Shown here one piece after another: positions 1 to 64,000 of a DNA stretch of 64,000 bases. The notes under the pieces were generated by a model. That model was given only the letters and a program-made list of their open reading frames with translations, had not been told where the DNA came from and did no database searches. A program made the position numbers and the translations under genes. The stretch lies in assembly GCF_004684205.1 (NCBI RefSeq), contig NZ_SRIO01000012.1, forward strand, positions 1-64,000, written 5' to 3'. This stretch comes from Candidatus Macondimonas diazotrophica. Lineage in GTDB: Bacteria; Pseudomonadota; Gammaproteobacteria; UBA5335. Position 1 is the first letter of the stretch; every line of letters begins with the position of its first letter.

Positions 1-1743
<1,743 letters not shown>

Positions 1744-1876
1744 GTCGACTATCCAAGCGGCAAGGCGGCAAAAGCCGGATCGGAAAAAGCGGCGCGGGCG
1801 AATCCAGATCCGGATCCGCGCGCACCGGCGGGTGGGGGCATGTTAGGCAAGCAGCCGGAACCCGGCAAGGGCTGTT

Positions 1877-2185
1877 TCAGTCGCTTGAGGCACTCGTGGT
1901 GCTGCTCGAGGTGCTGCTTCCGCTGTCGCTGGAGGATGAAGCGGATCCTGAGGCGGAAGCCGCATTGGCGGAACTCGATGACTCGGCGACGTTGCGCTTG
2001 TTGCCGCTCTTGAAGTCGGTTTCGTACCAGCCGCCGCCCTTGAGTCGGAATCCGGCCGCGGACACCAGCCGATTCAGCGCCGGCTTGCCGCAGGCGGGGC
2101 AGTCCTTGAGTGGGTCTTCGCTGATCTTCTGCAGGCTTTCCAGGCGATGTCCGCACGCCTGGCACTGGTATTCATAGATGGGCAT
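1877..2185 (-). CDS. FmdB-family zinc-ribbon protein
   Basis: Small 102-residue protein of the FmdB/putative regulatory family. Residues 1-40 hold the zinc ribbon: [10 protein letters not shown] at the N-terminus and CPACGKP around residue 34, giving two CxxC pairs that should bind one zinc. The C-terminal 40 residues are low-complexity Ser/Ala/Thr, as is common in this family. The start has a good GAGG motif just upstream. It sits 133 bp upstream of aspS on the same strand, a conserved pairing in gammaproteobacteria. Its biochemical role is unknown; the 'regulatory' name comes from an old link to formamidase expression. Confidence 0.9.
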
Positions 2186-2347
2186 GGCATCCTCACACTG
2201 TCATGGATTCGCGGGAACGGACATGCCGGAGCTGGCCGGGCCAGCCCCGACGGCGTCTCAGCCGGATCACCGGCCGGGACGCACACAGCATGGGGACGCC
2301 ACGGGCCATTTCAAGGCGCGCCGACGAAACGCGCCATTATATCGCCC

Positions 2348-4933
<2,586 letters not shown>

Positions 4934-4987
4934 ATGGCAATTCCCCGTAAATTCGATTGGGCGGTACCGCCCTCATTCTGCCAACGG

Positions 4988-5016
4988 AGATGGGGACCGT
5001 GATGACCGATATCAAG
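4988..5016 (-). promoter_or_regulatory. Sigma-32 (heat-shock) type promoter for clpB
   Basis: Read on the minus strand, CTTGAT (5011-5016) is followed after 15 bases by CCCCATCT (4988-4995). This closely matches the RpoH consensus CTTGAA-N13-15-CCCCATNT. The predicted transcript would start near 4981, giving a leader of about 50 bases before clpB, which is a classical RpoH target. The assignment rests on sequence match plus gene identity. Confidence 0.7.
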
Positions 5017-5085
5017 CCCGTCCCACAGCGCAGCGGCCCCGCAGACGCACGGCGCGATCCGTGAGCGGGATGACCGGTTCAGTCG

Positions 5086-5522
5086 GGCGGGTGGTGCGAG
5101 CAACCCATAGGCTCGCAGATCCTCATCGCCCTCCAGCGCCAGGACGTCGCGACGCGGATCGGGTGAGATGCGCGGGTGCAGGCGGTAGCGCGAATGCTCA
5201 TGGCAGATGTCGAAGGCAGCCATCCCGGGCGCCACGAAATTCACCCGATAATTCTCCAGCCGCTTGACCTCTGACCCGAAACCCTTGCCATCGGCCACGA
5301 TGAAGCCCAGATCGCGGATCTGCGGGATGTCGATGCGCGGATCGTAAACCTCGTTGACGATGCCGAAGCCGGTGGTAAACCAGAGTCGCGACGGGCCAGG
5401 GAACAGCCGACCGCGTCCTTGGCGCTGCTGGTCCAGGTTGGCGCGATACCGGACCGCCCAGGGGCATCGGCGGTATGCGGCTCGCTCCATGGCGGTTCGG
5501 ACGTTGGCATATCTGACCTCAT
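5086..5522 (-). pseudogene. Decayed N-terminal fragment of a GH15 glucoamylase/glucodextranase
   Basis: On the minus strand, two frames together reproduce the N-terminal domain of bacterial GH15 glucan 1,4-alpha-glucosidase/glucodextranase. Frame one (about 5522-5410) reads GIAPTWTSSAKDAVG, the family's N-terminal block. Near 5406 the homology jumps to another frame: SRLWFTTGFGIVNEVYDPR, IPQIRDLGFIVADGKGF, EVKRLENYRVNFVAPG, RISPDPRRDVLA, GDEDLRAYGLLAP. A few codons appear lost between RRDVLA and LEGDEDLR, and homology stops near 5086. The (alpha/alpha)6 catalytic domain is missing altogether. It is therefore a frameshifted, truncated relic of about 145 codons from a protein normally of about 800 residues. 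It lies between clpB and the acyl-CoA synthetase. Confidence 0.8.
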
Positions 5523-5554
5523 TCACACCCATCGACGCCGCGCCGAGACACGCA

Positions 5555-7426
5555 TCAGGTGCTTTCGGTCGGATGCCGATCATAGAACGCCCGAATCGGC
5601 CCGGCATAGCGTTGCAGGAGCACCTTGCGGCGAATCTTGAGCGTCGGCGTCATCAGCCCGTTCTCCAGCGTCCATGGCTCGCGCAGGGCATGGACGCGGC
5701 GAATCCGGGCGTATTTCGGAAATGCGCTCAATTGGGCGTTGAGATGCTTGAGCAAGACCCGCTGCAACCGGGGATGAGCCAGGCTCGCCGGATTTGCCGC
5801 ATCCAGATCATGCGATTTGGCAAACTGGGTCCACGGGCCGTGCGCCACCACCACCAACGCAGCCAGAAAGGGCTCGCCCTCACCCACGACCATGCATTGT
5901 TCGACCCAGGGATCCATCCGGATTGCCATTTCCAGGTCTTCGGGCGAGACCTTCTCGCCATTGGACATCACGATGATCTCGTTGAGCCGTCCGGTGATAC
6001 AGATCCGGCCCGCCGCATCGAAGCCGCCCCGATCGTTGGTGTGCAGCCAGCCATCGGGATCGATGGCCGCTGCGGTGGCACTGGGATTCTGCCAATAGCC
6101 TTTCATCACATTGGGACCGCGGACCAGCAGTTCGTCCTGCGCGCCGAAGCGCACCTCGACGCCGGGCAGGGGTGGACCGACGCTCGCCGGCTCGTTGTCG
6201 TCCAGCGCGTTCACGCTGACCACCGGGCTCGCCTCCGTGAGGCCGTACCCTTGCAGCACCGGCAGCCCGAGCCCGATGAAGGTGCGCGCAATGGCCGGCG
6301 GCAATGCGGCGCCGCCACTGACCGCCACGCGCAGACGCCCGCCCAGCCGCGCATGCAACCGGCTGGCAACGCGGCGCGACAACACGGGCCAAAGCACCGC
6401 GCTGGCCGGACGAGATCGCTTGTGCTGGCGATAGCGATCGTATTGCCAACCGGTTCGGACCGCCAGCGAAAAAATCCGCCGGGCCAGCCAGCCGCTGCGC
6501 TGCAATTCCCGTTGCAGTCGGGCATGGAGGGTTTCGAAAACGCGCGGCACCGCGATCAGCGCGGTAGGCCGGATCGTCTGCAGGTCTTCGGCCAGCTGCA
6601 GAACGCCCCGGGCATGCGCTACGGTGGCGCCGGCCATCATCGGCAGGTAATAGCCGGCCGTGCGCTCGAACAGGTGCGCCAGCGGCAGAAACGACAAAAA
6701 CACATCGTCCGGATAGGCCTGCACCCGCTGCAGCGCCGCATGGGCGACCGACAGGATATTGCGGTGGCTCAACAGGACCCCCTTGGGCCGGCCGGTGGTC
6801 CCGGAGGTATAGACCAGCGTCGCCAGATCATCGGGCGCAGCGGCCGATGTGCGCAGCTCATGGTGGCCGGGCGGCAACCACCGGTCGGCTGCCACCAGAA
6901 GCGGATCGCTTCCCGCGTCCAGCGGCCCCAGGACGACCACCCGTTCCAGCGTGGCCACCGCCGCTACTGCCGACGCCAGCGACTGCCACCGCGCCAGGGT
7001 ATCGATCACCAGCAACCGCGCACCGGAATTCGCGAGCAAAAACGCGACGTTCTCGGGGCGATCATCGACGTAGAGCGGGACATCCACCAGTCCGAGCCCG
7101 AGCGCGGCCTGATCCACGCACACCCAGTCGGGCCCATTGGGCAATGCAATGGCAATGCGCTCACCGGGCAGCAGACCTTCCGCCACCAGCGCCGACTGCC
7201 ACTGCCCGACCCTGCCGGCCATCTCGGCCCAGCGGTATTCGCGCCACTCGCCCTGGGCAGCATCGAAGGCACGATAGGCGATGGCCTCGGGCATGCGCCG
7301 GACGCGCTCCCGGAACAGCGCATCAAGCGTTCCGGCCACATTCGGACCGATGACATCGGCTCGACCGTCCGCCGGCGCGGGAGACATTGATGGGTCGGCT
7401 GCTGACCCGGGGTCGTGGTCGTTCAC
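5555..7426 (-). CDS. AMP-forming long-chain acyl-CoA synthetase (FadD15/FAA1-like)
   Basis: ANL-superfamily enzyme expected to activate fatty acids to acyl-CoA via an acyl-adenylate. With the chosen start it is 623 residues. Visible motifs: the P-loop-like YTSGTTGRPKGVLLSHRN, LPLAHLFERT (typical of long-chain synthetases), QGYGLTEASPVVS, GWLHTND, ITGRLNEIIVMSNGEKVSP, and the C-terminal NGLMTPTLKIRR with the catalytic lysine. I prefer the GTG at 7424-7426 because GGGAGGA lies 7 bases upstream; an ATG further upstream (7469-7471) has no ribosome-binding site. HTND replaces the usual HTGD, but the ribose-binding Asp is kept. Chain-length preference cannot be read from sequence. It stands alone downstream of the cation ATPase. 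Confidence 0.9.
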   Translation of the reverse strand: MNDHDPGSAADPSMSPAPADGRADVIGPNVAGTLDALFRERVRRMPEAIAYRAFDAAQGEWREYRWAEMAGRVGQWQSALVAEGLLPGERIAIALPNGPDWVCVDQAALGLGLVDVPLYVDDRPENVAFLLANSGARLLVIDTLARWQSLASAVAAVATLERVVVLGPLDAGSDPLLVAADRWLPPGHHELRTSAAAPDDLATLVYTSGTTGRPKGVLLSHRNILSVAHAALQRVQAYPDDVFLSFLPLAHLFERTAGYYLPMMAGATVAHARGVLQLAEDLQTIRPTALIAVPRVFETLHARLQRELQRSGWLARRIFSLAVRTGWQYDRYRQHKRSRPASAVLWPVLSRRVASRLHARLGGRLRVAVSGGAALPPAIARTFIGLGLPVLQGYGLTEASPVVSVNALDDNEPASVGPPLPGVEVRFGAQDELLVRGPNVMKGYWQNPSATAAAIDPDGWLHTNDRGGFDAAGRICITGRLNEIIVMSNGEKVSPEDLEMAIRMDPWVEQCMVVGEGEPFLAALVVVAHGPWTQFAKSHDLDAANPASLAHPRLQRVLLKHLNAQLSAFPKYARIRRVHALREPWTLENGLMTPTLKIRRKVLLQRYAGPIRAFYDRHPTEST

Positions 7427-7537
7427 AAAGCGTCCTCCCTGCATGAAATGCGGCGTATCGATGAAACCCATCGGTCCGGGCCGCGACGATGCATCGTGCT
7501 GACCCGTTCGCCCAGCGTCATCCTAGTCTGGCCGAGG

Positions 7538-10237
7538 TTACGGCGACCCATTCGGGAACCCACCGGATGGCGCGCCGCGCCGGAGGCGCCGCATACCCGC
7601 GAGAATGAGCTTGCGTGCCTCTTCAAGTACCAGCACGCTCGAAGCGATGCTCAGCGCGCGCAGCCAGTCATCCGGCGCCAGATCGACCGTATCGAAGATG
7701 TCCTGTGCCGGACCCCAGTGCACCGCCACGATCTGCAGCCCGATGACGCCCGCCAGCGCCAACCACAACCGGCCGTTGGCAACGAACTGGCGATTGAACG
7801 CACTGCGGTGTTCGGCACGGGCGTTGAAGACATTGAAGAACTGGAACAGGACGAAGGTGGTGAACGCCAGGGTCACCGCATAGTCGCGCCCGACTTGGGC
7901 GAGGCCCCAAGCGTAGGCGCCCAGCGTTCCGGCTGCCATCGTCACGCCATAGAGCATGATCCGCCACAACCGCTGCCCGGTCAGTATGGCTGCACCGGCG
8001 GGGCGCGGGCGATCCTGCATGATGCCCGGCCGCGCCGGCTCCACACCCAGGGTCATCGCAGGCGGGCCGTCCATGATCAGGTTGACCCAGAGAATCTGGA
8101 TGGCCGTAAACGGCGTGGCGAAGCCCAGGAACGGCGCACCCAGCACGGTGAGAATGGCGCCGATGTTGGTGGAAAGCTGGAAACGGACGAATTTGACGAT
8201 GTTCTCGTAGATGGTGCGCCCCTCCTCCACGGCGCGCACGATGGACGCGAAGTTGTCATCGGTCAGCACCAGAGTCGCCGCTTCCTGGGTCACCTCAGTC
8301 CCGGTGATGCCCATGGCCACTCCGATATCCGCTGCCTTCAGGGCCGGTGCGTCGTTGACGCCATCACCGGTCATTGCCACGACGTGCCCGTGCGCCTTGA
8401 GCGCCTCGACGATGCGCAACTTGTGCTTGGGTGCGACCCGCGCAAACACGGCACTTTTTTCCACCAGATCCGTGATCTGTTCGGAACTCAAGCCGTCCAG
8501 CTCCCGCCCTTCGTGGGCCTCGCCGGAAAGCCCCAGTTCCTGGGCAATCGCCGCCGCCGTCACGCGGTGATCGCCGGTGATCATCTTCACCTCGATGCCC
8601 GCGGCCTGGCAGGTGGCGATGGCCGCCTGCGCTTCCGGGCGCGGGGGGTCGATGATGCCGACCAGTCCATGCAGATTCAGCGCCTGGGCCCACGGCATCA
8701 GATCGCCGGATGGATCAAACGTGTTTGCAGGAATACGGCGGCTGGCGAGGGCGAGGACACGCATGGCTGCCGAGGCCAGCGCATCGTTTTCCTGCTCGAA
8801 CGCCGCGCGGGCCGCAGCGTCCAGCGGCGCCTCGCCTTGCTCGGTGACATACCGGTCCGCACGGGCGAACAGCACGTCCGGCGCGCCCTTGACGCACATC
8901 CGTACCGTCTCGCCCTCATCGTGGAAGGTCGCCATGAACTTGTGCGTCGAGTCGAACGGAATCTCGGCGATCCGCGGCAGCCGCAGCGCGACCTCCGAAT
9001 CGAGTCCCGCCTTGGCCGCAAGAGTCAGCAGAGCGCCTTCGGTGGGATCGCCGATCAACGCCCCGTCGCGCACACTGGCATCCACGCATAACAGGGCCGG
9101 CAACAGAATCGGACCCAGATCGGTTCCGGCCTCGATTTCGCCCACCGCCTCGTACCCGTCACCCGTCACCGCATGACGCCGGCCCCGGCAATAGAGCACC
9201 CGTGCACTCATCTGATTGAGCGTGAGTGTTCCGGTCTTGTCCGAGCAGATCACGGTCGTGCAGCCCAGCGTTTCCACGGCAGACAGCTTCTTGGCAATGG
9301 CATGGCGTTTGGCCATGCGGTGCATGCCGAGTGCCAGCGTCACCGTCACCACCGCGGGCAATCCCTCGGGAATCGCCGCCACGGCGAGCGAGATGGCGGT
9401 CATGGCGGTCTGGCCCAGATCGTCTCCGCGCATCAGCCCGAACACGAACATCAACCCCACCACGATCCCGGCAATCGTGGCCAGTCGCTTGCCCAGCGTA
9501 TCGAGCTGTTGTTGCAAAGGCGTCGGCGTCTCGACGGTCCGCGCCAGCATGCCGGCGAGCTGCCCCATCTCCGTGGCCATGCCGGTAGCCGTGACCACGG
9601 CCTCCAGGCGGCCGCGTGTCACCACCGTGTTCATGAACAGCATGCTGCGGCGTTCGGCCAGCGCCGAGGGCTCCGTCACCGGCTCGACCTGTTTGGAAAC
9701 AGGCTGGGATTCACCGGTCAGCGCGGCCTCAGCCACTTCGGCGCCATGAGCCAACAGCACCCGGGCATCGGCGGGGATGCGGTCGCCGGCATCCAGCAGA
9801 AGGATGTCCCCCGGTACGAGCGTGTCGGCGTCGACCACCCTGACCTCGCCCCCGCGCCGCACCTGGGCGCTCGGTGCAAGCATGTTCTTCAGCGCCCCCA
9901 GCGCTGCCTCGGCACGATATTCCTGAAAGAAGCCGAGCGTCGCATTGAGCAGCACGACCACACCGACCACGATCGCATCCTTGAGATCCCCGATGGCACC
10001 GGCCAGCACGGCCGCGCCAAGCAGGATCAGCACCAGGATGCTCTTGAACTGGTCGAGAAACTTCAGCCACAGGGGACGCGGCGGCGTTTCAGCCAGGCGA
10101 TTGTCGCCATAGCGCTCGCGGCGCTGCAGCACTTCCGAATCCGACAGCCCGTCATCGCATGCCACGTCGAAATCCCGCAGCACCTCCTCGGCATTCAACG
10201 CGTGCCAGGGTCGTTCCGCGAGTCGATCATCCTGCAT
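7538..10237 (-). CDS. P2-type cation-transporting ATPase (PacL/SERCA-like)
   Basis: 899-residue inner-membrane ATPase. Order of elements: cation ATPase N-terminal domain (1-70), TM1-2, actuator domain with TGES, TM3-4 with the PEGLP ion-binding motif, phosphorylation site DKTGTLTLNQM, nucleotide-binding domain with KGAPDVLF, hinge TGDGVNDAPALK, then the six-helix C-terminal domain with VNLIMDGPPAMTLG. This is the P2A/P2B (calcium or Na+/K+-like) architecture. No heavy-metal-binding CxxC domain is present, so a Cu/Zn exporter is unlikely. The start ATG has GGAG 6 bases upstream. Calcium export is the default guess, but substrate cannot be fixed from sequence alone. Confidence 0.9.
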   Translation of the reverse strand: MQDDRLAERPWHALNAEEVLRDFDVACDDGLSDSEVLQRRERYGDNRLAETPPRPLWLKFLDQFKSILVLILLGAAVLAGAIGDLKDAIVVGVVVLLNATLGFFQEYRAEAALGALKNMLAPSAQVRRGGEVRVVDADTLVPGDILLLDAGDRIPADARVLLAHGAEVAEAALTGESQPVSKQVEPVTEPSALAERRSMLFMNTVVTRGRLEAVVTATGMATEMGQLAGMLARTVETPTPLQQQLDTLGKRLATIAGIVVGLMFVFGLMRGDDLGQTAMTAISLAVAAIPEGLPAVVTVTLALGMHRMAKRHAIAKKLSAVETLGCTTVICSDKTGTLTLNQMSARVLYCRGRRHAVTGDGYEAVGEIEAGTDLGPILLPALLCVDASVRDGALIGDPTEGALLTLAAKAGLDSEVALRLPRIAEIPFDSTHKFMATFHDEGETVRMCVKGAPDVLFARADRYVTEQGEAPLDAAARAAFEQENDALASAAMRVLALASRRIPANTFDPSGDLMPWAQALNLHGLVGIIDPPRPEAQAAIATCQAAGIEVKMITGDHRVTAAAIAQELGLSGEAHEGRELDGLSSEQITDLVEKSAVFARVAPKHKLRIVEALKAHGHVVAMTGDGVNDAPALKAADIGVAMGITGTEVTQEAATLVLTDDNFASIVRAVEEGRTIYENIVKFVRFQLSTNIGAILTVLGAPFLGFATPFTAIQILWVNLIMDGPPAMTLGVEPARPGIMQDRPRPAGAAILTGQRLWRIMLYGVTMAAGTLGAYAWGLAQVGRDYAVTLAFTTFVLFQFFNVFNARAEHRSAFNRQFVANGRLWLALAGVIGLQIVAVHWGPAQDIFDTVDLAPDDWLRALSIASSVLVLEEARKLILAGMRRLRRGAPSGGFPNGSP

Positions 10238-10463
10238 GCTTCACTCCAAAGACGTGTTATCCCCCGCTCTCCGGCGCCTTCGGCTACCGGCGGGGCGGGC
10301 TTCCCGGCGATCCCTTGCCTATCGACAAGCGCATCCCGTCGTTGTTCACCCACCGTCGTCCGCTCCCCATCGGAGCGACCGCGAACGGGCCGCCGGTTGT
10401 ATTCCGACACGGGAGAAAATGAGGATCGTGCCACGCCCGGCGCCGAGACGATCACCGCGGCAG

Positions 10464-10739
10464 TCAACTCCCGGGTTCCGGGCGCAGGACAGCGATATCG
10501 CTCACGGACGGAATCATGGCGCAATTGGGATCATCATGCGCCGCCACATGGGCCGCGATCGCCTCGGCGATCGCACCCAGCGCTGTCGTGGATCGTCGCG
10601 AATCAAACCCGATGGCCGCGTCGATTTCCAGACCGGCGAGCAGCCGGTGATCAAGATCCGCGCCCGGATGGATCGCCAGGATCAGCGATCGCCGGGCGCG
10701 CCGGATCATCGCTGAATCGCGTCGCTTCACTGCCCGCAT
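10464..10739 (-). pseudogene. PII-like (SbtB-type) C-terminal remnant
   Basis: A 91-codon frame whose last about 45 residues resemble the C-terminus of the PII-like protein at 23160-23462: AEAIAAHVAAHDDPNCAM and SDIAVLRPE here, AEAIAAYLEAHYYADYAM and SDVAVLRPE there. The N-terminal half of the PII-like fold (beta-1, alpha-1, T-loop) is not recognisable, and the first about 30 codons overlap the end of the upstream Crp/Fnr gene in another frame. I read it as a truncated relic, or a very divergent PII-like protein with a start inside the regulator gene. It is on the same strand as, and directly after, the regulator. Confidence 0.5.
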
Positions 10740-11436
10740 CGTCGATCAGCGGATCAGGCTGGCAGGCGGCGGCCAGCCGCGCGGCATCGACGATCGTGAT
10801 GGTCTGCCCGGCGACCTCGATGCCGGCCTTCTCCAAGCTCGCGAGCGCGCGCGAAAACGATTCGCGGGTGATGCCGAGTTCCGAAGCGATGAGATTTTTT
10901 TCATACGGCAGAACAGCCTGCGCCGGCGTACCCTGGCGCTTGGATAGGGTCAGCAGGTAGCAGCCCACCCGTTGCACCGACGACCTGAGCTTCAGATTCT
11001 TCACCTGCCGCACCATGCGCCGGAATTGCCGCGCCAGCGCGTCGATCATCTCATGGGCCAGCAGGGGTTCCTGCAGCAGGGTCTCGCGGAACAGTGCCGC
11101 CGGAATCAGCAGAAAGCGCGAAGGCTCCGGCACGCGCGCCTGCATCAGATAGGGCGCCGCAGTGACCACCGCAGCCGGAATGATCAGATCCGGTGCGCGC
11201 ACCACTTCCACCAGCACCTCACGGCCTCGAATCGAACGGCCGAATAGCTGGACTGAACCGGACATCACCACGATCTGGAAGTTGGGCAATTCGCCCTGTT
11301 CGAACAGCACCGTTCCGGCCGCCACGCGGTGCTGAATCGCGCTGGCCAGCAGCCGCTCGCGGCTGGCCTCCGGCAACTGACGCAGCAGCGGCAGCGCCTG
11401 CGCTTCAACCTCTTCCGTCACGATCCCCTCCTTCAC
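10651..11436 (-). CDS. Crp/Fnr-family transcription regulator next to nar
   Basis: 261-residue regulator with an N-terminal cyclic-nucleotide-binding-type beta-roll (about 25-145), a long dimerisation helix (RQFRRMVRQVKNLKLRSS), and a C-terminal winged helix containing NLIASELGITRESFSRALAS. The recognition helix keeps the E-x-x-S-R pattern used by FNR-type proteins for TTGAT half-sites. No N-terminal cysteine cluster is present, so it should not carry an FNR-type [4Fe-4S] centre; a DNR/NarR-like NO- or nitrite-responsive role is possible. It diverges from narK, and the shared 208 bp carries two candidate binding palindromes. The extra about 30 residues at the C-terminus (after TITIVDAARLAAA) are Asp/Pro-rich and unusual. 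Confidence 0.88.
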   Translation of the reverse strand: MKEGIVTEEVEAQALPLLRQLPEASRERLLASAIQHRVAAGTVLFEQGELPNFQIVVMSGSVQLFGRSIRGREVLVEVVRAPDLIIPAAVVTAAPYLMQARVPEPSRFLLIPAALFRETLLQEPLLAHEMIDALARQFRRMVRQVKNLKLRSSVQRVGCYLLTLSKRQGTPAQAVLPYEKNLIASELGITRESFSRALASLEKAGIEVAGQTITIVDAARLAAACQPDPLIDDAGSEATRFSDDPARPAIADPGDPSGRGS

Positions 11437-11517
11437 CCAAAGGGTTGCCCTGGGCGATTTACGCCATCGGCATGCTGAATTTTCCTTGGGTCATTCTGGC
11501 ACGCGACAAATATTACG

Positions 11518-11533
11518 TGTGACTAATGTCACA
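11518..11533. promoter_or_regulatory. CRP-type palindrome TGTGA-N6-TCACA
   Basis: TGTGACTAATGTCACA is a perfect inverted repeat (TGTGAC / GTCACA, 4-base spacer) and exactly matches the CRP consensus TGTGA-N6-TCACA. It lies between the divergent Crp/Fnr-family regulator and narK, 8 bases from the FNR-type site. It could be an operator for the adjacent regulator or for a genomic CRP/Vfr. Confidence 0.65.
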
Positions 11534-11540
11534 TCGATAT

Positions 11541-11554
11541 TTGACATGAATCAA
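11541..11554. promoter_or_regulatory. FNR/DNR-type box upstream of narK
   Basis: TTGACATGAATCAA matches the FNR/ANR/DNR consensus TTGAY-N4-RTCAA with intact half-sites. Its centre is about 97 bp upstream of the narK ATG, which would suit anaerobic activation of the nar operon from a promoter starting near 11589. Because the site is symmetric, it could also serve the divergent regulator gene. Confidence 0.75.
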
Positions 11555-11644
11555 TGCGAACGGCTGTGCCCCCTGTCACCTTAACGCCAATCGTGAATCA
11601 CGCCTCAGTCGGTCGAACCATCCAGAAGTCAAGGAAACCCGACG

Positions 11645-14377
11645 ATGAACACTCAGGCCCATCCCCAATCGACTCGCATCCTGAGCGCGAGCACGCTGGC
11701 GTTTACCGTCTGCTTTGCCGTATGGACCATCTTCTCCATCATTGGAATCGGCATTCGCGAACAGCTCGGCTTGAGCGAGACTCAATTCGGCCTGCTGATC
11801 GGCATGCCAATTCTGACCGGCTCGCTCAGTCGTGTGGCGCTGGGGGTCTGGAGCGACCGCTACGGCGGCCGGCTGGTTTTCACCCTGACGATGCTCGCCG
11901 CTGCCGTGGCCACACTGCTGCTGTCACAGGCCGAAACCTACCCGCAGATCCTGTTGGCGGGATTGGGTGTCGGGATTGCCGGCGGCTCCTTCGCGGTTGG
12001 CGTTGCCTATGTCTCTCGCTGGTATCCACCGCAAAAACAGGGCACGGCGCTCGGCATTTTCGGCATGGGCAACATCGGCGCCGCTGTCACCAAGCTGGTC
12101 GCCCCCTTCGTGCTGGTTGCCTTTGGATGGCAAAGCGTCGCGCAGATCTGGGCAGCGGCGCTGGCGATCACCGCCGTGCTGTTCTGGATAACAACCCAGG
12201 ATGATCCGGTGCTGGTCGAACGTCGTCGAACCGGGGTCAAGCCCAAAAGCGTCTGGCTCGAACTGGAGCCGCTGAAGAACGTGCAGGTCTGGCGCTTCTC
12301 GCTCTACTACTTCTTTGTCTTCGGGGCCTTCGTCGCCCTGGCGCTCTGGCTGCCGCGCTATCTGACGCAGGTGTACCAGCTCGACATCAAGACGGCCGGG
12401 CTGATCGCGGCCCTGTTCTCGATCCCGGCCAGCTTCTTCCGCGCCTACGGCGGCCATCTGTCCGATGTCTATGGTGCGCGGCGGGTACTGTACTGGACCT
12501 TCCTCGTCTCCGTCGCTGCGACCTTCTTGCTCGCCTATCCGCCGACGGATTACCGGGTGCATGGCGCGCAAGAGACGTTCGCGTTCCATCTGGAAATGAG
12601 CCTGCCCAGTTTCGTCGTCATCATCTTTGTTCTTGGCTTTTTCATGGCGCTGGGCAAGGCAGCGGTCTACAAGCACATCCCGGTCTACTACCCGGATCAT
12701 GTGGGCGCGGTAGGCGGTCTGGTCGGCATGATCGGCGGTTTGGGCGGCTTCGTTCTGCCGATCCTGTTCGGCGTCCTCCTCGACCTCACCGGACTGTGGA
12801 CGAGCTGCTTCATGGCGCTGTTTGTCCTGGTGGGGACCGCGTTGGTGTGGATGCATCTGGCGATCCTGCGCATGGAGCGCGAGGCGGCGGCTCCCGTGCT
12901 CCGAAAGCTGCCGGAACTGCCCGAGATGGAAGAGATTCACGGCGCCAAACAGGTTGGCGTTCTGGGCTCTCATCGGGTACTGGCCCACTGGCGGCCGGAA
13001 GACCATGCCTTCTGGGTCCAGGAAGGAAAACGTATTGCCCACCGCAACCTCTGGCTGTCGATTCCCTGTCTGCTGCTCTCCTTCGCGGTCTGGATGGTCT
13101 GGTCGGTCGTGGTTGCCAAGCTGCCGGTCATCGGCTTTCGCTACAGCACCAACGAGCTGTTCTGGCTCGCCGCGCTGCCGGGGCTGTCGGGCGCGACGCT
13201 GCGCATCTTCTACTCCTTCATGGTGCCGATCTTCGGCGGGCGGCTATGGACGACGCTGACCACCTGGTCGCTGATGATCCCGGCCGTGGGCATCGGCTTT
13301 GCCGTGCAGAATCCCGAGACGCCCTACTGGGTCTTCCTGCTGCTGGCCCTGCTGTGCGGTTTTGGCGGCGGCAACTTCGCCTCCTCGATGTCGAACATCT
13401 CGTTCTTCTTCCCGCGGGCGGAGAAGGGCAATGCGCTGGCGCTCAACGCCGGGCTCGGCAACCTGGGCGTCAGCGTGGTGCAGTTCCTGGTGCCACTGGT
13501 GATCACCGCCGGTGTGTTCGGCGCGCTGGGGGGTGAGTCGCAGGTCGCGATCCAGGGTGACGAGACGACAAGCCTGTGGCTGCAGAACGCCGGCTTCATC
13601 TGGGTGCCCTTCATCGCCGTTGCCGCCACCGCGGCCTGGCTCGGCATGAACGACATCGCCTCGGCCAAGGCATCGTTCTCCGAGCAGTCGGTGATCTTCC
13701 AGCGCCTGCACAACTGGCTGATGTGCTGGCTCTATACGGGGACTTTCGGCTCCTTCATCGGCTACTCCGCGGCCTTCCCGCTGCTCACCAAAACCCAGTT
13801 TCCCGAGGTCAACGCCCTGCAGCTGGCCTTCCTCGGTCCGCTGGTCGGCGCCTTGTCGCGGTCACTGACCGGCTGGGTGGCGGACAAGTACGGCGGCGGT
13901 CGGGTGACGTTCTGGGTATTCGTGGCCATGATGGCCGGCGTGGGCGGCGTGCTTTACGGACTGAACATGCAGAGCTTCCCGGTGTTCTTCACCAGCTTCC
14001 TTGCACTGTTCTGCGCCACCGGGATCGGCAACGCCTCCACGTTTCAGATGATTCCGGCAATCATGACCAAGGAGATGCAGCGGCTGATGCCGGACGCCGA
14101 CGCCAAGACCCGTCAGCGACAGGTCGAGAAGGAGGCTGCGGCCATCACCGGCTTCACCTCGGCGATCGCGGCCTTCGGCGCCTTCTTCATCCCCAAGAGC
14201 TATGGCACCTCGATCGCCCTGACCGGCAGCGCGCAGGCCGCGCTGTGGGCCTTCCTCATCTTCTATATCAGCTGCCTTGTCCTTACCTGGGGGGTCTACA
14301 CCCGCAAGGGCGGTCTGCTGCATGACCTCGAACGCCAGCGGCGCGCCATACCGGCTCAACCGGCCGCGGCCAAGTAA
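11645..14377 (+). CDS. narK: Fused NarK1-NarK2 nitrate/nitrite transporter
   Basis: 910-residue inner-membrane protein made of two complete 12-helix major-facilitator halves in one chain. Half one (about 1-425) begins with LAFTVCFAVWTIFSIIGIGI, the NarK1-type nitrate/H+ symporter start. Half two (about 470-890) begins LWLSIPCLLLSFAVWMVWSV and ends TWGVYTRKGG, like NarK2 nitrate/nitrite antiporters. Each half has a nitrate-signature Gly-rich segment: GLGVGIAGGSFAVGVAY in half one, LLCGFGGGNFASSMSNISFF in half two. Such fusions are known in Paracoccus and other denitrifiers. AAGGAA lies just upstream of the ATG. It is first in the nar operon, 15 bp before narG, and should bring nitrate in and carry nitrite out. 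Confidence 0.95.
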   Translation: MNTQAHPQSTRILSASTLAFTVCFAVWTIFSIIGIGIREQLGLSETQFGLLIGMPILTGSLSRVALGVWSDRYGGRLVFTLTMLAAAVATLLLSQAETYPQILLAGLGVGIAGGSFAVGVAYVSRWYPPQKQGTALGIFGMGNIGAAVTKLVAPFVLVAFGWQSVAQIWAAALAITAVLFWITTQDDPVLVERRRTGVKPKSVWLELEPLKNVQVWRFSLYYFFVFGAFVALALWLPRYLTQVYQLDIKTAGLIAALFSIPASFFRAYGGHLSDVYGARRVLYWTFLVSVAATFLLAYPPTDYRVHGAQETFAFHLEMSLPSFVVIIFVLGFFMALGKAAVYKHIPVYYPDHVGAVGGLVGMIGGLGGFVLPILFGVLLDLTGLWTSCFMALFVLVGTALVWMHLAILRMEREAAAPVLRKLPELPEMEEIHGAKQVGVLGSHRVLAHWRPEDHAFWVQEGKRIAHRNLWLSIPCLLLSFAVWMVWSVVVAKLPVIGFRYSTNELFWLAALPGLSGATLRIFYSFMVPIFGGRLWTTLTTWSLMIPAVGIGFAVQNPETPYWVFLLLALLCGFGGGNFASSMSNISFFFPRAEKGNALALNAGLGNLGVSVVQFLVPLVITAGVFGALGGESQVAIQGDETTSLWLQNAGFIWVPFIAVAATAAWLGMNDIASAKASFSEQSVIFQRLHNWLMCWLYTGTFGSFIGYSAAFPLLTKTQFPEVNALQLAFLGPLVGALSRSLTGWVADKYGGGRVTFWVFVAMMAGVGGVLYGLNMQSFPVFFTSFLALFCATGIGNASTFQMIPAIMTKEMQRLMPDADAKTRQRQVEKEAAAITGFTSAIAAFGAFFIPKSYGTSIALTGSAQAALWAFLIFYISCLVLTWGVYTRKGGLLHDLERQRRAIPAQPAAAK

Positions 14378-14392
14378 CCGGGAGCCACCACC

Positions 14393-17300
14393 ATGTCGCA
14401 CTTTCTCGATCGGCTCACTTTCTTTCGCAGAACCGTCGGTGATTTTTCCGCGGGCCACGGCATCGTGACCGAGGAGGATCGCAGCTGGGAGGAGGGCTAC
14501 CGCAAGCGCTGGCAGCACGACAAGATCGTGCGCTCCACCCATGGTGTGAACTGCACCGGCTCCTGCTCGTGGAAGATCTACGTCAAGGGGGGCATCGTCA
14601 CCTGGGAAACGCAGCAGACCGACTATCCGCGCACCCGCAAGGGGCTGCCCAACCACGAGCCGCGTGGCTGCCCGCGCGGCGCCAGCTACAGCTGGTATCT
14701 CTACTCCGGCGCGCGAGTGAAGTATCCGCTGATCCGTGGCCGGCTGCTGCGCGCATGGCGCACCGCGCGGGCGACGCTGCCGCCGGTCGCGGCCTGGGCC
14801 GCCATCGTCGAGGACCCCGAGCAGCGGCGCGCCTATACGTCGATCCGCGGCCATGGCGGCTTCGTGCGCGCCGGCTGGGACGAGATCACCGAAATCATCG
14901 GTGCCGCCAACGCCTACACCGTCAAGCGCTGGGGCCCCGACCGGGTATTCGGCTTCTCGCCGATTCCGGCCATGTCGATGATTTCCTATGCCGCCGGAGC
15001 GCGCTACCTGCAGCTGCTGGGCGGCGGCTGCGGCTCATTCTATGACTGGTATTGCGACCTGCCACCGGCTTCGCCGCAGACCTGGGGCGAGCAGACTGAT
15101 GTTGCCGAGAGCGCGGACTGGTACAACTCCGGCTTCCTGATGCTGTGGGGCTCGAATGTACCCCAGACCCGCACCCCTGATGCCCACTTCTACACCGAGG
15201 CGCGCTACCGGGGCGCCAAGAGTGTGGTCATCTGCCCGGACTACTCCGAGGCATCGAAATTCGCTGACCTGTGGGTTGCCGTGAAGCAGGGTACCGATGC
15301 GGCGCTGGCGATGGCCTTCGGCCATGTGATCCTGAAAGAGTTTCATGTCGACCGGCAGGTGCCCTACTTCCGCGACTATGTGCGTCGGTATTCCGACCTG
15401 CCGCTGCTGGTGCGGCTGGCGCCGCAGGAGGGGAGCCATGTCGCCGATCGCCTGCTGCGCGCCTCCGATTTCGACAATGCGCTGGGCCAGCGCAACAACC
15501 CTGAATGGAAGACGGTGGCGCTGGATGAGTCGAGCGGCGAGGTGGTGGTACCGAACGGCTCGATCGGCTTTCGCTGGGGCCCGGACGGGCGCGACGACGC
15601 CGGCAAGTGGAACCTCGAAGAAAAAGACGCCAACGGCCGCGACACCACGCTGCGCCTCGGCCTCAAGGGGGTGCACGACACGGTAGTGGGGGTGCGCTTC
15701 CCCTACTTTGCCAACGCGGCCAGCAATGGCTTCGCCGCAACCGACCACCCCGACGTGCTGGTGCGCAACATACCGGTCAAGCGGCTGAAGCTGAAAGAGG
15801 GCGAGGTGCTGGTCGCTTCGGTCTATGACCTGTTTCTGGCCAACTACGGCGTCGATCAGGGCTTTGGCGGCGAGCACATGCCGCGCGATTTCGACGACCC
15901 CGAACCCTACTCGCCGGCCTGGGCCGAGCAGATCACCAGTGTGCCGCGCGAGCAGATTCTGGCCGTGGCACGCGGCTTTGCCGACAACGCCGAGAAGACC
16001 AATGGCCGGTCGATGGTCATCATCGGCGCGGCGATGAACCACTGGTACCACATGGACATGAACTACCGTGGCGTCATCAACATGCTGGTGATGTGCGGCT
16101 GCGTGGGCCAGTCCGGCGGTGGCTGGAGCCACTACGTCGGCCAGGAGAAACTGCGCCCGCAGTCCGGCTGGGCGCCGATCGCCTTCGCCCTCGACTGGAT
16201 TCGCCCACCGCGCCAGCAGAACTCGACCTCGTTCTTCTACGCCCACACCGACCAGTGGCGCTACGAAACCGTCAGTGCCGCCGAGATCCTGTCACCGACG
16301 GCGCCGACGGGACCTTGGGATGCATCGCTGATCGATTTCAACGCCCGCGCCGAACGGATGGGCTGGCTGCCCTCGACCCCGGCGCTCAAGACCAATCCGC
16401 TGGCGGTGGCGCGGGCGGCCGCAGCAGCCGGGGTCGACCCGGTGGCCTACACCGTCGGCGAACTGAAGTCGCGCCGGCTCGAGCTCTCCTGCATGGACCC
16501 GGATGATCCGGCCAACTGGCCGCGCAACCTGTTCATCTGGCGCTCCAATCTGCTCGGCTCCTCCGGCAAGGGGCATGAGTACTTCCTCAAGCACCTGCTG
16601 GGCGCCCCCCACGGCGTACAGGGCAAGGATCTGGGGCAGGAAGGGCGCCAGAAGCCGCGCGAGGTCGCCTGGCACGACGAGGCCCCCGAGGGCAAGCTCG
16701 ATCTGCTGGTGACGCTCGATTTTCGCATGTCGACCACCGCGGTCTACTCCGACATCGTGCTGCCGACCGCGACCTGGTATGAGAAGAACGACCTCAACAC
16801 CTCCGACATGCACCCCTTCATCCATCCGCTCGGCGCGGCAGTGGACCCGGCCTGGGAGAGCAAGTCGGACTGGGAGATCTTCAAGGCCATCGCCAAGGCT
16901 TTCTCGGCCGTCGCGCCCGAGGTGCTGGGGGTCGAGAAGGATGTGGTGCTGAGCCCGATCCAGCACGACAGTGCCGGCGAGCTGGCCCAGGCGCTCGACG
17001 TGAAGGACTGGTATCTGGGCGAGTGCGAGCCGATTCCCGGCAAGACCATGCCGCAGATCAGCGTGGTCGAGCGCGACTACCCGAACCTCTACCGGCGCTT
17101 CACTGCCCTCGGGCCGCTGCTCGACCGGGCCGGGAATGCCGGCAAGGGCCTCTCCTGGGACACCAGCGAGGACATCGATCGACTTCGGCAAATCAACGGC
17201 GCGGTGCAAGAGGCAGGGGCGACCCAAGGTCTGGCCCGGCTCGAGCGCGACATCGATGTCTGCGAGGCGATTCTGGCGCTGGCACCCGAAACCAACGGCA

Positions 17301-18133
17301 CCGTCGCGGTGAAGGCGTGGGAGGCGCTGGAGCAGAAGACCGGCCGTCCACACATCCATCTGGCGCTGCCGAAGGAGGACGAGAAGATCCGCTTTCGCGA
17401 CCTGCTGGCCCAGCCGCGCAAGATCATCTCCTCGCCGATCTGGTCCGGCCTCGAGAGCGAGAAGGTCTGCTACAACGCCGGCTACACCAACATCCACGAG
17501 CTGATCCCGTTCCGCACCCTCAGCGGCCGGCAGCAGCTCTATCAGGACCATCTGTGGATGCGCGCCTTCGGCGAGGCGCTGTGTCTCTACAAGCCGCCAC
17601 TCGACCTGAAGACCACCTGGGTGAAGGGTCTCAAGCCCAACGGCGAGGCCGAGATCGTGCTCAACTTCATCACCCCGCACCAAAAGTGGGGCATCCATTC
17701 CACCTATTCCGACAACCTGTTGATGCTGACCCTGAACCGCGGGGGACCGGTGGTGTGGCTTTCGGAAACCGACGCGCATAAGGCCGGCATCCGCGACAAC
17801 GACTGGGTCGAGGCCTTCAACGCCAACGGCGCCCTCACCGCCCGTGCGGTGGTGTCGCAGCGCATCCGCGAGGGGACGCTGTTCATGTACCACGCGCAGG
17901 AGAAGATCGTGAACACCCCCGGCTCGGAGATCACCGGCCAGCGTGGCGGCATCCACAACTCCTGCACCCGCGCCGTACTCAAACCGACGCACATGATTGG
18001 CGGCTACGCCCAGCAGGCCTACGGCTTCAACTACTACGGCACGGTCGGTTCCAACCGGGATGAGTTTGTCGTGATCCGCAAGATGGCGAAGGTCGACTGG
18101 CTCGAAGCGCCGCTCGACACCCGGAACCCCTGA
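14393..18133 (+). CDS. narG: Respiratory nitrate reductase alpha subunit
   Basis: 1246-residue catalytic subunit that reduces nitrate to nitrite at a Mo-bis-MGD centre on the cytoplasmic face of the membrane. The N-terminus shows the FS0 cluster ligands His50, Cys54, Cys58 and Cys93 (HGVNCTGSC and EPRGCPRG). SNVPQTRTPDAHF holds the Mo-ligand Asp. The C-terminal molybdopterin dinucleotide-binding domain is present (TLFMYHAQEK, TRAVLKPTHMIGGY). No twin-arginine signal is seen, so it is the membrane-bound cytoplasmic Nar type and not Nap. The length agrees with the family. It is part of the narKGHJI operon. Confidence 0.98.
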   Translation: MSHFLDRLTFFRRTVGDFSAGHGIVTEEDRSWEEGYRKRWQHDKIVRSTHGVNCTGSCSWKIYVKGGIVTWETQQTDYPRTRKGLPNHEPRGCPRGASYSWYLYSGARVKYPLIRGRLLRAWRTARATLPPVAAWAAIVEDPEQRRAYTSIRGHGGFVRAGWDEITEIIGAANAYTVKRWGPDRVFGFSPIPAMSMISYAAGARYLQLLGGGCGSFYDWYCDLPPASPQTWGEQTDVAESADWYNSGFLMLWGSNVPQTRTPDAHFYTEARYRGAKSVVICPDYSEASKFADLWVAVKQGTDAALAMAFGHVILKEFHVDRQVPYFRDYVRRYSDLPLLVRLAPQEGSHVADRLLRASDFDNALGQRNNPEWKTVALDESSGEVVVPNGSIGFRWGPDGRDDAGKWNLEEKDANGRDTTLRLGLKGVHDTVVGVRFPYFANAASNGFAATDHPDVLVRNIPVKRLKLKEGEVLVASVYDLFLANYGVDQGFGGEHMPRDFDDPEPYSPAWAEQITSVPREQILAVARGFADNAEKTNGRSMVIIGAAMNHWYHMDMNYRGVINMLVMCGCVGQSGGGWSHYVGQEKLRPQSGWAPIAFALDWIRPPRQQNSTSFFYAHTDQWRYETVSAAEILSPTAPTGPWDASLIDFNARAERMGWLPSTPALKTNPLAVARAAAAAGVDPVAYTVGELKSRRLELSCMDPDDPANWPRNLFIWRSNLLGSSGKGHEYFLKHLLGAPHGVQGKDLGQEGRQKPREVAWHDEAPEGKLDLLVTLDFRMSTTAVYSDIVLPTATWYEKNDLNTSDMHPFIHPLGAAVDPAWESKSDWEIFKAIAKAFSAVAPEVLGVEKDVVLSPIQHDSAGELAQALDVKDWYLGECEPIPGKTMPQISVVERDYPNLYRRFTALGPLLDRAGNAGKGLSWDTSEDIDRLRQINGAVQEAGATQGLARLERDIDVCEAILALAPETNGTVAVKAWEALEQKTGRPHIHLALPKEDEKIRFRDLLAQPRKIISSPIWSGLESEKVCYNAGYTNIHELIPFRTLSGRQQLYQDHLWMRAFGEALCLYKPPLDLKTTWVKGLKPNGEAEIVLNFITPHQKWGIHSTYSDNLLMLTLNRGGPVVWLSETDAHKAGIRDNDWVEAFNANGALTARAVVSQRIREGTLFMYHAQEKIVNTPGSEITGQRGGIHNSCTRAVLKPTHMIGGYAQQAYGFNYYGTVGSNRDEFVVIRKMAKVDWLEAPLDTRNP

Positions 18134-18145
18134 GGAGGTTGCACG

Positions 18146-19693
18146 ATGAAAATCCGCGCACAGATCGGCATGGTGCTCAACCTCGACAAATGCATCGGCT
18201 GTCACACCTGTTCGGTCACCTGCAAGAACGTCTGGACCAGCCGCGAAGGGGTCGAGTACGCCTGGTTCAACAACGTCGAATCCAAGCCGGGCATCGGCTA
18301 CCCCCGCGACTGGGAGAACCAGCAGCGCTGGAACGGCGGCTGGCGGCGCAAGCCGAACGGCCGAATCGAGCCGCGCATCGGCGCCAAGTGGCGGGTGCTG
18401 GCGAACATCTTCGCCAACCCCGACCTGCCCGAGATCGACGACTACTACGAGCCGTTCAACTTCGACTACGAACACCTGCAGAGCGCCCGCGAGTCCCAGG
18501 CCTTTCCGACGGCGCGCCCGCGCTCGGCGATCACCGGCGAGCGCATGGAGAAGATCGAATGGGGGCCGAACTGGGAGGAGATTCTCGGCGGCGAGTTCGC
18601 CAAGCGCAGCGCCGATGTCAACTTCGAGGGGGTGCAGAAGGACATCTACGGCCAGTTCGAGAACACCTTCATGATGTACCTGCCGCGACTGTGCGAGCAC
18701 TGCCTCAACCCGGCCTGCGTCGCCGCCTGCCCCTCCGGCGCCATCTACAAGCGCGAGGAAGATGGCATCGTGCTGATCGACCAGGACAAATGCCGTGGCT
18801 GGCGGATGTGCGTCTCCGGCTGTCCCTACAAGAAGATCTACTACAACTGGTCGAGCGGCAAATCGGAGAAGTGCATCTTCTGCTTCCCGCGCATCGAGTC
18901 GGGGCAGCCGACGGTCTGCTCCGAGACCTGCGTCGGGCGCATCCGCTACCTCGGCGTGCTGCTCTACGACGCCGACCGCATCGAAGCGGCGGCCAGTGTG
19001 GCTGAAGAACGCGATCTCTACCAGGCGCAGCTCGATCTCTTTCTCGACCCCAACGACCCGGCGGTGATCGCCCAGGCGCGCGCCGATGGCATCCCCGAGA
19101 GCTGGCTGGAGGCGGCCCGCCACTCACCGGTGTGGAAGATGGCGATGGCGTGGAAGATCGCCTTCCCGCTGCATCCGGAGTACCGCACGCTGCCAATGGT
19201 GTGGTATGTGCCGCCGCTGTCGCCGATCCAGTCGGCCGCGGCCGCCGGGCAGATCGGCATCGACGCCGGTCTGCCGGATGTGCGCTCGCTGCGTATTCCG
19301 CTGCGCTACCTCGCCAACATGCTGACTGCCGGCGACGAGGCGCCCGTCGCCTTGGCGCTGGAGCGGATGCTGGCGATGCGCGGCTACATGCGCGCCAAGA
19401 GTGTCGAGGGACGCATCGATGAGTCGATCGCCACCCGGGTCGGCCTGTCGGGCGCGGTGATCGAGGAGATGTACCGGATCATGGCGATCGCCAACTACGA
19501 AGACCGCTTCGTCATCCCCACCACACGCCGTGAAACGCACGAGGATGTCTACGCACTGCGCGGCAACTGCGGCTTCTCCTTCGGCAACGGCTGCTCCGGC
19601 GGCAGCTCGAAGGCCGAGCTGTTCACGCCGGTGAAACTGTTCAGCCCGGCGCAGGGCAGTCAGCCCCACAACCCCGGGGAGGTACCGAAATGA
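18146..19693 (+). CDS. narH: Respiratory nitrate reductase beta subunit
   Basis: 515-residue iron-sulfur subunit passing electrons from NarI to NarG. The first ferredoxin block is CIGCHTCSVTCKNVW (Cys16, 19, 22, 26). Later blocks are CEHCLNPACVAACPSG, CRGWRMCVSGCPYK (Trp in place of one Cys, the mark of the [3Fe-4S] cluster) and CIFCFPR. Together they give three [4Fe-4S] and one [3Fe-4S]. The start has GAGGAGG 10 bases upstream, 12 bp after narG. Its stop overlaps the narJ start as ATGA. Confidence 0.98.
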   Translation: MKIRAQIGMVLNLDKCIGCHTCSVTCKNVWTSREGVEYAWFNNVESKPGIGYPRDWENQQRWNGGWRRKPNGRIEPRIGAKWRVLANIFANPDLPEIDDYYEPFNFDYEHLQSARESQAFPTARPRSAITGERMEKIEWGPNWEEILGGEFAKRSADVNFEGVQKDIYGQFENTFMMYLPRLCEHCLNPACVAACPSGAIYKREEDGIVLIDQDKCRGWRMCVSGCPYKKIYYNWSSGKSEKCIFCFPRIESGQPTVCSETCVGRIRYLGVLLYDADRIEAAASVAEERDLYQAQLDLFLDPNDPAVIAQARADGIPESWLEAARHSPVWKMAMAWKIAFPLHPEYRTLPMVWYVPPLSPIQSAAAAGQIGIDAGLPDVRSLRIPLRYLANMLTAGDEAPVALALERMLAMRGYMRAKSVEGRIDESIATRVGLSGAVIEEMYRIMAIANYEDRFVIPTTRRETHEDVYALRGNCGFSFGNGCSGGSSKAELFTPVKLFSPAQGSQPHNPGEVPK

Positions 19694-20373
19694 GCGCCAC
19701 GTTCAAAGCCCTGTCGGCGCTGCTCTGCTACCCGGACGAAGGGTTGCAGGCAGCCATGGCCGAAATTCGCGGTCTCATCGCGGCTGAAGGGCGGGTCGCG
19801 CCGCCGGTTCTGGCCGAACTGGAGGACTTCTGCAGCTTCGTCGAGCAGACCGATCTGATCGATCTGCAGGAACACTATGTGGCGCTGTTCGACAAGAGCC
19901 GCCTGCTGTCGCTCCACCTGTTCGAGCATGTCCATGGCGAGAGTCGTGACCGCGGCCAGGCGCTGGTCGATCTGGCTGCGCTCTACGAACAGGGCGGACT
20001 GGAGCGGATCAACAACGAGCTGCCTGACTACCTGCCGCTGTTCCTCGAATACCTCTCGACCCGACCACTCGACGAGGCCCGATTGCTGCTGGCCGAGACG
20101 CTACACATCCTCGCCGCCCTTGAAGAGCGGCTGCGGGCGCGCGGCAGCGGCTACGCCAGCCTGCTGCGGGCCATTCGCAGCGCGGCCGGTGATCAGTCGA
20201 TCCACACCGCAACGACCGTCCACCTGAACACCGAGCTGCCAGCTGAACTCGACGCGCAGTGGGCGGAGCCACCGGTGATTTTCGATCCCGATGCGACCGT
20301 CTGTGAATCCGGGGGCGCAACGGTGACCAGCGTTCCCCTGTCAGCCGTACCCCGGCGGGCGCGGCAGAGCTGA
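19690..20373 (+). CDS. narJ: Nitrate reductase assembly chaperone
   Basis: 227-residue NarJ/NarW-type cytoplasmic chaperone needed to insert the molybdenum cofactor into NarG and attach NarGH to NarI; it is not part of the final enzyme. It starts FKALSALLCYPDEGL and contains LFEHVHGESRDRGQALVDL and the conserved NELPDYLPLFLEYLS. The all-helical TorD-like fold is expected. The start ATG overlaps the narH stop (ATGA), indicating translational coupling. The last about 50 residues are less conserved. Confidence 0.96.
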   Translation: MSATFKALSALLCYPDEGLQAAMAEIRGLIAAEGRVAPPVLAELEDFCSFVEQTDLIDLQEHYVALFDKSRLLSLHLFEHVHGESRDRGQALVDLAALYEQGGLERINNELPDYLPLFLEYLSTRPLDEARLLLAETLHILAALEERLRARGSGYASLLRAIRSAAGDQSIHTATTVHLNTELPAELDAQWAEPPVIFDPDATVCESGGATVTSVPLSAVPRRARQS

Positions 20374-20392
20374 ATCCGAGGGAGAAGCACCC

Positions 20393-21097
20393 ATGTCTGC
20401 GACCTTCAACATGATCCTGTTCGGCTGGTATCCCTATCTCTGCCTGACCGTCTTCCTGCTCGGCAGCCTGTTGCGCTTCGACCGCGAACAGTACAGCTGG
20501 AAGACCGGCTCCTCGCAGCTGCTGCGTAAGCGCCAGTTACGCTGGGGATCGAACCTGTTCCATATCGGCATCCTGACCATTCTGGCGGGCCACTTCGTCG
20601 GCCTGCTTACACCGATTGCCCTGTTCGACCAGCTCGGCATCAGCCACGGCCTCAAGCAGATGCTCGCCATCGTCGTCGGTGGCCTGGCGGGCGTGGTCTG
20701 CTTCATCGGCATCACGCTGCTTGCTCACCGGCGGCTGTTCGATGCGCGCATCCGCGCGACCTCGAGCGTTGGAGACATCGGCATCCTGCTGCTGCTCTGG
20801 CTGCAACTCACACTGGGGCTCTGCACCATCTTCGTCTCCCTCGGCCATCTGGATGGCCACGAGATGGTCAAGTTCATGAACTGGGCCCAGGGCATCGCCA
20901 CCCTGCAACCGGCTGCCGCGACCTATGTCGCCGATGTCCATCCGATCTTCAAGGCCCATCTGCTGCTGGGGCTGACGCTGCTGCTGCTGTTCCCCTTCAC
21001 TCGGCTGGTGCACATCTGGAGTGCGCCGATCTGGTACCTCGGCCGACCCGGCTACCAGATCGTGCGCCGCCGCACCCAGCCGCCACGCAATGCCTGA
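20393..21097 (+). CDS. narI: Respiratory nitrate reductase gamma subunit (cytochrome b)
   Basis: 234-residue integral membrane quinol oxidase subunit with five predicted helices and paired histidines for two b-type haems (LFHIGILTILAGHFVGL in the second helix, HPIFKAHLLLGLTLLL in the last). It takes electrons from menaquinol or ubiquinol and passes them to NarH. It begins MSATFNMILFGWYPYLCLTVF, as expected. It lies 19 bp after narJ, and a GAGG motif precedes the next gene 10 bp after its stop. Confidence 0.97.
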   Translation: MSATFNMILFGWYPYLCLTVFLLGSLLRFDREQYSWKTGSSQLLRKRQLRWGSNLFHIGILTILAGHFVGLLTPIALFDQLGISHGLKQMLAIVVGGLAGVVCFIGITLLAHRRLFDARIRATSSVGDIGILLLLWLQLTLGLCTIFVSLGHLDGHEMVKFMNWAQGIATLQPAAATYVADVHPIFKAHLLLGLTLLLLFPFTRLVHIWSAPIWYLGRPGYQIVRRRTQPPRNA

Positions 21098-21107
21098 GGA
21101 ACGGGCC

Positions 21108-22055
21108 ATGAGTCACCGCACATCCGAATCACCGCGGCATTCGATCATCCCGCTGCACAGTGTGGATGCGGCACCGGTCCGGGCCTGCCGCCGCGAGGCT
21201 GAGGCTGAGGCTGAGGCTGAGGCTGAGGCTGAGGCTGAGGCTGAGGCTGAGGCGACACTCGACACACCGGCGGCGCTGATGGTCAACGACCACCCGATCG
21301 CCCAGCGCCACATCGCCGCCGAAATGCAGCACTTTCCGGGCGATCAGTTCGAGAGCAGTTGGCACCAGGCCGCGCGGGCCCTGATCATCCGCGAACTGCT
21401 GCTGCAGCAGGCGCGCCGGCTGGCGCTCGATACCACCCCGCAGGCCGACGTCCAGGGCGGCATCGAAACCGAAGAGGATGCGCTGATCCGCGCCCTGATC
21501 GAACGGGAGGTTCCGCCATGCGAAGCCCCACCCGAGCAGGTGCGCCGCCACTACGACGACCACCCCGAGCGCTTCATGACCCCGCTGCTGCAGGAAGCCG
21601 AGCACATCCTGATCGCCGCGCGCCGCGATCAGGCCGACGCCTTCGCCGCCGCGCGCGCCAAGGCCGATCAGCTCCATGCACAGCTGCTGCAGGCTCCGGA
21701 GCGGTTCGCTGAACTGGCACGCAGTTTCTCCGACTGCGCCTCGGGTGCCGAGGGTGGCCGCCTCGGCCAGCTCGGGCCGGGCGAGACCACGCCGCCGTTC
21801 GAAGCCGCGCTGCAGCGTCTAGCGCCGGGCGACATCTCCACGCCGGTGGAGACCGCCTATGGTTTTCACCTGATCCGGCTGCTCCGGCGCGGCGAACCCC
21901 GACGCCTGCCGTTCGAGGCGGTCAGCAGCGTCATCGCCGACCGCCTTACCGAACAGGCGCACCGCCGGGCTATCGCCCGCTACATCGCCCAACTGATCGC
22001 GCAGGCCGACATCCAGGGCTTCACACCCGAGCCGTCGCCTCCACCGATATCGTGA
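21108..22055 (+). CDS. NifM-like parvulin peptidyl-prolyl isomerase in the nar operon
   Basis: 315-residue protein. Residues about 60-145 resemble a SurA/NifM-type N-terminal helical region, and residues about 160-270 form a parvulin (PpiC) domain: EAEHILIAARRDQADAF, FAELARSFSDC, GGRLGQLGPGETTPPFEAAL, PGDISTPVETAYGFHLIRL. No signal peptide or membrane helix is obvious, so a cytoplasmic role in maturing the nitrate reductase is likely. PpiC-type genes are known at the end of narGHJI operons. The start ATG at 21108 has GAGGA upstream and lies 10 bp after narI. Residues 30-49 are ten Glu-Ala repeats encoded by a tandem hexanucleotide. Confidence 0.88.
   Translation: MSHRTSESPRHSIIPLHSVDAAPVRACRREAEAEAEAEAEAEAEAEAEATLDTPAALMVNDHPIAQRHIAAEMQHFPGDQFESSWHQAARALIIRELLLQQARRLALDTTPQADVQGGIETEEDALIRALIEREVPPCEAPPEQVRRHYDDHPERFMTPLLQEAEHILIAARRDQADAFAAARAKADQLHAQLLQAPERFAELARSFSDCASGAEGGRLGQLGPGETTPPFEAALQRLAPGDISTPVETAYGFHLIRLLRRGEPRRLPFEAVSSVIADRLTEQAHRRAIARYIAQLIAQADIQGFTPEPSPPPIS
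21195..21254 (+). repeat. Tandem GAGGCT hexanucleotide repeat, in frame
   Basis: Nine perfect copies of GAGGCT (21195-21248) followed by one GAGGCG (21249-21254). It encodes (Glu-Ala)10 in the N-terminal part of the parvulin-type protein. The unit is six bases, so gain or loss of copies would alter linker length without shifting the frame. Confidence 0.97.
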
Positions 22056-22152
22056 TGGTTCTACCCTGTCCGAAGCCGGCCAACGGCCGTGCAGAAACCA
22101 TCCGACGTCGCGGCCACGGCGTTGCTGATAGACCCGGGAGGTACATACGCTG

Positions 22153-22623
22153 ATGGACATCGCTCTGGCCCGCGCGCTGCATGTACTGGCCGTCATCCAC
22201 TGGATTGGTGGCCTCTCCTTCGTCACGCTGGTCGTGCTGCCGTTTGCCCGAGCGCAGCCTACGGCTCGGCAGGCACTCGAGGCATTCGAAAGCGTGGAAC
22301 GGCGCTTCTCGGCGCAGGCACGCGTCTCGGTCTCACTGGCAGGAGTCAGTGGCCTATGGCTGACCTACCGAATGGACCTCTGGCATCGCTTCCATGCGTT
22401 TCAATTCTGGTGGATGAGCGGGATGCTCGGCCTGTGGATTTTCTTCATGCTCATGCTGTTCGTTCTGGAACCGCTGCTGCATGAGCGCTTCGCGCGCCAG
22501 GCTGAACAGGCGCCCGGCCCGGTGTTCCGGCGCATGAGCCGGCTGCATCACATCCTCTTGTTCCTGGCTGCGCTGACGGTGCTGGGCGCGGTCGCCGGAA
22601 GCCATGGCCTGATGCTGTTCTGA
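22153..22623 (+). CDS. CopD/DUF2269-like four-helix membrane protein
   Basis: 156-residue integral membrane protein with about four helices (5-27, 60-75, 85-107, 134-154). It starts RALHVLAVIHWIGGLSFVTL, the histidine-bearing first helix typical of CopD-like and DUF2269 proteins, and ends HHILLFLAALTVLGAVAGSHG. The paired histidines suggest haem or metal binding, but this is not demonstrated. GGGAGG precedes the ATG. It is the last gene on the plus strand of the nar cluster, 97 bp after the isomerase, so co-transcription is plausible. Confidence 0.7.
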   Translation: MDIALARALHVLAVIHWIGGLSFVTLVVLPFARAQPTARQALEAFESVERRFSAQARVSVSLAGVSGLWLTYRMDLWHRFHAFQFWWMSGMLGLWIFFMLMLFVLEPLLHERFARQAEQAPGPVFRRMSRLHHILLFLAALTVLGAVAGSHGLMLF

Positions 22624-23159
22624 GGCCGCCCAATCGCCTCTCTGCGCGGTTGCGCCGGTCCGGGAGAGCACGTCACCAGCCTGCAAGGAGGCAACCGAAG
22701 CAGGTCGAGGGATGCGGGCGCTGACGCAGATAGCGGGATTCTGTTCGAACCGGATTTTGACCGCCTTTGGCAGACGGGTGCGTAATCCTGTGGAATCGTC
22801 CACCTGGAAATTGCCAAGGGTTGCTCATGCAACCTCACCCCCCGGCGAGCATGGGGGGTCGCAAGCACAAGGCGGCTTCGAAGGAGGACCCCTTCCGCGC
22901 TTACCGGAGCGGCGTTTGGATGCCTTGCGCGCGCAGGGCAACGTCGCTTGGCCAACTTGCATCCAGGATGGAAGATCGAAGCGAAGACCCAGGCCTGCTC
23001 GCACGCGCAGGCTCGGCCACAAGCACCGACGGTCGCACAGCGAGCGGGACACCAAAACCCGATCGCATGCGCGCACTCACCGGGGAAACCGTGACAGCGC
23101 CTGGTGCCGAGCAAAATCTCCAGCCCGCTGAACTGCCAGCGGCGCTTCGGTCGCCGCGC
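22624..23159. other. Gene-free stretch, 536 bp
   Basis: Between the CopD-like gene and the convergent sbtB. No frame here has a recognisable protein, and the open frames lack ribosome-binding sites and family motifs. I saw no clear terminator, tRNA or repeat. It may be decayed sequence. Confidence 0.5.
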
Positions 23160-23462
23160 TCAAAACTTCTCCGGACGCAACACCGCAACATCGCTCATGA
23201 ACAGGATCATGGCGTAATCGGCGTAATAGTGCGCCTCCAGATAGGCCGCAATCGCCTCGGCGACCGTCTCCTCGCACACCACTTCAATACGAATGTTTCG
23301 GCTTTCTTCCCAGTCGGCACTGCGCACGCCGCGCCGTCCTTTGCCGCGGGCATCACTCACGGTATAGCCGTGAGCGCCGAGGCGTTCGATGTCCTCGACC
23401 AATAGCCGCTCCAGAGCGGCTTCGGTAATGATGGTGAGCAGTTTTCGCATCGGCGCACTCAT
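23160..23462 (-). CDS. sbtB: PII-like signalling protein (SbtB-type)
   Basis: 100-residue PII-superfamily protein: MRKLLTIITEAALERLLVED (beta-1/alpha-1), GYTVSDARGKGRRGVR (T-loop region), IRIEVVCEETVAEAIAAYL, and SDVAVLRPEKF at the C-terminus. It lacks the GlnB Tyr51 T-loop motif and belongs to the PII-like group that binds adenine nucleotides and controls SbtA bicarbonate transporters. The ATG is 4 bases after the sbtA stop, with GGGAGGA overlapping the sbtA end, so the two are one operon. Expected role: gate SbtA in response to cAMP/AMP or ATP/ADP. Confidence 0.85.
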   Translation of the reverse strand: MSAPMRKLLTIITEAALERLLVEDIERLGAHGYTVSDARGKGRRGVRSADWEESRNIRIEVVCEETVAEAIAAYLEAHYYADYAMILFMSDVAVLRPEKF

Positions 23463-23466
23463 GAAT

Positions 23467-24423
23467 CTATCCTCCCAACCAGCGATGCGCATGAATGGCC
23501 ATCGAATGATAAAGCGGGATACCCAGCAGGACGTTGAACGGAAAGGTGACGCCCAGAGACGCGGCCAGTGACAGCGTCGGATTGGCTTCCGGAACCGAGA
23601 TGCGCATGGCAGCAGGGACCGCGATGTAGGAGGCGGAAGCCGCCAGCGTGGCCAGCATGGCCATTCCACCGGTTGAAAAGCCCAAACCCCATCCCATGCC
23701 GATCCCGACAAGGGACGAGAAGAGCGGCATCGCCACGCCAAACAGCACCAGAAAGACACCATACTGCCGCAAGGTGGCCACTTGCCTCGCGGTGATCAAG
23801 CCCATTTCCAGCAGGAACAGCGCAAGAATTCCCTTGAACAGGTCGAAAAACAGCGGCTTCACGGAGACAAGCCCATCGGGTCCCGCCATCCATCCAATCA
23901 ACAGCCCCCCCATGAGCAGCACGATGCCCTTGCCCAAAAACACCTCATGGGCCATGGCGCCGAACCGGATGTCCCGGGATACCCCGCGTGCGAGCACGAT
24001 CCCGACCAGGATTGCGGGGACCTCGAGCACGGCGAGCAGCAAGGGCATGTGCGCTTCAAACGCGACCTGTCGGCTGGCGAAGTAGGCAGCGGCCACGGCA
24101 TAGGTGCCGACACTCACCGATCCGTAATGTGCGGCAATCGAGGCGGCATCTGCGCGCTTGAATCGTCCCACATGGTGCAGGATGGGGAATGCGACAAGCG
24201 GTAGCACGAACCCCATCGCCATGACCGCTGCAATCTGCGGGGCCAGCTGGCCAAACGGCTGCTTGGCGAGTTCCACCCCGCCTTTCAACCCGATGGCCAA
24301 CAAGAGCACGACGCTCAGTAACTCATACATGGCGGCGGGCAGGCGCAGTTCGGAACGCAGCAAGCCGGCGGCGAGACCCAGCAGAAAAAACAGAATCACG
24401 GGATCAAGGGCAATCACTGACAT
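23467..24423 (-). CDS. sbtA: SbtA-type sodium-dependent bicarbonate transporter
   Basis: 318-residue membrane protein of the SbtA (DUF897) family, with two inverted five-helix halves. Conserved features: LDPVILFFLLGLAAGLLRSEL at the N-terminus, LLLAIGLKGGVELA, HYGSVSVGTYAVAAAYF (likely substrate/Na+ region) and ASASYIAVPAAMRISVPEANP. It imports bicarbonate with Na+ in cyanobacteria, and relatives serve chemolithoautotrophs. I start at the ATG at 24421-24423, preceded by GAGGAA; an upstream extension has no ribosome-binding site. It is followed at once by sbtB and diverges from a NhaR-like regulator 269 bp away. Confidence 0.88.
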   Translation of the reverse strand: MSVIALDPVILFFLLGLAAGLLRSELRLPAAMYELLSVVLLLAIGLKGGVELAKQPFGQLAPQIAAVMAMGFVLPLVAFPILHHVGRFKRADAASIAAHYGSVSVGTYAVAAAYFASRQVAFEAHMPLLLAVLEVPAILVGIVLARGVSRDIRFGAMAHEVFLGKGIVLLMGGLLIGWMAGPDGLVSVKPLFFDLFKGILALFLLEMGLITARQVATLRQYGVFLVLFGVAMPLFSSLVGIGMGWGLGFSTGGMAMLATLAASASYIAVPAAMRISVPEANPTLSLAASLGVTFPFNVLLGIPLYHSMAIHAHRWLGG

Positions 24424-24692
24424 TTTCCTCTTCGGTGCACCAACACGACCGGACACGATCCCGGCAGAGCCCATCGTTTTCGACGCGATGGCCAATGCAA
24501 ACCGCGGCACGTTGCATCATCCGCACGACACGGCCCAAACCGGACGCCGATCCTCGCCCCTGGCCGGCGCGCAGCCGTGACCGGCGCGTGCGCTGGGCTC
24601 GCGCGTTGTCGCGCATCGTAGCGCCTGGGAAGCATCCGATAAAGACGAAATCTTCTTATAAATACTTCGGCGATTGCCTTACACTCCGAGCG

Positions 24693-25598
24693 ATGAACCT
24701 GAATCACCTCCGCTATTTCTGGACAGTCTCCCGCATGGGGGGCGTGGCCCGCGCCGCCGACCATCTGAATCTGACGCCACAAACCGTCAGCGGGCAGATC
24801 AAGCGGCTGGAAGCGGAATTGGGCACGGCCCTGTTCCAGCCCGCAGGGCGTGGCCTGGAATTGACCGAAGCCGGCAGACTCGCCTTGTCATTTGCCGAGG
24901 AAATGCTGACGCTGGGCGACGAGCTGAAATCGGCGCTCGCAACCGGACACAGCCAGGTGCTCCCCAGTTTGCGGGTCGGTATAGCCCATGTCGTACCGAA
25001 GTCGCTGGCCTATCACCTGTTATCGCCGCTCAACGAGGCGCGGGACCCCATCCGCCTGCTCTGCCGCGAAGGCCCCATTGACCTGCTGCTCGCCGAACTC
25101 GCACTGCACCGTCTGGATCTGGTGGTGGCCGATCGGCCGATTCCGGCGGGACTGGCGGTACACGGGCACAGCCACCGTCTCGGCGAGAGTCCAGTCGGCT
25201 TCTTTGCCGCACCCGGCCTGATACCGGACGGGGTGACCTTTCCGGCCTGTCTCGATGATGCACCCCTGCTCCTGCCGGGACCGGGTGCGGCCGTGCGCGG
25301 CCAAATCGAACGATGGCTGAGCCAGGAGCGGCTCAAGCCCTGCATCCGGGGCGAATTCGACAACGGCGCGTTGATGAAGGACTTCGGTCAGGCAGGTGCG
25401 GGGTATTTCCCGGCGCCGATTTCGTTGGCCGAAGAGATCTGCGCCCGTTACGGGGTGCGTCTGGTCGGCGCCATCGAGCGGATTCGTGAATCGTTCTGGC
25501 TCATCACGGTCGAACGCCGCATCAGCCATCCGGCGATCCGGCTGCTGATCGAATCGGCGCGCGATGTGTTGACGACAGTACGCCCGGCCTCGCCGTGA
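24693..25598 (+). CDS. NhaR-like LysR-family regulator divergent from sbtA
   Basis: 301-residue LysR regulator. The N-terminal winged helix starts MNLNHLRYFWTVSRMGGVAR and AADHLNLTPQTVSGQIKRLE. The effector domain shows the NhaR pattern (LLPGPGAAVRGQIERWL, then GEFDNGALMKDFGQAGAGYF). NhaR of E. coli activates the Na+/H+ antiporter gene nhaA in response to Na+. Here the divergent target is probably sbtA-sbtB, a Na+-coupled transporter, so Na+ or inorganic carbon sensing is a fair inference. The start is the ATG at 24693-24695; upstream frame lacks LysR homology. The 269-bp gap should contain its T-N11-A operators. Confidence 0.85.
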   Translation: MNLNHLRYFWTVSRMGGVARAADHLNLTPQTVSGQIKRLEAELGTALFQPAGRGLELTEAGRLALSFAEEMLTLGDELKSALATGHSQVLPSLRVGIAHVVPKSLAYHLLSPLNEARDPIRLLCREGPIDLLLAELALHRLDLVVADRPIPAGLAVHGHSHRLGESPVGFFAAPGLIPDGVTFPACLDDAPLLLPGPGAAVRGQIERWLSQERLKPCIRGEFDNGALMKDFGQAGAGYFPAPISLAEEICARYGVRLVGAIERIRESFWLITVERRISHPAIRLLIESARDVLTTVRPASP

Positions 25599-25683
25599 CC
25601 GGCGAGCAGGCATGCTATGAGACACGGCCGATCGCCAGGGGGATGCATCAGCGCGAAGGCACGGTGCGGGGGGGTGAGAAATC

Positions 25684-25760
<77 letters not shown>

Positions 25761-25770
25761 CAAGACGCCT

Positions 25771-25799
25771 AGAATAGCGATTCCCCTGCCAAACGTCCA
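25771..25799 (-). promoter_or_regulatory. Likely sigma-70 promoter of tRNA-Arg
   Basis: On the minus strand, TGGACG (-35) is followed by 17 bases and TATTCT (-10), ending about 10 bases before the mature tRNA, with a GC-rich discriminator. Four of six -35 and four of six -10 positions match consensus. Confidence 0.4.
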
Positions 25800-25930
25800 T
25801 TGGTTGATCTCGGCGTGTTTTATGCCGGCCGTACGCCGCGTATACTTAGCCACCCTGCGGCCCCGGGAATCGGGATGCCTGGCGTCGCGCCCAACCACCT
25901 CTGCCCTACCCTCTTGATAAGGAGGCCCCT

Positions 25931-26428
25931 GTGTCGGAGCAGGAAAACGAATCGATGCTGACGCTGGTCGGCGTTCTTGGCGCCATGGTCGCCTTTGCAG
26001 TGTTCATCGGGATTCTCGCCTATTTGATCGGCGGCTTTGCCCACAAGGACCGGCCGCTCGAGGCGCGAGAAATCGCCGCATTGGAACAACGCATTGCCCC
26101 CATCGGCGAAGTCCGCACCAGCGATCAGCCACCCATGGAGACGGTTGACGCAGGCGCCTCGGCAGCCCCGGCCGAACCCCGCTCGGGCAGCGAAGTGGTT
26201 CAGCAGGTTTGTGCTGCATGCCATAGCGCGGGCGTTCTCGGCGCACCCAAGATCGGTTCCAAGGAAGACTGGCAGCCGCGGCTGGCGCAGGGCTTCGACA
26301 CCTTGATGGATCATACGGTCAACGGTATCCGCACGATGCCGCCCAAGGGCGGCAACCCCTCCCTGACTGAAGACGAACTGAAGGCGGCGCTCACCGAGAT
26401 GCTGCAGCAGAGCAGCCTCTCGCCGTGA
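25931..26428 (+). CDS. Membrane-anchored c5-type cytochrome
   Basis: 165-residue protein with one N-terminal membrane helix (about 9-35, no cleavage site needed), a linker, and a C-terminal class I cytochrome c domain with the haem motif CAACH (about residue 96) and a likely Met axial ligand in IRTMPPKGG. This CycA/c5 pattern (VQQVCAACHSAGVLGAPKIG) marks small periplasmic electron carriers in gammaproteobacteria. The start is GTG, supported by AAGGAGG 5 bases upstream. It is monocistronic, between tRNA-Arg and a convergent hydrolase. The redox partner is unknown. Confidence 0.92.
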   Translation: MSEQENESMLTLVGVLGAMVAFAVFIGILAYLIGGFAHKDRPLEAREIAALEQRIAPIGEVRTSDQPPMETVDAGASAAPAEPRSGSEVVQQVCAACHSAGVLGAPKIGSKEDWQPRLAQGFDTLMDHTVNGIRTMPPKGGNPSLTEDELKAALTEMLQQSSLSP

Positions 26429-26509
26429 TCGGTCCCGAGATGCCGGTCGGCGCCATGACGCTGACCGGCATCTCGTCCTCTCCCTGCACCCTGCAAGGCT
26501 CGATGCAGT

Positions 26510-27301
26510 CTAATTCGCTTGCGCAAGCGCCCCTGTCGCATCGACGCGGCCCCAGATCAGCCGGTGAAAATCGAACTCTGCGGTAAGCGTCGGCTTGACG
26601 ATGTCAAAGTACGGAGAGACATCGAAGTCACGCGGCACACACAGGCTGTGATGGCGTGCATGGTGCACATGCCCGAGACAATCCGGGCAATCCGGCCGCC
26701 CCATCGGAACGGTTTCGACCAGCGGCAGGATCGGATACTTCACGGCGGCAAAGCATTGCGCGATCAGTGTGGAGCAGATGGCGCGCGTGGGATCGCCGCT
26801 CCCCAGCGTCAGCATGCGACGGCGCCAGTTGACCGGCACCGGGGGCATCGGCATGAGATATCGCGCCAGATCAAACACGTTTTTCAGATCATACTGATGC
26901 CCGAGTCGGCTGCACGCATAGGCAATGAGCTGTCGTTTTTCATCGACTGAAAGCCCGACCGGACGACAGATACGACAATGCAGTCCGCTATAGGCGTCGG
27001 CACTCAATGCCCGAACACCTGCCGCAACATCCGCCTCGATGAAGACCAGTGGGGTACCGGTGGCATCCCGCAATCCCGCTTCGGGTCCGATGTAGAGCGC
27101 CGCATGGGACCATGTGGATTGCGTCAGATACTTGATCGCGACGCTCAGCCGGGTATCGCCCTCCACCAGCAAGACATCGGCCGGCTTCAGACACGCAATG
27201 TATCGGGCGGTATCAAGTGCAACCATGGGCTCATGAGAAGCCATGCGCTGGCTGAGATAGATGCTCAGGCGACCGCCGAGCCAGCTCATCATGCGGTTCA
27301 T
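26510..27301 (-). CDS. YiiX/YebB-like permuted papain-fold hydrolase
   Basis: 263-residue protein of the YiiX/NlpC-P60-like group. Motifs: LKPADVLLVEGDTRLSVAIK, STWSHAALYIG (His of the catalytic pair), and TRAICSTLIAQCFAAV (nucleophile Cys of the circularly permuted fold). The order His-then-Cys is what marks the permuted class. Substrates are generally unknown; lipid or amide hydrolysis is suggested for relatives. No signal peptide is visible. It lies between cytochrome c5 (convergent) and comM (same strand, 114 bp upstream). Confidence 0.75.
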   Translation of the reverse strand: MNRMMSWLGGRLSIYLSQRMASHEPMVALDTARYIACLKPADVLLVEGDTRLSVAIKYLTQSTWSHAALYIGPEAGLRDATGTPLVFIEADVAAGVRALSADAYSGLHCRICRPVGLSVDEKRQLIAYACSRLGHQYDLKNVFDLARYLMPMPPVPVNWRRRMLTLGSGDPTRAICSTLIAQCFAAVKYPILPLVETVPMGRPDCPDCLGHVHHARHHSLCVPRDFDVSPYFDIVKPTLTAEFDFHRLIWGRVDATGALAQAN

Positions 27302-27415
27302 ACGGGCTTCACTCCATACACGGGCGCCGCCTGCAGTGGAAACGCCTCGGTAGGGTTATCGGCGCATGCCGGACGGGCTTAGCTGCGCAGGGAGGGCGCA
27401 GGAGCCGCAGCGGGC

Positions 27416-28927
27416 TCAGCGGATTGGTTGGCGATCGAGCAGGCGAAAATGGATCGCTTCGCTCATGTGTCGGGCGGTAATGGCCTCCGATTCATCGAGA
27501 TCGGCGATAGTGCGAGATAAGCGCAGCAAACGGTGATACGCACGGGCCGACAGCCCGAGCCGCTCCATGGCCTGCAGGATCAAATCGCGCACCGTCCCCT
27601 TGATCGCACAGAACCGTTGTGTTTCCCGCTGCGTCAAGGCTGCATTGGATTTGCCTTGCCGCAGCAGCTGCCGTGCACGGGCCGCCGCGACGCGGTCACG
27701 CACGGTTTCGGTGCGCTCTCCGGGAGGCGCATCGCCACCCAGTGTTTCGGCACCGACTGCCGGCACCTCAACGTGCAGATCGATGCGGTCAAGCAGAGGA
27801 CCCGAAATGCGCGCTCGATAGCGCGCGACCTGCTCTTCGGTGCAACGGCAGCGACCTCGGATATCGCCCAGATAACCGCATGGACACGGATTCATCGCCG
27901 CCACGAGCTGGAATCGCGCCGGAAACACGGCCTGGCGCGCCGCGCGGGAGATATGAATTTCGCCGTTCTCGAGCGGCTCGCGCAATACCTCCAATACGCG
28001 GCGATCGAATTCCGGAAGTTCATCAAGAAACAGAACGCCCCGGTGGGCCAGTGAAATTTCCCCCGGGCGCGGAATACTGCCACCCCCGACCAGAGCGACT
28101 GCCGAAGCCGTATGATGCGGCGCTCGGAAGGGCCGTCTTTTCCAGTTCTCGGGGTGAAAGCCCGCATCGCTCACCGACGCGACTGCTGCCACTTCCAGCG
28201 CCTCGGTTTCCGCCAGGGGCGGCAGAATCCCGGGCAGCCGCCGCGCCAGCATCGTCTTGCCTGTCCCCGGCGGCCCGATCATCAACAGGCTATGTTCACC
28301 TGCCGCTGCTACTTCCAGGGCGCGCCGAGCGGCGAATTGTCCGCGAACATCGCCCAAATCCTCATCGAACGCCGCTGCAATGCCCTCGTCGAGCATTTCG
28401 GGCTGCCGCAGTTCGGTTTCGCCCTTGAGATAGGCACACACCTCGAGCAGGTGACGCGCCGGCCGCAGTGAAAGCCCGGCCACCCGGCAGGCCTCTTCGG
28501 CATTGCCCGATGGAAGGATGAGCGTATGCCCCGCGTCCCGGCATGCGATCGCGACCGGCAATGCGGCCCGCGCGGCGCGCAATTCGCCACTCAATGACAA
28601 CTCGCCGATCACTTCCAGGTTTTCAAGGGCGGCAGCTGGAATCTGGCCGGAAGCCGCCAGAATGCCCAAGGCGATGGCCAGATCGTAGCGACCGCCCTCC
28701 TTGGGCAAATCGGCAGGCGCCAGATTGATGGTGATGCGCCGAGCCGGGAACTCGAACCCGTTGTTTTGCAGCGCGGCGCGAACCCGATCACGACTTTCCT
28801 TCACCGCGGTCTCGGCCAGACCGACCACCGTAACGGCGGGAAGTCCGTTTGCCAGGTCCACCTCGACCGTAACCGCGGGTGCAAGCAAGCCCGCCTGTGC
28901 GCGGGTATGAATGACAGACAGTCCCAT
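27416..28927 (-). CDS. comM: ComM/YifB Mg-chelatase-like AAA+ helicase
   Basis: 503-residue ATPase of the YifB/ComM family. Order: Lon-protease-like S5 fold N-terminal domain (MGLSVIHTRAQAG, GLAETAVKESRDRVRAAL), Mg-chelatase AAA+ core with Walker A GPPGTGKT and Walker B LFLDELPEF, cysteine/zinc-like segment CPCGYLG...CRCT, and C-terminal helical domain (LSARAYHRLLRLSRTIADL). In Vibrio ComM is a hexameric helicase that helps branch migration during natural transformation; it is also common in non-transformable bacteria. Start at 28925-28927, with GGGGA upstream. An in-frame upstream ATG (28964-28966) lacks family homology. Confidence 0.93.
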   Translation of the reverse strand: MGLSVIHTRAQAGLLAPAVTVEVDLANGLPAVTVVGLAETAVKESRDRVRAALQNNGFEFPARRITINLAPADLPKEGGRYDLAIALGILAASGQIPAAALENLEVIGELSLSGELRAARAALPVAIACRDAGHTLILPSGNAEEACRVAGLSLRPARHLLEVCAYLKGETELRQPEMLDEGIAAAFDEDLGDVRGQFAARRALEVAAAGEHSLLMIGPPGTGKTMLARRLPGILPPLAETEALEVAAVASVSDAGFHPENWKRRPFRAPHHTASAVALVGGGSIPRPGEISLAHRGVLFLDELPEFDRRVLEVLREPLENGEIHISRAARQAVFPARFQLVAAMNPCPCGYLGDIRGRCRCTEEQVARYRARISGPLLDRIDLHVEVPAVGAETLGGDAPPGERTETVRDRVAAARARQLLRQGKSNAALTQRETQRFCAIKGTVRDLILQAMERLGLSARAYHRLLRLSRTIADLDESEAITARHMSEAIHFRLLDRQPIR

Positions 28928-28998
28928 TTTCTTTCCCCAAGTCCTTTGGGTGGGTATCGGCGGCATCCTGCCAAGCTGTGAAACCGCGGGCGTCTATC

Positions 28999-29247
28999 TC
29001 ACGGCTGAGCACGCTCGAGTGCGGCAACAGTCCGTTCCAGCTCGGTGACCTGCACTCGCAATCGCGCAAGGACCTGTTGCTGAATCTCAAACTCTTCGCG
29101 CGTCACCAGATCCAGCCGGGCGAAAGCCGACTGCAGCAGCGCCCTGAAGTTGCGCGCGAGATCGTCCCGCAGCAGACCCGGTCCGGTCGACGCATGTCCG
29201 GCCAATTGCTCCGATATCTCGTGAATCCACGCCTGTTGGTTGTTCAC
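28999..29247 (-). CDS. ubiK: UbiK ubiquinone biosynthesis accessory factor
   Basis: 82-residue coiled-coil protein of the BMFP/YqiC family, which binds UbiJ and lipid and supports aerobic ubiquinone synthesis. Sequence pattern: ISEQL...GLLRDDLARNFRALLQSAFARLDLVTREEFEIQQQ then a long C-terminal coiled coil (VLARLRVQVTELERTVAALE). The start is GTG at 29245-29247, backed by AAGGAGG about 8 bases upstream; earlier in-frame ATGs have no such signal. It is immediately upstream of comM on the same strand, the common arrangement. Confidence 0.9.
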   Translation of the reverse strand: MNNQQAWIHEISEQLAGHASTGPGLLRDDLARNFRALLQSAFARLDLVTREEFEIQQQVLARLRVQVTELERTVAALERAQP

Positions 29248-29269
29248 GCATCCTCCTTGGGTTCCGCGA

Positions 29270-29300
29270 TGCACCATTTTAGTGCCCCAAAATAGGGCAC
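29270..29300. promoter_or_regulatory. Overlapping NtrC-like enhancer sites
   Basis: Two overlapping dyads. TGCACCATTTTAGTGCC (29270-29286) is one or two bases from the classical NtrC site GCACCATTTTGGTGC. GTGCCCCAAAATAGGGCAC (29282-29300) is a second perfect dyad with the same A/T-rich centre. They sit about 95-125 bp upstream of the sigma-54 promoter at 29393, the usual enhancer distance. They also lie just upstream of ubiK. Confidence 0.6.
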
Positions 29301-29392
29301 GCATTCCGTGACGCTCAACTTCACATAGTAGCAATTCACCCCAAATTGCCGCATTTCAATGCTCGCAACGAGTCGTTCCTCCGCCCGAAGCA

Positions 29393-29410
29393 TGGCATGG
29401 AACCTGCTTT
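29393..29410 (+). promoter_or_regulatory. Sigma-54 promoter of the PII-PII-amtB cluster
   Basis: TGGCATGGAACCTGCTTT carries the invariant GG and GC dinucleotides separated by 10 bases (-24/-12). Transcription would begin about 12 bases further on, near 29420, about 67 bp before the first PII gene. Confidence 0.7.
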
Positions 29411-29483
29411 ATGCCTGTGACGATTGGGGCGGATTGTCGGATATCCGTCCGGATTCGCCATTCAACAACCCCCGGAGTCATGA

Positions 29484-29825
<342 letters not shown>

Positions 29826-29951
29826 CCGATCGACTCGTACGGCTTGCGAACCCGGACTCCCTGCATGACTGCATGGATCCTCCCGGTCCAACCTCGAGTG
29901 TGCTGCATATTCCCGACCCGCGTTGCGGTGCTAGACTTCTTGGCCATTTAG

Positions 29952-30320
<369 letters not shown>

Positions 30321-30363
30321 GACAGCCGGGAATGATTTCCTTTCCACCCGTCCAGGAGCAATC

Positions 30364-31707
30364 ATGAATCAAAATCGTCTCCCCTTACTCAGGGCCCTGT
30401 CCCTCGCTGGACTGTCCTTGGTGCCGTTTGCTGTCGGCGCTCAGGAGGCAGCCGAAACCCCCACGCTTGACCCGGGCGATACGGCCTGGATGCTCACCGC
30501 CACGGCGCTTGTGCTGTTCATGACCATCCCCGGCCTTGCACTGTTCTACGGCGGGATGGTCCGCGCCAAGAATGTCCTGTCCGTCCTGATGCAGTGCTTT
30601 GCAATCACCGGGCTGGTCTCGATAATGTGGGTCGTGTTCGGCTATTCCCTGGCCTTCGATACCACGGGAATGGAACAGGGCGTCGTGAATCTCCACTCCT
30701 TCGTGGGCGGCTTGTCACGCGCCTTCATGGCCGGACTCACCCGGGAAAGCCTCGTCGGTACCATTCCCGAGTCGGTCTTTGCGACCTTCCAGATGACGTT
30801 TGCGATCATCACTCCTGCCCTGATCGTCGGCGCCTTCGCCGAACGCATGAAGTTCTCCGCCATGCTGCTGTTCAGCGCCGTCTGGCTGACCATCGTCTAC
30901 CTGCCGATTGCCCATATGGTCTGGGGGGGTGACGGTGCGCTGATGTGGGATTGGGGCGTACTGGACTTCGCCGGTGGAACCGTCGTGCACATCAATGCCG
31001 GGATCGCGGGTTTCGTCGCCTGTCTGGTACTGGGCAAGCGCAAAGGTTATCCGACGACAGCCATGCCGCCGCACAACCTCACCTACACCCTGATTGGCGC
31101 ATCGATGCTGTGGGTCGGCTGGTTCGGGTTCAACGCCGGCTCGGCCGTGGCCGCAGATGATTCAGCGGGCATGGCTATGCTGACCACCCAAGTCGCGACC
31201 GCCAGCGCAGCGCTTGCCTGGATGTTTGCCGAATGGCTGAGTCATGGTAAGCCGTCCGTGCTGGGTATCGCTTCGGGCGCCGTGGCTGGCCTGGTCGCCG
31301 TTACCCCCGCCTCCGGCACCTGCGGCCCGATGGGCGCGTTGCTGCTCGGCCTGATCTCGGGCGCGCTGTGTTTCCTGGCCTCGACACGGCTCAAGCGGGC
31401 GTTGGGTTACGACGACTCCCTCGACGTCTTCGGCGTACATGCCGTTGGTGGCCTGGTCGGCGCCATTCTGACCGGGCTGTTCGCCGATGTGTCCTTCGGC
31501 GGAGCCGGTCTGGCTGAAGGCATGACGATCGGCGGCCAGCTGTGGATCCAGATCAAGGGTGCGTTGTTCACCGTCATCTACACCGGCGTGCTGAGCTTCA
31601 TCATTCTGAAGGTGATCGACATCCTGATCGGCCTGCGGGTGAGCGAAGAAGAAGAGACGCAGGGATTGGACATCTCGCTCCACGACGAGCGCGGTTACAA
31701 CCTCTAA
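30364..31707 (+). CDS. amtB: AmtB ammonium transporter
   Basis: 447-residue channel with a cleavable signal peptide (to about residue 26, ending AVGA-QEA) and 11 membrane helices, forming a trimer that conducts ammonia/ammonium. Family marks: MVRAKNVLSVLMQCF, the twin-His pore (DFAGGTVVHINAGIAG and DVFGVHAVGGLVGAILTGLF), and LTYTLIGASMLWVGWFGFNAGS. It is downstream of the tandem PII genes, which regulate it by direct plugging. A strong terminator follows. Confidence 0.97.
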   Translation: MNQNRLPLLRALSLAGLSLVPFAVGAQEAAETPTLDPGDTAWMLTATALVLFMTIPGLALFYGGMVRAKNVLSVLMQCFAITGLVSIMWVVFGYSLAFDTTGMEQGVVNLHSFVGGLSRAFMAGLTRESLVGTIPESVFATFQMTFAIITPALIVGAFAERMKFSAMLLFSAVWLTIVYLPIAHMVWGGDGALMWDWGVLDFAGGTVVHINAGIAGFVACLVLGKRKGYPTTAMPPHNLTYTLIGASMLWVGWFGFNAGSAVAADDSAGMAMLTTQVATASAALAWMFAEWLSHGKPSVLGIASGAVAGLVAVTPASGTCGPMGALLLGLISGALCFLASTRLKRALGYDDSLDVFGVHAVGGLVGAILTGLFADVSFGGAGLAEGMTIGGQLWIQIKGALFTVIYTGVLSFIILKVIDILIGLRVSEEEETQGLDISLHDERGYNL

Positions 31708-31726
31708 CGCATCACACGCGCATCTC

Positions 31727-31761
31727 GGCCCTGGAATCGTAAGGATTCCAGGGCCTTTTTT
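31727..31761 (+). terminator. Rho-independent terminator after amtB
   Basis: Perfect 12-bp stem GGCCCTGGAATC / GATTCCAGGGCC with loop GTAAG, followed by six T residues. Confidence 0.95.
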
Positions 31762-31954
31762 ATGCGCCGTGATGCTCTCGACGATGCGGCGCCGTGCCGA
31801 GGTCTTCCACCATCGGCCGGCTCAAGCCGCCCCATGGGTCCGCCGATACTCTTCGATAGGTCACCCGCTGCACCGACCCGGAACAACCGGACCGACCCTC
31901 CCCTTCACCCCGGCCGTATCCGCGGATAGAGGCCTCAGACGGAAGGTGTGCACG

Positions 31955-32368
31955 ATGAAACTTGCCACCCTGACGAGCTTACCCTGCATCGTGGCACTGC
32001 TTTGGCCATTATGGGCCTCGGCTGAAATCTACCAGTCGCGTGACGCGGCCGGAAATCTGGTCTACAGCGATCGGCCGCTCAATGCCGGATCGATCAGAAG
32101 CGATATCAGCGTGCCGCCTGCGGGTCAGCCGTCCCCCATCGGCTTCGCTACACCCTTATCCGATGAAAGCGGAAACATGACGGACACCGATCCGGAAATC
32201 CGTCAGGCCCGTTGCCAGAAAATCCGGGAGCTGCTCGCCCGTTATGAAAAAAGCGAGTACATGATACGAGAAGGTCAGGACGGAAAGAATGTAGTGCTGA
32301 GCGATGTCGAAAAGGACCAGGAAATTGCATCGCTGCGTGAACAGGAAGCAGCGCAATGCGATCCGTGA
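31955..32368 (+). CDS. Secreted DUF4124-type protein
   Basis: 137-residue protein with a signal peptide (MKLATLTSLPCIVALLWPLW, cleaved near ASA-EIY) and the DUF4124 motif YQSRDAAGNLVYSDRP, followed by a charged helical tail with KIRELLARYEKSEYM. DUF4124 proteins are periplasmic and their role is unknown. The start ATG at 31955 has GGAAGG upstream; earlier frame has no signal peptide. It stands alone after the amtB terminator. Confidence 0.8.
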   Translation: MKLATLTSLPCIVALLWPLWASAEIYQSRDAAGNLVYSDRPLNAGSIRSDISVPPAGQPSPIGFATPLSDESGNMTDTDPEIRQARCQKIRELLARYEKSEYMIREGQDGKNVVLSDVEKDQEIASLREQEAAQCDP

Positions 32369-32664
32369 GTAGCGCGATGCTCACACCGCAACAGGATTGC
32401 GCAGATCACCAGCAGCCGGCCTTTCGGGCGGGCTTGCCACGTCGCCGCACACATGAATGCGGGAATGCCACATCCCATGGCAGCCGCCCCGGCGCTCTGT
32501 GAACGCCCCATTGCGCGGGGCGGGCGATATCCGAGATGGAGGTCCATCGACGCTGATTCTGAGGACCGTCTTCCAGTCGTTCCCGGCGCTCGGCGACCAT
32601 CTGCGCGCCGCATTGTGCTCGATGCGTGATCGCCCATGGTTCTCCAGGGCGTCAAAGGGATGCG

Positions 32665-33393
32665 CTATTCCCAATCGAAGCGGGGCAGGTTGTCCAGTGC
32701 CCGCCGCAGCGCACTCTGCCATTCCTCTTTCACCGCAGCGTAGAACGGTGTGTCCAGATCGAAGGTCTGATGGCGAAACACCTGTAAATCGCCCGTACGA
32801 TAGAGGAGGAGTTCGACGGGCGGCCCAACGGAAATATTGCTGCGCATGGTCGAGTCGATGGAAACCAGCGCTGCACGCGCCGCGTCTTCCAGGGAGATGG
32901 CACGATGAATGTTCCGATCCAGGATCGGCTTACCGTATTTGATCTCACCGATCTGCAAGAAGGGCATTTGTTCCGAACAGCTGATGTAATTGCCCTCGGG
33001 ATACACCAGAAAGATATCCGCCCGGCCCAGCCCGATCTGCCCTCCGACGATGAAGGTCGAGGTCGTATCGACCAAGCCACCGGCGGCTGCTCCGTCAGTG
33101 CTTTGGACATGCCGGCTGACGCGACCGACGTACCCGGCCACCTCGTCGATGCTCTTGAAGGTTCGTAGGCTTTCGACCGCCTGCGGATCCTCGGCCTGGC
33201 GCTTCAAGGTGGCCACGACCTGCTGCGTCGTCGCGAGGTTCCCGGCACTGAGAAGGGTCACGACACGATCATCGAGATATTCGAAGACGAACATCTTGCT
33301 GTAGGTCCCGACGTGATCAACACCGGCGTTGGTGCGGGAATCTGACGCAAAAACAAGTCCTTGATCGCAGCGGATGGCGAGGCAATAGGTCAT
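32665..33393 (-). CDS. anbu: Anbu-type proteasome/HslV homologue
   Basis: 242-residue Ntn-fold protein of the Anbu family (ancestral beta subunit). It starts MTYCLAIRCDQGLVFASDSR and continues TNAGVDHVGTYSKMFVFEYL and LLSAGNLATTQQVV. Thr2 becomes the N-terminal nucleophile after removal of Met1. Anbu assembles into an open spiral or ring and shows weak peptidase activity. It is normally found with genes for a circularly permuted ATP-grasp protein, an alpha-E protein and a transglutaminase-like protein; none is beside it here. The start is fixed by the need for Thr at position 2. Natural substrate unknown. Confidence 0.88.
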   Translation of the reverse strand: MTYCLAIRCDQGLVFASDSRTNAGVDHVGTYSKMFVFEYLDDRVVTLLSAGNLATTQQVVATLKRQAEDPQAVESLRTFKSIDEVAGYVGRVSRHVQSTDGAAAGGLVDTTSTFIVGGQIGLGRADIFLVYPEGNYISCSEQMPFLQIGEIKYGKPILDRNIHRAISLEDAARAALVSIDSTMRSNISVGPPVELLLYRTGDLQVFRHQTFDLDTPFYAAVKEEWQSALRRALDNLPRFDWE

Positions 33394-33495
33394 GATCGTT
33401 CCATTGGCGAACTCGAGCGCAAGGTTTGAATCATAGCATGCACCTGAGTACACACACTGCTGTCGAGTCTGCTCTCGCCCTCTAAGGAATCCCCC

Positions 33496-34437
33496 ATGCA
33501 CGATAAGGTGGCCCCAGCCTATCTCCCACGTCGCGCGGTATGTCCTGAGACGCTTCAGATTCGCGGGCTCGCACTTCACCTGCATCGCTGGCCAAGCGGA
33601 AATGGTCCGGTCTGTCTGCTGCTGCATGGCTGGATGGATACGGGCGCAACGTTCCAGTTTCTAGTGGACGCCCTCCCCGCGAACTGGGAACTGATTGCGC
33701 CAGACTGGCGCGGTTTCGGGCGCAGCGCGTGGGCGTCTGGCAACTATTATTTTCAGGAGTACCTTGCCGATCTGGATGCCCTGGTGACGATGCTCAGCCC
33801 GGACCAACCGGTTCGGCTGGTGGGCCACAGCATGGGTGGCAACGTCGCCTGCCTGTATGCAGGCATCCGCCCGGATCGGGTGGATCGCCTGATCAGTCTC
33901 GAGGGATTCGGTTTGCCCCCCACGACACCCGATTCAGCCCCGATCCATTATCGAAGCTGGTTGCGAGAACAGACCGCACCGATGCAGCAACGCGTCTACG
34001 CCACCTGGCCCGCCTTCGTCACCCGCCTGCAGCGGAGTAATCCACGCCTGCCGGCCGATCACGCTGCGTTCATTGCACAGGCCTGGGCCGAAGACAGTCC
34101 CCAGGGACCGCGACTCCGGGCCGATCCTCGCCATCGGACCCGCAGCCCGATCCCTTATCGACTCGATGAGGCACGCGCCTGCTGGCGTCATATTCAAGCG
34201 CCGACGCTTTGGATTATGGGAACGGAGTCTCCCTTCGCGCGACTCGATCCGGCACTGATGGCGGAGAACCGGCGTTGTTTTGCATCACTACGGGAAACGC
34301 GTCTGACGGGATGCGGGCATATGATGCATCACGAACGCCCGCAGGCGGTGGCAAACGCCATCACCGACTTCATGGATGCACTGGATCATGACGGTGCGCC
34401 GCGATTCGGAAACCGTCGCGATGAATTTGGAGGCTAG
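33496..34437 (+). CDS. Alpha/beta hydrolase
   Basis: 313-residue alpha/beta-fold hydrolase. Oxyanion motif LLHGWMDTGATF, nucleophile elbow GHSMGGNVA (Ser about residue 114), and a late His in GCGHMMHHERP give a full catalytic triad candidate. No signal peptide. AAGGAA precedes the ATG. Substrate cannot be named; it resembles haloalkane dehalogenase/epoxide-hydrolase/esterase-like members. The stop codon (34435-34437) lies inside the 3' end of the convergent tRNA-Cys gene. Confidence 0.85.
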   Translation: MHDKVAPAYLPRRAVCPETLQIRGLALHLHRWPSGNGPVCLLLHGWMDTGATFQFLVDALPANWELIAPDWRGFGRSAWASGNYYFQEYLADLDALVTMLSPDQPVRLVGHSMGGNVACLYAGIRPDRVDRLISLEGFGLPPTTPDSAPIHYRSWLREQTAPMQQRVYATWPAFVTRLQRSNPRLPADHAAFIAQAWAEDSPQGPRLRADPRHRTRSPIPYRLDEARACWRHIQAPTLWIMGTESPFARLDPALMAENRRCFASLRETRLTGCGHMMHHERPQAVANAITDFMDALDHDGAPRFGNRRDEFGG

Positions 34438-34501
34438 GGCCGGAATCGAACCGACGTCCACGGCTTTGCAGGCCGCTGCATAACCACTCTGCCACCCAGC
34501 C
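34428..34501 (-). tRNA. tRNA-Cys (anticodon GCA)
   Basis: Minus strand: acceptor GGCTGGG with CCTAGCC (one G-U), discriminator U, encoded CCA at 34428-34430, anticodon loop CTGCAAA (anticodon GCA), T-arm GGTTCGATTCC. The discriminator U is diagnostic for tRNA-Cys. It is downstream of tRNA-Gly on the same strand. The 3' end overlaps the last 10 bases of the convergent hydrolase gene. Confidence 0.96.
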
Positions 34502-34579
34502 ATGGGGAGACGGCGCCTCGCGCCTGCGTCTGGAGCGCTGACGGGCCAGCAACAATTATCGCCGGCCCGTAGCCAATTC

Positions 34580-34654
34580 TGGAGCGGGAAACGAGATTCG
34601 AACTCGCGACCCCAACCTTGGCAAGGTTGTGCTCTACCACTGAGCTATTCCCGC
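34580..34654 (-). tRNA. tRNA-Gly (anticodon GCC)
   Basis: Minus strand: acceptor GCGGGAA with TTCCCGC, D-arm AGCTCAGTGGTAGAGC, anticodon loop TTGCCAA (anticodon GCC), T-arm AGTTCGAATCT, encoded CCA at 34580-34582. First of a Gly-Cys tRNA pair, resembling the glyW-cysT order of enterobacteria. Confidence 0.97.
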
Positions 34655-34669
34655 TTAGGTGAGTCGGGA

Positions 34670-34697
34670 ATTTTAGCAGCGCCGCGCCAGAGGTCAA
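34670..34697 (-). promoter_or_regulatory. Sigma-70 promoter of the tRNA-Gly/Cys unit
   Basis: On the minus strand, TTGACC (34692-34697) and TAAAAT (34670-34675) are 16 bases apart, with the mature tRNA-Gly beginning 15 bases after the -10 box. Both boxes match consensus in five of six positions. Confidence 0.7.
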
Positions 34698-34740
34698 GCG
34701 CTATTCGCGATGCGCAGCCAGCGAGGGAGTTGATAAGCGA

Positions 34741-34768
34741 TCATATAATTAGCATACTTATTATATGA
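34741..34768. promoter_or_regulatory. Palindromic operator overlapping the marR start codon
   Basis: TCATATAAT (34741-34749) and ATTATATGA (34760-34768) are perfect 9-base inverted arms around a 10-base spacer. This is the size and A/T-rich character of a MarR/SlyA-family operator, and it spans the ATG at 34765-34767. A TTGATA (34730) with CATACT 17 bases on (34753) would place the transcript start at or near the ATG. This fits autorepression of the efflux operon. Confidence 0.7.
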
Positions 34769-35253
34769 ACACTAATGACTCACCCCCGGTACAGCTTATC
34801 GGCACCCGTATTGCCGAAACCGCCCGACGCTGGCGACAACTGCTCGACGAGCGGTCGCGGGATACGGGGCTGAGCCAGGCGCGCTGGCTGGTGCTGTTGC
34901 ATTTGAGCCGCTTGGGTGACGGGATATCCCAGACCAGCCTGGCGCAGTCCATCGGCATCGAAGGCGCGAGTCTGGTTCGTCTTCTGGACGATCTGGAATC
35001 CCGCAATCTCGTCGAGCGCCGCATCGATCCCCAGGACCGGCGAGCCAAGCATCTGCTTCTGACCAGCGCCGGGCGCCTGGCCCTGAACGATGTCGATGCG
35101 ATCGCCGCGACAGTGCGACAGGACCTCCTTCTAGGGCTGGATGAACAGGCAATCGCGCATTTACTGGCGATGCTCGATCAAATCCTGGCGAATGCGGCCC
35201 GCCTGACCCGGAAGCCTTGCAACCCCGATGACCTCGAAGAGAAGACGCCATGA
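34765..35253 (+). CDS. MarR/SlyA-family regulator of an efflux operon
   Basis: 162-residue dimeric winged-helix repressor: LSQARWLVLLHLSRLGDGIS, then recognition region TSLAQSIGIEGASLVRLLDDLE and wing RRIDPQDRRAKHLLLTSAG. It most likely represses its own operon until a ligand (phenolic or lipophilic drug) binds. No Shine-Dalgarno is seen before the ATG; the mRNA may be leaderless. Its stop overlaps the start of the membrane-fusion gene as ATGA. Confidence 0.9.
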   Translation: MNTNDSPPVQLIGTRIAETARRWRQLLDERSRDTGLSQARWLVLLHLSRLGDGISQTSLAQSIGIEGASLVRLLDDLESRNLVERRIDPQDRRAKHLLLTSAGRLALNDVDAIAATVRQDLLLGLDEQAIAHLLAMLDQILANAARLTRKPCNPDDLEEKTP

Positions 35254-36347
35254 TCAGGATCGTTGCGCCCGGTTCGTTTCGTTACGCTCTCGGTCGATTG
35301 ATCGCGATCGGGGCCCTGCTGCTGCTCGCCCTGGCCATTGGACATTGGCTGCACCGTCAGCTCACCTTGGTGCAGTCGAACGATGCCCGCATTGCGGCGG
35401 ACATGATTACGGTCAGCAGCGAGCTCCCGGGGCGGATTGCCGAGTTCGATCTGGTGCCAGGCCAGTCGGTCGCCGCTGGAACCCTGCTCACCCAGCTCGA
35501 CGACAGCGAGGCTCAAACCGCCCTCGCAGAAAGCGAAGCAACCTTGACCCGACTCAAGGCCAGCCGGGACACGCTGATCGCGCGGATCGATCAACAACGC
35601 AGCGCCATCCAGGCTCAGCAACAAAGTGCGATGTCCCAGCTGAGCAGGGCGCGCGCCAACCTTGCAGCCCAGCAAACCCATCAGGATCTGGCACGCCACA
35701 ACGCCCAGCGTGCCGATGCACTGATCGCCGACCACGTCATCAGCGTCCAAAGCTGGGATCAGATCAAACATGAGCAACGCGCAGCCGAACAATCAACCCT
35801 GGAAGCCAAAGCGGAGCTGGCTGTTGCGCAAGCCGGGGTGGCTCAGGCACAGGCCGACGCGAAATCGATCCGGGTACTCGAAAATCAATTGACGGAAATC
35901 GATGCGGCCATCACCGAAGCCCGAGCCAACCTGGAACAGCAGCATGTCCGACTGACCAAGCTTACGCTGCGCAGCCCCGTCGATGGCGTGATCGACGAGA
36001 CTTTCGTTCATGCGGGGGAATATGCGGTGCCGGGACGACGCCTGCTGCTGATGCATGATCCGGCGACGATCCGGGTGGAAGCGAATATCAAGGAAACGGC
36101 AATTGACGACGTTAAACTGGGCGCGCTGACCCACGTTTACGTCGATGCATATCCGGATCGAACCTTCAGTGGACACGTCATCGAATTGGGGCAGGCGGCA
36201 ACCAGCCAGTTCGCGCTCATTCCCAACCCCAACCCCAGTGGGAATTTCACCAAGATCACCCAACGCCTTCCGATCCGGATCGCCCTCGATCAGCCGGCGG
36301 CCGACCTGCGGCCCGGCATGATGGTGGAAGTGGCCATTGAACACTGA
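35250..36347 (+). CDS. EmrA/HlyD-type membrane fusion protein
   Basis: 365-residue periplasmic adaptor anchored by one N-terminal helix (about 12-32). It has a split lipoyl domain (DARIAADMITVSSELPGRI ... LRSPVDGVIDETFV), a long alpha-helical hairpin (about 95-220, rich in Ala/Gln/Glu heptads), and a beta-barrel part ending RPGMMVEVAIEH. With a DHA2 transporter and an outer-membrane factor encoded elsewhere it should form a drug-efflux pump. It overlaps genes on both sides. Confidence 0.92.
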   Translation: MIRIVAPGSFRYALGRLIAIGALLLLALAIGHWLHRQLTLVQSNDARIAADMITVSSELPGRIAEFDLVPGQSVAAGTLLTQLDDSEAQTALAESEATLTRLKASRDTLIARIDQQRSAIQAQQQSAMSQLSRARANLAAQQTHQDLARHNAQRADALIADHVISVQSWDQIKHEQRAAEQSTLEAKAELAVAQAGVAQAQADAKSIRVLENQLTEIDAAITEARANLEQQHVRLTKLTLRSPVDGVIDETFVHAGEYAVPGRRLLLMHDPATIRVEANIKETAIDDVKLGALTHVYVDAYPDRTFSGHVIELGQAATSQFALIPNPNPSGNFTKITQRLPIRIALDQPAADLRPGMMVEVAIEH

Positions 36348-37923
36348 ACGCTCGGACCTGACGCGCCTCACCGCCCGATACGGCGCCGCCTACCGCTGGT
36401 TGGCGACCCTGACCGTCATGACCGGCACCATTTCCACGGTGCTGTCTTCCACCATCGTCAATGTCGCCATTCCCGACATCATGGGCGCCTTCGGCATCAG
36501 TGCCACCCAGGCACAATGGATGTCCACCGGATTTCTCGCAGCCATGACGGCCACCATGCTCGCCAACGCCTGGATGGTTGGACGATTCGGCCAGCGTGGC
36601 GCCTTTTTGATCGCCATCGGCATTTTCACAGCCGGATCGATCCTTGGCGGCCTGAGCCCCAATGAACAGATCCTCATCTTCGCGCGCATCCTCCAGGGCG
36701 GTGCAGCCGGCCTGACCCAGCCGCTCGCCATGCTGGTGATCTTCAGTGTCTTTCCGCCGGACAAGCGTGGTCAGGCGATGGGAATCTATGGGATCGGCGT
36801 GGTACTTGCCCCCGCGCTTGGACCGACTCTCGGCGGCCTTCTGGTCGACCATCTCAGCTGGCGCTATGTATTCTTCATGACGCTGCCGTTTTGCCTGATT
36901 GGCATGGGCCTCGCCAGTGCACTGCTGCCGGGCCCCGACGACGCCGTCGGTCGATCGCGGCTCGATGGCGTCGGTCTACTGCTGATCGCCGCCACCCTGT
37001 TTCCACTGCTCACCGCCCTGGCCAATGGCCAGCGCTGGGGCTGGCGTGAAATTCCCACCGGATTGACGCTGCTCTTCGCCGCAACATGCCTCGTGGCCCT
37101 GATCCTGTGGGAACGCCGACACGCCCATCCGCTGCTGGATTTCACGCTGTTCACCAACACACATTTTTCGGCAGCGGCAGCGGTCACCATTATCTACGGC
37201 GCCGGCCTGTTCGGGTCGACCTACCTCATTCCGCTCTTCGTTCAGACCATTCAGGGCTACACACCGACCCGGTCAGGCCTGCTGCTCATGCCAGCGGGAT
37301 TGGTTCTGGCGGTGGTATTCCCGGTAGCCGGACAGGTGTCGGACCGCCTGCCGCCGCACTATCCCGTCATGGCGGGACTGGCGATCTTCGCACTCTCGTT
37401 CTGGTTGATGCGCGATGTGGATGCCAATACGCCCTTTCTGTTCCTTGCATGCGCCATCGCCTTCGGACGCATCGGTCTGGGGCTGGTGATGCCGGCCTTG
37501 ACGGCCGGTGCGCTCCGCGCGGTCCCGCCGTCCAAGATCGCCCAGGGCTCGGGAACCGTGAATTTCGTGCGCCAACTGGGCGGGGCGCTAGGAGTCAATC
37601 TGCTCAGCGTGTTCATGGAGCGTCGCACGGCTTTCATGGGGGCGGCCATGACCGCGACCCAGACTCCCGGCCATGCCCCGACCCAGGCCTTGACCGATCG
37701 CCTCATCGAACTCTCCGAGGCTGGCGGCGCCATGGGCGATCTGGCTCAAGGCTACGCCGCCGACTTTCTCGGACGCGTCGTCTATGCCCAGGCCAATACA
37801 TGGGCCTATCGAGAAGGCTTTATACTGTTGGCGATCGTATTCTTGGCCGCCATGGCTCCAGCCTGGCTGATGCGTTTCACCCGGGAGATGTCTCATGTAT
37901 CACCGGATTCTGCTCGCCTATAA
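36337..37923 (+). CDS. DHA2-family (EmrB-type) multidrug MFS exporter
   Basis: 528-residue inner-membrane transporter with about 14 helices: LSSTIVNVAIPDIMGAFGIS, motif C GIGVVLAPALGPTLGGLLVD, and the DHA2 pattern RGQAMGIYG. Partner of the upstream EmrA-like adaptor. The best start is TTG at 36337 (GGAAG upstream, 11-base overlap with the preceding gene); the alternative ATG at codon 28 would cut helix 1. Substrates are probably hydrophobic toxins. Confidence 0.9.
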   Translation: MNTERSDLTRLTARYGAAYRWLATLTVMTGTISTVLSSTIVNVAIPDIMGAFGISATQAQWMSTGFLAAMTATMLANAWMVGRFGQRGAFLIAIGIFTAGSILGGLSPNEQILIFARILQGGAAGLTQPLAMLVIFSVFPPDKRGQAMGIYGIGVVLAPALGPTLGGLLVDHLSWRYVFFMTLPFCLIGMGLASALLPGPDDAVGRSRLDGVGLLLIAATLFPLLTALANGQRWGWREIPTGLTLLFAATCLVALILWERRHAHPLLDFTLFTNTHFSAAAAVTIIYGAGLFGSTYLIPLFVQTIQGYTPTRSGLLLMPAGLVLAVVFPVAGQVSDRLPPHYPVMAGLAIFALSFWLMRDVDANTPFLFLACAIAFGRIGLGLVMPALTAGALRAVPPSKIAQGSGTVNFVRQLGGALGVNLLSVFMERRTAFMGAAMTATQTPGHAPTQALTDRLIELSEAGGAMGDLAQGYAADFLGRVVYAQANTWAYREGFILLAIVFLAAMAPAWLMRFTREMSHVSPDSARL

Positions 37924-38356
37924 CGGCTCTCCCGAGGGCCGCGCCGTCCTTCATCAAGGTACGGAACTGGCAAAACTGTGCAAGGCCGAGGTCTGCCTGC
38001 TCGCTGTGGTGGGGATTCCGACGGGACTCACGATGGCCGAAACCATCGTCACGCCAGAGATGACCGATGCGCTCGAAGCACCCGCCCGCCAAACGCTGGG
38101 CGATGGCGCGAAAGACATTGCCGCCATGGGGCTGACCGTCCAGACGCGGATCGAGTTCGGCGAGCCCGTCGAGCGCATCGGCGCAGTAGCACGCGAATAC
38201 GGCGCCGATCTGATCGTCGTGGGCCACCGTCACCGAGGGGCCCTCGCACGTTGGTGGGGCGGCTCGGTGGGCAAGAGTCTGCTTGGCCACATTCCCTGTG
38301 ATCTTTTGGTCGCCGTGGATCAGGAGCCGCACGCAGAAAGCGCCACCGCCTCATGA
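37895..38356 (+). CDS. Universal stress protein (UspA family)
   Basis: 153-residue single-domain Usp: YHRILLAYNGSPEGRAVLHQ at the N-terminus and the ATP-binding signature VGHRHRGALARWWGGSVGKSLL near the end, so it likely binds ATP. It overlaps the transporter gene by 29 bases and the HIT gene by 4, so it is translated as part of the efflux operon. Function in the operon is unknown. Confidence 0.92.
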   Translation: MYHRILLAYNGSPEGRAVLHQGTELAKLCKAEVCLLAVVGIPTGLTMAETIVTPEMTDALEAPARQTLGDGAKDIAAMGLTVQTRIEFGEPVERIGAVAREYGADLIVVGHRHRGALARWWGGSVGKSLLGHIPCDLLVAVDQEPHAESATAS

Positions 38357-38823
38357 TGCGAAACTCAAACGCCGGCGCCGCACATTGCCTGTTCTGCCGA
38401 ATTGTCGAGGGCCAGCTCCCGTCCAGCCGCGTGGTTGAGGACGAGCACTGCATTGCCTTGATGGATGCATTTCCCTTGCGCCCGGGCCATGTCCTTGTGA
38501 TTCCGCGCCGTCATGCCGAAACGCTGACGGATCTGACCCCCGAGCTGCGCGCCCATCTCCTGGAGACGGCGCAGGGCATTGCTCAGGCCTTGCGCCGCAG
38601 CCCATTGGCGCCCGATGGCATTCACTTCGCGATCAACGAAGGCCGCGCTGCCCATCAGACAGTACCGCATTGCCATATCCATGTTCTGCCAAGACGCCGG
38701 GGCGATCTGGCGGGGCTGCTCGGTCAGATCCTGTCCAAGCCGATTCAGCTACTGCGCGGTCCACGCAGACAGGACGAACGCGAAACTCAGGCGCGTCTGA
38801 TCGCCCAGTACCTCGAATTCTGA
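38353..38823 (+). CDS. HIT-family nucleotide hydrolase/transferase
   Basis: 156-residue histidine-triad protein: CLFCRIVEGQLPSSRVVEDE, DAFPLRPGHVLVIPRRH, and the catalytic HCHIHVLPRR. It probably hydrolyses Ap4A-like or AMP-linked substrates. The start overlaps the usp stop (ATGA). Last gene of the marR-emrAB-like-usp-HIT operon. Confidence 0.93.
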   Translation: MMRNSNAGAAHCLFCRIVEGQLPSSRVVEDEHCIALMDAFPLRPGHVLVIPRRHAETLTDLTPELRAHLLETAQGIAQALRRSPLAPDGIHFAINEGRAAHQTVPHCHIHVLPRRRGDLAGLLGQILSKPIQLLRGPRRQDERETQARLIAQYLEF

Positions 38824-38867
38824 AGCCCCAGCGCAGCACACCCGCTTCGGCAATCGCTGATTCCATC

Positions 38868-38892
38868 AAAAAGGCCGGCATGCACCGGCCTT
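38868..38892 (-). terminator. Terminator of the aldolase gene
   Basis: Stem AAGGCCGG / CCGGCCTT with a 6-base loop; on the minus strand it is followed by five T residues (38868-38872 complement). It lies 25 bp past the aldolase stop and could slow plus-strand transcription too. Confidence 0.85.
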
Positions 38893-38917
38893 CGTGACAT
38901 CGACGCGACGATTCACC

Positions 38918-39967
38918 TCAAGCGATGGTGATGCTCGAATCCAGGTAGACGTCCTGGATGGCATTCAGCAGCTTGACGCCTTCGGCAAACGGACGCTGGA
39001 AGGCCTTGCGGCCGGAGATCAGGCCCATGCCACCGGCGCGCTTGTTGATGACGGCCGTGCGTACGGCCTGCGCGAAATCGTTCGCGCCCGATTCACCGCC
39101 TGAATTGATCAGACCGCAGCGGCCCATGTAGCAATTGGCCACCTGGTACCGGACCAGGTCGATGGGGTGATCGGTGGTCAGCTCACTGTAGACTTTCTCG
39201 TGGGTCTTGCCGAAATTGATCGCCTTGTAGCCGCCATTGTTCTCCGCCATCTTCTGCTTGACGATGTCCGCGCCGATGGTCGAGGCGATATGGTTGGCCT
39301 GACCGGTCAGATCGGCGGAGAGGTGGTAGTCGACACCCTCTTTCTTGAAGGCGTTGTTGCGGGTATAGGCCCACAGAATCGTGACCATGCCGAGCTCGTG
39401 GGCGCGCGCAAAAGCTTCGCTCACCTCCTGGATCTGCCGGCGAGATTCGGGAGCGCCGAAATACACCGTCGCTCCGACGCCGATCGCACCCATGTCGAAG
39501 GCCTGATCGACACTGGCAAAAAGCGTCTGGTCGTATTGGACTGGCAGGCTCAGGATCTCGTTATGGTTGAACTTCATGATAAAGGGGATCTTGTGCGCAT
39601 AACGGCGCGACATCATCGCCAGCACGCCATAGGTCGAAGCCACTGCGTTGCATCCCCCCTCAAGCGCCAGCTCGCAGATCGTCTTGGGATCGAAGAAATC
39701 CGGATTGGGCGCAAAAGATGCCGCAGCGGAATGTTCGATGCCCTGATCGACAGGCAGGATCGAGACGTAGCCGGTGTTGCCGAGGCGGCCATGACCGAAA
39801 AGCGTCTGCAGATTCCGGAGCACGGTGGGGCTGCGGTCCGTCTGGACGAATACGCGATCCACGAAGTCGTCGCCCGGAAGTTCCAGCCGCTCTTTGGCGA
39901 TGCCCCGACAGGTGTGGGTCAGGAGGGATTGGGCTTCATCGCCCAACAGCGCAGTGATATCAGTCAT
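38918..39967 (-). CDS. fbaB: Class I fructose-bisphosphate aldolase (DhnA/FbaB type)
   Basis: 349-residue aldolase of the archaeal/FbaB class I type, which forms a Schiff base with fructose-1,6-bisphosphate and needs no metal. It shows [46 protein letters not shown], and [15 protein letters not shown] containing the probable Schiff-base lysine. Glycolysis or gluconeogenesis/Calvin cycle use fits. It is monocistronic with its own terminator. Confidence 0.93.
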
Positions 39968-40505
39968 GGGGGTCAGCTCCCTTCAACGATAAATGGCCCG
40001 ATCGGCAGCCAGGATGGGTCAAGATCGAAACGAAACCAGACCCGAATCTTAACCTGCAAGATGGCTGCCGGACAGACACGCAAAAGGGCGACGAACCGAG
40101 TTCCTCCCAAATCGCCTCATCACGACGCTGGGGCGTGGAACGCTCGCGGAATACCCGCGGCAAGCTTGCCAATCCGGCACCATGTCGGTGCGCACCAATT
40201 CCTCGCGCCCGGATTGGAGAGCGACGTGGACGTATCGGACCCGTCATCCACAAGGCGTCTTCAAGACGCAATCGATTCAATGCTAGACTGCGCGCCAACG
40301 CATACGGGCAGAATGAATCAACCAAGGACTGTCGGCGTCCGGCAACACTGGATTACCCGACATGCCTGTATTACGCTTAGCCGAGGCTGGGTTTATCTAA
40401 CGGTTCCCAGCTCTGTTCCGTTAGTAGGGGTTGACCTACCGCGAAGGCGGTCGTGAATTTCATTCCCTGATATAAGCCTTAATTGACAAAAATGGAGGAA
40501 TCATC
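39968..40505. other. Intergenic region with three hairpins
   Basis: 538 bp between the divergent aldolase and the secreted protein at 40506. It holds GCGTCT-TCA-AGACGC (40255-40269), CTAACGG/CCGTTAG (40397-40424) and GTAGG/CCTAC (40424-40439). The last two are adjacent and about 70 bases before the 40506 gene, and could form a structured leader. No gene is seen; no known riboswitch was recognised. Confidence 0.45.
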
Positions 40506-41003
40506 ATGAAGCGTCTGTCTTGTGCGGCCTTGATGTTGCTTGCACCGCTTGCCGGTCATGCCGAATTGTCTTCAATGAATGACCAGGCACTGTCCGAAGT
40601 GCGCGGTCAAGCCATCGTCGATCTGGGCGGCGGTTTCGTTGCATCCGAAAATGGCGTTTTTCAAACCTACACCGTTTTCGACCAAACTCTTTACGTTCCG
40701 TTCGATCCGACTGACGGCGTAACGCCGCCTCCCGGTCCCGGTACGGGTCCGCGCCCCATCGTGATCGGCAATCTGTTCTGCGACACTTGCGCGATCATCC
40801 TGGGTCTGAAACTCGGAAAATTGGCCTATATTGAAACCATCGAAGCCAATATCCTTTCGCTGGATCCGTTCCCCATCGGCCAAGCGTTGGCTGAGTTGCA
40901 CTACCAGAAAGCCGCCCATCTGTCCGCTGTGGCCAACCGGCTGTACTACGGACCGTCGGCAAGCGCCTCGGGAAGTGCTTCTGCTAGCGTTTCGGTGAAT
41001 TGA
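40506..41003 (+). CDS. Secreted protein of unknown function
   Basis: 165-residue protein with a clear signal peptide (MKRLSCAALMLLAPLAGHA-ELSS). After cleavage it starts SSMNDQALSEVRGQAIVDLG, a 'D-x-x-L-S-x-V-x-G-Q' type motif seen at the mature N-termini of several uncharacterised gammaproteobacterial surface proteins. One CDTC pair (about residue 96-99) could form a disulfide, and the C-terminus is a Ser/Ala run. ATGGAGGAATCATC precedes the start. It lies 45 bp upstream of the OmpA-like gene, probably one transcript. I cannot name a function. Confidence 0.75.
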   Translation: MKRLSCAALMLLAPLAGHAELSSMNDQALSEVRGQAIVDLGGGFVASENGVFQTYTVFDQTLYVPFDPTDGVTPPPGPGTGPRPIVIGNLFCDTCAIILGLKLGKLAYIETIEANILSLDPFPIGQALAELHYQKAAHLSAVANRLYYGPSASASGSASASVSVN

Positions 41004-41048
41004 TCAGACCTCGCCCTGTCAGGTTAGTGAATTAAGGAGCCTAAACGA

Positions 41049-42134
41049 ATGAAATCACAATTGAAAAAACTTACAGGCGCCTCCGCGCTTCTGCTTTTGG
41101 CTGCACCAGCTGCTCATGCAGTGGTCGAAAGCGGTTTCGTAGTTTCTCCCGGTGCCGTTTATCAATGGTTTGATGACGATGCCGCGGGTGTCGAGGACGA
41201 TGTCGGTTACCGGCTGGGCTTGGGCTATCAGTTCACGCCCCACTGGGTACTGGAACTGGTTGGCTCCCGCGTCGATACCGAGGTCGAAGGTGCCGATGGG
41301 GTTGACTTCGAGATGACTCAGGCCACCTTGGACCTGATGTACAACTTCATGCCTGAATGGACTGTAACCCCCTACGCCCTGCTGTCGGCCGGTTACGCCT
41401 GGTATGAAGCGGACGGCTTCAAGAAGATCGATCCGAATCTGGAAGACTTCGACGAAGATGAGCCTGTCATCGGTGCCGGCCTGGGCCTGAAAGCCAACCT
41501 GACCGACAACCTGTTTGCGCGTCTGGATGGCCGTTACGTCAGCTACACGGACAGCAACATCGACGACTACATCGCTCACCTGGTGATCGGCTACACCTTC
41601 GGCGAAGCGGCTGCCCCGGCTCCCGCTCCGGCCCCTGTGATGATGGAAGAGCCGGTTGATGGCGATGCCGATGGCGACGGTATTCCGGATTCCCGCGACA
41701 AGTGCCCCGGAACTTCCGCAGGCGCCAAGGTTGATGCCGATGGCTGCTACATCATCATCGAAAAGCCGGTGACGATCCGCCTGGAAGTGCTGTTCGACTT
41801 CGACAAGTCCGTGGTCAAGCCTGAGTACTATCCGGAAATCAAGAAAGTCGCTGACTTCATGAAGCAGTATCCGATGACGGATACCGTGATCGAAGGCCAT
41901 ACCGACTCGATCGGCACCAACGCCTACAACCTCAGCCTGTCCCAGCGCCGCGCTGAAGCGGTTCGCCAAGTGCTGATCGACCAGTTCAATGTCGATGCCA
42001 GCCGCCTGACCAGCGTGGGCTACGGTGAAGAACGTCCGATCGCGGACAATCGCACCGCAGAAGGCCGTCAGTTGAACCGTCGTGTGGTTGCGGTGGTTTC
42101 TGCGACCAAGAAAGAAAAGGTCAGAGCTGAATAA
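41049..42134 (+). CDS. OmpA-family outer membrane protein
   Basis: 361-residue protein: signal peptide (to AHA-VVES), an N-terminal eight-stranded OmpA-like barrel (about 24-185), a Pro/Ala hinge (APAPAPAPV), a thrombospondin type 3-like Ca2+-binding segment (DGDADGDGIPDSRDKCPGT), and a C-terminal peptidoglycan-binding OmpA domain (VLFDFDKSVVKPEYYPEI, IEGHTDSIGTNAYNLSLSQRRA). It should tether the outer membrane to the wall. A terminator follows. Confidence 0.95.
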   Translation: MKSQLKKLTGASALLLLAAPAAHAVVESGFVVSPGAVYQWFDDDAAGVEDDVGYRLGLGYQFTPHWVLELVGSRVDTEVEGADGVDFEMTQATLDLMYNFMPEWTVTPYALLSAGYAWYEADGFKKIDPNLEDFDEDEPVIGAGLGLKANLTDNLFARLDGRYVSYTDSNIDDYIAHLVIGYTFGEAAAPAPAPAPVMMEEPVDGDADGDGIPDSRDKCPGTSAGAKVDADGCYIIIEKPVTIRLEVLFDFDKSVVKPEYYPEIKKVADFMKQYPMTDTVIEGHTDSIGTNAYNLSLSQRRAEAVRQVLIDQFNVDASRLTSVGYGEERPIADNRTAEGRQLNRRVVAVVSATKKEKVRAE

Positions 42135-42158
42135 TAAGGTTCCCTGAACCTTCCCCTG

Positions 42159-42192
42159 GAAAAGCCCGGCGTCAAAACCGGGCTTTTCTTTT
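42159..42192 (+). terminator. Rho-independent terminator after the OmpA-like gene
   Basis: Stem GAAAAGCCCGG / CCGGGCTTTTC (11 bp) with an 8-base loop and a TTTT tail. The symmetric A/T ends let it work for tsaB on the other strand as well. Confidence 0.92.
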
Positions 42193-42234
42193 GTCCGTAC
42201 TGCCCTTGGCCACAGGCAGCACAATACCAGGCAA

Positions 42235-42909
42235 TCAGGGCCCTGAATGCGATTGCACAATCCGATTGCGCACATAGACCGGCAAGGCGGCCTCGGCCGG
42301 CACCATCGCGCCGGTCTCATAACGCGATATCGCCAGTCTCATCAAGCAGCGCCCTGCGGGGAGCACATCCCCGAGAGGCGGCACGATGCGCTGCGGACAC
42401 AAACACGGCCCATAAGCCATCCACGCATTCCCCGCACCCCGCCACTGTCCATCGGCGTCTGGCAAAATGAGGCTTTCCGGCGCACCCACCGTATCGTCCA
42501 CAAGCCGGACAAGCTGCCCTGCCCGCGCCGAAAACGCGGCCCAATAGATCTCCCCCATGCGTGCATCCAGTGCGGCAAGAATCGACCCATCGCCGCGTTC
42601 CGCCTCATCCTGGGCCAGTATTTCCAGATCGGATACGGGAATCACGCCAAGATCGGCGCCGAACGCCAATCCCTGGACCACGGCAGCAACGACGCGCAAT
42701 CCGGTAAAGCTACCCGGCCCACACCCAAAGGCGATAGCATCAAAGCTGGAAAGGGGATAACCAGAATCGTCCAGGAGCTCACGCACCGTCGCGAGCAGCC
42801 AATCACCGTGACCGCCTTGCGCTTCGCGTTCGCGGTACTTCGCGACACCGTCATTCCAGATCCCCACCGAAGCCCGTTCGGTAGCGCCATCAATCGCCAA
42901 TAACCGCAT
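42235..42909 (-). CDS. tsaB: TsaB, tRNA t6A modification
   Basis: 224-residue ASKHA-fold protein that scaffolds TsaD/TsaE in making threonylcarbamoyladenosine-37 in ANN-decoding tRNAs. It shows LLAIDGATERASVGIW and FGCGPGSFTGLRVVAAVVQGLA, diagnostic for TsaB. It overlaps the 3' end of the DinG-like gene by 20 bases. Essential in most bacteria. Confidence 0.94.
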   Translation of the reverse strand: MRLLAIDGATERASVGIWNDGVAKYREREAQGGHGDWLLATVRELLDDSGYPLSSFDAIAFGCGPGSFTGLRVVAAVVQGLAFGADLGVIPVSDLEILAQDEAERGDGSILAALDARMGEIYWAAFSARAGQLVRLVDDTVGAPESLILPDADGQWRGAGNAWMAYGPCLCPQRIVPPLGDVLPAGRCLMRLAISRYETGAMVPAEAALPVYVRNRIVQSHSGP

Positions 42910-44848
42910 CTGCTCGCTGCTCCTCGCTCCGCAGTCGGGAAAAGAACGCCGCCACCTCGTGGGATTTCCGGGTCACCGGCATGTCCGGCAGACTGGACAT
43001 GAAGGCGCGACCGTAGGATCGATGGATCAAACGCCGATCCCCGACCAGCAACACACCGCGATCGTTCGCATCCCGAATCAATCGGCCCGCCCCCTGACGC
43101 ATCGCAATCACGGCAGTCGGCAGCTGACATTCCTGAAACGGGTTGCCGCCACGCGCGCGCGCTGCGTTGATCCGCGCCTGCAACACCGGATCATCCGGCG
43201 AGGCGAAGGGCAAGCGATCGATGGCGACCAGTTGCAACGCATCGCCCCGAACATCCACGCCTGCCCAGAAACTGGCCGCACCCAATAACACCGCATGGCC
43301 GATTTCCTGAAATCGTTCGAGTAACCGTGCAGGCGGGGCCTCACCCTGGACGAGAAGTGGAAACTGCAAGTCCGACAACGCCTCGGCAGCATGACGCAAG
43401 GCGCGGTGACTGGTGAACAGTAAAAAGGCGCGACCACCACTCCACTCTAATGCCTGACGAACTTCGGCGAGATAGCGGACCTCGTAGTCTGGAGCGTCGG
43501 GAGCAGGCAGCGCTTCGGGCACGTACATCAGCGCTTGGCGATGATAATCAAATGGACTGGGCAACTGAAGACACGGGATCTCCTCATCCAGTCCGACGTC
43601 TTTCAAAAAACGCGAAAAATCCCGGCCAACCGCCAGTGTGGCGGAGGTGAAAATCCAGGCGCACTGGCGCTGCATGCGGAACTCGCGCAGCTGCTCGCCA
43701 ACCTCCAGCGGTGTTGTGTGCATCACGACGCCCGTTCGGGTGGTCTGCAGCCAGTGTACCTCCCCGGTATGGCTGGCCTCTTCGCCCCAGCGCGCCAGAT
43801 GGTCGTGCAGATGCTGCGTCCGCCGCAGCAACTGAGCCAATCCCGGGGTGCGATCGGCGACGCCTCGCAGACCCGCTGCCAAGCTATCCAATGCGTCTGA
43901 CAGCGCGGCGCGCTGTGCCAGAAACACACCCGCCTCATCCGTCTTTGCATTCCAGGCGATCCGACGCTCACCATCCGGCAAGTGCCCACGCAGCGTTCGG
44001 GAGGCCCGGTCGACCAACTCGGCAGCCTGAATCAAATCCCGATGATCGGCGCCACCGGCCGCTTCACGCTCCGCGCGTACATCACGTATCAACAGCGCGA
44101 TCTGCCGGCTGCTCACGGTGCGTCCGAAAAACTGCGCGGCGACTTCCGCGACGTGATGGGCTTCATCCATCACCACGCCATCAGCCCCCGGAAGCAACTC
44201 GCCGAATCCTTCCTCCCGCAACGCCAGATCGGCAAACAGCAGATGATGGTTGATCACCACGACTTCGGCGTCCATCGCCGCACGGCGTGCCTTGACGACA
44301 TAACAGGTGCGAAATTCGGGGCATTCCTGGCCAAGACAGGTATCCCCTGTGGCGGTGATCCGGCCGATCAGTTCCGGATTCGCCGGAAGCGCCGCACATT
44401 CGGACAGATCACCCGACCGCGTCTGATCCACCCAATGGCGGACCCTTCCCAAAGCGCCGCGGCCGTCATACCACAGATCCTGTTCCGCCTGAAAAAAGCG
44501 GTAGCGACACAGATACCGTCCGCGCCCCTTGAGCAGCACCACGTCGCGCTTCACACCCAAAGCGCGCTGCAAAAAAGGCAGGTCCTTGACCATGAGCTGA
44601 TCCTGAAGTGCCAAGGTGGCGGTCGAAATGAGCACGCGCTCGCCCATCGTCAGGATCGGAACCAGATAGGCAAAGGTCTTGCCGATTCCGGTTCCTGCTT
44701 CGATCACCCGCGTCTGTCGGCCGGCCAGGGCTTCGCGAATCCACTCGGACATCTGGATTTGACCGGGCCGGACCTGATAGCCCTTCAGTTGCTGGGTCAG
44801 GGGCGATTCATCCCCCCAGATTCCGCCGTTTTCCGGATCGTCGCTCAT
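42890..44848 (-). CDS. DinG/YoaA-type XPD-like DNA helicase
   Basis: 652-residue superfamily 2 helicase. Walker A EAGTGIGKTFAYL, DEAH box VMDEAHHVAE, and four Fe-S cysteines between (CRYRFF, then CLGQECPEFRTC). Helicase motif VI is near GAGRLIRDANDRG. The cluster and length favour YoaA/DinG, a 5'-3' helicase that clears structures or lesion-stalled forks. The start ATG overlaps the upstream lipoprotein stop (ATGA); upstream in-frame codons are shadow. It is co-transcribed with the lipoprotein and tsaB. Confidence 0.92.
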   Translation of the reverse strand: MSDDPENGGIWGDESPLTQQLKGYQVRPGQIQMSEWIREALAGRQTRVIEAGTGIGKTFAYLVPILTMGERVLISTATLALQDQLMVKDLPFLQRALGVKRDVVLLKGRGRYLCRYRFFQAEQDLWYDGRGALGRVRHWVDQTRSGDLSECAALPANPELIGRITATGDTCLGQECPEFRTCYVVKARRAAMDAEVVVINHHLLFADLALREEGFGELLPGADGVVMDEAHHVAEVAAQFFGRTVSSRQIALLIRDVRAEREAAGGADHRDLIQAAELVDRASRTLRGHLPDGERRIAWNAKTDEAGVFLAQRAALSDALDSLAAGLRGVADRTPGLAQLLRRTQHLHDHLARWGEEASHTGEVHWLQTTRTGVVMHTTPLEVGEQLREFRMQRQCAWIFTSATLAVGRDFSRFLKDVGLDEEIPCLQLPSPFDYHRQALMYVPEALPAPDAPDYEVRYLAEVRQALEWSGGRAFLLFTSHRALRHAAEALSDLQFPLLVQGEAPPARLLERFQEIGHAVLLGAASFWAGVDVRGDALQLVAIDRLPFASPDDPVLQARINAARARGGNPFQECQLPTAVIAMRQGAGRLIRDANDRGVLLVGDRRLIHRSYGRAFMSSLPDMPVTRKSHEVAAFFSRLRSEEQRADAVIGD

Positions 44849-45354
44849 GTCTCGCGATCGGCACGCTCTTGCGCATCCCGGGCGCCCTGCGAATCGCCCC
44901 GCATCTGGCGGGCTCGGGCAATCAACGTCCATGCCTGCCGACGGACGGTTCGCGTCGCACCACCCAGGGAGAGCGCCCGTCGCGCCATCGCTTCGGCTTC
45001 CGCAGGACGCTGCTGAGTCAGCTGGATGTCCGCCAGTGCGAGCCAGGGTTGAGGATGTGCGGGCGCCAGGCGCAGAGCCCGCTCGACAGTCGCCGTAGCC
45101 GCATTGAGGTCGCCGCGTTCACGCTGCGCTTCAGCCTGCGTAAGCAGGGTGCGGGCTGAGGGACTGAGCGGCGCCATCGGGACATCTTCCCGCTCCGGGG
45201 GGCGCGGCGTGGATGGTTCAACGGGCGGAGACGGCGCCGGTGCCGGCACGGGCTCCGGGGGCGGCACCGGGGGCAACGGCGTGGGCAAGCGCCCCCCGGT
45301 ACTGCTGCAGGCAGTCAAAACCAGAAGCAGTATTCCCAGCATCAGCCGGTACAT
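44845..45354 (-). CDS. TPR-repeat lipoprotein
   Basis: 169-residue lipoprotein: signal peptide MYRLMLGILLLVLTAC with lipobox LTAC (Cys16), a Pro-rich linker (residues about 20-70), and two or three TPR-like helices (LTQAEAQRERGDLNAATATV, ALRLAPAHPQPWLALADIQL). AAGGAG precedes the chosen ATG. It sits between mrcB and the DinG-like gene; as CpoB or LpoB-like proteins do for PBP1b, it may help the adjacent penicillin-binding protein, but that is inference. Confidence 0.82.
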   Translation of the reverse strand: MYRLMLGILLLVLTACSSTGGRLPTPLPPVPPPEPVPAPAPSPPVEPSTPRPPEREDVPMAPLSPSARTLLTQAEAQRERGDLNAATATVERALRLAPAHPQPWLALADIQLTQQRPAEAEAMARRALSLGGATRTVRRQAWTLIARARQMRGDSQGARDAQERADRET

Positions 45355-45388
45355 CACGGCGCGCGCTCCTTTTGACGATATTCCCGGC

Positions 45389-47761
45389 CTAGCGGCCCAA
45401 CAAATCCTGCCACCACTGGCGAAGGTGCTGCACCGGCGAGTTTTCATCCGGGTGCACCGCCCATCGCTCCGTCAACGCGCAGGGTACCGGATTGCCCGGG
45501 CCAGTGCCTTGCTGGAACGGCAACTCGATCGCACCGGCACACTCCGGGCCGGCGGCCCGACCAGTGGCCGGCTCCACCCAACGCAATGCCATCGAATCGG
45601 GCAGGACACGCGGGATAGGATGAACATCGCTGTTGCGCATGAGATCGAGCCAGATCGGCAAGGCACCGGATGAGCCCGACAGCCCCATCGGCGTGTTGTC
45701 GTCCCGACCGACCCACACGACCGCCATGCGATTGCCCGCATATCCGGCAAACCATGCGTCGCGCTGTTCGTCCGTAGTGCCGGTCTTTCCGGCGGCTTCC
45801 CAACTCGACGGCAACCCTGCCGCACTCCGAGCGGTTCCTCTCAACACCACTTGCCGCATTGCGGCATGAAGCAGTGCCGCCGCTTCGGGGGATGCCGCCT
45901 GATGCAGGTCCAGAGGATAGCGGCGTAGCGGCTGGCCCGACGGGGAGACGACTTCCCGGATGATCTGCAGCGGCGCATGGATCCCGCCGCCGGCGAGGGT
46001 CTGATACATCTGGGCAACGTCGATCGGACTGAGTTCGAGGGTGCCGAGCAGTACTGCAGGAACCTGTGGAATATCCGCATTGACACCGAGATTGCGCAAG
46101 GTCTGAACGATGCGCGGAATCCCGACCTCAAGCCCCAGGTGCACCGTCGCCGCGTTGTGCGATTGGGCCAGCGCCTGGAACAGGGGTTCCTCGCCATGGA
46201 ATCGTCCAGATGCATTGCCCGGCCGCCAGATGGTGCCACCCGCCACCTTGACTGCCACCGGCTCGTCTCGCACCGTGCTGACCAGTGTATAGCGTCCAGA
46301 CTCCAACGCGGCGAGATAGACCGCCGGCTTGACCAGTGAACCGATCGGCCGCCGCGCAGTAAGCGCACGATTGAATCCCCCGGCGGCATCGTCACGACCA
46401 CCGACGACGGCCTGAACCGCGCCAGTGAGGACATCGGTCACCACAATCGCGCCTTGGAGATCTTTCTTCCCTTGTTGGGCGAGTCGGTCCAGGTTCCGTC
46501 GAAGAACACGCTCCGCCTGACCCTGAACCTCCGGGTTGATGGTGGTGTAGATCCGCAAACCCTCGGCGATCACATCGTCCTGAGAGTAATCACGGAGAAG
46601 ATGGGCGCGGACCAGCCCCAATGCCGCGCCGTACGCCCCTCCGCGCTGCGCGGCGGTGCGCACGCCCAGTGGCCTGGATCGAGCCACCTCGAATGTTGCC
46701 TGATCAAGGAGCCCGACCTCGGCGAACACCCCGAGCACGGTATCGCGACGGCTGCGCGCTCGCTCGGGTTGGCGCAACGGATGATAATACGACGGGCCCT
46801 TGACCAGCCCGACAAGCAGCGCAGTTTCCTGAATCTCCAGTTCGCTCAATGGCTTGCCGAAATAATAGGCACTGGCGAGACCAAAGCCATGAATCGCACG
46901 CCCGGCCTGTTGGCCGAGATAGACTTCGTTCAGATAGGTTTCGAGGATTTCAGCCTTGGTGTAATGCCATTCCAGCAGCACCGCCATCAACGCTTCGTCA
47001 AACTTGCGCCGAAAGGTTCGGTCACTGTCCAGAAACAGATTCTTGACCAGTTGCTGGGTCAACGTGCTACCACCCTGCACGATGCGTCCGGCCCGAATAT
47101 TGGATAGCGCCGCCCGCAGCACCGCCCCCGGATCGATCCCCACATGCCGGGAAAACTGCCGATCTTCCACCGCGAGCAGTCCCAGAAGCAACGCTTGTGG
47201 AACTTCATTCAAGCGCACCAGAACGCGGTCTTCCCCATCCGATCCGTAAAGCGATCCGATCAATTCAGGGTCCAAGCGAAGCAATGCAGGCGCCGCTTCC
47301 CCATCCAAGGCAGTCAGCTCGGCAATCCCGGTTTCATCGAAGCGAATTCGGATGCGGCGAGCCGGCTGAGGGCCGTCCCAGAATGACAGGGCCCGCACGT
47401 GGATCACCAAGCGGTGCTGGCCATCTACCTGATAGGTCCCCGGTGTGTCCGGGCGCGCCGTCGCACGATATCCCGCCCGTTGCAACGCGCGCACCACCTG
47501 GTCGCGATCGACCACCTCGCCCACCCCGAGCTCCAGTGGGCGGCTGTATACCTGCGCCGGCAGAGACCAGCGCCGACTTTCGAAACGCGCGATGATCGTG
47601 TGATCGAGGTATGCCGCATAAACGGCCACTGCGCTCAGGACGAGCACGCCGACCCAGATTACCCATGGGCCGACACCGAGGAAACGAGGTCGTAATGAAG
47701 GCAAGAGGAAAATCCTGTCGCTGCACCAATCGGAGGATACCGTGATGCCGGAGTGCACCAC
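45389..47761 (-). CDS. mrcB: Penicillin-binding protein 1B
   Basis: 790-residue class A PBP: cytoplasmic start, one membrane helix (about 32-52), UB2H-like domain, glycosyltransferase GT51 (EDRQFSRHVGIDPGAVLRA, GGSTLTQQLVKNLF), and transpeptidase with SxxK (GSLVK), SHN (QSHNAA) and KTGT (GKTGTTDEQRDAWFAGY). It polymerises and cross-links peptidoglycan. The track start is GTG at 47759-47761 without a good ribosome-binding site; the true start may be a TTG about 20 codons in. It is the head of a minus-strand cluster ending with tsaB. Confidence 0.93.
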   Translation of the reverse strand: MVHSGITVSSDWCSDRIFLLPSLRPRFLGVGPWVIWVGVLVLSAVAVYAAYLDHTIIARFESRRWSLPAQVYSRPLELGVGEVVDRDQVVRALQRAGYRATARPDTPGTYQVDGQHRLVIHVRALSFWDGPQPARRIRIRFDETGIAELTALDGEAAPALLRLDPELIGSLYGSDGEDRVLVRLNEVPQALLLGLLAVEDRQFSRHVGIDPGAVLRAALSNIRAGRIVQGGSTLTQQLVKNLFLDSDRTFRRKFDEALMAVLLEWHYTKAEILETYLNEVYLGQQAGRAIHGFGLASAYYFGKPLSELEIQETALLVGLVKGPSYYHPLRQPERARSRRDTVLGVFAEVGLLDQATFEVARSRPLGVRTAAQRGGAYGAALGLVRAHLLRDYSQDDVIAEGLRIYTTINPEVQGQAERVLRRNLDRLAQQGKKDLQGAIVVTDVLTGAVQAVVGGRDDAAGGFNRALTARRPIGSLVKPAVYLAALESGRYTLVSTVRDEPVAVKVAGGTIWRPGNASGRFHGEEPLFQALAQSHNAATVHLGLEVGIPRIVQTLRNLGVNADIPQVPAVLLGTLELSPIDVAQMYQTLAGGGIHAPLQIIREVVSPSGQPLRRYPLDLHQAASPEAAALLHAAMRQVVLRGTARSAAGLPSSWEAAGKTGTTDEQRDAWFAGYAGNRMAVVWVGRDDNTPMGLSGSSGALPIWLDLMRNSDVHPIPRVLPDSMALRWVEPATGRAAGPECAGAIELPFQQGTGPGNPVPCALTERWAVHPDENSPVQHLRQWWQDLLGR

Positions 47762-47872
47762 ACCGGATCGCGCAAGCCGCCTGCGGCTGAGCGCTAATCC
47801 GGCGTGGCTATTTCAACATATTGATTCATCGATATGAAATCAAGCTGGCGTAATCTGTGCTTATAGTCTTTC

Positions 47873-47949
47873 GCACACAGCTTGTGTGCACTAGATCCTC
47901 CACGATCTCCCTCTCTCGCACTTCGCGCCCCATCGGGGCGCTTTTTTTT
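47873..47949 (+). ncRNA. Candidate small RNA with a CU-rich anti-SD-like seed
   Basis: A plus-strand unit in the 197-bp gap between mrcB and phoU, where no plus-strand protein gene exists. A TATAGT -10 box (47862-47867) ends 5 bases before a hairpin GCACAC-AGCTT-GTGTGC (47873-47889). Next is an unpaired CU-rich stretch (47895-47917) with CCTCC and CTCCC, complements of ribosome-binding sites. It ends in a terminator GCGCCCC-ATC-GGGGCGC plus eight T (47925-47949). A weak -35 is the main doubt. Predicted length about 77 bases. Confidence 0.6.
47925..47949 (+). terminator. Strong terminator of the candidate sRNA
   Basis: 7-bp G/C stem with a 3-base loop (GCGCCCC-ATC-GGGGCGC) and an eight-T tail on the plus strand. 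No plus-strand coding gene precedes it, so it must end an RNA starting nearby. Confidence 0.9.
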
Positions 47950-47958
47950 GCTCAGAGC

Positions 47959-48699
47959 TCACGGGGCCGACGGCTCGGGCGGATGCAAACGATCCACCGC
48001 GGCCCGCATCTCCTGCAGTGAAATGTGTCGGACATCGCGCCCACCGACCAGAAAAATCACATACTCGGCGATGTTACGGGAATGGTCCCCGACCCGCTCC
48101 AAGGCGCGCGCGCACCAGATGATATCCAGCATACGACGAATGGTACGCGGATCTTCCATCATGAAAGTGATGTTCTGGCGCCAGATCGCTTCATATTCGC
48201 GATCGACTTCCTCATCCGCATGCACAACCTGCAACGCAGCACGCGGATCCATGCGGGCAAAGGCATCGAGCGCGTCGGTCAGCATGGCGCGCGCGCGCGC
48301 GGCCAGATGCTCCAAGGCCTGATAGCAATGCGGAGACCGCTCCATCTGGCTCAGTTGTGCAGCCATCCGCGCAATCTTGCAGGACTCGTCGCCCACGCGC
48401 TCCAGATCGGTGATGATCTTGAGGATCGTGATAATCAGTCGCAGGTCGCCCGCGGCAGGCTGACGGCGGGCGAGAATGCGGTTGCATTCCTCATCCAGCG
48501 TGACCTCCTGCATGTTGATGCGATGATCGGCAGCGACCACCTCTTCAGCCAGCTGACTGTCGGCCCCGACCAGTGCCCGCATAGCCTGATCGATCTGGTC
48601 TTCGACTGCGCCGCCCATCGCCAGTACCCGGCTGCGGATCCCTTCAAGCTCTTCGTTGTAACGGCGGGACGTGTGCTGGGCAATGTCACCGGCTTCCAT
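47959..48699 (-). CDS. phoU: PhoU phosphate-signalling protein
   Basis: 246-residue all-helical protein of two PhoU repeats, with metal-binding motifs EVVAADHRINMQEVTLDEE and HADEEVDREYEAIW. PhoU links the Pst transporter with PhoR and restrains the Pho response at high phosphate. It overlaps the PstB-like gene by 14 bases, and GGAGG lies just before its ATG. Confidence 0.96.
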   Translation of the reverse strand: MEAGDIAQHTSRRYNEELEGIRSRVLAMGGAVEDQIDQAMRALVGADSQLAEEVVAADHRINMQEVTLDEECNRILARRQPAAGDLRLIITILKIITDLERVGDESCKIARMAAQLSQMERSPHCYQALEHLAARARAMLTDALDAFARMDPRAALQVVHADEEVDREYEAIWRQNITFMMEDPRTIRRMLDIIWCARALERVGDHSRNIAEYVIFLVGGRDVRHISLQEMRAAVDRLHPPEPSAP

Positions 48700-49537
48700 G
48701 ATTCCTCCATACCTTCGATTGGGTCAATTGCGCCGAGCCATACCGCCCAGTCAAGTACCATTCGGTTTCCCGCCGTTCCGGGCAGGTAAACATGCGATCG
48801 GTAGGACTGCACTCCATGACTCGCCCCGCGTGAAGAAACAAGCACATCTCGGACAAGCGAGCGGCTTGAGACAGATTGTGCGTGGCCATCAGAATCACAC
48901 GATCCTGTTGCAGGTCTTGCAGCAATGTCTCCATTCGACCTGTTGCAGCGGGACTCAGAGACATCGCGGGAACATCCACCAACACCACCCGGGGATCGAC
49001 GATCAAACTGCGCGCCAACGCCAGTAGATAGCGCTGTTCACCGTTCAGCTCACTCGCGCATCGATGCAAGCGCGGGGACCACGACTCAGAAAGACCCAAT
49101 CGATCCAATATCGATTGGACCGGATCGCTCAGCTTGCGTTCGCCCTGCAGTCGCAGACCATAGACGAGGTTGTCGCGCAGTGTACCCGGCAGTACCGCCG
49201 GAGCGCTGGGAATCCATACCATGGACCGGCGCACCGATTCAGCGTATTCCGCGTCATCGAGGGCCAGTGCGGTTCGGTCCGGCAAAATGACCGCTCCGGC
49301 AACGTCCAGGCGACCGACAGCAAGCGTCAGTCCGAACAGGGTCCGCAACAGGAGCGTTTTTCCAGCCCCTTCAGGTCCGATCAACGCGGTGATCACACCC
49401 GCCGGCAAAGCGAAACTCATGGGATGCAGCAGACCCATGCCCGCGTGCGTGCTGACCTGCAAGGCATGCACTTCCAGCCTCGCCCCGACACTTTCGCCGG
49501 CGCGTGTATCCGGCGCGTTTCGGTTCACCTCGTCCAT
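48686..49537 (-). CDS. PstB-like ABC ATPase with degenerate motifs
   Basis: 283-residue ATP-binding cassette most similar to PstB. Walker A is intact (GPEGAGKT). But the Q-loop Gln is lost (MVWIPSAPAV in place of MVFQKPNPF), the signature is LNGEQRYLLALARSL instead of LSGGQ, and Walker B reads VVLVDVPAMSLSP, so the catalytic Glu is Val. The H-loop (ATHNLSQ) survives. ATP binding without efficient hydrolysis is likely. It is followed by phoU but no pstS, pstC or pstA is nearby. It may be a regulatory partner of PhoU and not a transport subunit. Confidence 0.8.
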   Translation of the reverse strand: MDEVNRNAPDTRAGESVGARLEVHALQVSTHAGMGLLHPMSFALPAGVITALIGPEGAGKTLLLRTLFGLTLAVGRLDVAGAVILPDRTALALDDAEYAESVRRSMVWIPSAPAVLPGTLRDNLVYGLRLQGERKLSDPVQSILDRLGLSESWSPRLHRCASELNGEQRYLLALARSLIVDPRVVLVDVPAMSLSPAATGRMETLLQDLQQDRVILMATHNLSQAARLSEMCLFLHAGRVMECSPTDRMFTCPERRETEWYLTGRYGSAQLTQSKVWRNHGSR

Positions 49538-49685
49538 GCCTGCCTCGCAGCCCCGATCAATGCACGGTCACCATTCCAGCCATTTTAGACCGGCGTATGT
49601 GACATTCGGCGCTGTTGTACGCGTTGAATCCGGCTGCGCTGATCCATGACCGCCCACCGGTGGCTGGCGGCTTTCAGGGACGACC

Positions 49686-49723
49686 AAAAAAGGGGGTGGA
49701 TCGCAGATATGCGATCCACCCCC
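49686..49723 (-). terminator. Rho-independent terminator after the porin
   Basis: Perfect 14-bp stem (49692-49705 with 49710-49723; GGGGGTGGATCGCA arm) with a 4-base loop; the minus strand continues into six T residues. It lies about 50 bp past the porin stop. Confidence 0.95.
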
Positions 49724-49770
49724 GATGATCTCCACACCGTTCGGATGCCCGAACGATGCGTTCACCTCAT

Positions 49771-50820
49771 TCAGAACTTGAAGACCAGGCCCAAACCATA
49801 GCTGTCGGTCTGAGGATCGTCGATGCCGCCAACCGTACGGCCTTCGTCTTCATAGGTCACGTAGTAGGCCTGCGCAGTCAGCGCCTTGCTGAGCTTGTAG
49901 TCGATCCCAACTGCGAGCTCGGTGCGGTCGATGTCGGTCTGATCACCGGAAGTCTGACCATACTGAACCTTGAATTTGAAGGCTTCGTAGCTGTAGGCAA
50001 TCGAACCCAACCAGGAAGTCTCTTCGGCATCGCCGCCCTGAACGCCATTATCCTGATCGATGCCTTTGGCCTGCTGATAGAGTGCACCGATTTCCAGGGC
50101 TTCCATCAATTCGACCGCAACCGTGGCGCGGAGAATGTCGACCCCAACGGTACTTCCATCGAATTTCAGACTGCCTGCCTGATCACCGGCATAGGCCACC
50201 GCAGCATAAAACGGTCCTTGTTCGAGTTCTGCCGACGCGTAATAGGTATCGGCAACGCCGTTGTCCTCGTCATTGGCATTGTCGAGCGCTTCGCGCCCTT
50301 CGCCCGGCGCCACTGCGGCGGTGAGGGTCACCAGGTTGCCCAGCTTGGGCGTGTTGTACTGGATCATGTTGTTGGCGCGGGTCTCACCCACCATCAGATT
50401 GGTGATGTCGCCAATGGACTCGTCGTTGAACTGGTCGGCCTTGCTGCCGATTTCTTTGACCGGCGTATCGAATTTACCGACCTTGGCGGTCCCGAAGGCG
50501 CCTTGGAGCCCCATGAAAATGTTCCGCTCCGAGAACTCGTCGCTCTCGCTGCCATCGGGATTGGTGCCATATTCCAACTGATAGATCACCGACATGTCGC
50601 CCATGCCGATGTCATGGCTGCCCTTGAAGCCCAGGCGCGAGGAGTTGTTCTGGTCCTGCAGGCGCCAGGTCGTGCTCCCTTCCTTCGAATCCAGCCCGAT
50701 CTCATCTTTCTGTCCATCCAGGCCAACATTGAATCGGCCATAGACCTTGACGTCAGCCAGGGCTGCACCCGGCAATACCATAAGGCTTCCCATAGCTACT
50801 GCGACTAGATTCTTCTTCAC
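49771..50820 (-). CDS. Trimeric general porin
   Basis: 349-residue outer-membrane porin. Signal peptide ends AALA-DVKVYG; the mature N-terminus VKVYGRFNVGL and C-terminal Phe (GLGLVFKF) are typical of beta-barrel porins. SSRLGFKGSHDIGMGDMS and FMGLQGAFGTAKVGKFDTPV are Gram-negative porin family marks. It is acidic, with an Asp/Glu-rich surface, and flanked by Pho genes; a Pho-box-like site lies about 180 bp upstream. Phosphate or anion preference is inference only. Confidence 0.93.
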   Translation of the reverse strand: MKKNLVAVAMGSLMVLPGAALADVKVYGRFNVGLDGQKDEIGLDSKEGSTTWRLQDQNNSSRLGFKGSHDIGMGDMSVIYQLEYGTNPDGSESDEFSERNIFMGLQGAFGTAKVGKFDTPVKEIGSKADQFNDESIGDITNLMVGETRANNMIQYNTPKLGNLVTLTAAVAPGEGREALDNANDEDNGVADTYYASAELEQGPFYAAVAYAGDQAGSLKFDGSTVGVDILRATVAVELMEALEIGALYQQAKGIDQDNGVQGGDAEETSWLGSIAYSYEAFKFKVQYGQTSGDQTDIDRTELAVGIDYKLSKALTAQAYYVTYEDEGRTVGGIDDPQTDSYGLGLVFKF

Positions 50821-50995
50821 TGAAATCTCCCTTCACAACGCCCTGAATCGGATGATTTGCGCCTGTCGAGTGCCTCGCGGCCTCGAATGGTTGCCTGATC
50901 CACTTCGGTTACCGAAACGTACGCAATACCGCATCGCCGGCCCCAAGAATCGGGCAAAGTATGGGGCGAAGCGGTGAAATTTTCCTTTCAAAAAT

Positions 50996-51013
50996 ATGAC
51001 AAATTGATGAAAT
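50996..51013 (-). promoter_or_regulatory. Possible Pho box upstream of the porin
   Basis: Minus strand ATTTCATCAATTTGTCAT: two 7-base units (ATTTCAT, TTGTCAT) at 11-base spacing, matching CTGTCAT in 5 and 6 of 7 positions. It is about 176 bp before the porin ATG. Confidence 0.4.
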
Positions 51014-51077
51014 ACCAAGCCGCTCGCGGAACAATCCTGGAATGTTCGGGTCTATCAATGATTTACCCGGCGAGCCA

Positions 51078-51827
51078 TCAGTTCGGCTGCTCACCAACCC
51101 AACGTAGAAATGCGCGCCGCTCTGCGGGACTGGCTTGCTTCCACCAGGCCTGCATCAAACCGACCCAGTCCGCATCCCGCGGTGTCGCGGGAGAAGCGGC
51201 GCGTTCGGCAGCCCGCTGATCGGTGACAGGCTCAGGCGACACAGACCGCGCGGCCGCCGCTCCCATTGGCTCGATGACTTGTTGCTGCCCAGGGCGGGCC
51301 TGACCATCGGCCGATTCCAGTTCGCTGGCACCGCTGAACTGGGCCATCAGCCCTGTCGGAAATCGCACGCCGCTTGGCTGCGAGGCGGTTCGCTTGCCCG
51401 TGGCTTCGTTGACGAGTACGGCGCTGAAATCCGCCGCCAATTGCCTGGCTTGCGCATAGTTGTCCGGATGTACGTACTCGACCCGATACTGTTCACCGGG
51501 CTTTGCCTCGATCACGAACAAAACCGGATCCGAACGAAGCACATCATGAGAATCACCGTGTTCCCACACCTCGCGGTAGAACGCCAGCAGTTCATAGCGG
51601 CCGGGGGTCAGTTCCAGCACCTTGTCGCCTCGGGTCCACAACCCGCTGGCGCCCTTCACCTCGACCCCATTCAGACGCGCCGCCTCAATCGCTTCGGGCA
51701 GCGTAACCAACGCGATTTTGGAATCCGGCTTTTGACCGCCGTCATACAGACGCAGTTGGGGGTTGGCGCAGGCGCCAAGGGTCAACAGACAGGCCATGAC
51801 CAGGAACTTACTGAGGTGCTGCAACAC
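51078..51827 (-). CDS. DUF2057-like lipoprotein
   Basis: 249-residue protein with a lipoprotein signal peptide (MACLLTLGAC, Cys20). Residues about 35-150 resemble the DUF2057/YccT fold: LPEAIEAARLNGVEVKG, LELTPGRYELLAFYREVWE, DPVLFVIEAKPGEQYRVEY. The C-terminal 70 residues are linker plus a helical tail (WVGLMQAWWKQASPAERRA). Function unknown. It lies between phoR and the porin on the same strand. Confidence 0.75.
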   Translation of the reverse strand: MLQHLSKFLVMACLLTLGACANPQLRLYDGGQKPDSKIALVTLPEAIEAARLNGVEVKGASGLWTRGDKVLELTPGRYELLAFYREVWEHGDSHDVLRSDPVLFVIEAKPGEQYRVEYVHPDNYAQARQLAADFSAVLVNEATGKRTASQPSGVRFPTGLMAQFSGASELESADGQARPGQQQVIEPMGAAAARSVSPEPVTDQRAAERAASPATPRDADWVGLMQAWWKQASPAERRAFLRWVGEQPN

Positions 51828-52105
51828 CGAAAATCCTCCATTGGAAATGCGCCATACCGAGGCGCAGAGCGCTTATGCGCGATCGAAATCCGCAGATTGA
51901 GGGCGGGCGCGCTGCGGAAAGACCCACGACCCATGAACCTCGGCGGGCGCGCATCGGCGCACCGATCCCCGGTCATCCGCGCGGGCCCAGCATGCACCGG
52001 GATCATGACAATCTGGTGACAGACGACCGACCCGCTCGGGCATGCGGGATACACCCCCGCGGCCAGGGCCGGCGCGCATCGATCGCGCTAAGAAACGGGT
52101 TGGGT

Positions 52106-53416
52106 TCAACCGCAGTTTTCGAGGGCGCTCACGGCCAATACCCGATGCGCGGGAAACAGGCATTGAAAGCGGCTGCCAACGCCCTGCTGGCTTTGAATAA
52201 GGAGTTGAGCGTCATGCCGCTGAAGGGCGTGTTTGACGATCGCCAAACCCAGGCCGGTTCCGCCCTGGTCACGCCCGCGCCCGCCATCGACGCGATAGAA
52301 CCGCTCGGTCAGACGCGGCAAATGCTCCGGCGCGATTCCGATCCCGGTGTCGACGACTTCCACCTGCAAGCCCTCGCCGACGCGCGCCGCCTTGAGACGA
52401 ACCTTACCGCCCGGAGCGGTGTACTTCACTGCATTCGAGATCAGGTTATCGAAGATACTGCGCAACTCCCCTTCCACGCCACGCAGCACCAATGACTCGT
52501 CGATCTCGGCCTCGATCGTCACCTTGTCCGCGGCAACCCGGGCCCCTTCGGCGCAGCAGCGCCGCAGCAAATGGGTCAAATCAACCGGCTGCATCGCCGC
52601 AGCGCGCGGTGACTCGTCCAGACGCGACAGAAGCAACAGGTCGGCCAGCAACTGCTCCATCCGAACGGTCTGTTCACGCATATCCGTGAGCGGACCAGCC
52701 CAAGCCGAGTGATCCCGGCCGACGTCATCAAGCAGCATTTCCACATAGCCGCTCAAGACCGTGAGCGGCGTGCGCAACTCATGGGAAGCATTGGCCACGA
52801 AGTCCTTGCGCACCTGATCGAGACGGCGTTCCCGGCTTACATCGCGTACCACCAGCAAACGCTGATCGTCGCCATAAGGCACGATCTGCAGGGAAAGCGT
52901 GGTATCGGGCTCATGCGCAGACGGAATCTCGACCGTCTGGTCATAGCTTGCGTCGTCCAGATAGCGGACGAAGGCCGGGGCACGGATCAGATTCGCGACC
53001 CACTGACCCGTGTCGTGCGGTGAACGCAATCCCAACAGGCGCTGCGCGGCGTGATTGAACCAGACGATGCGCGAATCGGCCGACAGGACCACCGTTCCAT
53101 CGGGAAGCGCCGCGGTGGATCTCAGGAATTGCTTCAGAATCAGGGAAAGTCTGCGCTTTCGCTTCTGGCTCCGGCGTTTGATGCGCAATACCTGACCGGC
53201 CACCTCGGCCCAGATATCATGCCGTCCCTCGTCCAGTCGCGGGCCGCGCCCCATCAGCCACAACTCGAAGCGGCGAAGCTGCCAGAGCTGCCAGACCAGG
53301 CTGATCGCCAATCCGGCGCACAAACCCCACGAGAGCGCGTCGAACCAAGCGCCCATACCGCCCGTGACGACCAATATCAAGAACAGCCGCCACCACTCTC
53401 GACCCCAAGGCTGCAC
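52106..53416 (-). CDS. phoR: PhoR phosphate-sensor histidine kinase
   Basis: 436-residue kinase: two N-terminal membrane helices (about 10-45), a charged linker, a PAS domain (ALPDGTVVLSADSRIVWFNH), HisKA (DFVANASHELRTPLTVLSGY, phospho-His in ASHELR), and HATPase_c (N-box IFDNLISNAVKYTAPGG, G1 VVDTGIGIAPEHL, G2 RDQGGTGLGLAIVK). It phosphorylates PhoB when phosphate is scarce. Stop of phoB and start of phoR are 3 bp apart. Confidence 0.96.
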   Translation of the reverse strand: MQPWGREWWRLFLILVVTGGMGAWFDALSWGLCAGLAISLVWQLWQLRRFELWLMGRGPRLDEGRHDIWAEVAGQVLRIKRRSQKRKRRLSLILKQFLRSTAALPDGTVVLSADSRIVWFNHAAQRLLGLRSPHDTGQWVANLIRAPAFVRYLDDASYDQTVEIPSAHEPDTTLSLQIVPYGDDQRLLVVRDVSRERRLDQVRKDFVANASHELRTPLTVLSGYVEMLLDDVGRDHSAWAGPLTDMREQTVRMEQLLADLLLLSRLDESPRAAAMQPVDLTHLLRRCCAEGARVAADKVTIEAEIDESLVLRGVEGELRSIFDNLISNAVKYTAPGGKVRLKAARVGEGLQVEVVDTGIGIAPEHLPRLTERFYRVDGGRGRDQGGTGLGLAIVKHALQRHDAQLLIQSQQGVGSRFQCLFPAHRVLAVSALENCG

Positions 53417-53419
53417 GGC

Positions 53420-54112
53420 TCAACCCTGTACAGAAAAACGGTATCCCGCCCCTCGCACGGTCTGTACCAGATGCGCGACGCCATGACTTTCGAGCACCTT
53501 GCGCAGTCGCCGGATGTGGACATCCACGGTGCGTTCCTCCACGTACACGCTGGGTCCCCAGACGCGATCCAGCAGTTGGCTGCGGCTGTATACCCGATCC
53601 GGATGTCCCATGAAGAAATGCAGCAGGCGGAACTCGGTTGGCCCCAGGCTCACCTTCTCGTCCCCGATCGCTACCCGATGGCTCGTGACATCGAGCCGCA
53701 TCCCTGCCGCTTCGAGAATTTCCTCGTTGCTGCTGTTGATGCTCCGGCGAATCACCGCGTGGATTCGGGCAATCAGCTCGCGCGGCGAAAACGGCTTGGT
53801 CACATAATCGTCAGCACCGACATTGAGGCCCCGGATCTTATCGTCTTCCTCGGTGCGGGCAGTCAGCATGATGATCGGGATTTCCCGGGCCAGGCTGTCC
53901 TTGCGCAGCGTGCGGGCGAATTCAAGCCCAGACATCCCCGGCAGCATCCAGTCGAGCAAGATCACTTGCGGTCGTCCATCGGCGACCTGAGCACGGGCTT
54001 CGGTTGCATCCCCCGCTTCAAGAACGGTGAACCCTTCCCGTGACAGCGAAAAAGCCACCATCTGACGAACGGCCTTCTCATCGTCCACGATCAGAACGGT
54101 CTTGTTTTCCAT
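53420..54112 (-). CDS. phoB: PhoB response regulator
   Basis: 230-residue OmpR-type regulator: receiver with Asp54 (VILLDWMLPGMSG) and C-terminal winged helix (LGPTEFRLLHFFMGHPDRVY, RTVDVHIRRLRKVLE). Start MENKTVLIVDDE at 54110-54112; the upstream extension is not conserved. A Pho box lies about 50 bp upstream, so it is autoregulated. Co-transcribed with phoR. Confidence 0.96.
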   Translation of the reverse strand: MENKTVLIVDDEKAVRQMVAFSLSREGFTVLEAGDATEARAQVADGRPQVILLDWMLPGMSGLEFARTLRKDSLAREIPIIMLTARTEEDDKIRGLNVGADDYVTKPFSPRELIARIHAVIRRSINSSNEEILEAAGMRLDVTSHRVAIGDEKVSLGPTEFRLLHFFMGHPDRVYSRSQLLDRVWGPSVYVEERTVDVHIRRLRKVLESHGVAHLVQTVRGAGYRFSVQG

Positions 54113-54162
54113 GGAAATCCATCCACTGCGTCCAAAAAGCGTTCGTATTACATCAACGCGGG

Positions 54163-54180
54163 ATGACACTTCCGTGACAT
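54163..54180 (-). promoter_or_regulatory. Pho box upstream of phoB
   Basis: Minus strand ATGTCACGGAAGTGTCAT: two TGTCA units 11 bases apart (consensus CTGTCAT-N4-CTGTCAT). It is 51-68 bp before the phoB ATG and fits autoactivation. Confidence 0.65.
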
Positions 54181-54324
54181 CCCCTGCTCACGCCGGCGGG
54201 AGACGCGCCCAGCCCGCCCCATGGCTCTGTTACAATAGCAGCTCTGCATCGAGCAACGGGACTGCCCGGCTGCTGGTGGGCCAGGGATCGGCCATCGATC
54301 AAGCTCCCCGCGACGAGACCTTCA

Positions 54325-55836
54325 ATGCGCACGCCCGATCCGGCCCCCCAACAGTTGCTCCCGCGTCGGCCGATCTCTCGATGGCTTGGCCTGTTGAGTC
54401 TGCCGCTGCTGTTCGTCGGCCTCAGTCTCGGCTGGCTGAACTTCAGTGAAAGCCTGTTGCGCATCGCCGCGCCCGATCCAGTCATGCTGCCCGTGCTGCG
54501 GACCCTGAACAACAGCCTGTTCATTCTATTCGCAACACTGTTCTGGACCTTCTGGCTGGTCCGCCAGAACATGGCAAGCCGTCGGCGCGAAACCGTGCTA
54601 CGCCTCCTGCTCGAACAGGCACCCGCCCCGCTTGCCTTGGCGCGCAAGGGAAAAGTCCTTGCCTGCAATCCCGCTTTTTCTACGCTGTTCGATCAACCGG
54701 ATCCACGCGCGCTCCAGGGATACGATCTGCTCGCTCACATTCCAGTTCAGGATCTGCCCGACCTGCTCGGACAGATCAAGGAGATGGACCCCCGGCATCC
54801 GCGAACGGCTCGAATCGAAACCCGAATCGAAACCCGGACCGAGGGCTCGGACAAGACGATCGTCCCGCTCGTTTTTCTGGTCCGTCGCTTCCTGCTCGGC
54901 CGCTCGGTACACGATTTGCTGAGCTGCCGTCCGCGCGAAGCAGCCGCCGAGGATACCGGCATGCGGGGCGAGCTGGAGCTGCAACTCCTCGAATCGTTGC
55001 CTCGGCCGCTCTGGCTCTGGACAAACCAAGGCCTGTGTCTATGGAGCAACCAAGCTGCGCGGACAGGCACCGGGCCGGAGATGCGTCAGCTCATCGATCG
55101 CTATGGCCGCTTTCAGGACGGACATCCGCTGAGCCCGACCGCGCAGCGGGAGTTTCTGCAACCCGCGCTCAAGGCCGACGGGTGCATCGCCATTGCGCTT
55201 ACCGGCCGAAGCGGGAGCGAATCGCCGCTCGGGAGCCTGTGCGTGCTTCCGGTTCGGGGCCATGACCATCATATTCAAGCGATTGCTGCCGTGCTGGAAC
55301 CGCCGGTGCAAACCGACGATTCCCGGCTTGCAAATGACCTCTTCCGAGGCCTGAATCGGGTCCTCCAGCAGCTGCAGAGCCAGCCGCAGCCGGATGTTGC
55401 GGCGAGAATCGTCCTTGAAACCCTCCAGCTCCGACTCGCTCCGAATGCATGGGTGGGCATCCTGCAGGCCGACCTCGGTGCGCGCAGCGCCCTCTTCTGG
55501 AGCCTCTCTGCAACCGGCGAGCTGGATCACTACCAGACCCATCTTCCGCCCGATCTGCCGACTGAATGTGGTGCGCCAGGCTGGTCGGACATTACCTCGC
55601 TCACCGGACCGGAAACGCTGCCCGGTGTGATGGCGCGACTCGAACAGGCGGGCGTCGATCGATTCGAACGCATCCTGGCGGACCCGGTTCAAGGCCATCG
55701 CCAAGTGCTGCTGCTGTCCCGCCCCTTGCCGGCCCAGATCGAGTTGCGGCGGCTTTGGGCGAGCCTGATCCTGGCCGCGGCACAACCACTGCTTCAGCCC
55801 GCCGATTTCCGGATAACCGGCACCAGCGAGCGCTGA
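54325..55836 (+). CDS. Membrane protein with PAS and GAF-like regions, no output domain
   Basis: 503-residue protein divergent from phoB. N-terminal two membrane helices (about 19-41 and 60-80), a PAS-like region (about 90-200; LLLEQAPAPLALARKGKVLA, then CNPAFSTLFDQ), a second PAS-like segment (LPRPLWLWTNQGLCLWSN) and a C-terminal GAF-like region (ARIVLETLQLRLAPNAWVGI). There is no kinase, GGDEF, EAL or DNA-binding domain. Residues near 160 hold a short repeat (RIETRIETR). It could sense a ligand and act through partner proteins; no named function. Confidence 0.65.
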   Translation: MRTPDPAPQQLLPRRPISRWLGLLSLPLLFVGLSLGWLNFSESLLRIAAPDPVMLPVLRTLNNSLFILFATLFWTFWLVRQNMASRRRETVLRLLLEQAPAPLALARKGKVLACNPAFSTLFDQPDPRALQGYDLLAHIPVQDLPDLLGQIKEMDPRHPRTARIETRIETRTEGSDKTIVPLVFLVRRFLLGRSVHDLLSCRPREAAAEDTGMRGELELQLLESLPRPLWLWTNQGLCLWSNQAARTGTGPEMRQLIDRYGRFQDGHPLSPTAQREFLQPALKADGCIAIALTGRSGSESPLGSLCVLPVRGHDHHIQAIAAVLEPPVQTDDSRLANDLFRGLNRVLQQLQSQPQPDVAARIVLETLQLRLAPNAWVGILQADLGARSALFWSLSATGELDHYQTHLPPDLPTECGAPGWSDITSLTGPETLPGVMARLEQAGVDRFERILADPVQGHRQVLLLSRPLPAQIELRRLWASLILAAAQPLLQPADFRITGTSER

Positions 55837-55860
55837 TCCCCTCTTGTCACCCGGCGTCGG

Positions 55861-58458
55861 TCAGTTGTCGGCCAGCGCCTTGCCCAGCACCTCGATCAGA
55901 TCCGGCGGCAACCCGGGGAGGTCGGCCAGCCGCACGAGTTGCGCCCGCATGAGGTCCCGGGAAGGCGGCGTCAGATCACGCCAACCGGCGAATACGCCGG
56001 CCAGCCGCGCCGCCAGCTGCGGATTGAGCGAAACCAGCGCCGCAATCCGGTCGGCAACCCACGCGTACCCACTCCCGTCCGGCGCATGGAAATGCAGCGG
56101 ATTGCCATGAGCGAACGCCCCCACCACGGCACGCACCTTGTTGGGCTGCGTCAACCGGAAAGCGGGATGCGCCATGAGGGCATCCAGCCGAGCCAGGGCC
56201 GCGCCGTGACGCGCCTGGGCCTGAATGCGGAACCACTTGTCCAGCACCAGATCGTCGTGGGCGTGGCGCTCGTGAAACGCCGCCAGTGCTGACTCGGCAT
56301 CTTCGCCGCCATGATCGACCAGCAGAGCCAGTGCGGTCAGGCGCTCGGTCATGGTTCCGGCTTCGTCGAACTGGCGTCGGCAGAGGCCGCGGTAGGACAC
56401 TTCCAGACCATCGGCCATCAGAAATTGCAGGCAGCGATTGCGCAGGGCCCGTGCTGCGGGATCGTCGCGTCCCGCCAGAGCGGCATAGCGCGCGGCCCAG
56501 CGTGACTCCAGTTCCCGGGCCAGCTGGCTGCGCAACTGCTGGCGCAGCGATTCGAGACGGTAGGGGTCGGCCGGGGCGAAGGCATCCAGCAGGGTCTCAT
56601 ACGCCGGCAGCGCCAGCAGCTCGGCAGCCAGCGTCGGGTCGAGCGCGGCATCGTCCAGCACACTGGCGAATCCGGCAATCGCCGCCGGCGCAAGGCCCGC
56701 CGATGCGGTGGAGGTCATCGCTTGCTGCAGGGCGGCGATCCAGACCTGCTGGGCCGCCTGCCAGCGCACCATGGGATCGCGATCATGTCGCAGCAGATGC
56801 AACCGGTCGGCCAGGGTCAGATCGTCGGCCAAGTGCACTGGCGCGGAAAATCCCCGCAGCAACGACGGCACCGGTGGCACGGCGACATCCTCGAAGCAGA
56901 AGCGGGTCGTAGCCTCGCGAACCACCAGCACCCGCTCATGGCCGTTGGCGCGATCCTCACCACTCAAGCGTAGCGGTAACGGTTCGCCCGAGGCGTCGAG
57001 CAGCGCCAGTCTCACCGGAATCGGCACGGGCTGCTTGTCCGGCTGTCCGGGGGTGGGTGGGGTATGCTGGCAAAATTCCAGGGTGTAGGTGCGATTGGCC
57101 GGATCGTGAACGCCCCGGACGGCCAGACGCGGCGTGCCGGCCTGGCGGTACCAGATGAGAAAATCGGACAGATCCTGCCCGCTGTCCGTGCCGAGCGCGT
57201 CGACGAAATCCTCGACCGTCACCGCCTGTCCGTCATGGCGATCGAAATATCGGTCCATCCCGCGGCGAAAGGCCGCCGGCCCCAGGGTGTTGGCCATCAT
57301 CCGCACCACCTCGGCGCCTTTCTCGTAGACGGTGGCGGTGTAGAAATTGTTGATCTCGAGATAGCTTTCGGGCCGCACCGGGTGAGCCAACGGCCCGGCA
57401 TCCTCCCGAAACTGCATCGCCTTCAGCCGCGCCACATCGCGAATTCGCTGCACGGCGCCGCCGGGCTGATCGGCAGAAAAACACTGATCGCGAAACACCG
57501 TCAGTCCTTCTTTCAGGCTGAGCTGAAACCAGTCGCGGCAGGTGATGCGGTTGCCCGTCCAGTTGTGGAAATACTCGTGCGCGACCACCGAGGCGATGTG
57601 GTGATAATCGTCGTCCGTGGCCGTATCGGGCCGCGCCAACACGAACTGGCTGTTGAAGATGTTGAGCCCCTTGTTCTCCATGGCGCCCATGTTGAAATCG
57701 GATACCGCCACGATCATGTAACGGTCCAGATCGTATTCCCGCCCGTAGTTTTCCTCGTCCCAGCGCATCGCGGCCTTGAGCGAATCCAGCGCATGGCCGC
57801 AGCGGTCCTCGAGACCGTGGGCCACATAGCAGGCCAGCGCCACCTCGCGCCCCGAGGCGGTGACGAACCGATCCTCGACGCAGGCCAGATCGGCGGCAAC
57901 CACCGCGAACAGGTAGGCCGGCTTGGGGTAGGGATCGACCCAACGCGCCCAATGCCGATCGCCCTCGATGCCGGTCTCGACGCAGTTGCCGTTGGCGAGC
58001 AGGATGGGAAAGCGCTGCCGGTCGGCGTGCAACGTCACCTCGAAGGGCGCCAGCACATCCGGCCGGTCCAGATACGGCGTGATGCGGCGAAAGCCTTCGG
58101 CCTCGCACTGGGTGAAATAACCGCCGCCGCAGGGAAACAGTCCCTCCAGGCGCGTGTTGCGATCCGGATCGATGCGCACACGGGTACGGACGCTGGTCTC
58201 GGGCCAGGGAATCTCCAGATGAGCCCCGTCGTAGCGGTAGTCCTGCGGTGACAGCACGCGGCCGTCGACCGCGACCTCCAGCACTTCCAGGTCCTCGGCG
58301 TCCAGCACCAGAACGGAATCCGGCGACCGGCCCGGGCGCGGGGCGACCGCCAGCTCGCCGATCACCTCCACCTGTTCGGCAAAGCGGATCGTCAGGTGGA
58401 TGGACCGGAGCTCCAGCGGCGGTGGGGTATAGTCGGCAAGTCGCTTGGGCGTCTGCAT
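55861..58458 (-). CDS. pepN: Aminopeptidase N
   Basis: 865-residue M1 metallopeptidase that removes N-terminal residues from peptides. Substrate motif GAMEN (NMGAMENKGLN) and zinc site HEYFHNWTGNR (about residue 295) with downstream Glu (SLKEGLTVFRDQ). The DUF3458 and C-terminal ARM-like domains follow. It matches the E. coli PepN length (870). Cytoplasmic. It lies downstream of kup on the same strand. Confidence 0.96.
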   Translation of the reverse strand: MQTPKRLADYTPPPLELRSIHLTIRFAEQVEVIGELAVAPRPGRSPDSVLVLDAEDLEVLEVAVDGRVLSPQDYRYDGAHLEIPWPETSVRTRVRIDPDRNTRLEGLFPCGGGYFTQCEAEGFRRITPYLDRPDVLAPFEVTLHADRQRFPILLANGNCVETGIEGDRHWARWVDPYPKPAYLFAVVAADLACVEDRFVTASGREVALACYVAHGLEDRCGHALDSLKAAMRWDEENYGREYDLDRYMIVAVSDFNMGAMENKGLNIFNSQFVLARPDTATDDDYHHIASVVAHEYFHNWTGNRITCRDWFQLSLKEGLTVFRDQCFSADQPGGAVQRIRDVARLKAMQFREDAGPLAHPVRPESYLEINNFYTATVYEKGAEVVRMMANTLGPAAFRRGMDRYFDRHDGQAVTVEDFVDALGTDSGQDLSDFLIWYRQAGTPRLAVRGVHDPANRTYTLEFCQHTPPTPGQPDKQPVPIPVRLALLDASGEPLPLRLSGEDRANGHERVLVVREATTRFCFEDVAVPPVPSLLRGFSAPVHLADDLTLADRLHLLRHDRDPMVRWQAAQQVWIAALQQAMTSTASAGLAPAAIAGFASVLDDAALDPTLAAELLALPAYETLLDAFAPADPYRLESLRQQLRSQLARELESRWAARYAALAGRDDPAARALRNRCLQFLMADGLEVSYRGLCRRQFDEAGTMTERLTALALLVDHGGEDAESALAAFHERHAHDDLVLDKWFRIQAQARHGAALARLDALMAHPAFRLTQPNKVRAVVGAFAHGNPLHFHAPDGSGYAWVADRIAALVSLNPQLAARLAGVFAGWRDLTPPSRDLMRAQLVRLADLPGLPPDLIEVLGKALADN

Positions 58459-58488
58459 GTCCTGCTCTCCTGGGCGCGAACGAGTGGA

Positions 58489-60426
58489 TCAGGCGGTGCG
58501 CATCTCGGGCGGTTCGGCCGCGACCCAGATCCCGATCTCGACCGCCCGCTCAGGCGGAATCTTGTAGAAATCGATGGCCCGCATGCTGTTGCGGAACATG
58601 AAGGCGTAGATCCGCTCACGCAAGCGCTGATACCAGGAAATGTTGCGGTCGATGACCAGCGTTTCCCGGCCGATGAAAAAGGTGGTCTCCGACAGGTCGA
58701 TGGACAGTCCCGCCCGCCGCGCCTGCGCCAAAGCGGCAGGCAGGTCCGGACTCTGCATGAAACCGTAATGAATCAGCAGCCGGTCGAAGCCATGACCCAG
58801 CGGAGTCCACTCGATGCGCTGGCCCGGGGGCACCCGCGGGGTTTCCTCGATCAACACGGTCAGCAGGATCACGCGCTCATGCAGGGCATGGGTGTGCTTC
58901 AGCAGATACTGCAGCGACGGCGGTGCGCCCAGCCGGGGCGCAGTCAGGAAAATCGCCGTTCCCGGCAGCCGAACCGGCTTGTGATGATCGAGGCGGTCGA
59001 ACAGCGTATCGAGCGGCTCGGATTCGGCGCGCAGCCGGGTGATCAGGTTGCGCCGGCCTTCATCCCAGGTGCGCATGATAAAAAACAGCACGCCCGCAGC
59101 ACCTAGGGTCACCCAGCCGCCTTCATGCAGCTTGTGCAGATTGGCCAGCAGAAACGGCAGCTCGATGAAGATCAAGGCGCCGGCGATCAACCCCGAAACC
59201 GGTCCCGACCAGAGCCAGACCCGCCGCATGGTGAAGTAGATCAATCCCGAGGTGATCAGCATGGTGATGGTAATGGCGACACCATAAGCTGCTGCCAGAT
59301 TCCCTGAGGTGCGAAACGCCAGAACCAGGGCCATACAGGCCAGCATGAGGGCGAAGTTCGCTGCGGGCGCGTAGATTTGACCGATTTCCGAAGGGGAGGT
59401 CTGGACAATGCGCATCCGCGGCATCACACCCAGCTGGATGGACTGCCGCACCAGCGAAAACACGCCGGAAATCAGCGCCTGGGATGCGATGACCGTGGCC
59501 AGGGTCGCCAACGCTACAAGCGGATAGAGCGCCCAGCGTGGTGCCAGGGCGTAAAACGGATTCTCGATCGCGGCCGGATCCGCCAGCACCAGCGCGCCCT
59601 GCCCGAGATAGTTCAGCACCAGCGCCGGCAACACCAGCACAAACCAGGCCTGGCGAATGGGTCGGCGCCCGAAGTGACCCAGATCGGCGTAGAGTGCCTC
59701 GGCGCCGGTCACCACCAAGAAGACGCCGCCGAGCACCAGCAGGGCGGTCTTGCCCTCGCTGAGCAGGAAATTCAGGCCATACCAGGGATTGAGTGCGACC
59801 AGAACCCCGGGATTGTGGCTGATTCCCTTGAGGCCGAGAATGGCCAGCGTGGCGAACCACAGCAACATCACCGGCCCGAAGACGGTGCCCACCCGGGCGG
59901 TTCCGAACCGCTGCAGTGCGAACAGGATCGCGAGAATGACCAAGGTCAGGGGCACCACGAACGGCCCGGCGGCCGGCGTTGCGATCTTGAGGCCTTCCAC
60001 GGCGCTCAGCACCGAGATGGCCGGCGTGATCATGCCGTCGCAGTACAGTAGCGCCGCTCCGAACACGCCAAGGGCCATCACCCAGGCCGCCGTTCGGCCC
60101 TGCCCCAGCGTCCGCCAAGGATTGAGCAACGCAAGCAAGGCCAGAATTCCGCCCTCGCCACGGTTGTCTGCACGCAGCACCAGGACCTGATACTTCAGGG
60201 AGACAATCAGAATAAGCGCCCAAAAGATGAGCGACAGGACACCCAGCACATGCGCTGCGGTTAAAGAAACCCCGAAATGCGGCGAAAAACATTCGCGCAG
60301 GGCATACAAGGGGCTCGTCCCGATGTCGCCATACACCACACCCAGCGCCGCAAGCGGCGCCAATCCCGGTGTCTTGGTGATCGAGGCGGGCAAAGCCGGA
60401 AGAGACGGCAGATGCGGCGTCTTCAT
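58489..60426 (-). CDS. kup: Kup low-affinity potassium transporter
   Basis: 645-residue K+/H+ symporter with about 12 helices. It begins LAALGVVYGDIGTSPLYALR, diagnostic for KUP/HAK/KT, and has a cytoplasmic C-terminal domain (about 460-645). Start ATG at 60424-60426; the longer upstream frame is antisense to the neighbouring gene and lacks homology. Divergent from the glutamate-synthase-like gene. Confidence 0.95.
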   Translation of the reverse strand: MKTPHLPSLPALPASITKTPGLAPLAALGVVYGDIGTSPLYALRECFSPHFGVSLTAAHVLGVLSLIFWALILIVSLKYQVLVLRADNRGEGGILALLALLNPWRTLGQGRTAAWVMALGVFGAALLYCDGMITPAISVLSAVEGLKIATPAAGPFVVPLTLVILAILFALQRFGTARVGTVFGPVMLLWFATLAILGLKGISHNPGVLVALNPWYGLNFLLSEGKTALLVLGGVFLVVTGAEALYADLGHFGRRPIRQAWFVLVLPALVLNYLGQGALVLADPAAIENPFYALAPRWALYPLVALATLATVIASQALISGVFSLVRQSIQLGVMPRMRIVQTSPSEIGQIYAPAANFALMLACMALVLAFRTSGNLAAAYGVAITITMLITSGLIYFTMRRVWLWSGPVSGLIAGALIFIELPFLLANLHKLHEGGWVTLGAAGVLFFIMRTWDEGRRNLITRLRAESEPLDTLFDRLDHHKPVRLPGTAIFLTAPRLGAPPSLQYLLKHTHALHERVILLTVLIEETPRVPPGQRIEWTPLGHGFDRLLIHYGFMQSPDLPAALAQARRAGLSIDLSETTFFIGRETLVIDRNISWYQRLRERIYAFMFRNSMRAIDFYKIPPERAVEIGIWVAAEPPEMRTA

Positions 60427-60612
60427 GGAACCGTCCAGGAGCGCAGGAAAGAAAATTGTCGGCAGGTACGTGACATGTAGGGGCGTATGATAGGCCTCAT
60501 CCCGCGACAAAGGGAGGGGCCTGGACAAGACCGCAGTCCCTGAGCCGTGCAAAACAATGCCAACAGCCCTGCAGTTTGGGCGGGATACACCATCAGCGGA
60601 GACGGGATCATC

Positions 60613-62187
60613 ATGGCCATTGGCATCTGGCTCACCGTGGGTTTCGGCATCGCCCTCGCCGCATTGGCGGTGCGCGACATCATCCAGCGACGACATGCCA
60701 TTTTGCGCATCTATCCCTTGGTCGGGCATTTCCGTTACCTGCTCGAAAGCTTTGGTCCGGAGTTGCGTCAGTACATCGTCACCAGCAATGACGAGGAGCG
60801 CCCGTTCAGCCGAAATCAGCGGCGCTGGGTCTATGCCACCGCCAAGCGCCAGAACAATCAATTCGCCTTCGGCACCGACCAGGACCTCGAACACAGCGAG
60901 GGCGCGCTCGTCATTCGACACCACACCTTTCCCCTGGCCCAGTTCCATCCCGGCGACGCCGTGGATCAAGCCGGCTATCCGCTACCCTCCGCCAAGGTCA
61001 TGGGCGCGGCGAGGGAGCGCCGCCACGCCTTCCGTCCGGCGTCGATCGTGAATGTCTCGGGGATGAGCTTCGGTGCGCTGAGCGGCGTAGCGGTCGAAGC
61101 CCTGAATCGCGGCGCCCATCTGGCCGGCTGCCTGCACAACACCGGGGAAGGTGGACTCAGCCCCTATCATCACAACGGCGCGGACATCGTCTTCCAGATC
61201 GGGACGGGCTACTTCGGATGCCGCGACGAACACGGCGCCTTCAGCCTCGCGGCGCTTCAGCGCACGCTGGACAGCGGCGCGCCGGTGCGGGCACTCGAGA
61301 TCAAACTCAGTCAAGGCGCCAAGCCGGGCCTCGGCGGACTGCTGCCAGGCGTGAAGGTCACCCCGGAGATCGCCTCGACGCGCGGGATCCGGCCGGGCAT
61401 CGACTGCAAAAGCCCGGCCCGCCATGGCGCTTTCAGTGATATCGATACACTGCTCGATTTTGTCGAGCATCTGGCTGACGCCACCGGCTTGCCGGTCGGT
61501 ATCAAATCCGCCGTCGGCGATCCGGATTTCTGGGAAACGCTCGCCTCGCTCATGGCGTCGGGCCAGCGCGGCGTCGATTTCATCACCGTGGACGGCGGCG
61601 AAGGGGGCACCGGAGCCGCCCCGCTGGTATTCACCGATCGCGTCGCGCTGCCGTTCAAGGCGGCATTTCCACTGGTCTACAAGATCTTCCACCAGCATGG
61701 CCTGACCAGTCGGGTGACCTTCATCGGCTCGGCCCGGCTCGGGTTACCGGATGCCGCGCTGTGGGGGCTCGCCATGGGCTGCGACCTGATCAACGTGGGC
61801 CGGGAAGCGCTGCTCGCCATCGGCTGCATCCAGTCTCAGAAATGCCACACGGGACGCTGCCCGACCGGAATCACCACCCATACCCCCTGGCGGACACGCG
61901 GTCTGGACCCGGCCCTCAAATCCGTACGGACCGCCAATTACCTCATCGGCCTGCGCCGGGAACTGACCGCACTGGCTCGCGCCTGCGGCGAGATTCACCC
62001 GGCACTCATCGGCCTCGAGCGGCTGGCCCTGGTCGAGAACGGCTACCGTATCCAGGATCTCCAGCATATTCTGGATTACGCCCCGGGCATGGGATTGCCC
62101 GGCGTGGCCGCACGCGGTGAACTCGACGAGCTGATGCGGCCGTTGTTCGAGGATCGGTTGCGCACACCCACCACACAGGTAAGCTAA
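60613..62187 (+). CDS. Membrane-anchored FMN-binding glutamate synthase-like protein
   Basis: 524-residue protein with one N-terminal helix ([20 protein letters not shown]) and a glutamate-synthase catalytic (GltB FMN/Fe-S) domain: [74 protein letters not shown], and [16 protein letters not shown] for the Fe-S cluster. It has no glutaminase domain, so it is the 'archaeal-type' stand-alone GltS-like oxidoreductase; physiological substrate is uncertain. I start at 60613, so the helix is retained; a GTG at 60547 is possible. Confidence 0.85.
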
Positions 62188-62192
62188 CCACC

Positions 62193-63029
62193 ATGGGATG
62201 GCGATTCACCAAGATGCACGGGCTGGGCAATGACTTCATCGTCATCGATGCTGTACGCCAACCCGTCGAACTTCGACCGGAGCAGGCACGCTGGCTGGCC
62301 GACCGCCATTTCGGGGTCGGTTGCGACCAGATTCTGGTGGTGGAGAGTGCTCGGCATCCCGATGCCGATTTCCGCTACCGAATCTTCAATGCCGACGGGG
62401 GCGAGGTGAGCCAGTGCGGCAACGGCGCGCGGTGCTTTGCCCGCTTCGTTGTCGAGGAAGGCCTCACCGACCGACGTGAGATCGCGGTGGAAACCGCTTC
62501 GGGTCTGCTGCGGCTTTATCTGGAAGGCGACGATGCAGTGCGCGTGAACATGGGCATCCCACGCTTCGATCCCGAGCAGATTCCGCTGCGTGCCGCAGCG
62601 CAGGCCACACATTACCGGATCGGTCCCGACGAACAGTGGACCATCGGGGCCGTGTCGCTAGGCAATCCGCATGCCGTGCTGGCGGTCGATTCGGTGGCCA
62701 CCGCGACGGTCGCGCAAACCGGACCAGCCATCCAGTCGTTACCGGATTTTCCCGAAGGCGTGAACGTCGGCTTCATGGAACACGTGGCGCCGGATCATAT
62801 TCGCCTGCGGGTCTACGAGCGCGGCAGCGGCGAGACTCTGGCCTGTGGCAGCGGCGCCTGCGCCGCGATGGTCGTCGGCCGGCTGTGGGGCCAGCTCGCA
62901 CCGGAGGTCAAGGTCGACCTGCCGGGCGGACGACTGCAGATCCGATGGGCAGGAGCGGGCGAACCCGTCTGGATGACAGGCCCAGCGGTGCGGGTCTTCG
63001 ACGGGCATCTGCCCCATCCGCCGGGCTGA
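62193..63029 (+). CDS. dapF: Diaminopimelate epimerase
   Basis: 278-residue epimerase that converts LL- to meso-diaminopimelate for lysine and peptidoglycan. It begins [20 protein letters not shown] and has both catalytic cysteines ([26 protein letters not shown]). Its stop overlaps the next start (TGATG). It heads dapF-DUF484-xerC, a standard gammaproteobacterial cluster. Confidence 0.97.
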
Positions 63030-63712
63030 TGGCCATGCCGCCGCTTCCGCCGGCTGATCAGGAAGAGCGCGATCGCGTGCTGGCCTACCTGCGTGCCCAC
63101 CCCACGCTGCTCGACCAGCATCCCGACATCCTGGCCGATCTGGTGATCCCCCACGGCGCTGGACCCAAAGCCGCCTCGCTGATTGAACGGCAGGTCCAGG
63201 TGCTGCGCGAACGCAATCTGCGGCTGGAAGGCACGCTGGACGAACTGTTGCGCCACGCACGCCAGAACGAGGCCCTGCTGGACAAGACCCACGAGCTGGC
63301 GCTGACGCTGCTGCGGATCCCCGACCTCAAGACCCGCCTGGGCCAGCTGGTGGAGGCGATGGTGCGCCATTTCCATGCCGACATGGTGCGCCTGGCTATG
63401 CCCGCCGCCCATCCGGCTCTGCAGCACACACACCTCGACCCGCTTTGCCTGGCGCTGGAAGAGTGGCCCGGTCCGCCGGCGACCGGGGAACCGCGCTGCG
63501 GCCCGCTGGAGGCCGCACTGGCCGGATGGATGTTCCGCGCACCCCACCCGCCGCCCGCCTCGGCCGCGCTGATTCCGCTCCCGAAAGGCACCGGCGTGCT
63601 CCTCATCGGCAGCCAGGACCCACATCGCTTTCACTTGCACATGGGCACAGCCGTGCTGCGACGCCTGGGCGATCTGGCCGGAGCGGCTTTGGAAGCCGAC
63701 AGCCCGTCATGA
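63029..63712 (+). CDS. DUF484-family protein
   Basis: 227-residue DUF484 (YigA-like) protein: ADQEERDRVLAYLRAHPTLL and DQHPDILADLVIPH at the N-terminus, coiled coil (LIERQVQVLRERNLRLEG), and a C-terminal GAF-like fold. Function unknown; it always lies between dapF and xerC. Start overlaps dapF, stop overlaps xerC (ATGA). Confidence 0.93.
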   Translation: MAMPPLPPADQEERDRVLAYLRAHPTLLDQHPDILADLVIPHGAGPKAASLIERQVQVLRERNLRLEGTLDELLRHARQNEALLDKTHELALTLLRIPDLKTRLGQLVEAMVRHFHADMVRLAMPAAHPALQHTHLDPLCLALEEWPGPPATGEPRCGPLEAALAGWMFRAPHPPPASAALIPLPKGTGVLLIGSQDPHRFHLHMGTAVLRRLGDLAGAALEADSPS

Positions 63713-64000
63713 ATGACGATCTCGAGGGGTTTCTGACCGGACTGGAGCGCGGTCAGCGGCATTCGGCGCACACTCTCGCAGCCTATCGCCGCGACCTCGG
63801 CGCGCTTCGGGACTGGTGCGCAGCGCAACAACTCGAGAGCTGGCCCGACAGCGCGCCACCCCTGCAGCAATGGCTGGCCGAGGGATACACTCGGGGCCTC
63901 AATCCCCGCACCTTGGCGCGGCGCTTGTCGGCCGTTCGCAGCTTCTATCGCCACCTGCGCCAAACCGGCCGGATCGGTCACAATCCGGCCCAGCACTTGC
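63709..64000 (+). CDS. xerC: XerC tyrosine recombinase, N-terminal part only
   Basis: 97 codons are present before the right window edge. They form the SAM-like N-terminal domain (FLTGLERGQRHSAHTLAAYR, LNPRTLARRLSAVRSFYRHL). The catalytic R-H-R-Y domain lies outside. XerC with XerD resolves chromosome dimers at dif. The operon position supports XerC over an unrelated integrase. Confidence 0.9.
   Translation, partial: MNDDLEGFLTGLERGQRHSAHTLAAYRRDLGALRDWCAAQQLESWPDSAPPLQQWLAEGYTRGLNPRTLARRLSAVRSFYRHLRQTGRIGHNPAQHL

Follow-up and report, generated by a model that had tools for sequence, protein, structure and literature searches.

In the window, the whole stretch of 64,000 nucleotides of Candidatus Macondimonas diazotrophica DNA analysed here, the genes mrcB and phoU both lie on the minus strand, and a small RNA (sRNA) is predicted to be encoded on the plus strand between them. 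An sRNA-like unit at 47873-47949 on this strand had been proposed in an earlier note, and it stands as real, given its fold and its conservation throughout the genus. The features of the locus, with promoter distances counted from the predicted first base of the RNA, are as follows:

45389-47761, minus strand: mrcB, penicillin-binding protein 1B (TIGR02071, 817 bits)
47722-47738, plus strand: NtrC-like site 1, with a TGCACCA half-site, centred at -142 (consensus from PMC8743547)
47754-47770, plus strand: NtrC-like site 2, with a TGCACCA half-site, centred at -110 (consensus from PMC8743547)
47814-47826, minus strand: perfect IHF site AATCAATATGTTG (WATCAANNNNTTR), one of three matches in the 64 kb, found in all four genomes of the genus
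47846-47860, plus strand: sigma-54 -24/-12 element TGGC-N8-TGC (GG at 47847-47848, GC at 47859-47860), with GG-N10-GC in five of five genomes
47873-47949, plus strand: predicted sRNA of 77-78 nt, more conserved than any other part of the locus
47873-47889, plus strand: 5' hairpin GCACACA-GCU-UGUGUGC, 7 bp by folding; a hairpin of other sequence in G004
47893-47908, plus strand: middle hairpin AGAUC-CUCCAC-GAUCU, 5 bp predicted, with a loop resembling an anti-Shine-Dalgarno (anti-SD) sequence; unchanged throughout the genus, missing in G004
47907-47923, plus strand: single-stranded CUCCCUCUCUC and CGCACUU linker, present in five of five genomes
47925-47949, plus strand: intrinsic terminator of seven GC pairs and T8, present in five of five genomes
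47959-48699, minus strand: phoU (TIGR02135, 236.5 bits), tail to tail with the sRNA

The annotated GTG start of mrcB overlaps the NtrC-like sites, and the gene probably begins at a more internal start codon. Next to phoU is a PstB-like ATPase (window 48686-49537), which scores 155.6 bits, well under the PstB cut-off of 343.

Structure and conservation of the predicted RNA

The stretch 47873-47949 folds at -28.7 kcal/mol, compared with -13.9 +/- 2.4 kcal/mol for its shuffles (z = -6.15; 0 of 200 shuffles). The 5' hairpin previously described as a 6-bp stem beginning at 47873 is present, with 7 bp by folding rather than 6. The C/U-rich middle had been taken for 23 unpaired bases; CCTCC/CTCCC are indeed found there, but folding places part of the region in the hairpin at 47893-47908, where CUCCAC is exposed, followed by single-stranded CUCCCUCUCUC. 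The G/C terminator was described correctly, its stem spanning 47925-47941 and its run of eight T ending at 47949. As both flanking genes are on the minus strand, there is no protein gene for which this plus-strand terminator could act. A two-way terminator serving phoU was ruled out, given that the hairpin on the phoU strand has no U-run after it, and a coding reading was ruled out by indels in the loops, the lengths of which vary by 1-3 bases among relatives, which argues against a reading frame.

All three remaining genomes of the genus contain the DNA of the sRNA, and one of the family's two other genera (G004) contains part of it, as a diverged copy in the equivalent place; the sRNA is thereby kept in five of six family genomes. 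Every copy lies beside phoU, and in the mrcB-phoU gap wherever the contig shows it. A covariance model (R2) built from the five sRNA sequences detected no copy in the remaining family genome (G005, 82% complete), and no credible member beyond the family over 369 genomes of the class; three matches outside the family (E 1e-3 to 1e-2) were unconvincing on inspection and stand at about chance level (0.01 per genome).

Across the four genomes of the genus, 47893-47931 (39 bases) and 47934-47948 are unchanged, and AGATCCTCCACGATCTCCCTCTCTCGCACTTCGCG is invariant. No other run without a change in the surrounding 1.4 kb is as long as the first of these, the longest in phoU reaching 17 bases; of the alignment columns, about 30% are invariant for the intergenic DNA on either side, about 50% for mrcB and 68% for phoU. 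All of the base pairs named above form in every genus sequence, and the pairs hardly vary, so that covariation supports neither side. The earlier note had looked to relatives for conservation of hairpin, seed and terminator: the C/U-rich part and the terminator are kept in five of five, and G004 retains both together with the CGCACTTCGCG linker, but its 5' hairpin differs in sequence. Taken from sequence, these features indicate that the sRNA gene between mrcB and phoU is real and conserved, and it appears to be undescribed.

Promoter and upstream sites

The promoter of the sRNA is most likely of the sigma-54 type, with NtrC-like enhancer sites. The GG-N10-GC element reads CTGGCGTAATCTGTGC in this genome and CTGGCTTAATCCGTGC, TTGGCTTAATCTGTGC, TTGGCCCGATCCATGC and TTGGCGTAGGATTTGC in the others, and +1, 12 bases beyond its C, falls at 47872, the base directly ahead of the 5' hairpin. 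In all four genomes of the genus, the IHF site is placed between the NtrC-like boxes and the promoter; the upstream region of G004 has no IHF match. A palindrome TTGATTCAT...ATGAAATCAA (47821-47843), to which attention had been drawn before, exists as described, though relatives keep only its left part, which falls inside the IHF site.

Upstream of the IHF site, a pair of YGCACCA half-sites 31-32 bp apart is found in all four genomes of the genus, at -142/-110 in this genome, G001 and G002 and at -139/-108 in G003. It is the sole pair with this spacing in 0.96 Mb of sampled strand sequence of the genome, a sample of 20 stretches having served as background for site counts. The score of the paired NtrC boxes is matched by 0.2-2.5% of random stretches; the left halves are exact and the right halves poor, with agreement at 9-10 of 14 consensus positions. 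The half-sites of G004 are far higher upstream, at -286, -254 and -225. In E. coli, the NtrC box is TGCACCAnnnTGGTGCA, and TGCACCA is an NtrC half-site (PMC8743547). Within the genus, glnK carries TGCACCATTTTAGTGC or TGCACCATTTTGGCGC about 141 bases ahead of its sigma-54 +1, and the glnA promoter has a similar layout of boxes. The enteric glnA enhancer is located at about -140 and -108. NtrC itself is encoded in the genome (753.8 bits against a curated cut-off of 620), by a gene that adjoins glnA and ntrB on a contig other than that of the sRNA. The activator control suggested earlier is thus retained on a different ground, namely the conserved sigma-54 promoter and NtrC-like sites instead of a weak -35, while control by phosphate finds no support, the sequence pointing to nitrogen.

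The window also contains a glnK-glnK-amtB cluster, in which two P-II genes stand in tandem ahead of amtB; its promoter (window 29270-29419) combines an NtrC-like box, TGCACCATTTTAGTGC, with the sigma-54 element TGGCATGGAACCTGC, both conserved in the genus.

Proposed mechanism, alternatives and candidate targets

We put at about 0.66 the probability that the locus is a stand-alone trans-acting sRNA gene, activated by NtrC, sigma-54 and IHF at nitrogen limitation, that lowers the translation of several mRNAs. Upon nitrogen limitation, phosphorylated NtrC would occupy the two upstream sites (-142, -110), IHF would bend the DNA between these sites and the promoter, and NtrC would open sigma-54 polymerase at the -24/-12 element. 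The resulting RNA of 77-78 nt would extend from the 5' hairpin to the T8 terminator, and its loop CUCCAC and single-stranded CUCCCUCUCUC would cover ribosome-binding sites, such that several mRNAs would be translated less. The sequence itself shows the conserved unit, its structure, the promoter elements and the presence of NtrC; transcription, nitrogen induction and repression by base pairing we infer. The promoter half of the mechanism draws on conserved sequence; anti-SD action, which the C/U-rich loop and the single-stranded CUCCCUCUCUC make likely, draws on likeness to other anti-SD sRNAs. Since the promoter is laid out like nitrogen-starvation promoters, the sRNA probably acts in nitrogen shortage, and it probably helps the cell to adjust protein synthesis under this condition. 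NfeR1 and MmgR are known examples of nitrogen-controlled CU-rich anti-SD sRNAs (PMC10746234, PMC7143759).

It is rather unlikely that the same sRNA and sigma-54 promoter answer to another enhancer-binding protein, and to a signal other than nitrogen. The genome encodes about eight proteins with a sigma-54 activator domain, and the NtrC-like sites match poorly in their right halves; however, TGCACCA is an NtrC half-site (PMC8743547) found at equal distance at the glnK promoter of the genus, and the 32-bp spacing of the sites is kept genus-wide. A cis-acting antisense RNA, directed at the mrcB leader or at a transcript reading through from phoU into mrcB and having no trans targets, would account for the full complementarity to phoU-mrcB intergenic RNA and for the position kept even in G004. 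Such a role is improbable, as the unchanged bases lie at a distance from the mrcB start and do not reach the phoU stop, a perfect antisense RNA needs neither a CU-rich anti-SD-like core nor a hairpin covering it, and nitrogen control of mrcB or phoU would be without reason.

The TATAGT at 47862-47867, read in the earlier note as a sigma-70 -10 box, exists 6 bases ahead of the hairpin and could indicate an sRNA made from a sigma-70 promoter, constitutively or under some other activator. Such an origin is very improbable: relatives do not keep TATAGT, whereas the hairpin, the terminator and GG-N10-GC are kept, and a consensus scan yields no sigma-70 promoter here. That there is no gene at all, the gap combining conserved mrcB control DNA with a chance hairpin, is hardly credible even though the mrcB promoter must be in or near the gap and the sRNA is a prediction from sequence, as the bases of highest conservation are found past the sigma-54 element in the downstream direction, on the strand opposite to mrcB, and end in a plus-strand terminator, within a fold of the stability given above.

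For the trans-acting sRNA, a target search with the CU-rich seed, as recommended earlier, gave matches no better than those of shuffled seeds: when 390 translation starts were scanned for duplexes, the best credible match was equalled with 20 of 50 shuffled seeds. This match is to a gene for an FtrB-like Crp/Fnr regulator (start 11421, minus strand; -32.3 kcal/mol, and -34.1 in G003), with pairing over the SD and the start codon in each of the two genomes that have the gene; G001, G002 and G004 have no close ortholog. The start region that pairs with the sRNA is GAAGGAGGGGATCGTG, a pairing not beyond chance for the whole scan. The regulator gene is divergent from that of a 910-aa fused transporter, the second half of which is of the type of the nitrate transporter NarK (window 10651-14377). 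Two genes from the sRNA, a Porin_4 gene (window 49771-50820) has an SD AGGGAGAU (GAAGGGAGAT) that complements AUCUCCCU of the sRNA, over 8 nt in this genome and G001 and 7 nt in G002. A longest-match scan returned six starts with at least 8 matching bases against 4.7 expected, and ntrB, a target of NfeR1, gave no pairing with the sRNA (-4.1). Strict 17-mer pattern searches were set aside, with matches mostly within genes. The porin and FtrB-like regulator genes are candidates that merit testing, in scans that do not rise above composition.

A probable sibling and relation to known sRNAs

At a lower threshold, the best non-self match of R2 in G000, G002, G003, G004 and G006 is one further sRNA-like locus, consisting of GTCTCCTCCTGAAAGGACC(T)CCCTCGTCCTTTCACGCACTT and a terminator with TTGACA upstream, and nearly identical across two families:

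L146:1051-1119 (G000 contig C16, about 12750-12818): second sRNA-like locus, with orthologs in L147, L148, L149 and L151
L151:518-588 and L151:956-1026 (G006 contig C269, another family): two sibling-type units in tandem, about 440 bases apart

This locus and the mrcB-phoU sRNA have in common the CGCACUU-terminator end and CU-rich motifs. The two are probably siblings, the second locus having a sigma-70-like promoter, and common descent appears likely from their sequences. Tentatively, and with slightly less than even odds, the mrcB-phoU sRNA may be the nitrogen-responsive member of a small anti-SD sibling family in this gammaproteobacterial order, a counterpart of the alphaproteobacterial NfeR1/MmgR/CcsR group; the siblings would have a 3' end and CU-rich motifs in common and differ in promoter (predicted NtrC/sigma-54 type for the mrcB-phoU sRNA versus TTGACA type on G000 contig C16). 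If true, nitrogen shortage and another condition would silence overlapping sets of mRNAs through siblings.

To our knowledge, few sRNAs are directly under NtrC and sigma-54. The locus adds an apparently undescribed, predicted sRNA of this type from a gammaproteobacterial lineage that is uncultured, and its promoter and RNA are each delimited clearly enough for joint testing. Together with the probable sibling, it suggests that anti-SD sRNA groups like those of alphaproteobacteria occur here too, one member being under nitrogen control.

Rfam searches of the whole window, the region and its relatives returned nothing over the cut-off for the sRNA. The original suggestion that the locus encodes an undescribed sRNA acting in trans through a CU-rich, anti-SD-like region agrees with this, as with the conservation, structure and strand arrangement. 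The best resemblance is to suhB/MmgR (RF00519), where scores of 19.0, 19.4 and 21.6 bits, about half the cut-off of 41, signify likeness and not membership. MmgR (alpha-r8) of Sinorhizobium meliloti is a 77-nt RNA whose anti-SD motif lies in a loop and which NtrC induces at nitrogen limitation (PMC7143759); size, anti-SD loop and (predicted) NtrC control are common to both, but MmgR is an alphaproteobacterial RNA with three stem-loops, and the resemblance is confined to the CU-rich stretch and the terminator end. The alphaproteobacterial NfeR1 (alpha-r14) and cuckoo (CcsR) sRNAs likewise carry CU-rich anti-SD motifs, either in a loop or in an unpaired part, and have variable stems and sibling copies, though NfeR1 has a sigma-70 promoter repressed by NtrC. 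RNAs of the alpha-r14 and cuckoo type carry CCUCCUCCC (PMC10746234), which is absent from the sRNA, where only UCCUCCAC and UCUCCCUCUCUC occur, and the cuckoo likeness noted earlier thus does not extend to membership. Short hairpins and unpaired CU-rich stretches are also characteristic of the Betaproteobacteria toxic sRNA (RF02278) and of the Burkholderia ncS54 and anti-hemB sRNAs (PMC5688073); the likeness to RF02278 lies in these features, at 12.0 bits against a cut-off of 50 for the mrcB-phoU sRNA and a sub-threshold 19-27 bits for the second locus, and ncS54 gives 16.4-19.4 bits against a cut-off of 43. NrsZ of Pseudomonas aeruginosa is made at nitrogen limitation via NtrB/C and RpoN, and is an sRNA of about 226 nt that is processed, is encoded beside ntrC and activates rhlA (PMC8395346). 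Both are gammaproteobacterial sRNAs under nitrogen-limitation control (predicted here), whereas the RNA described here has 77-78 nt and lies between mrcB and phoU, with ntrC on another contig. The mrcB-phoU sRNA, itself apparently undescribed, would thus join a known kind, that of NtrC-controlled sRNAs such as NrsZ and MmgR.
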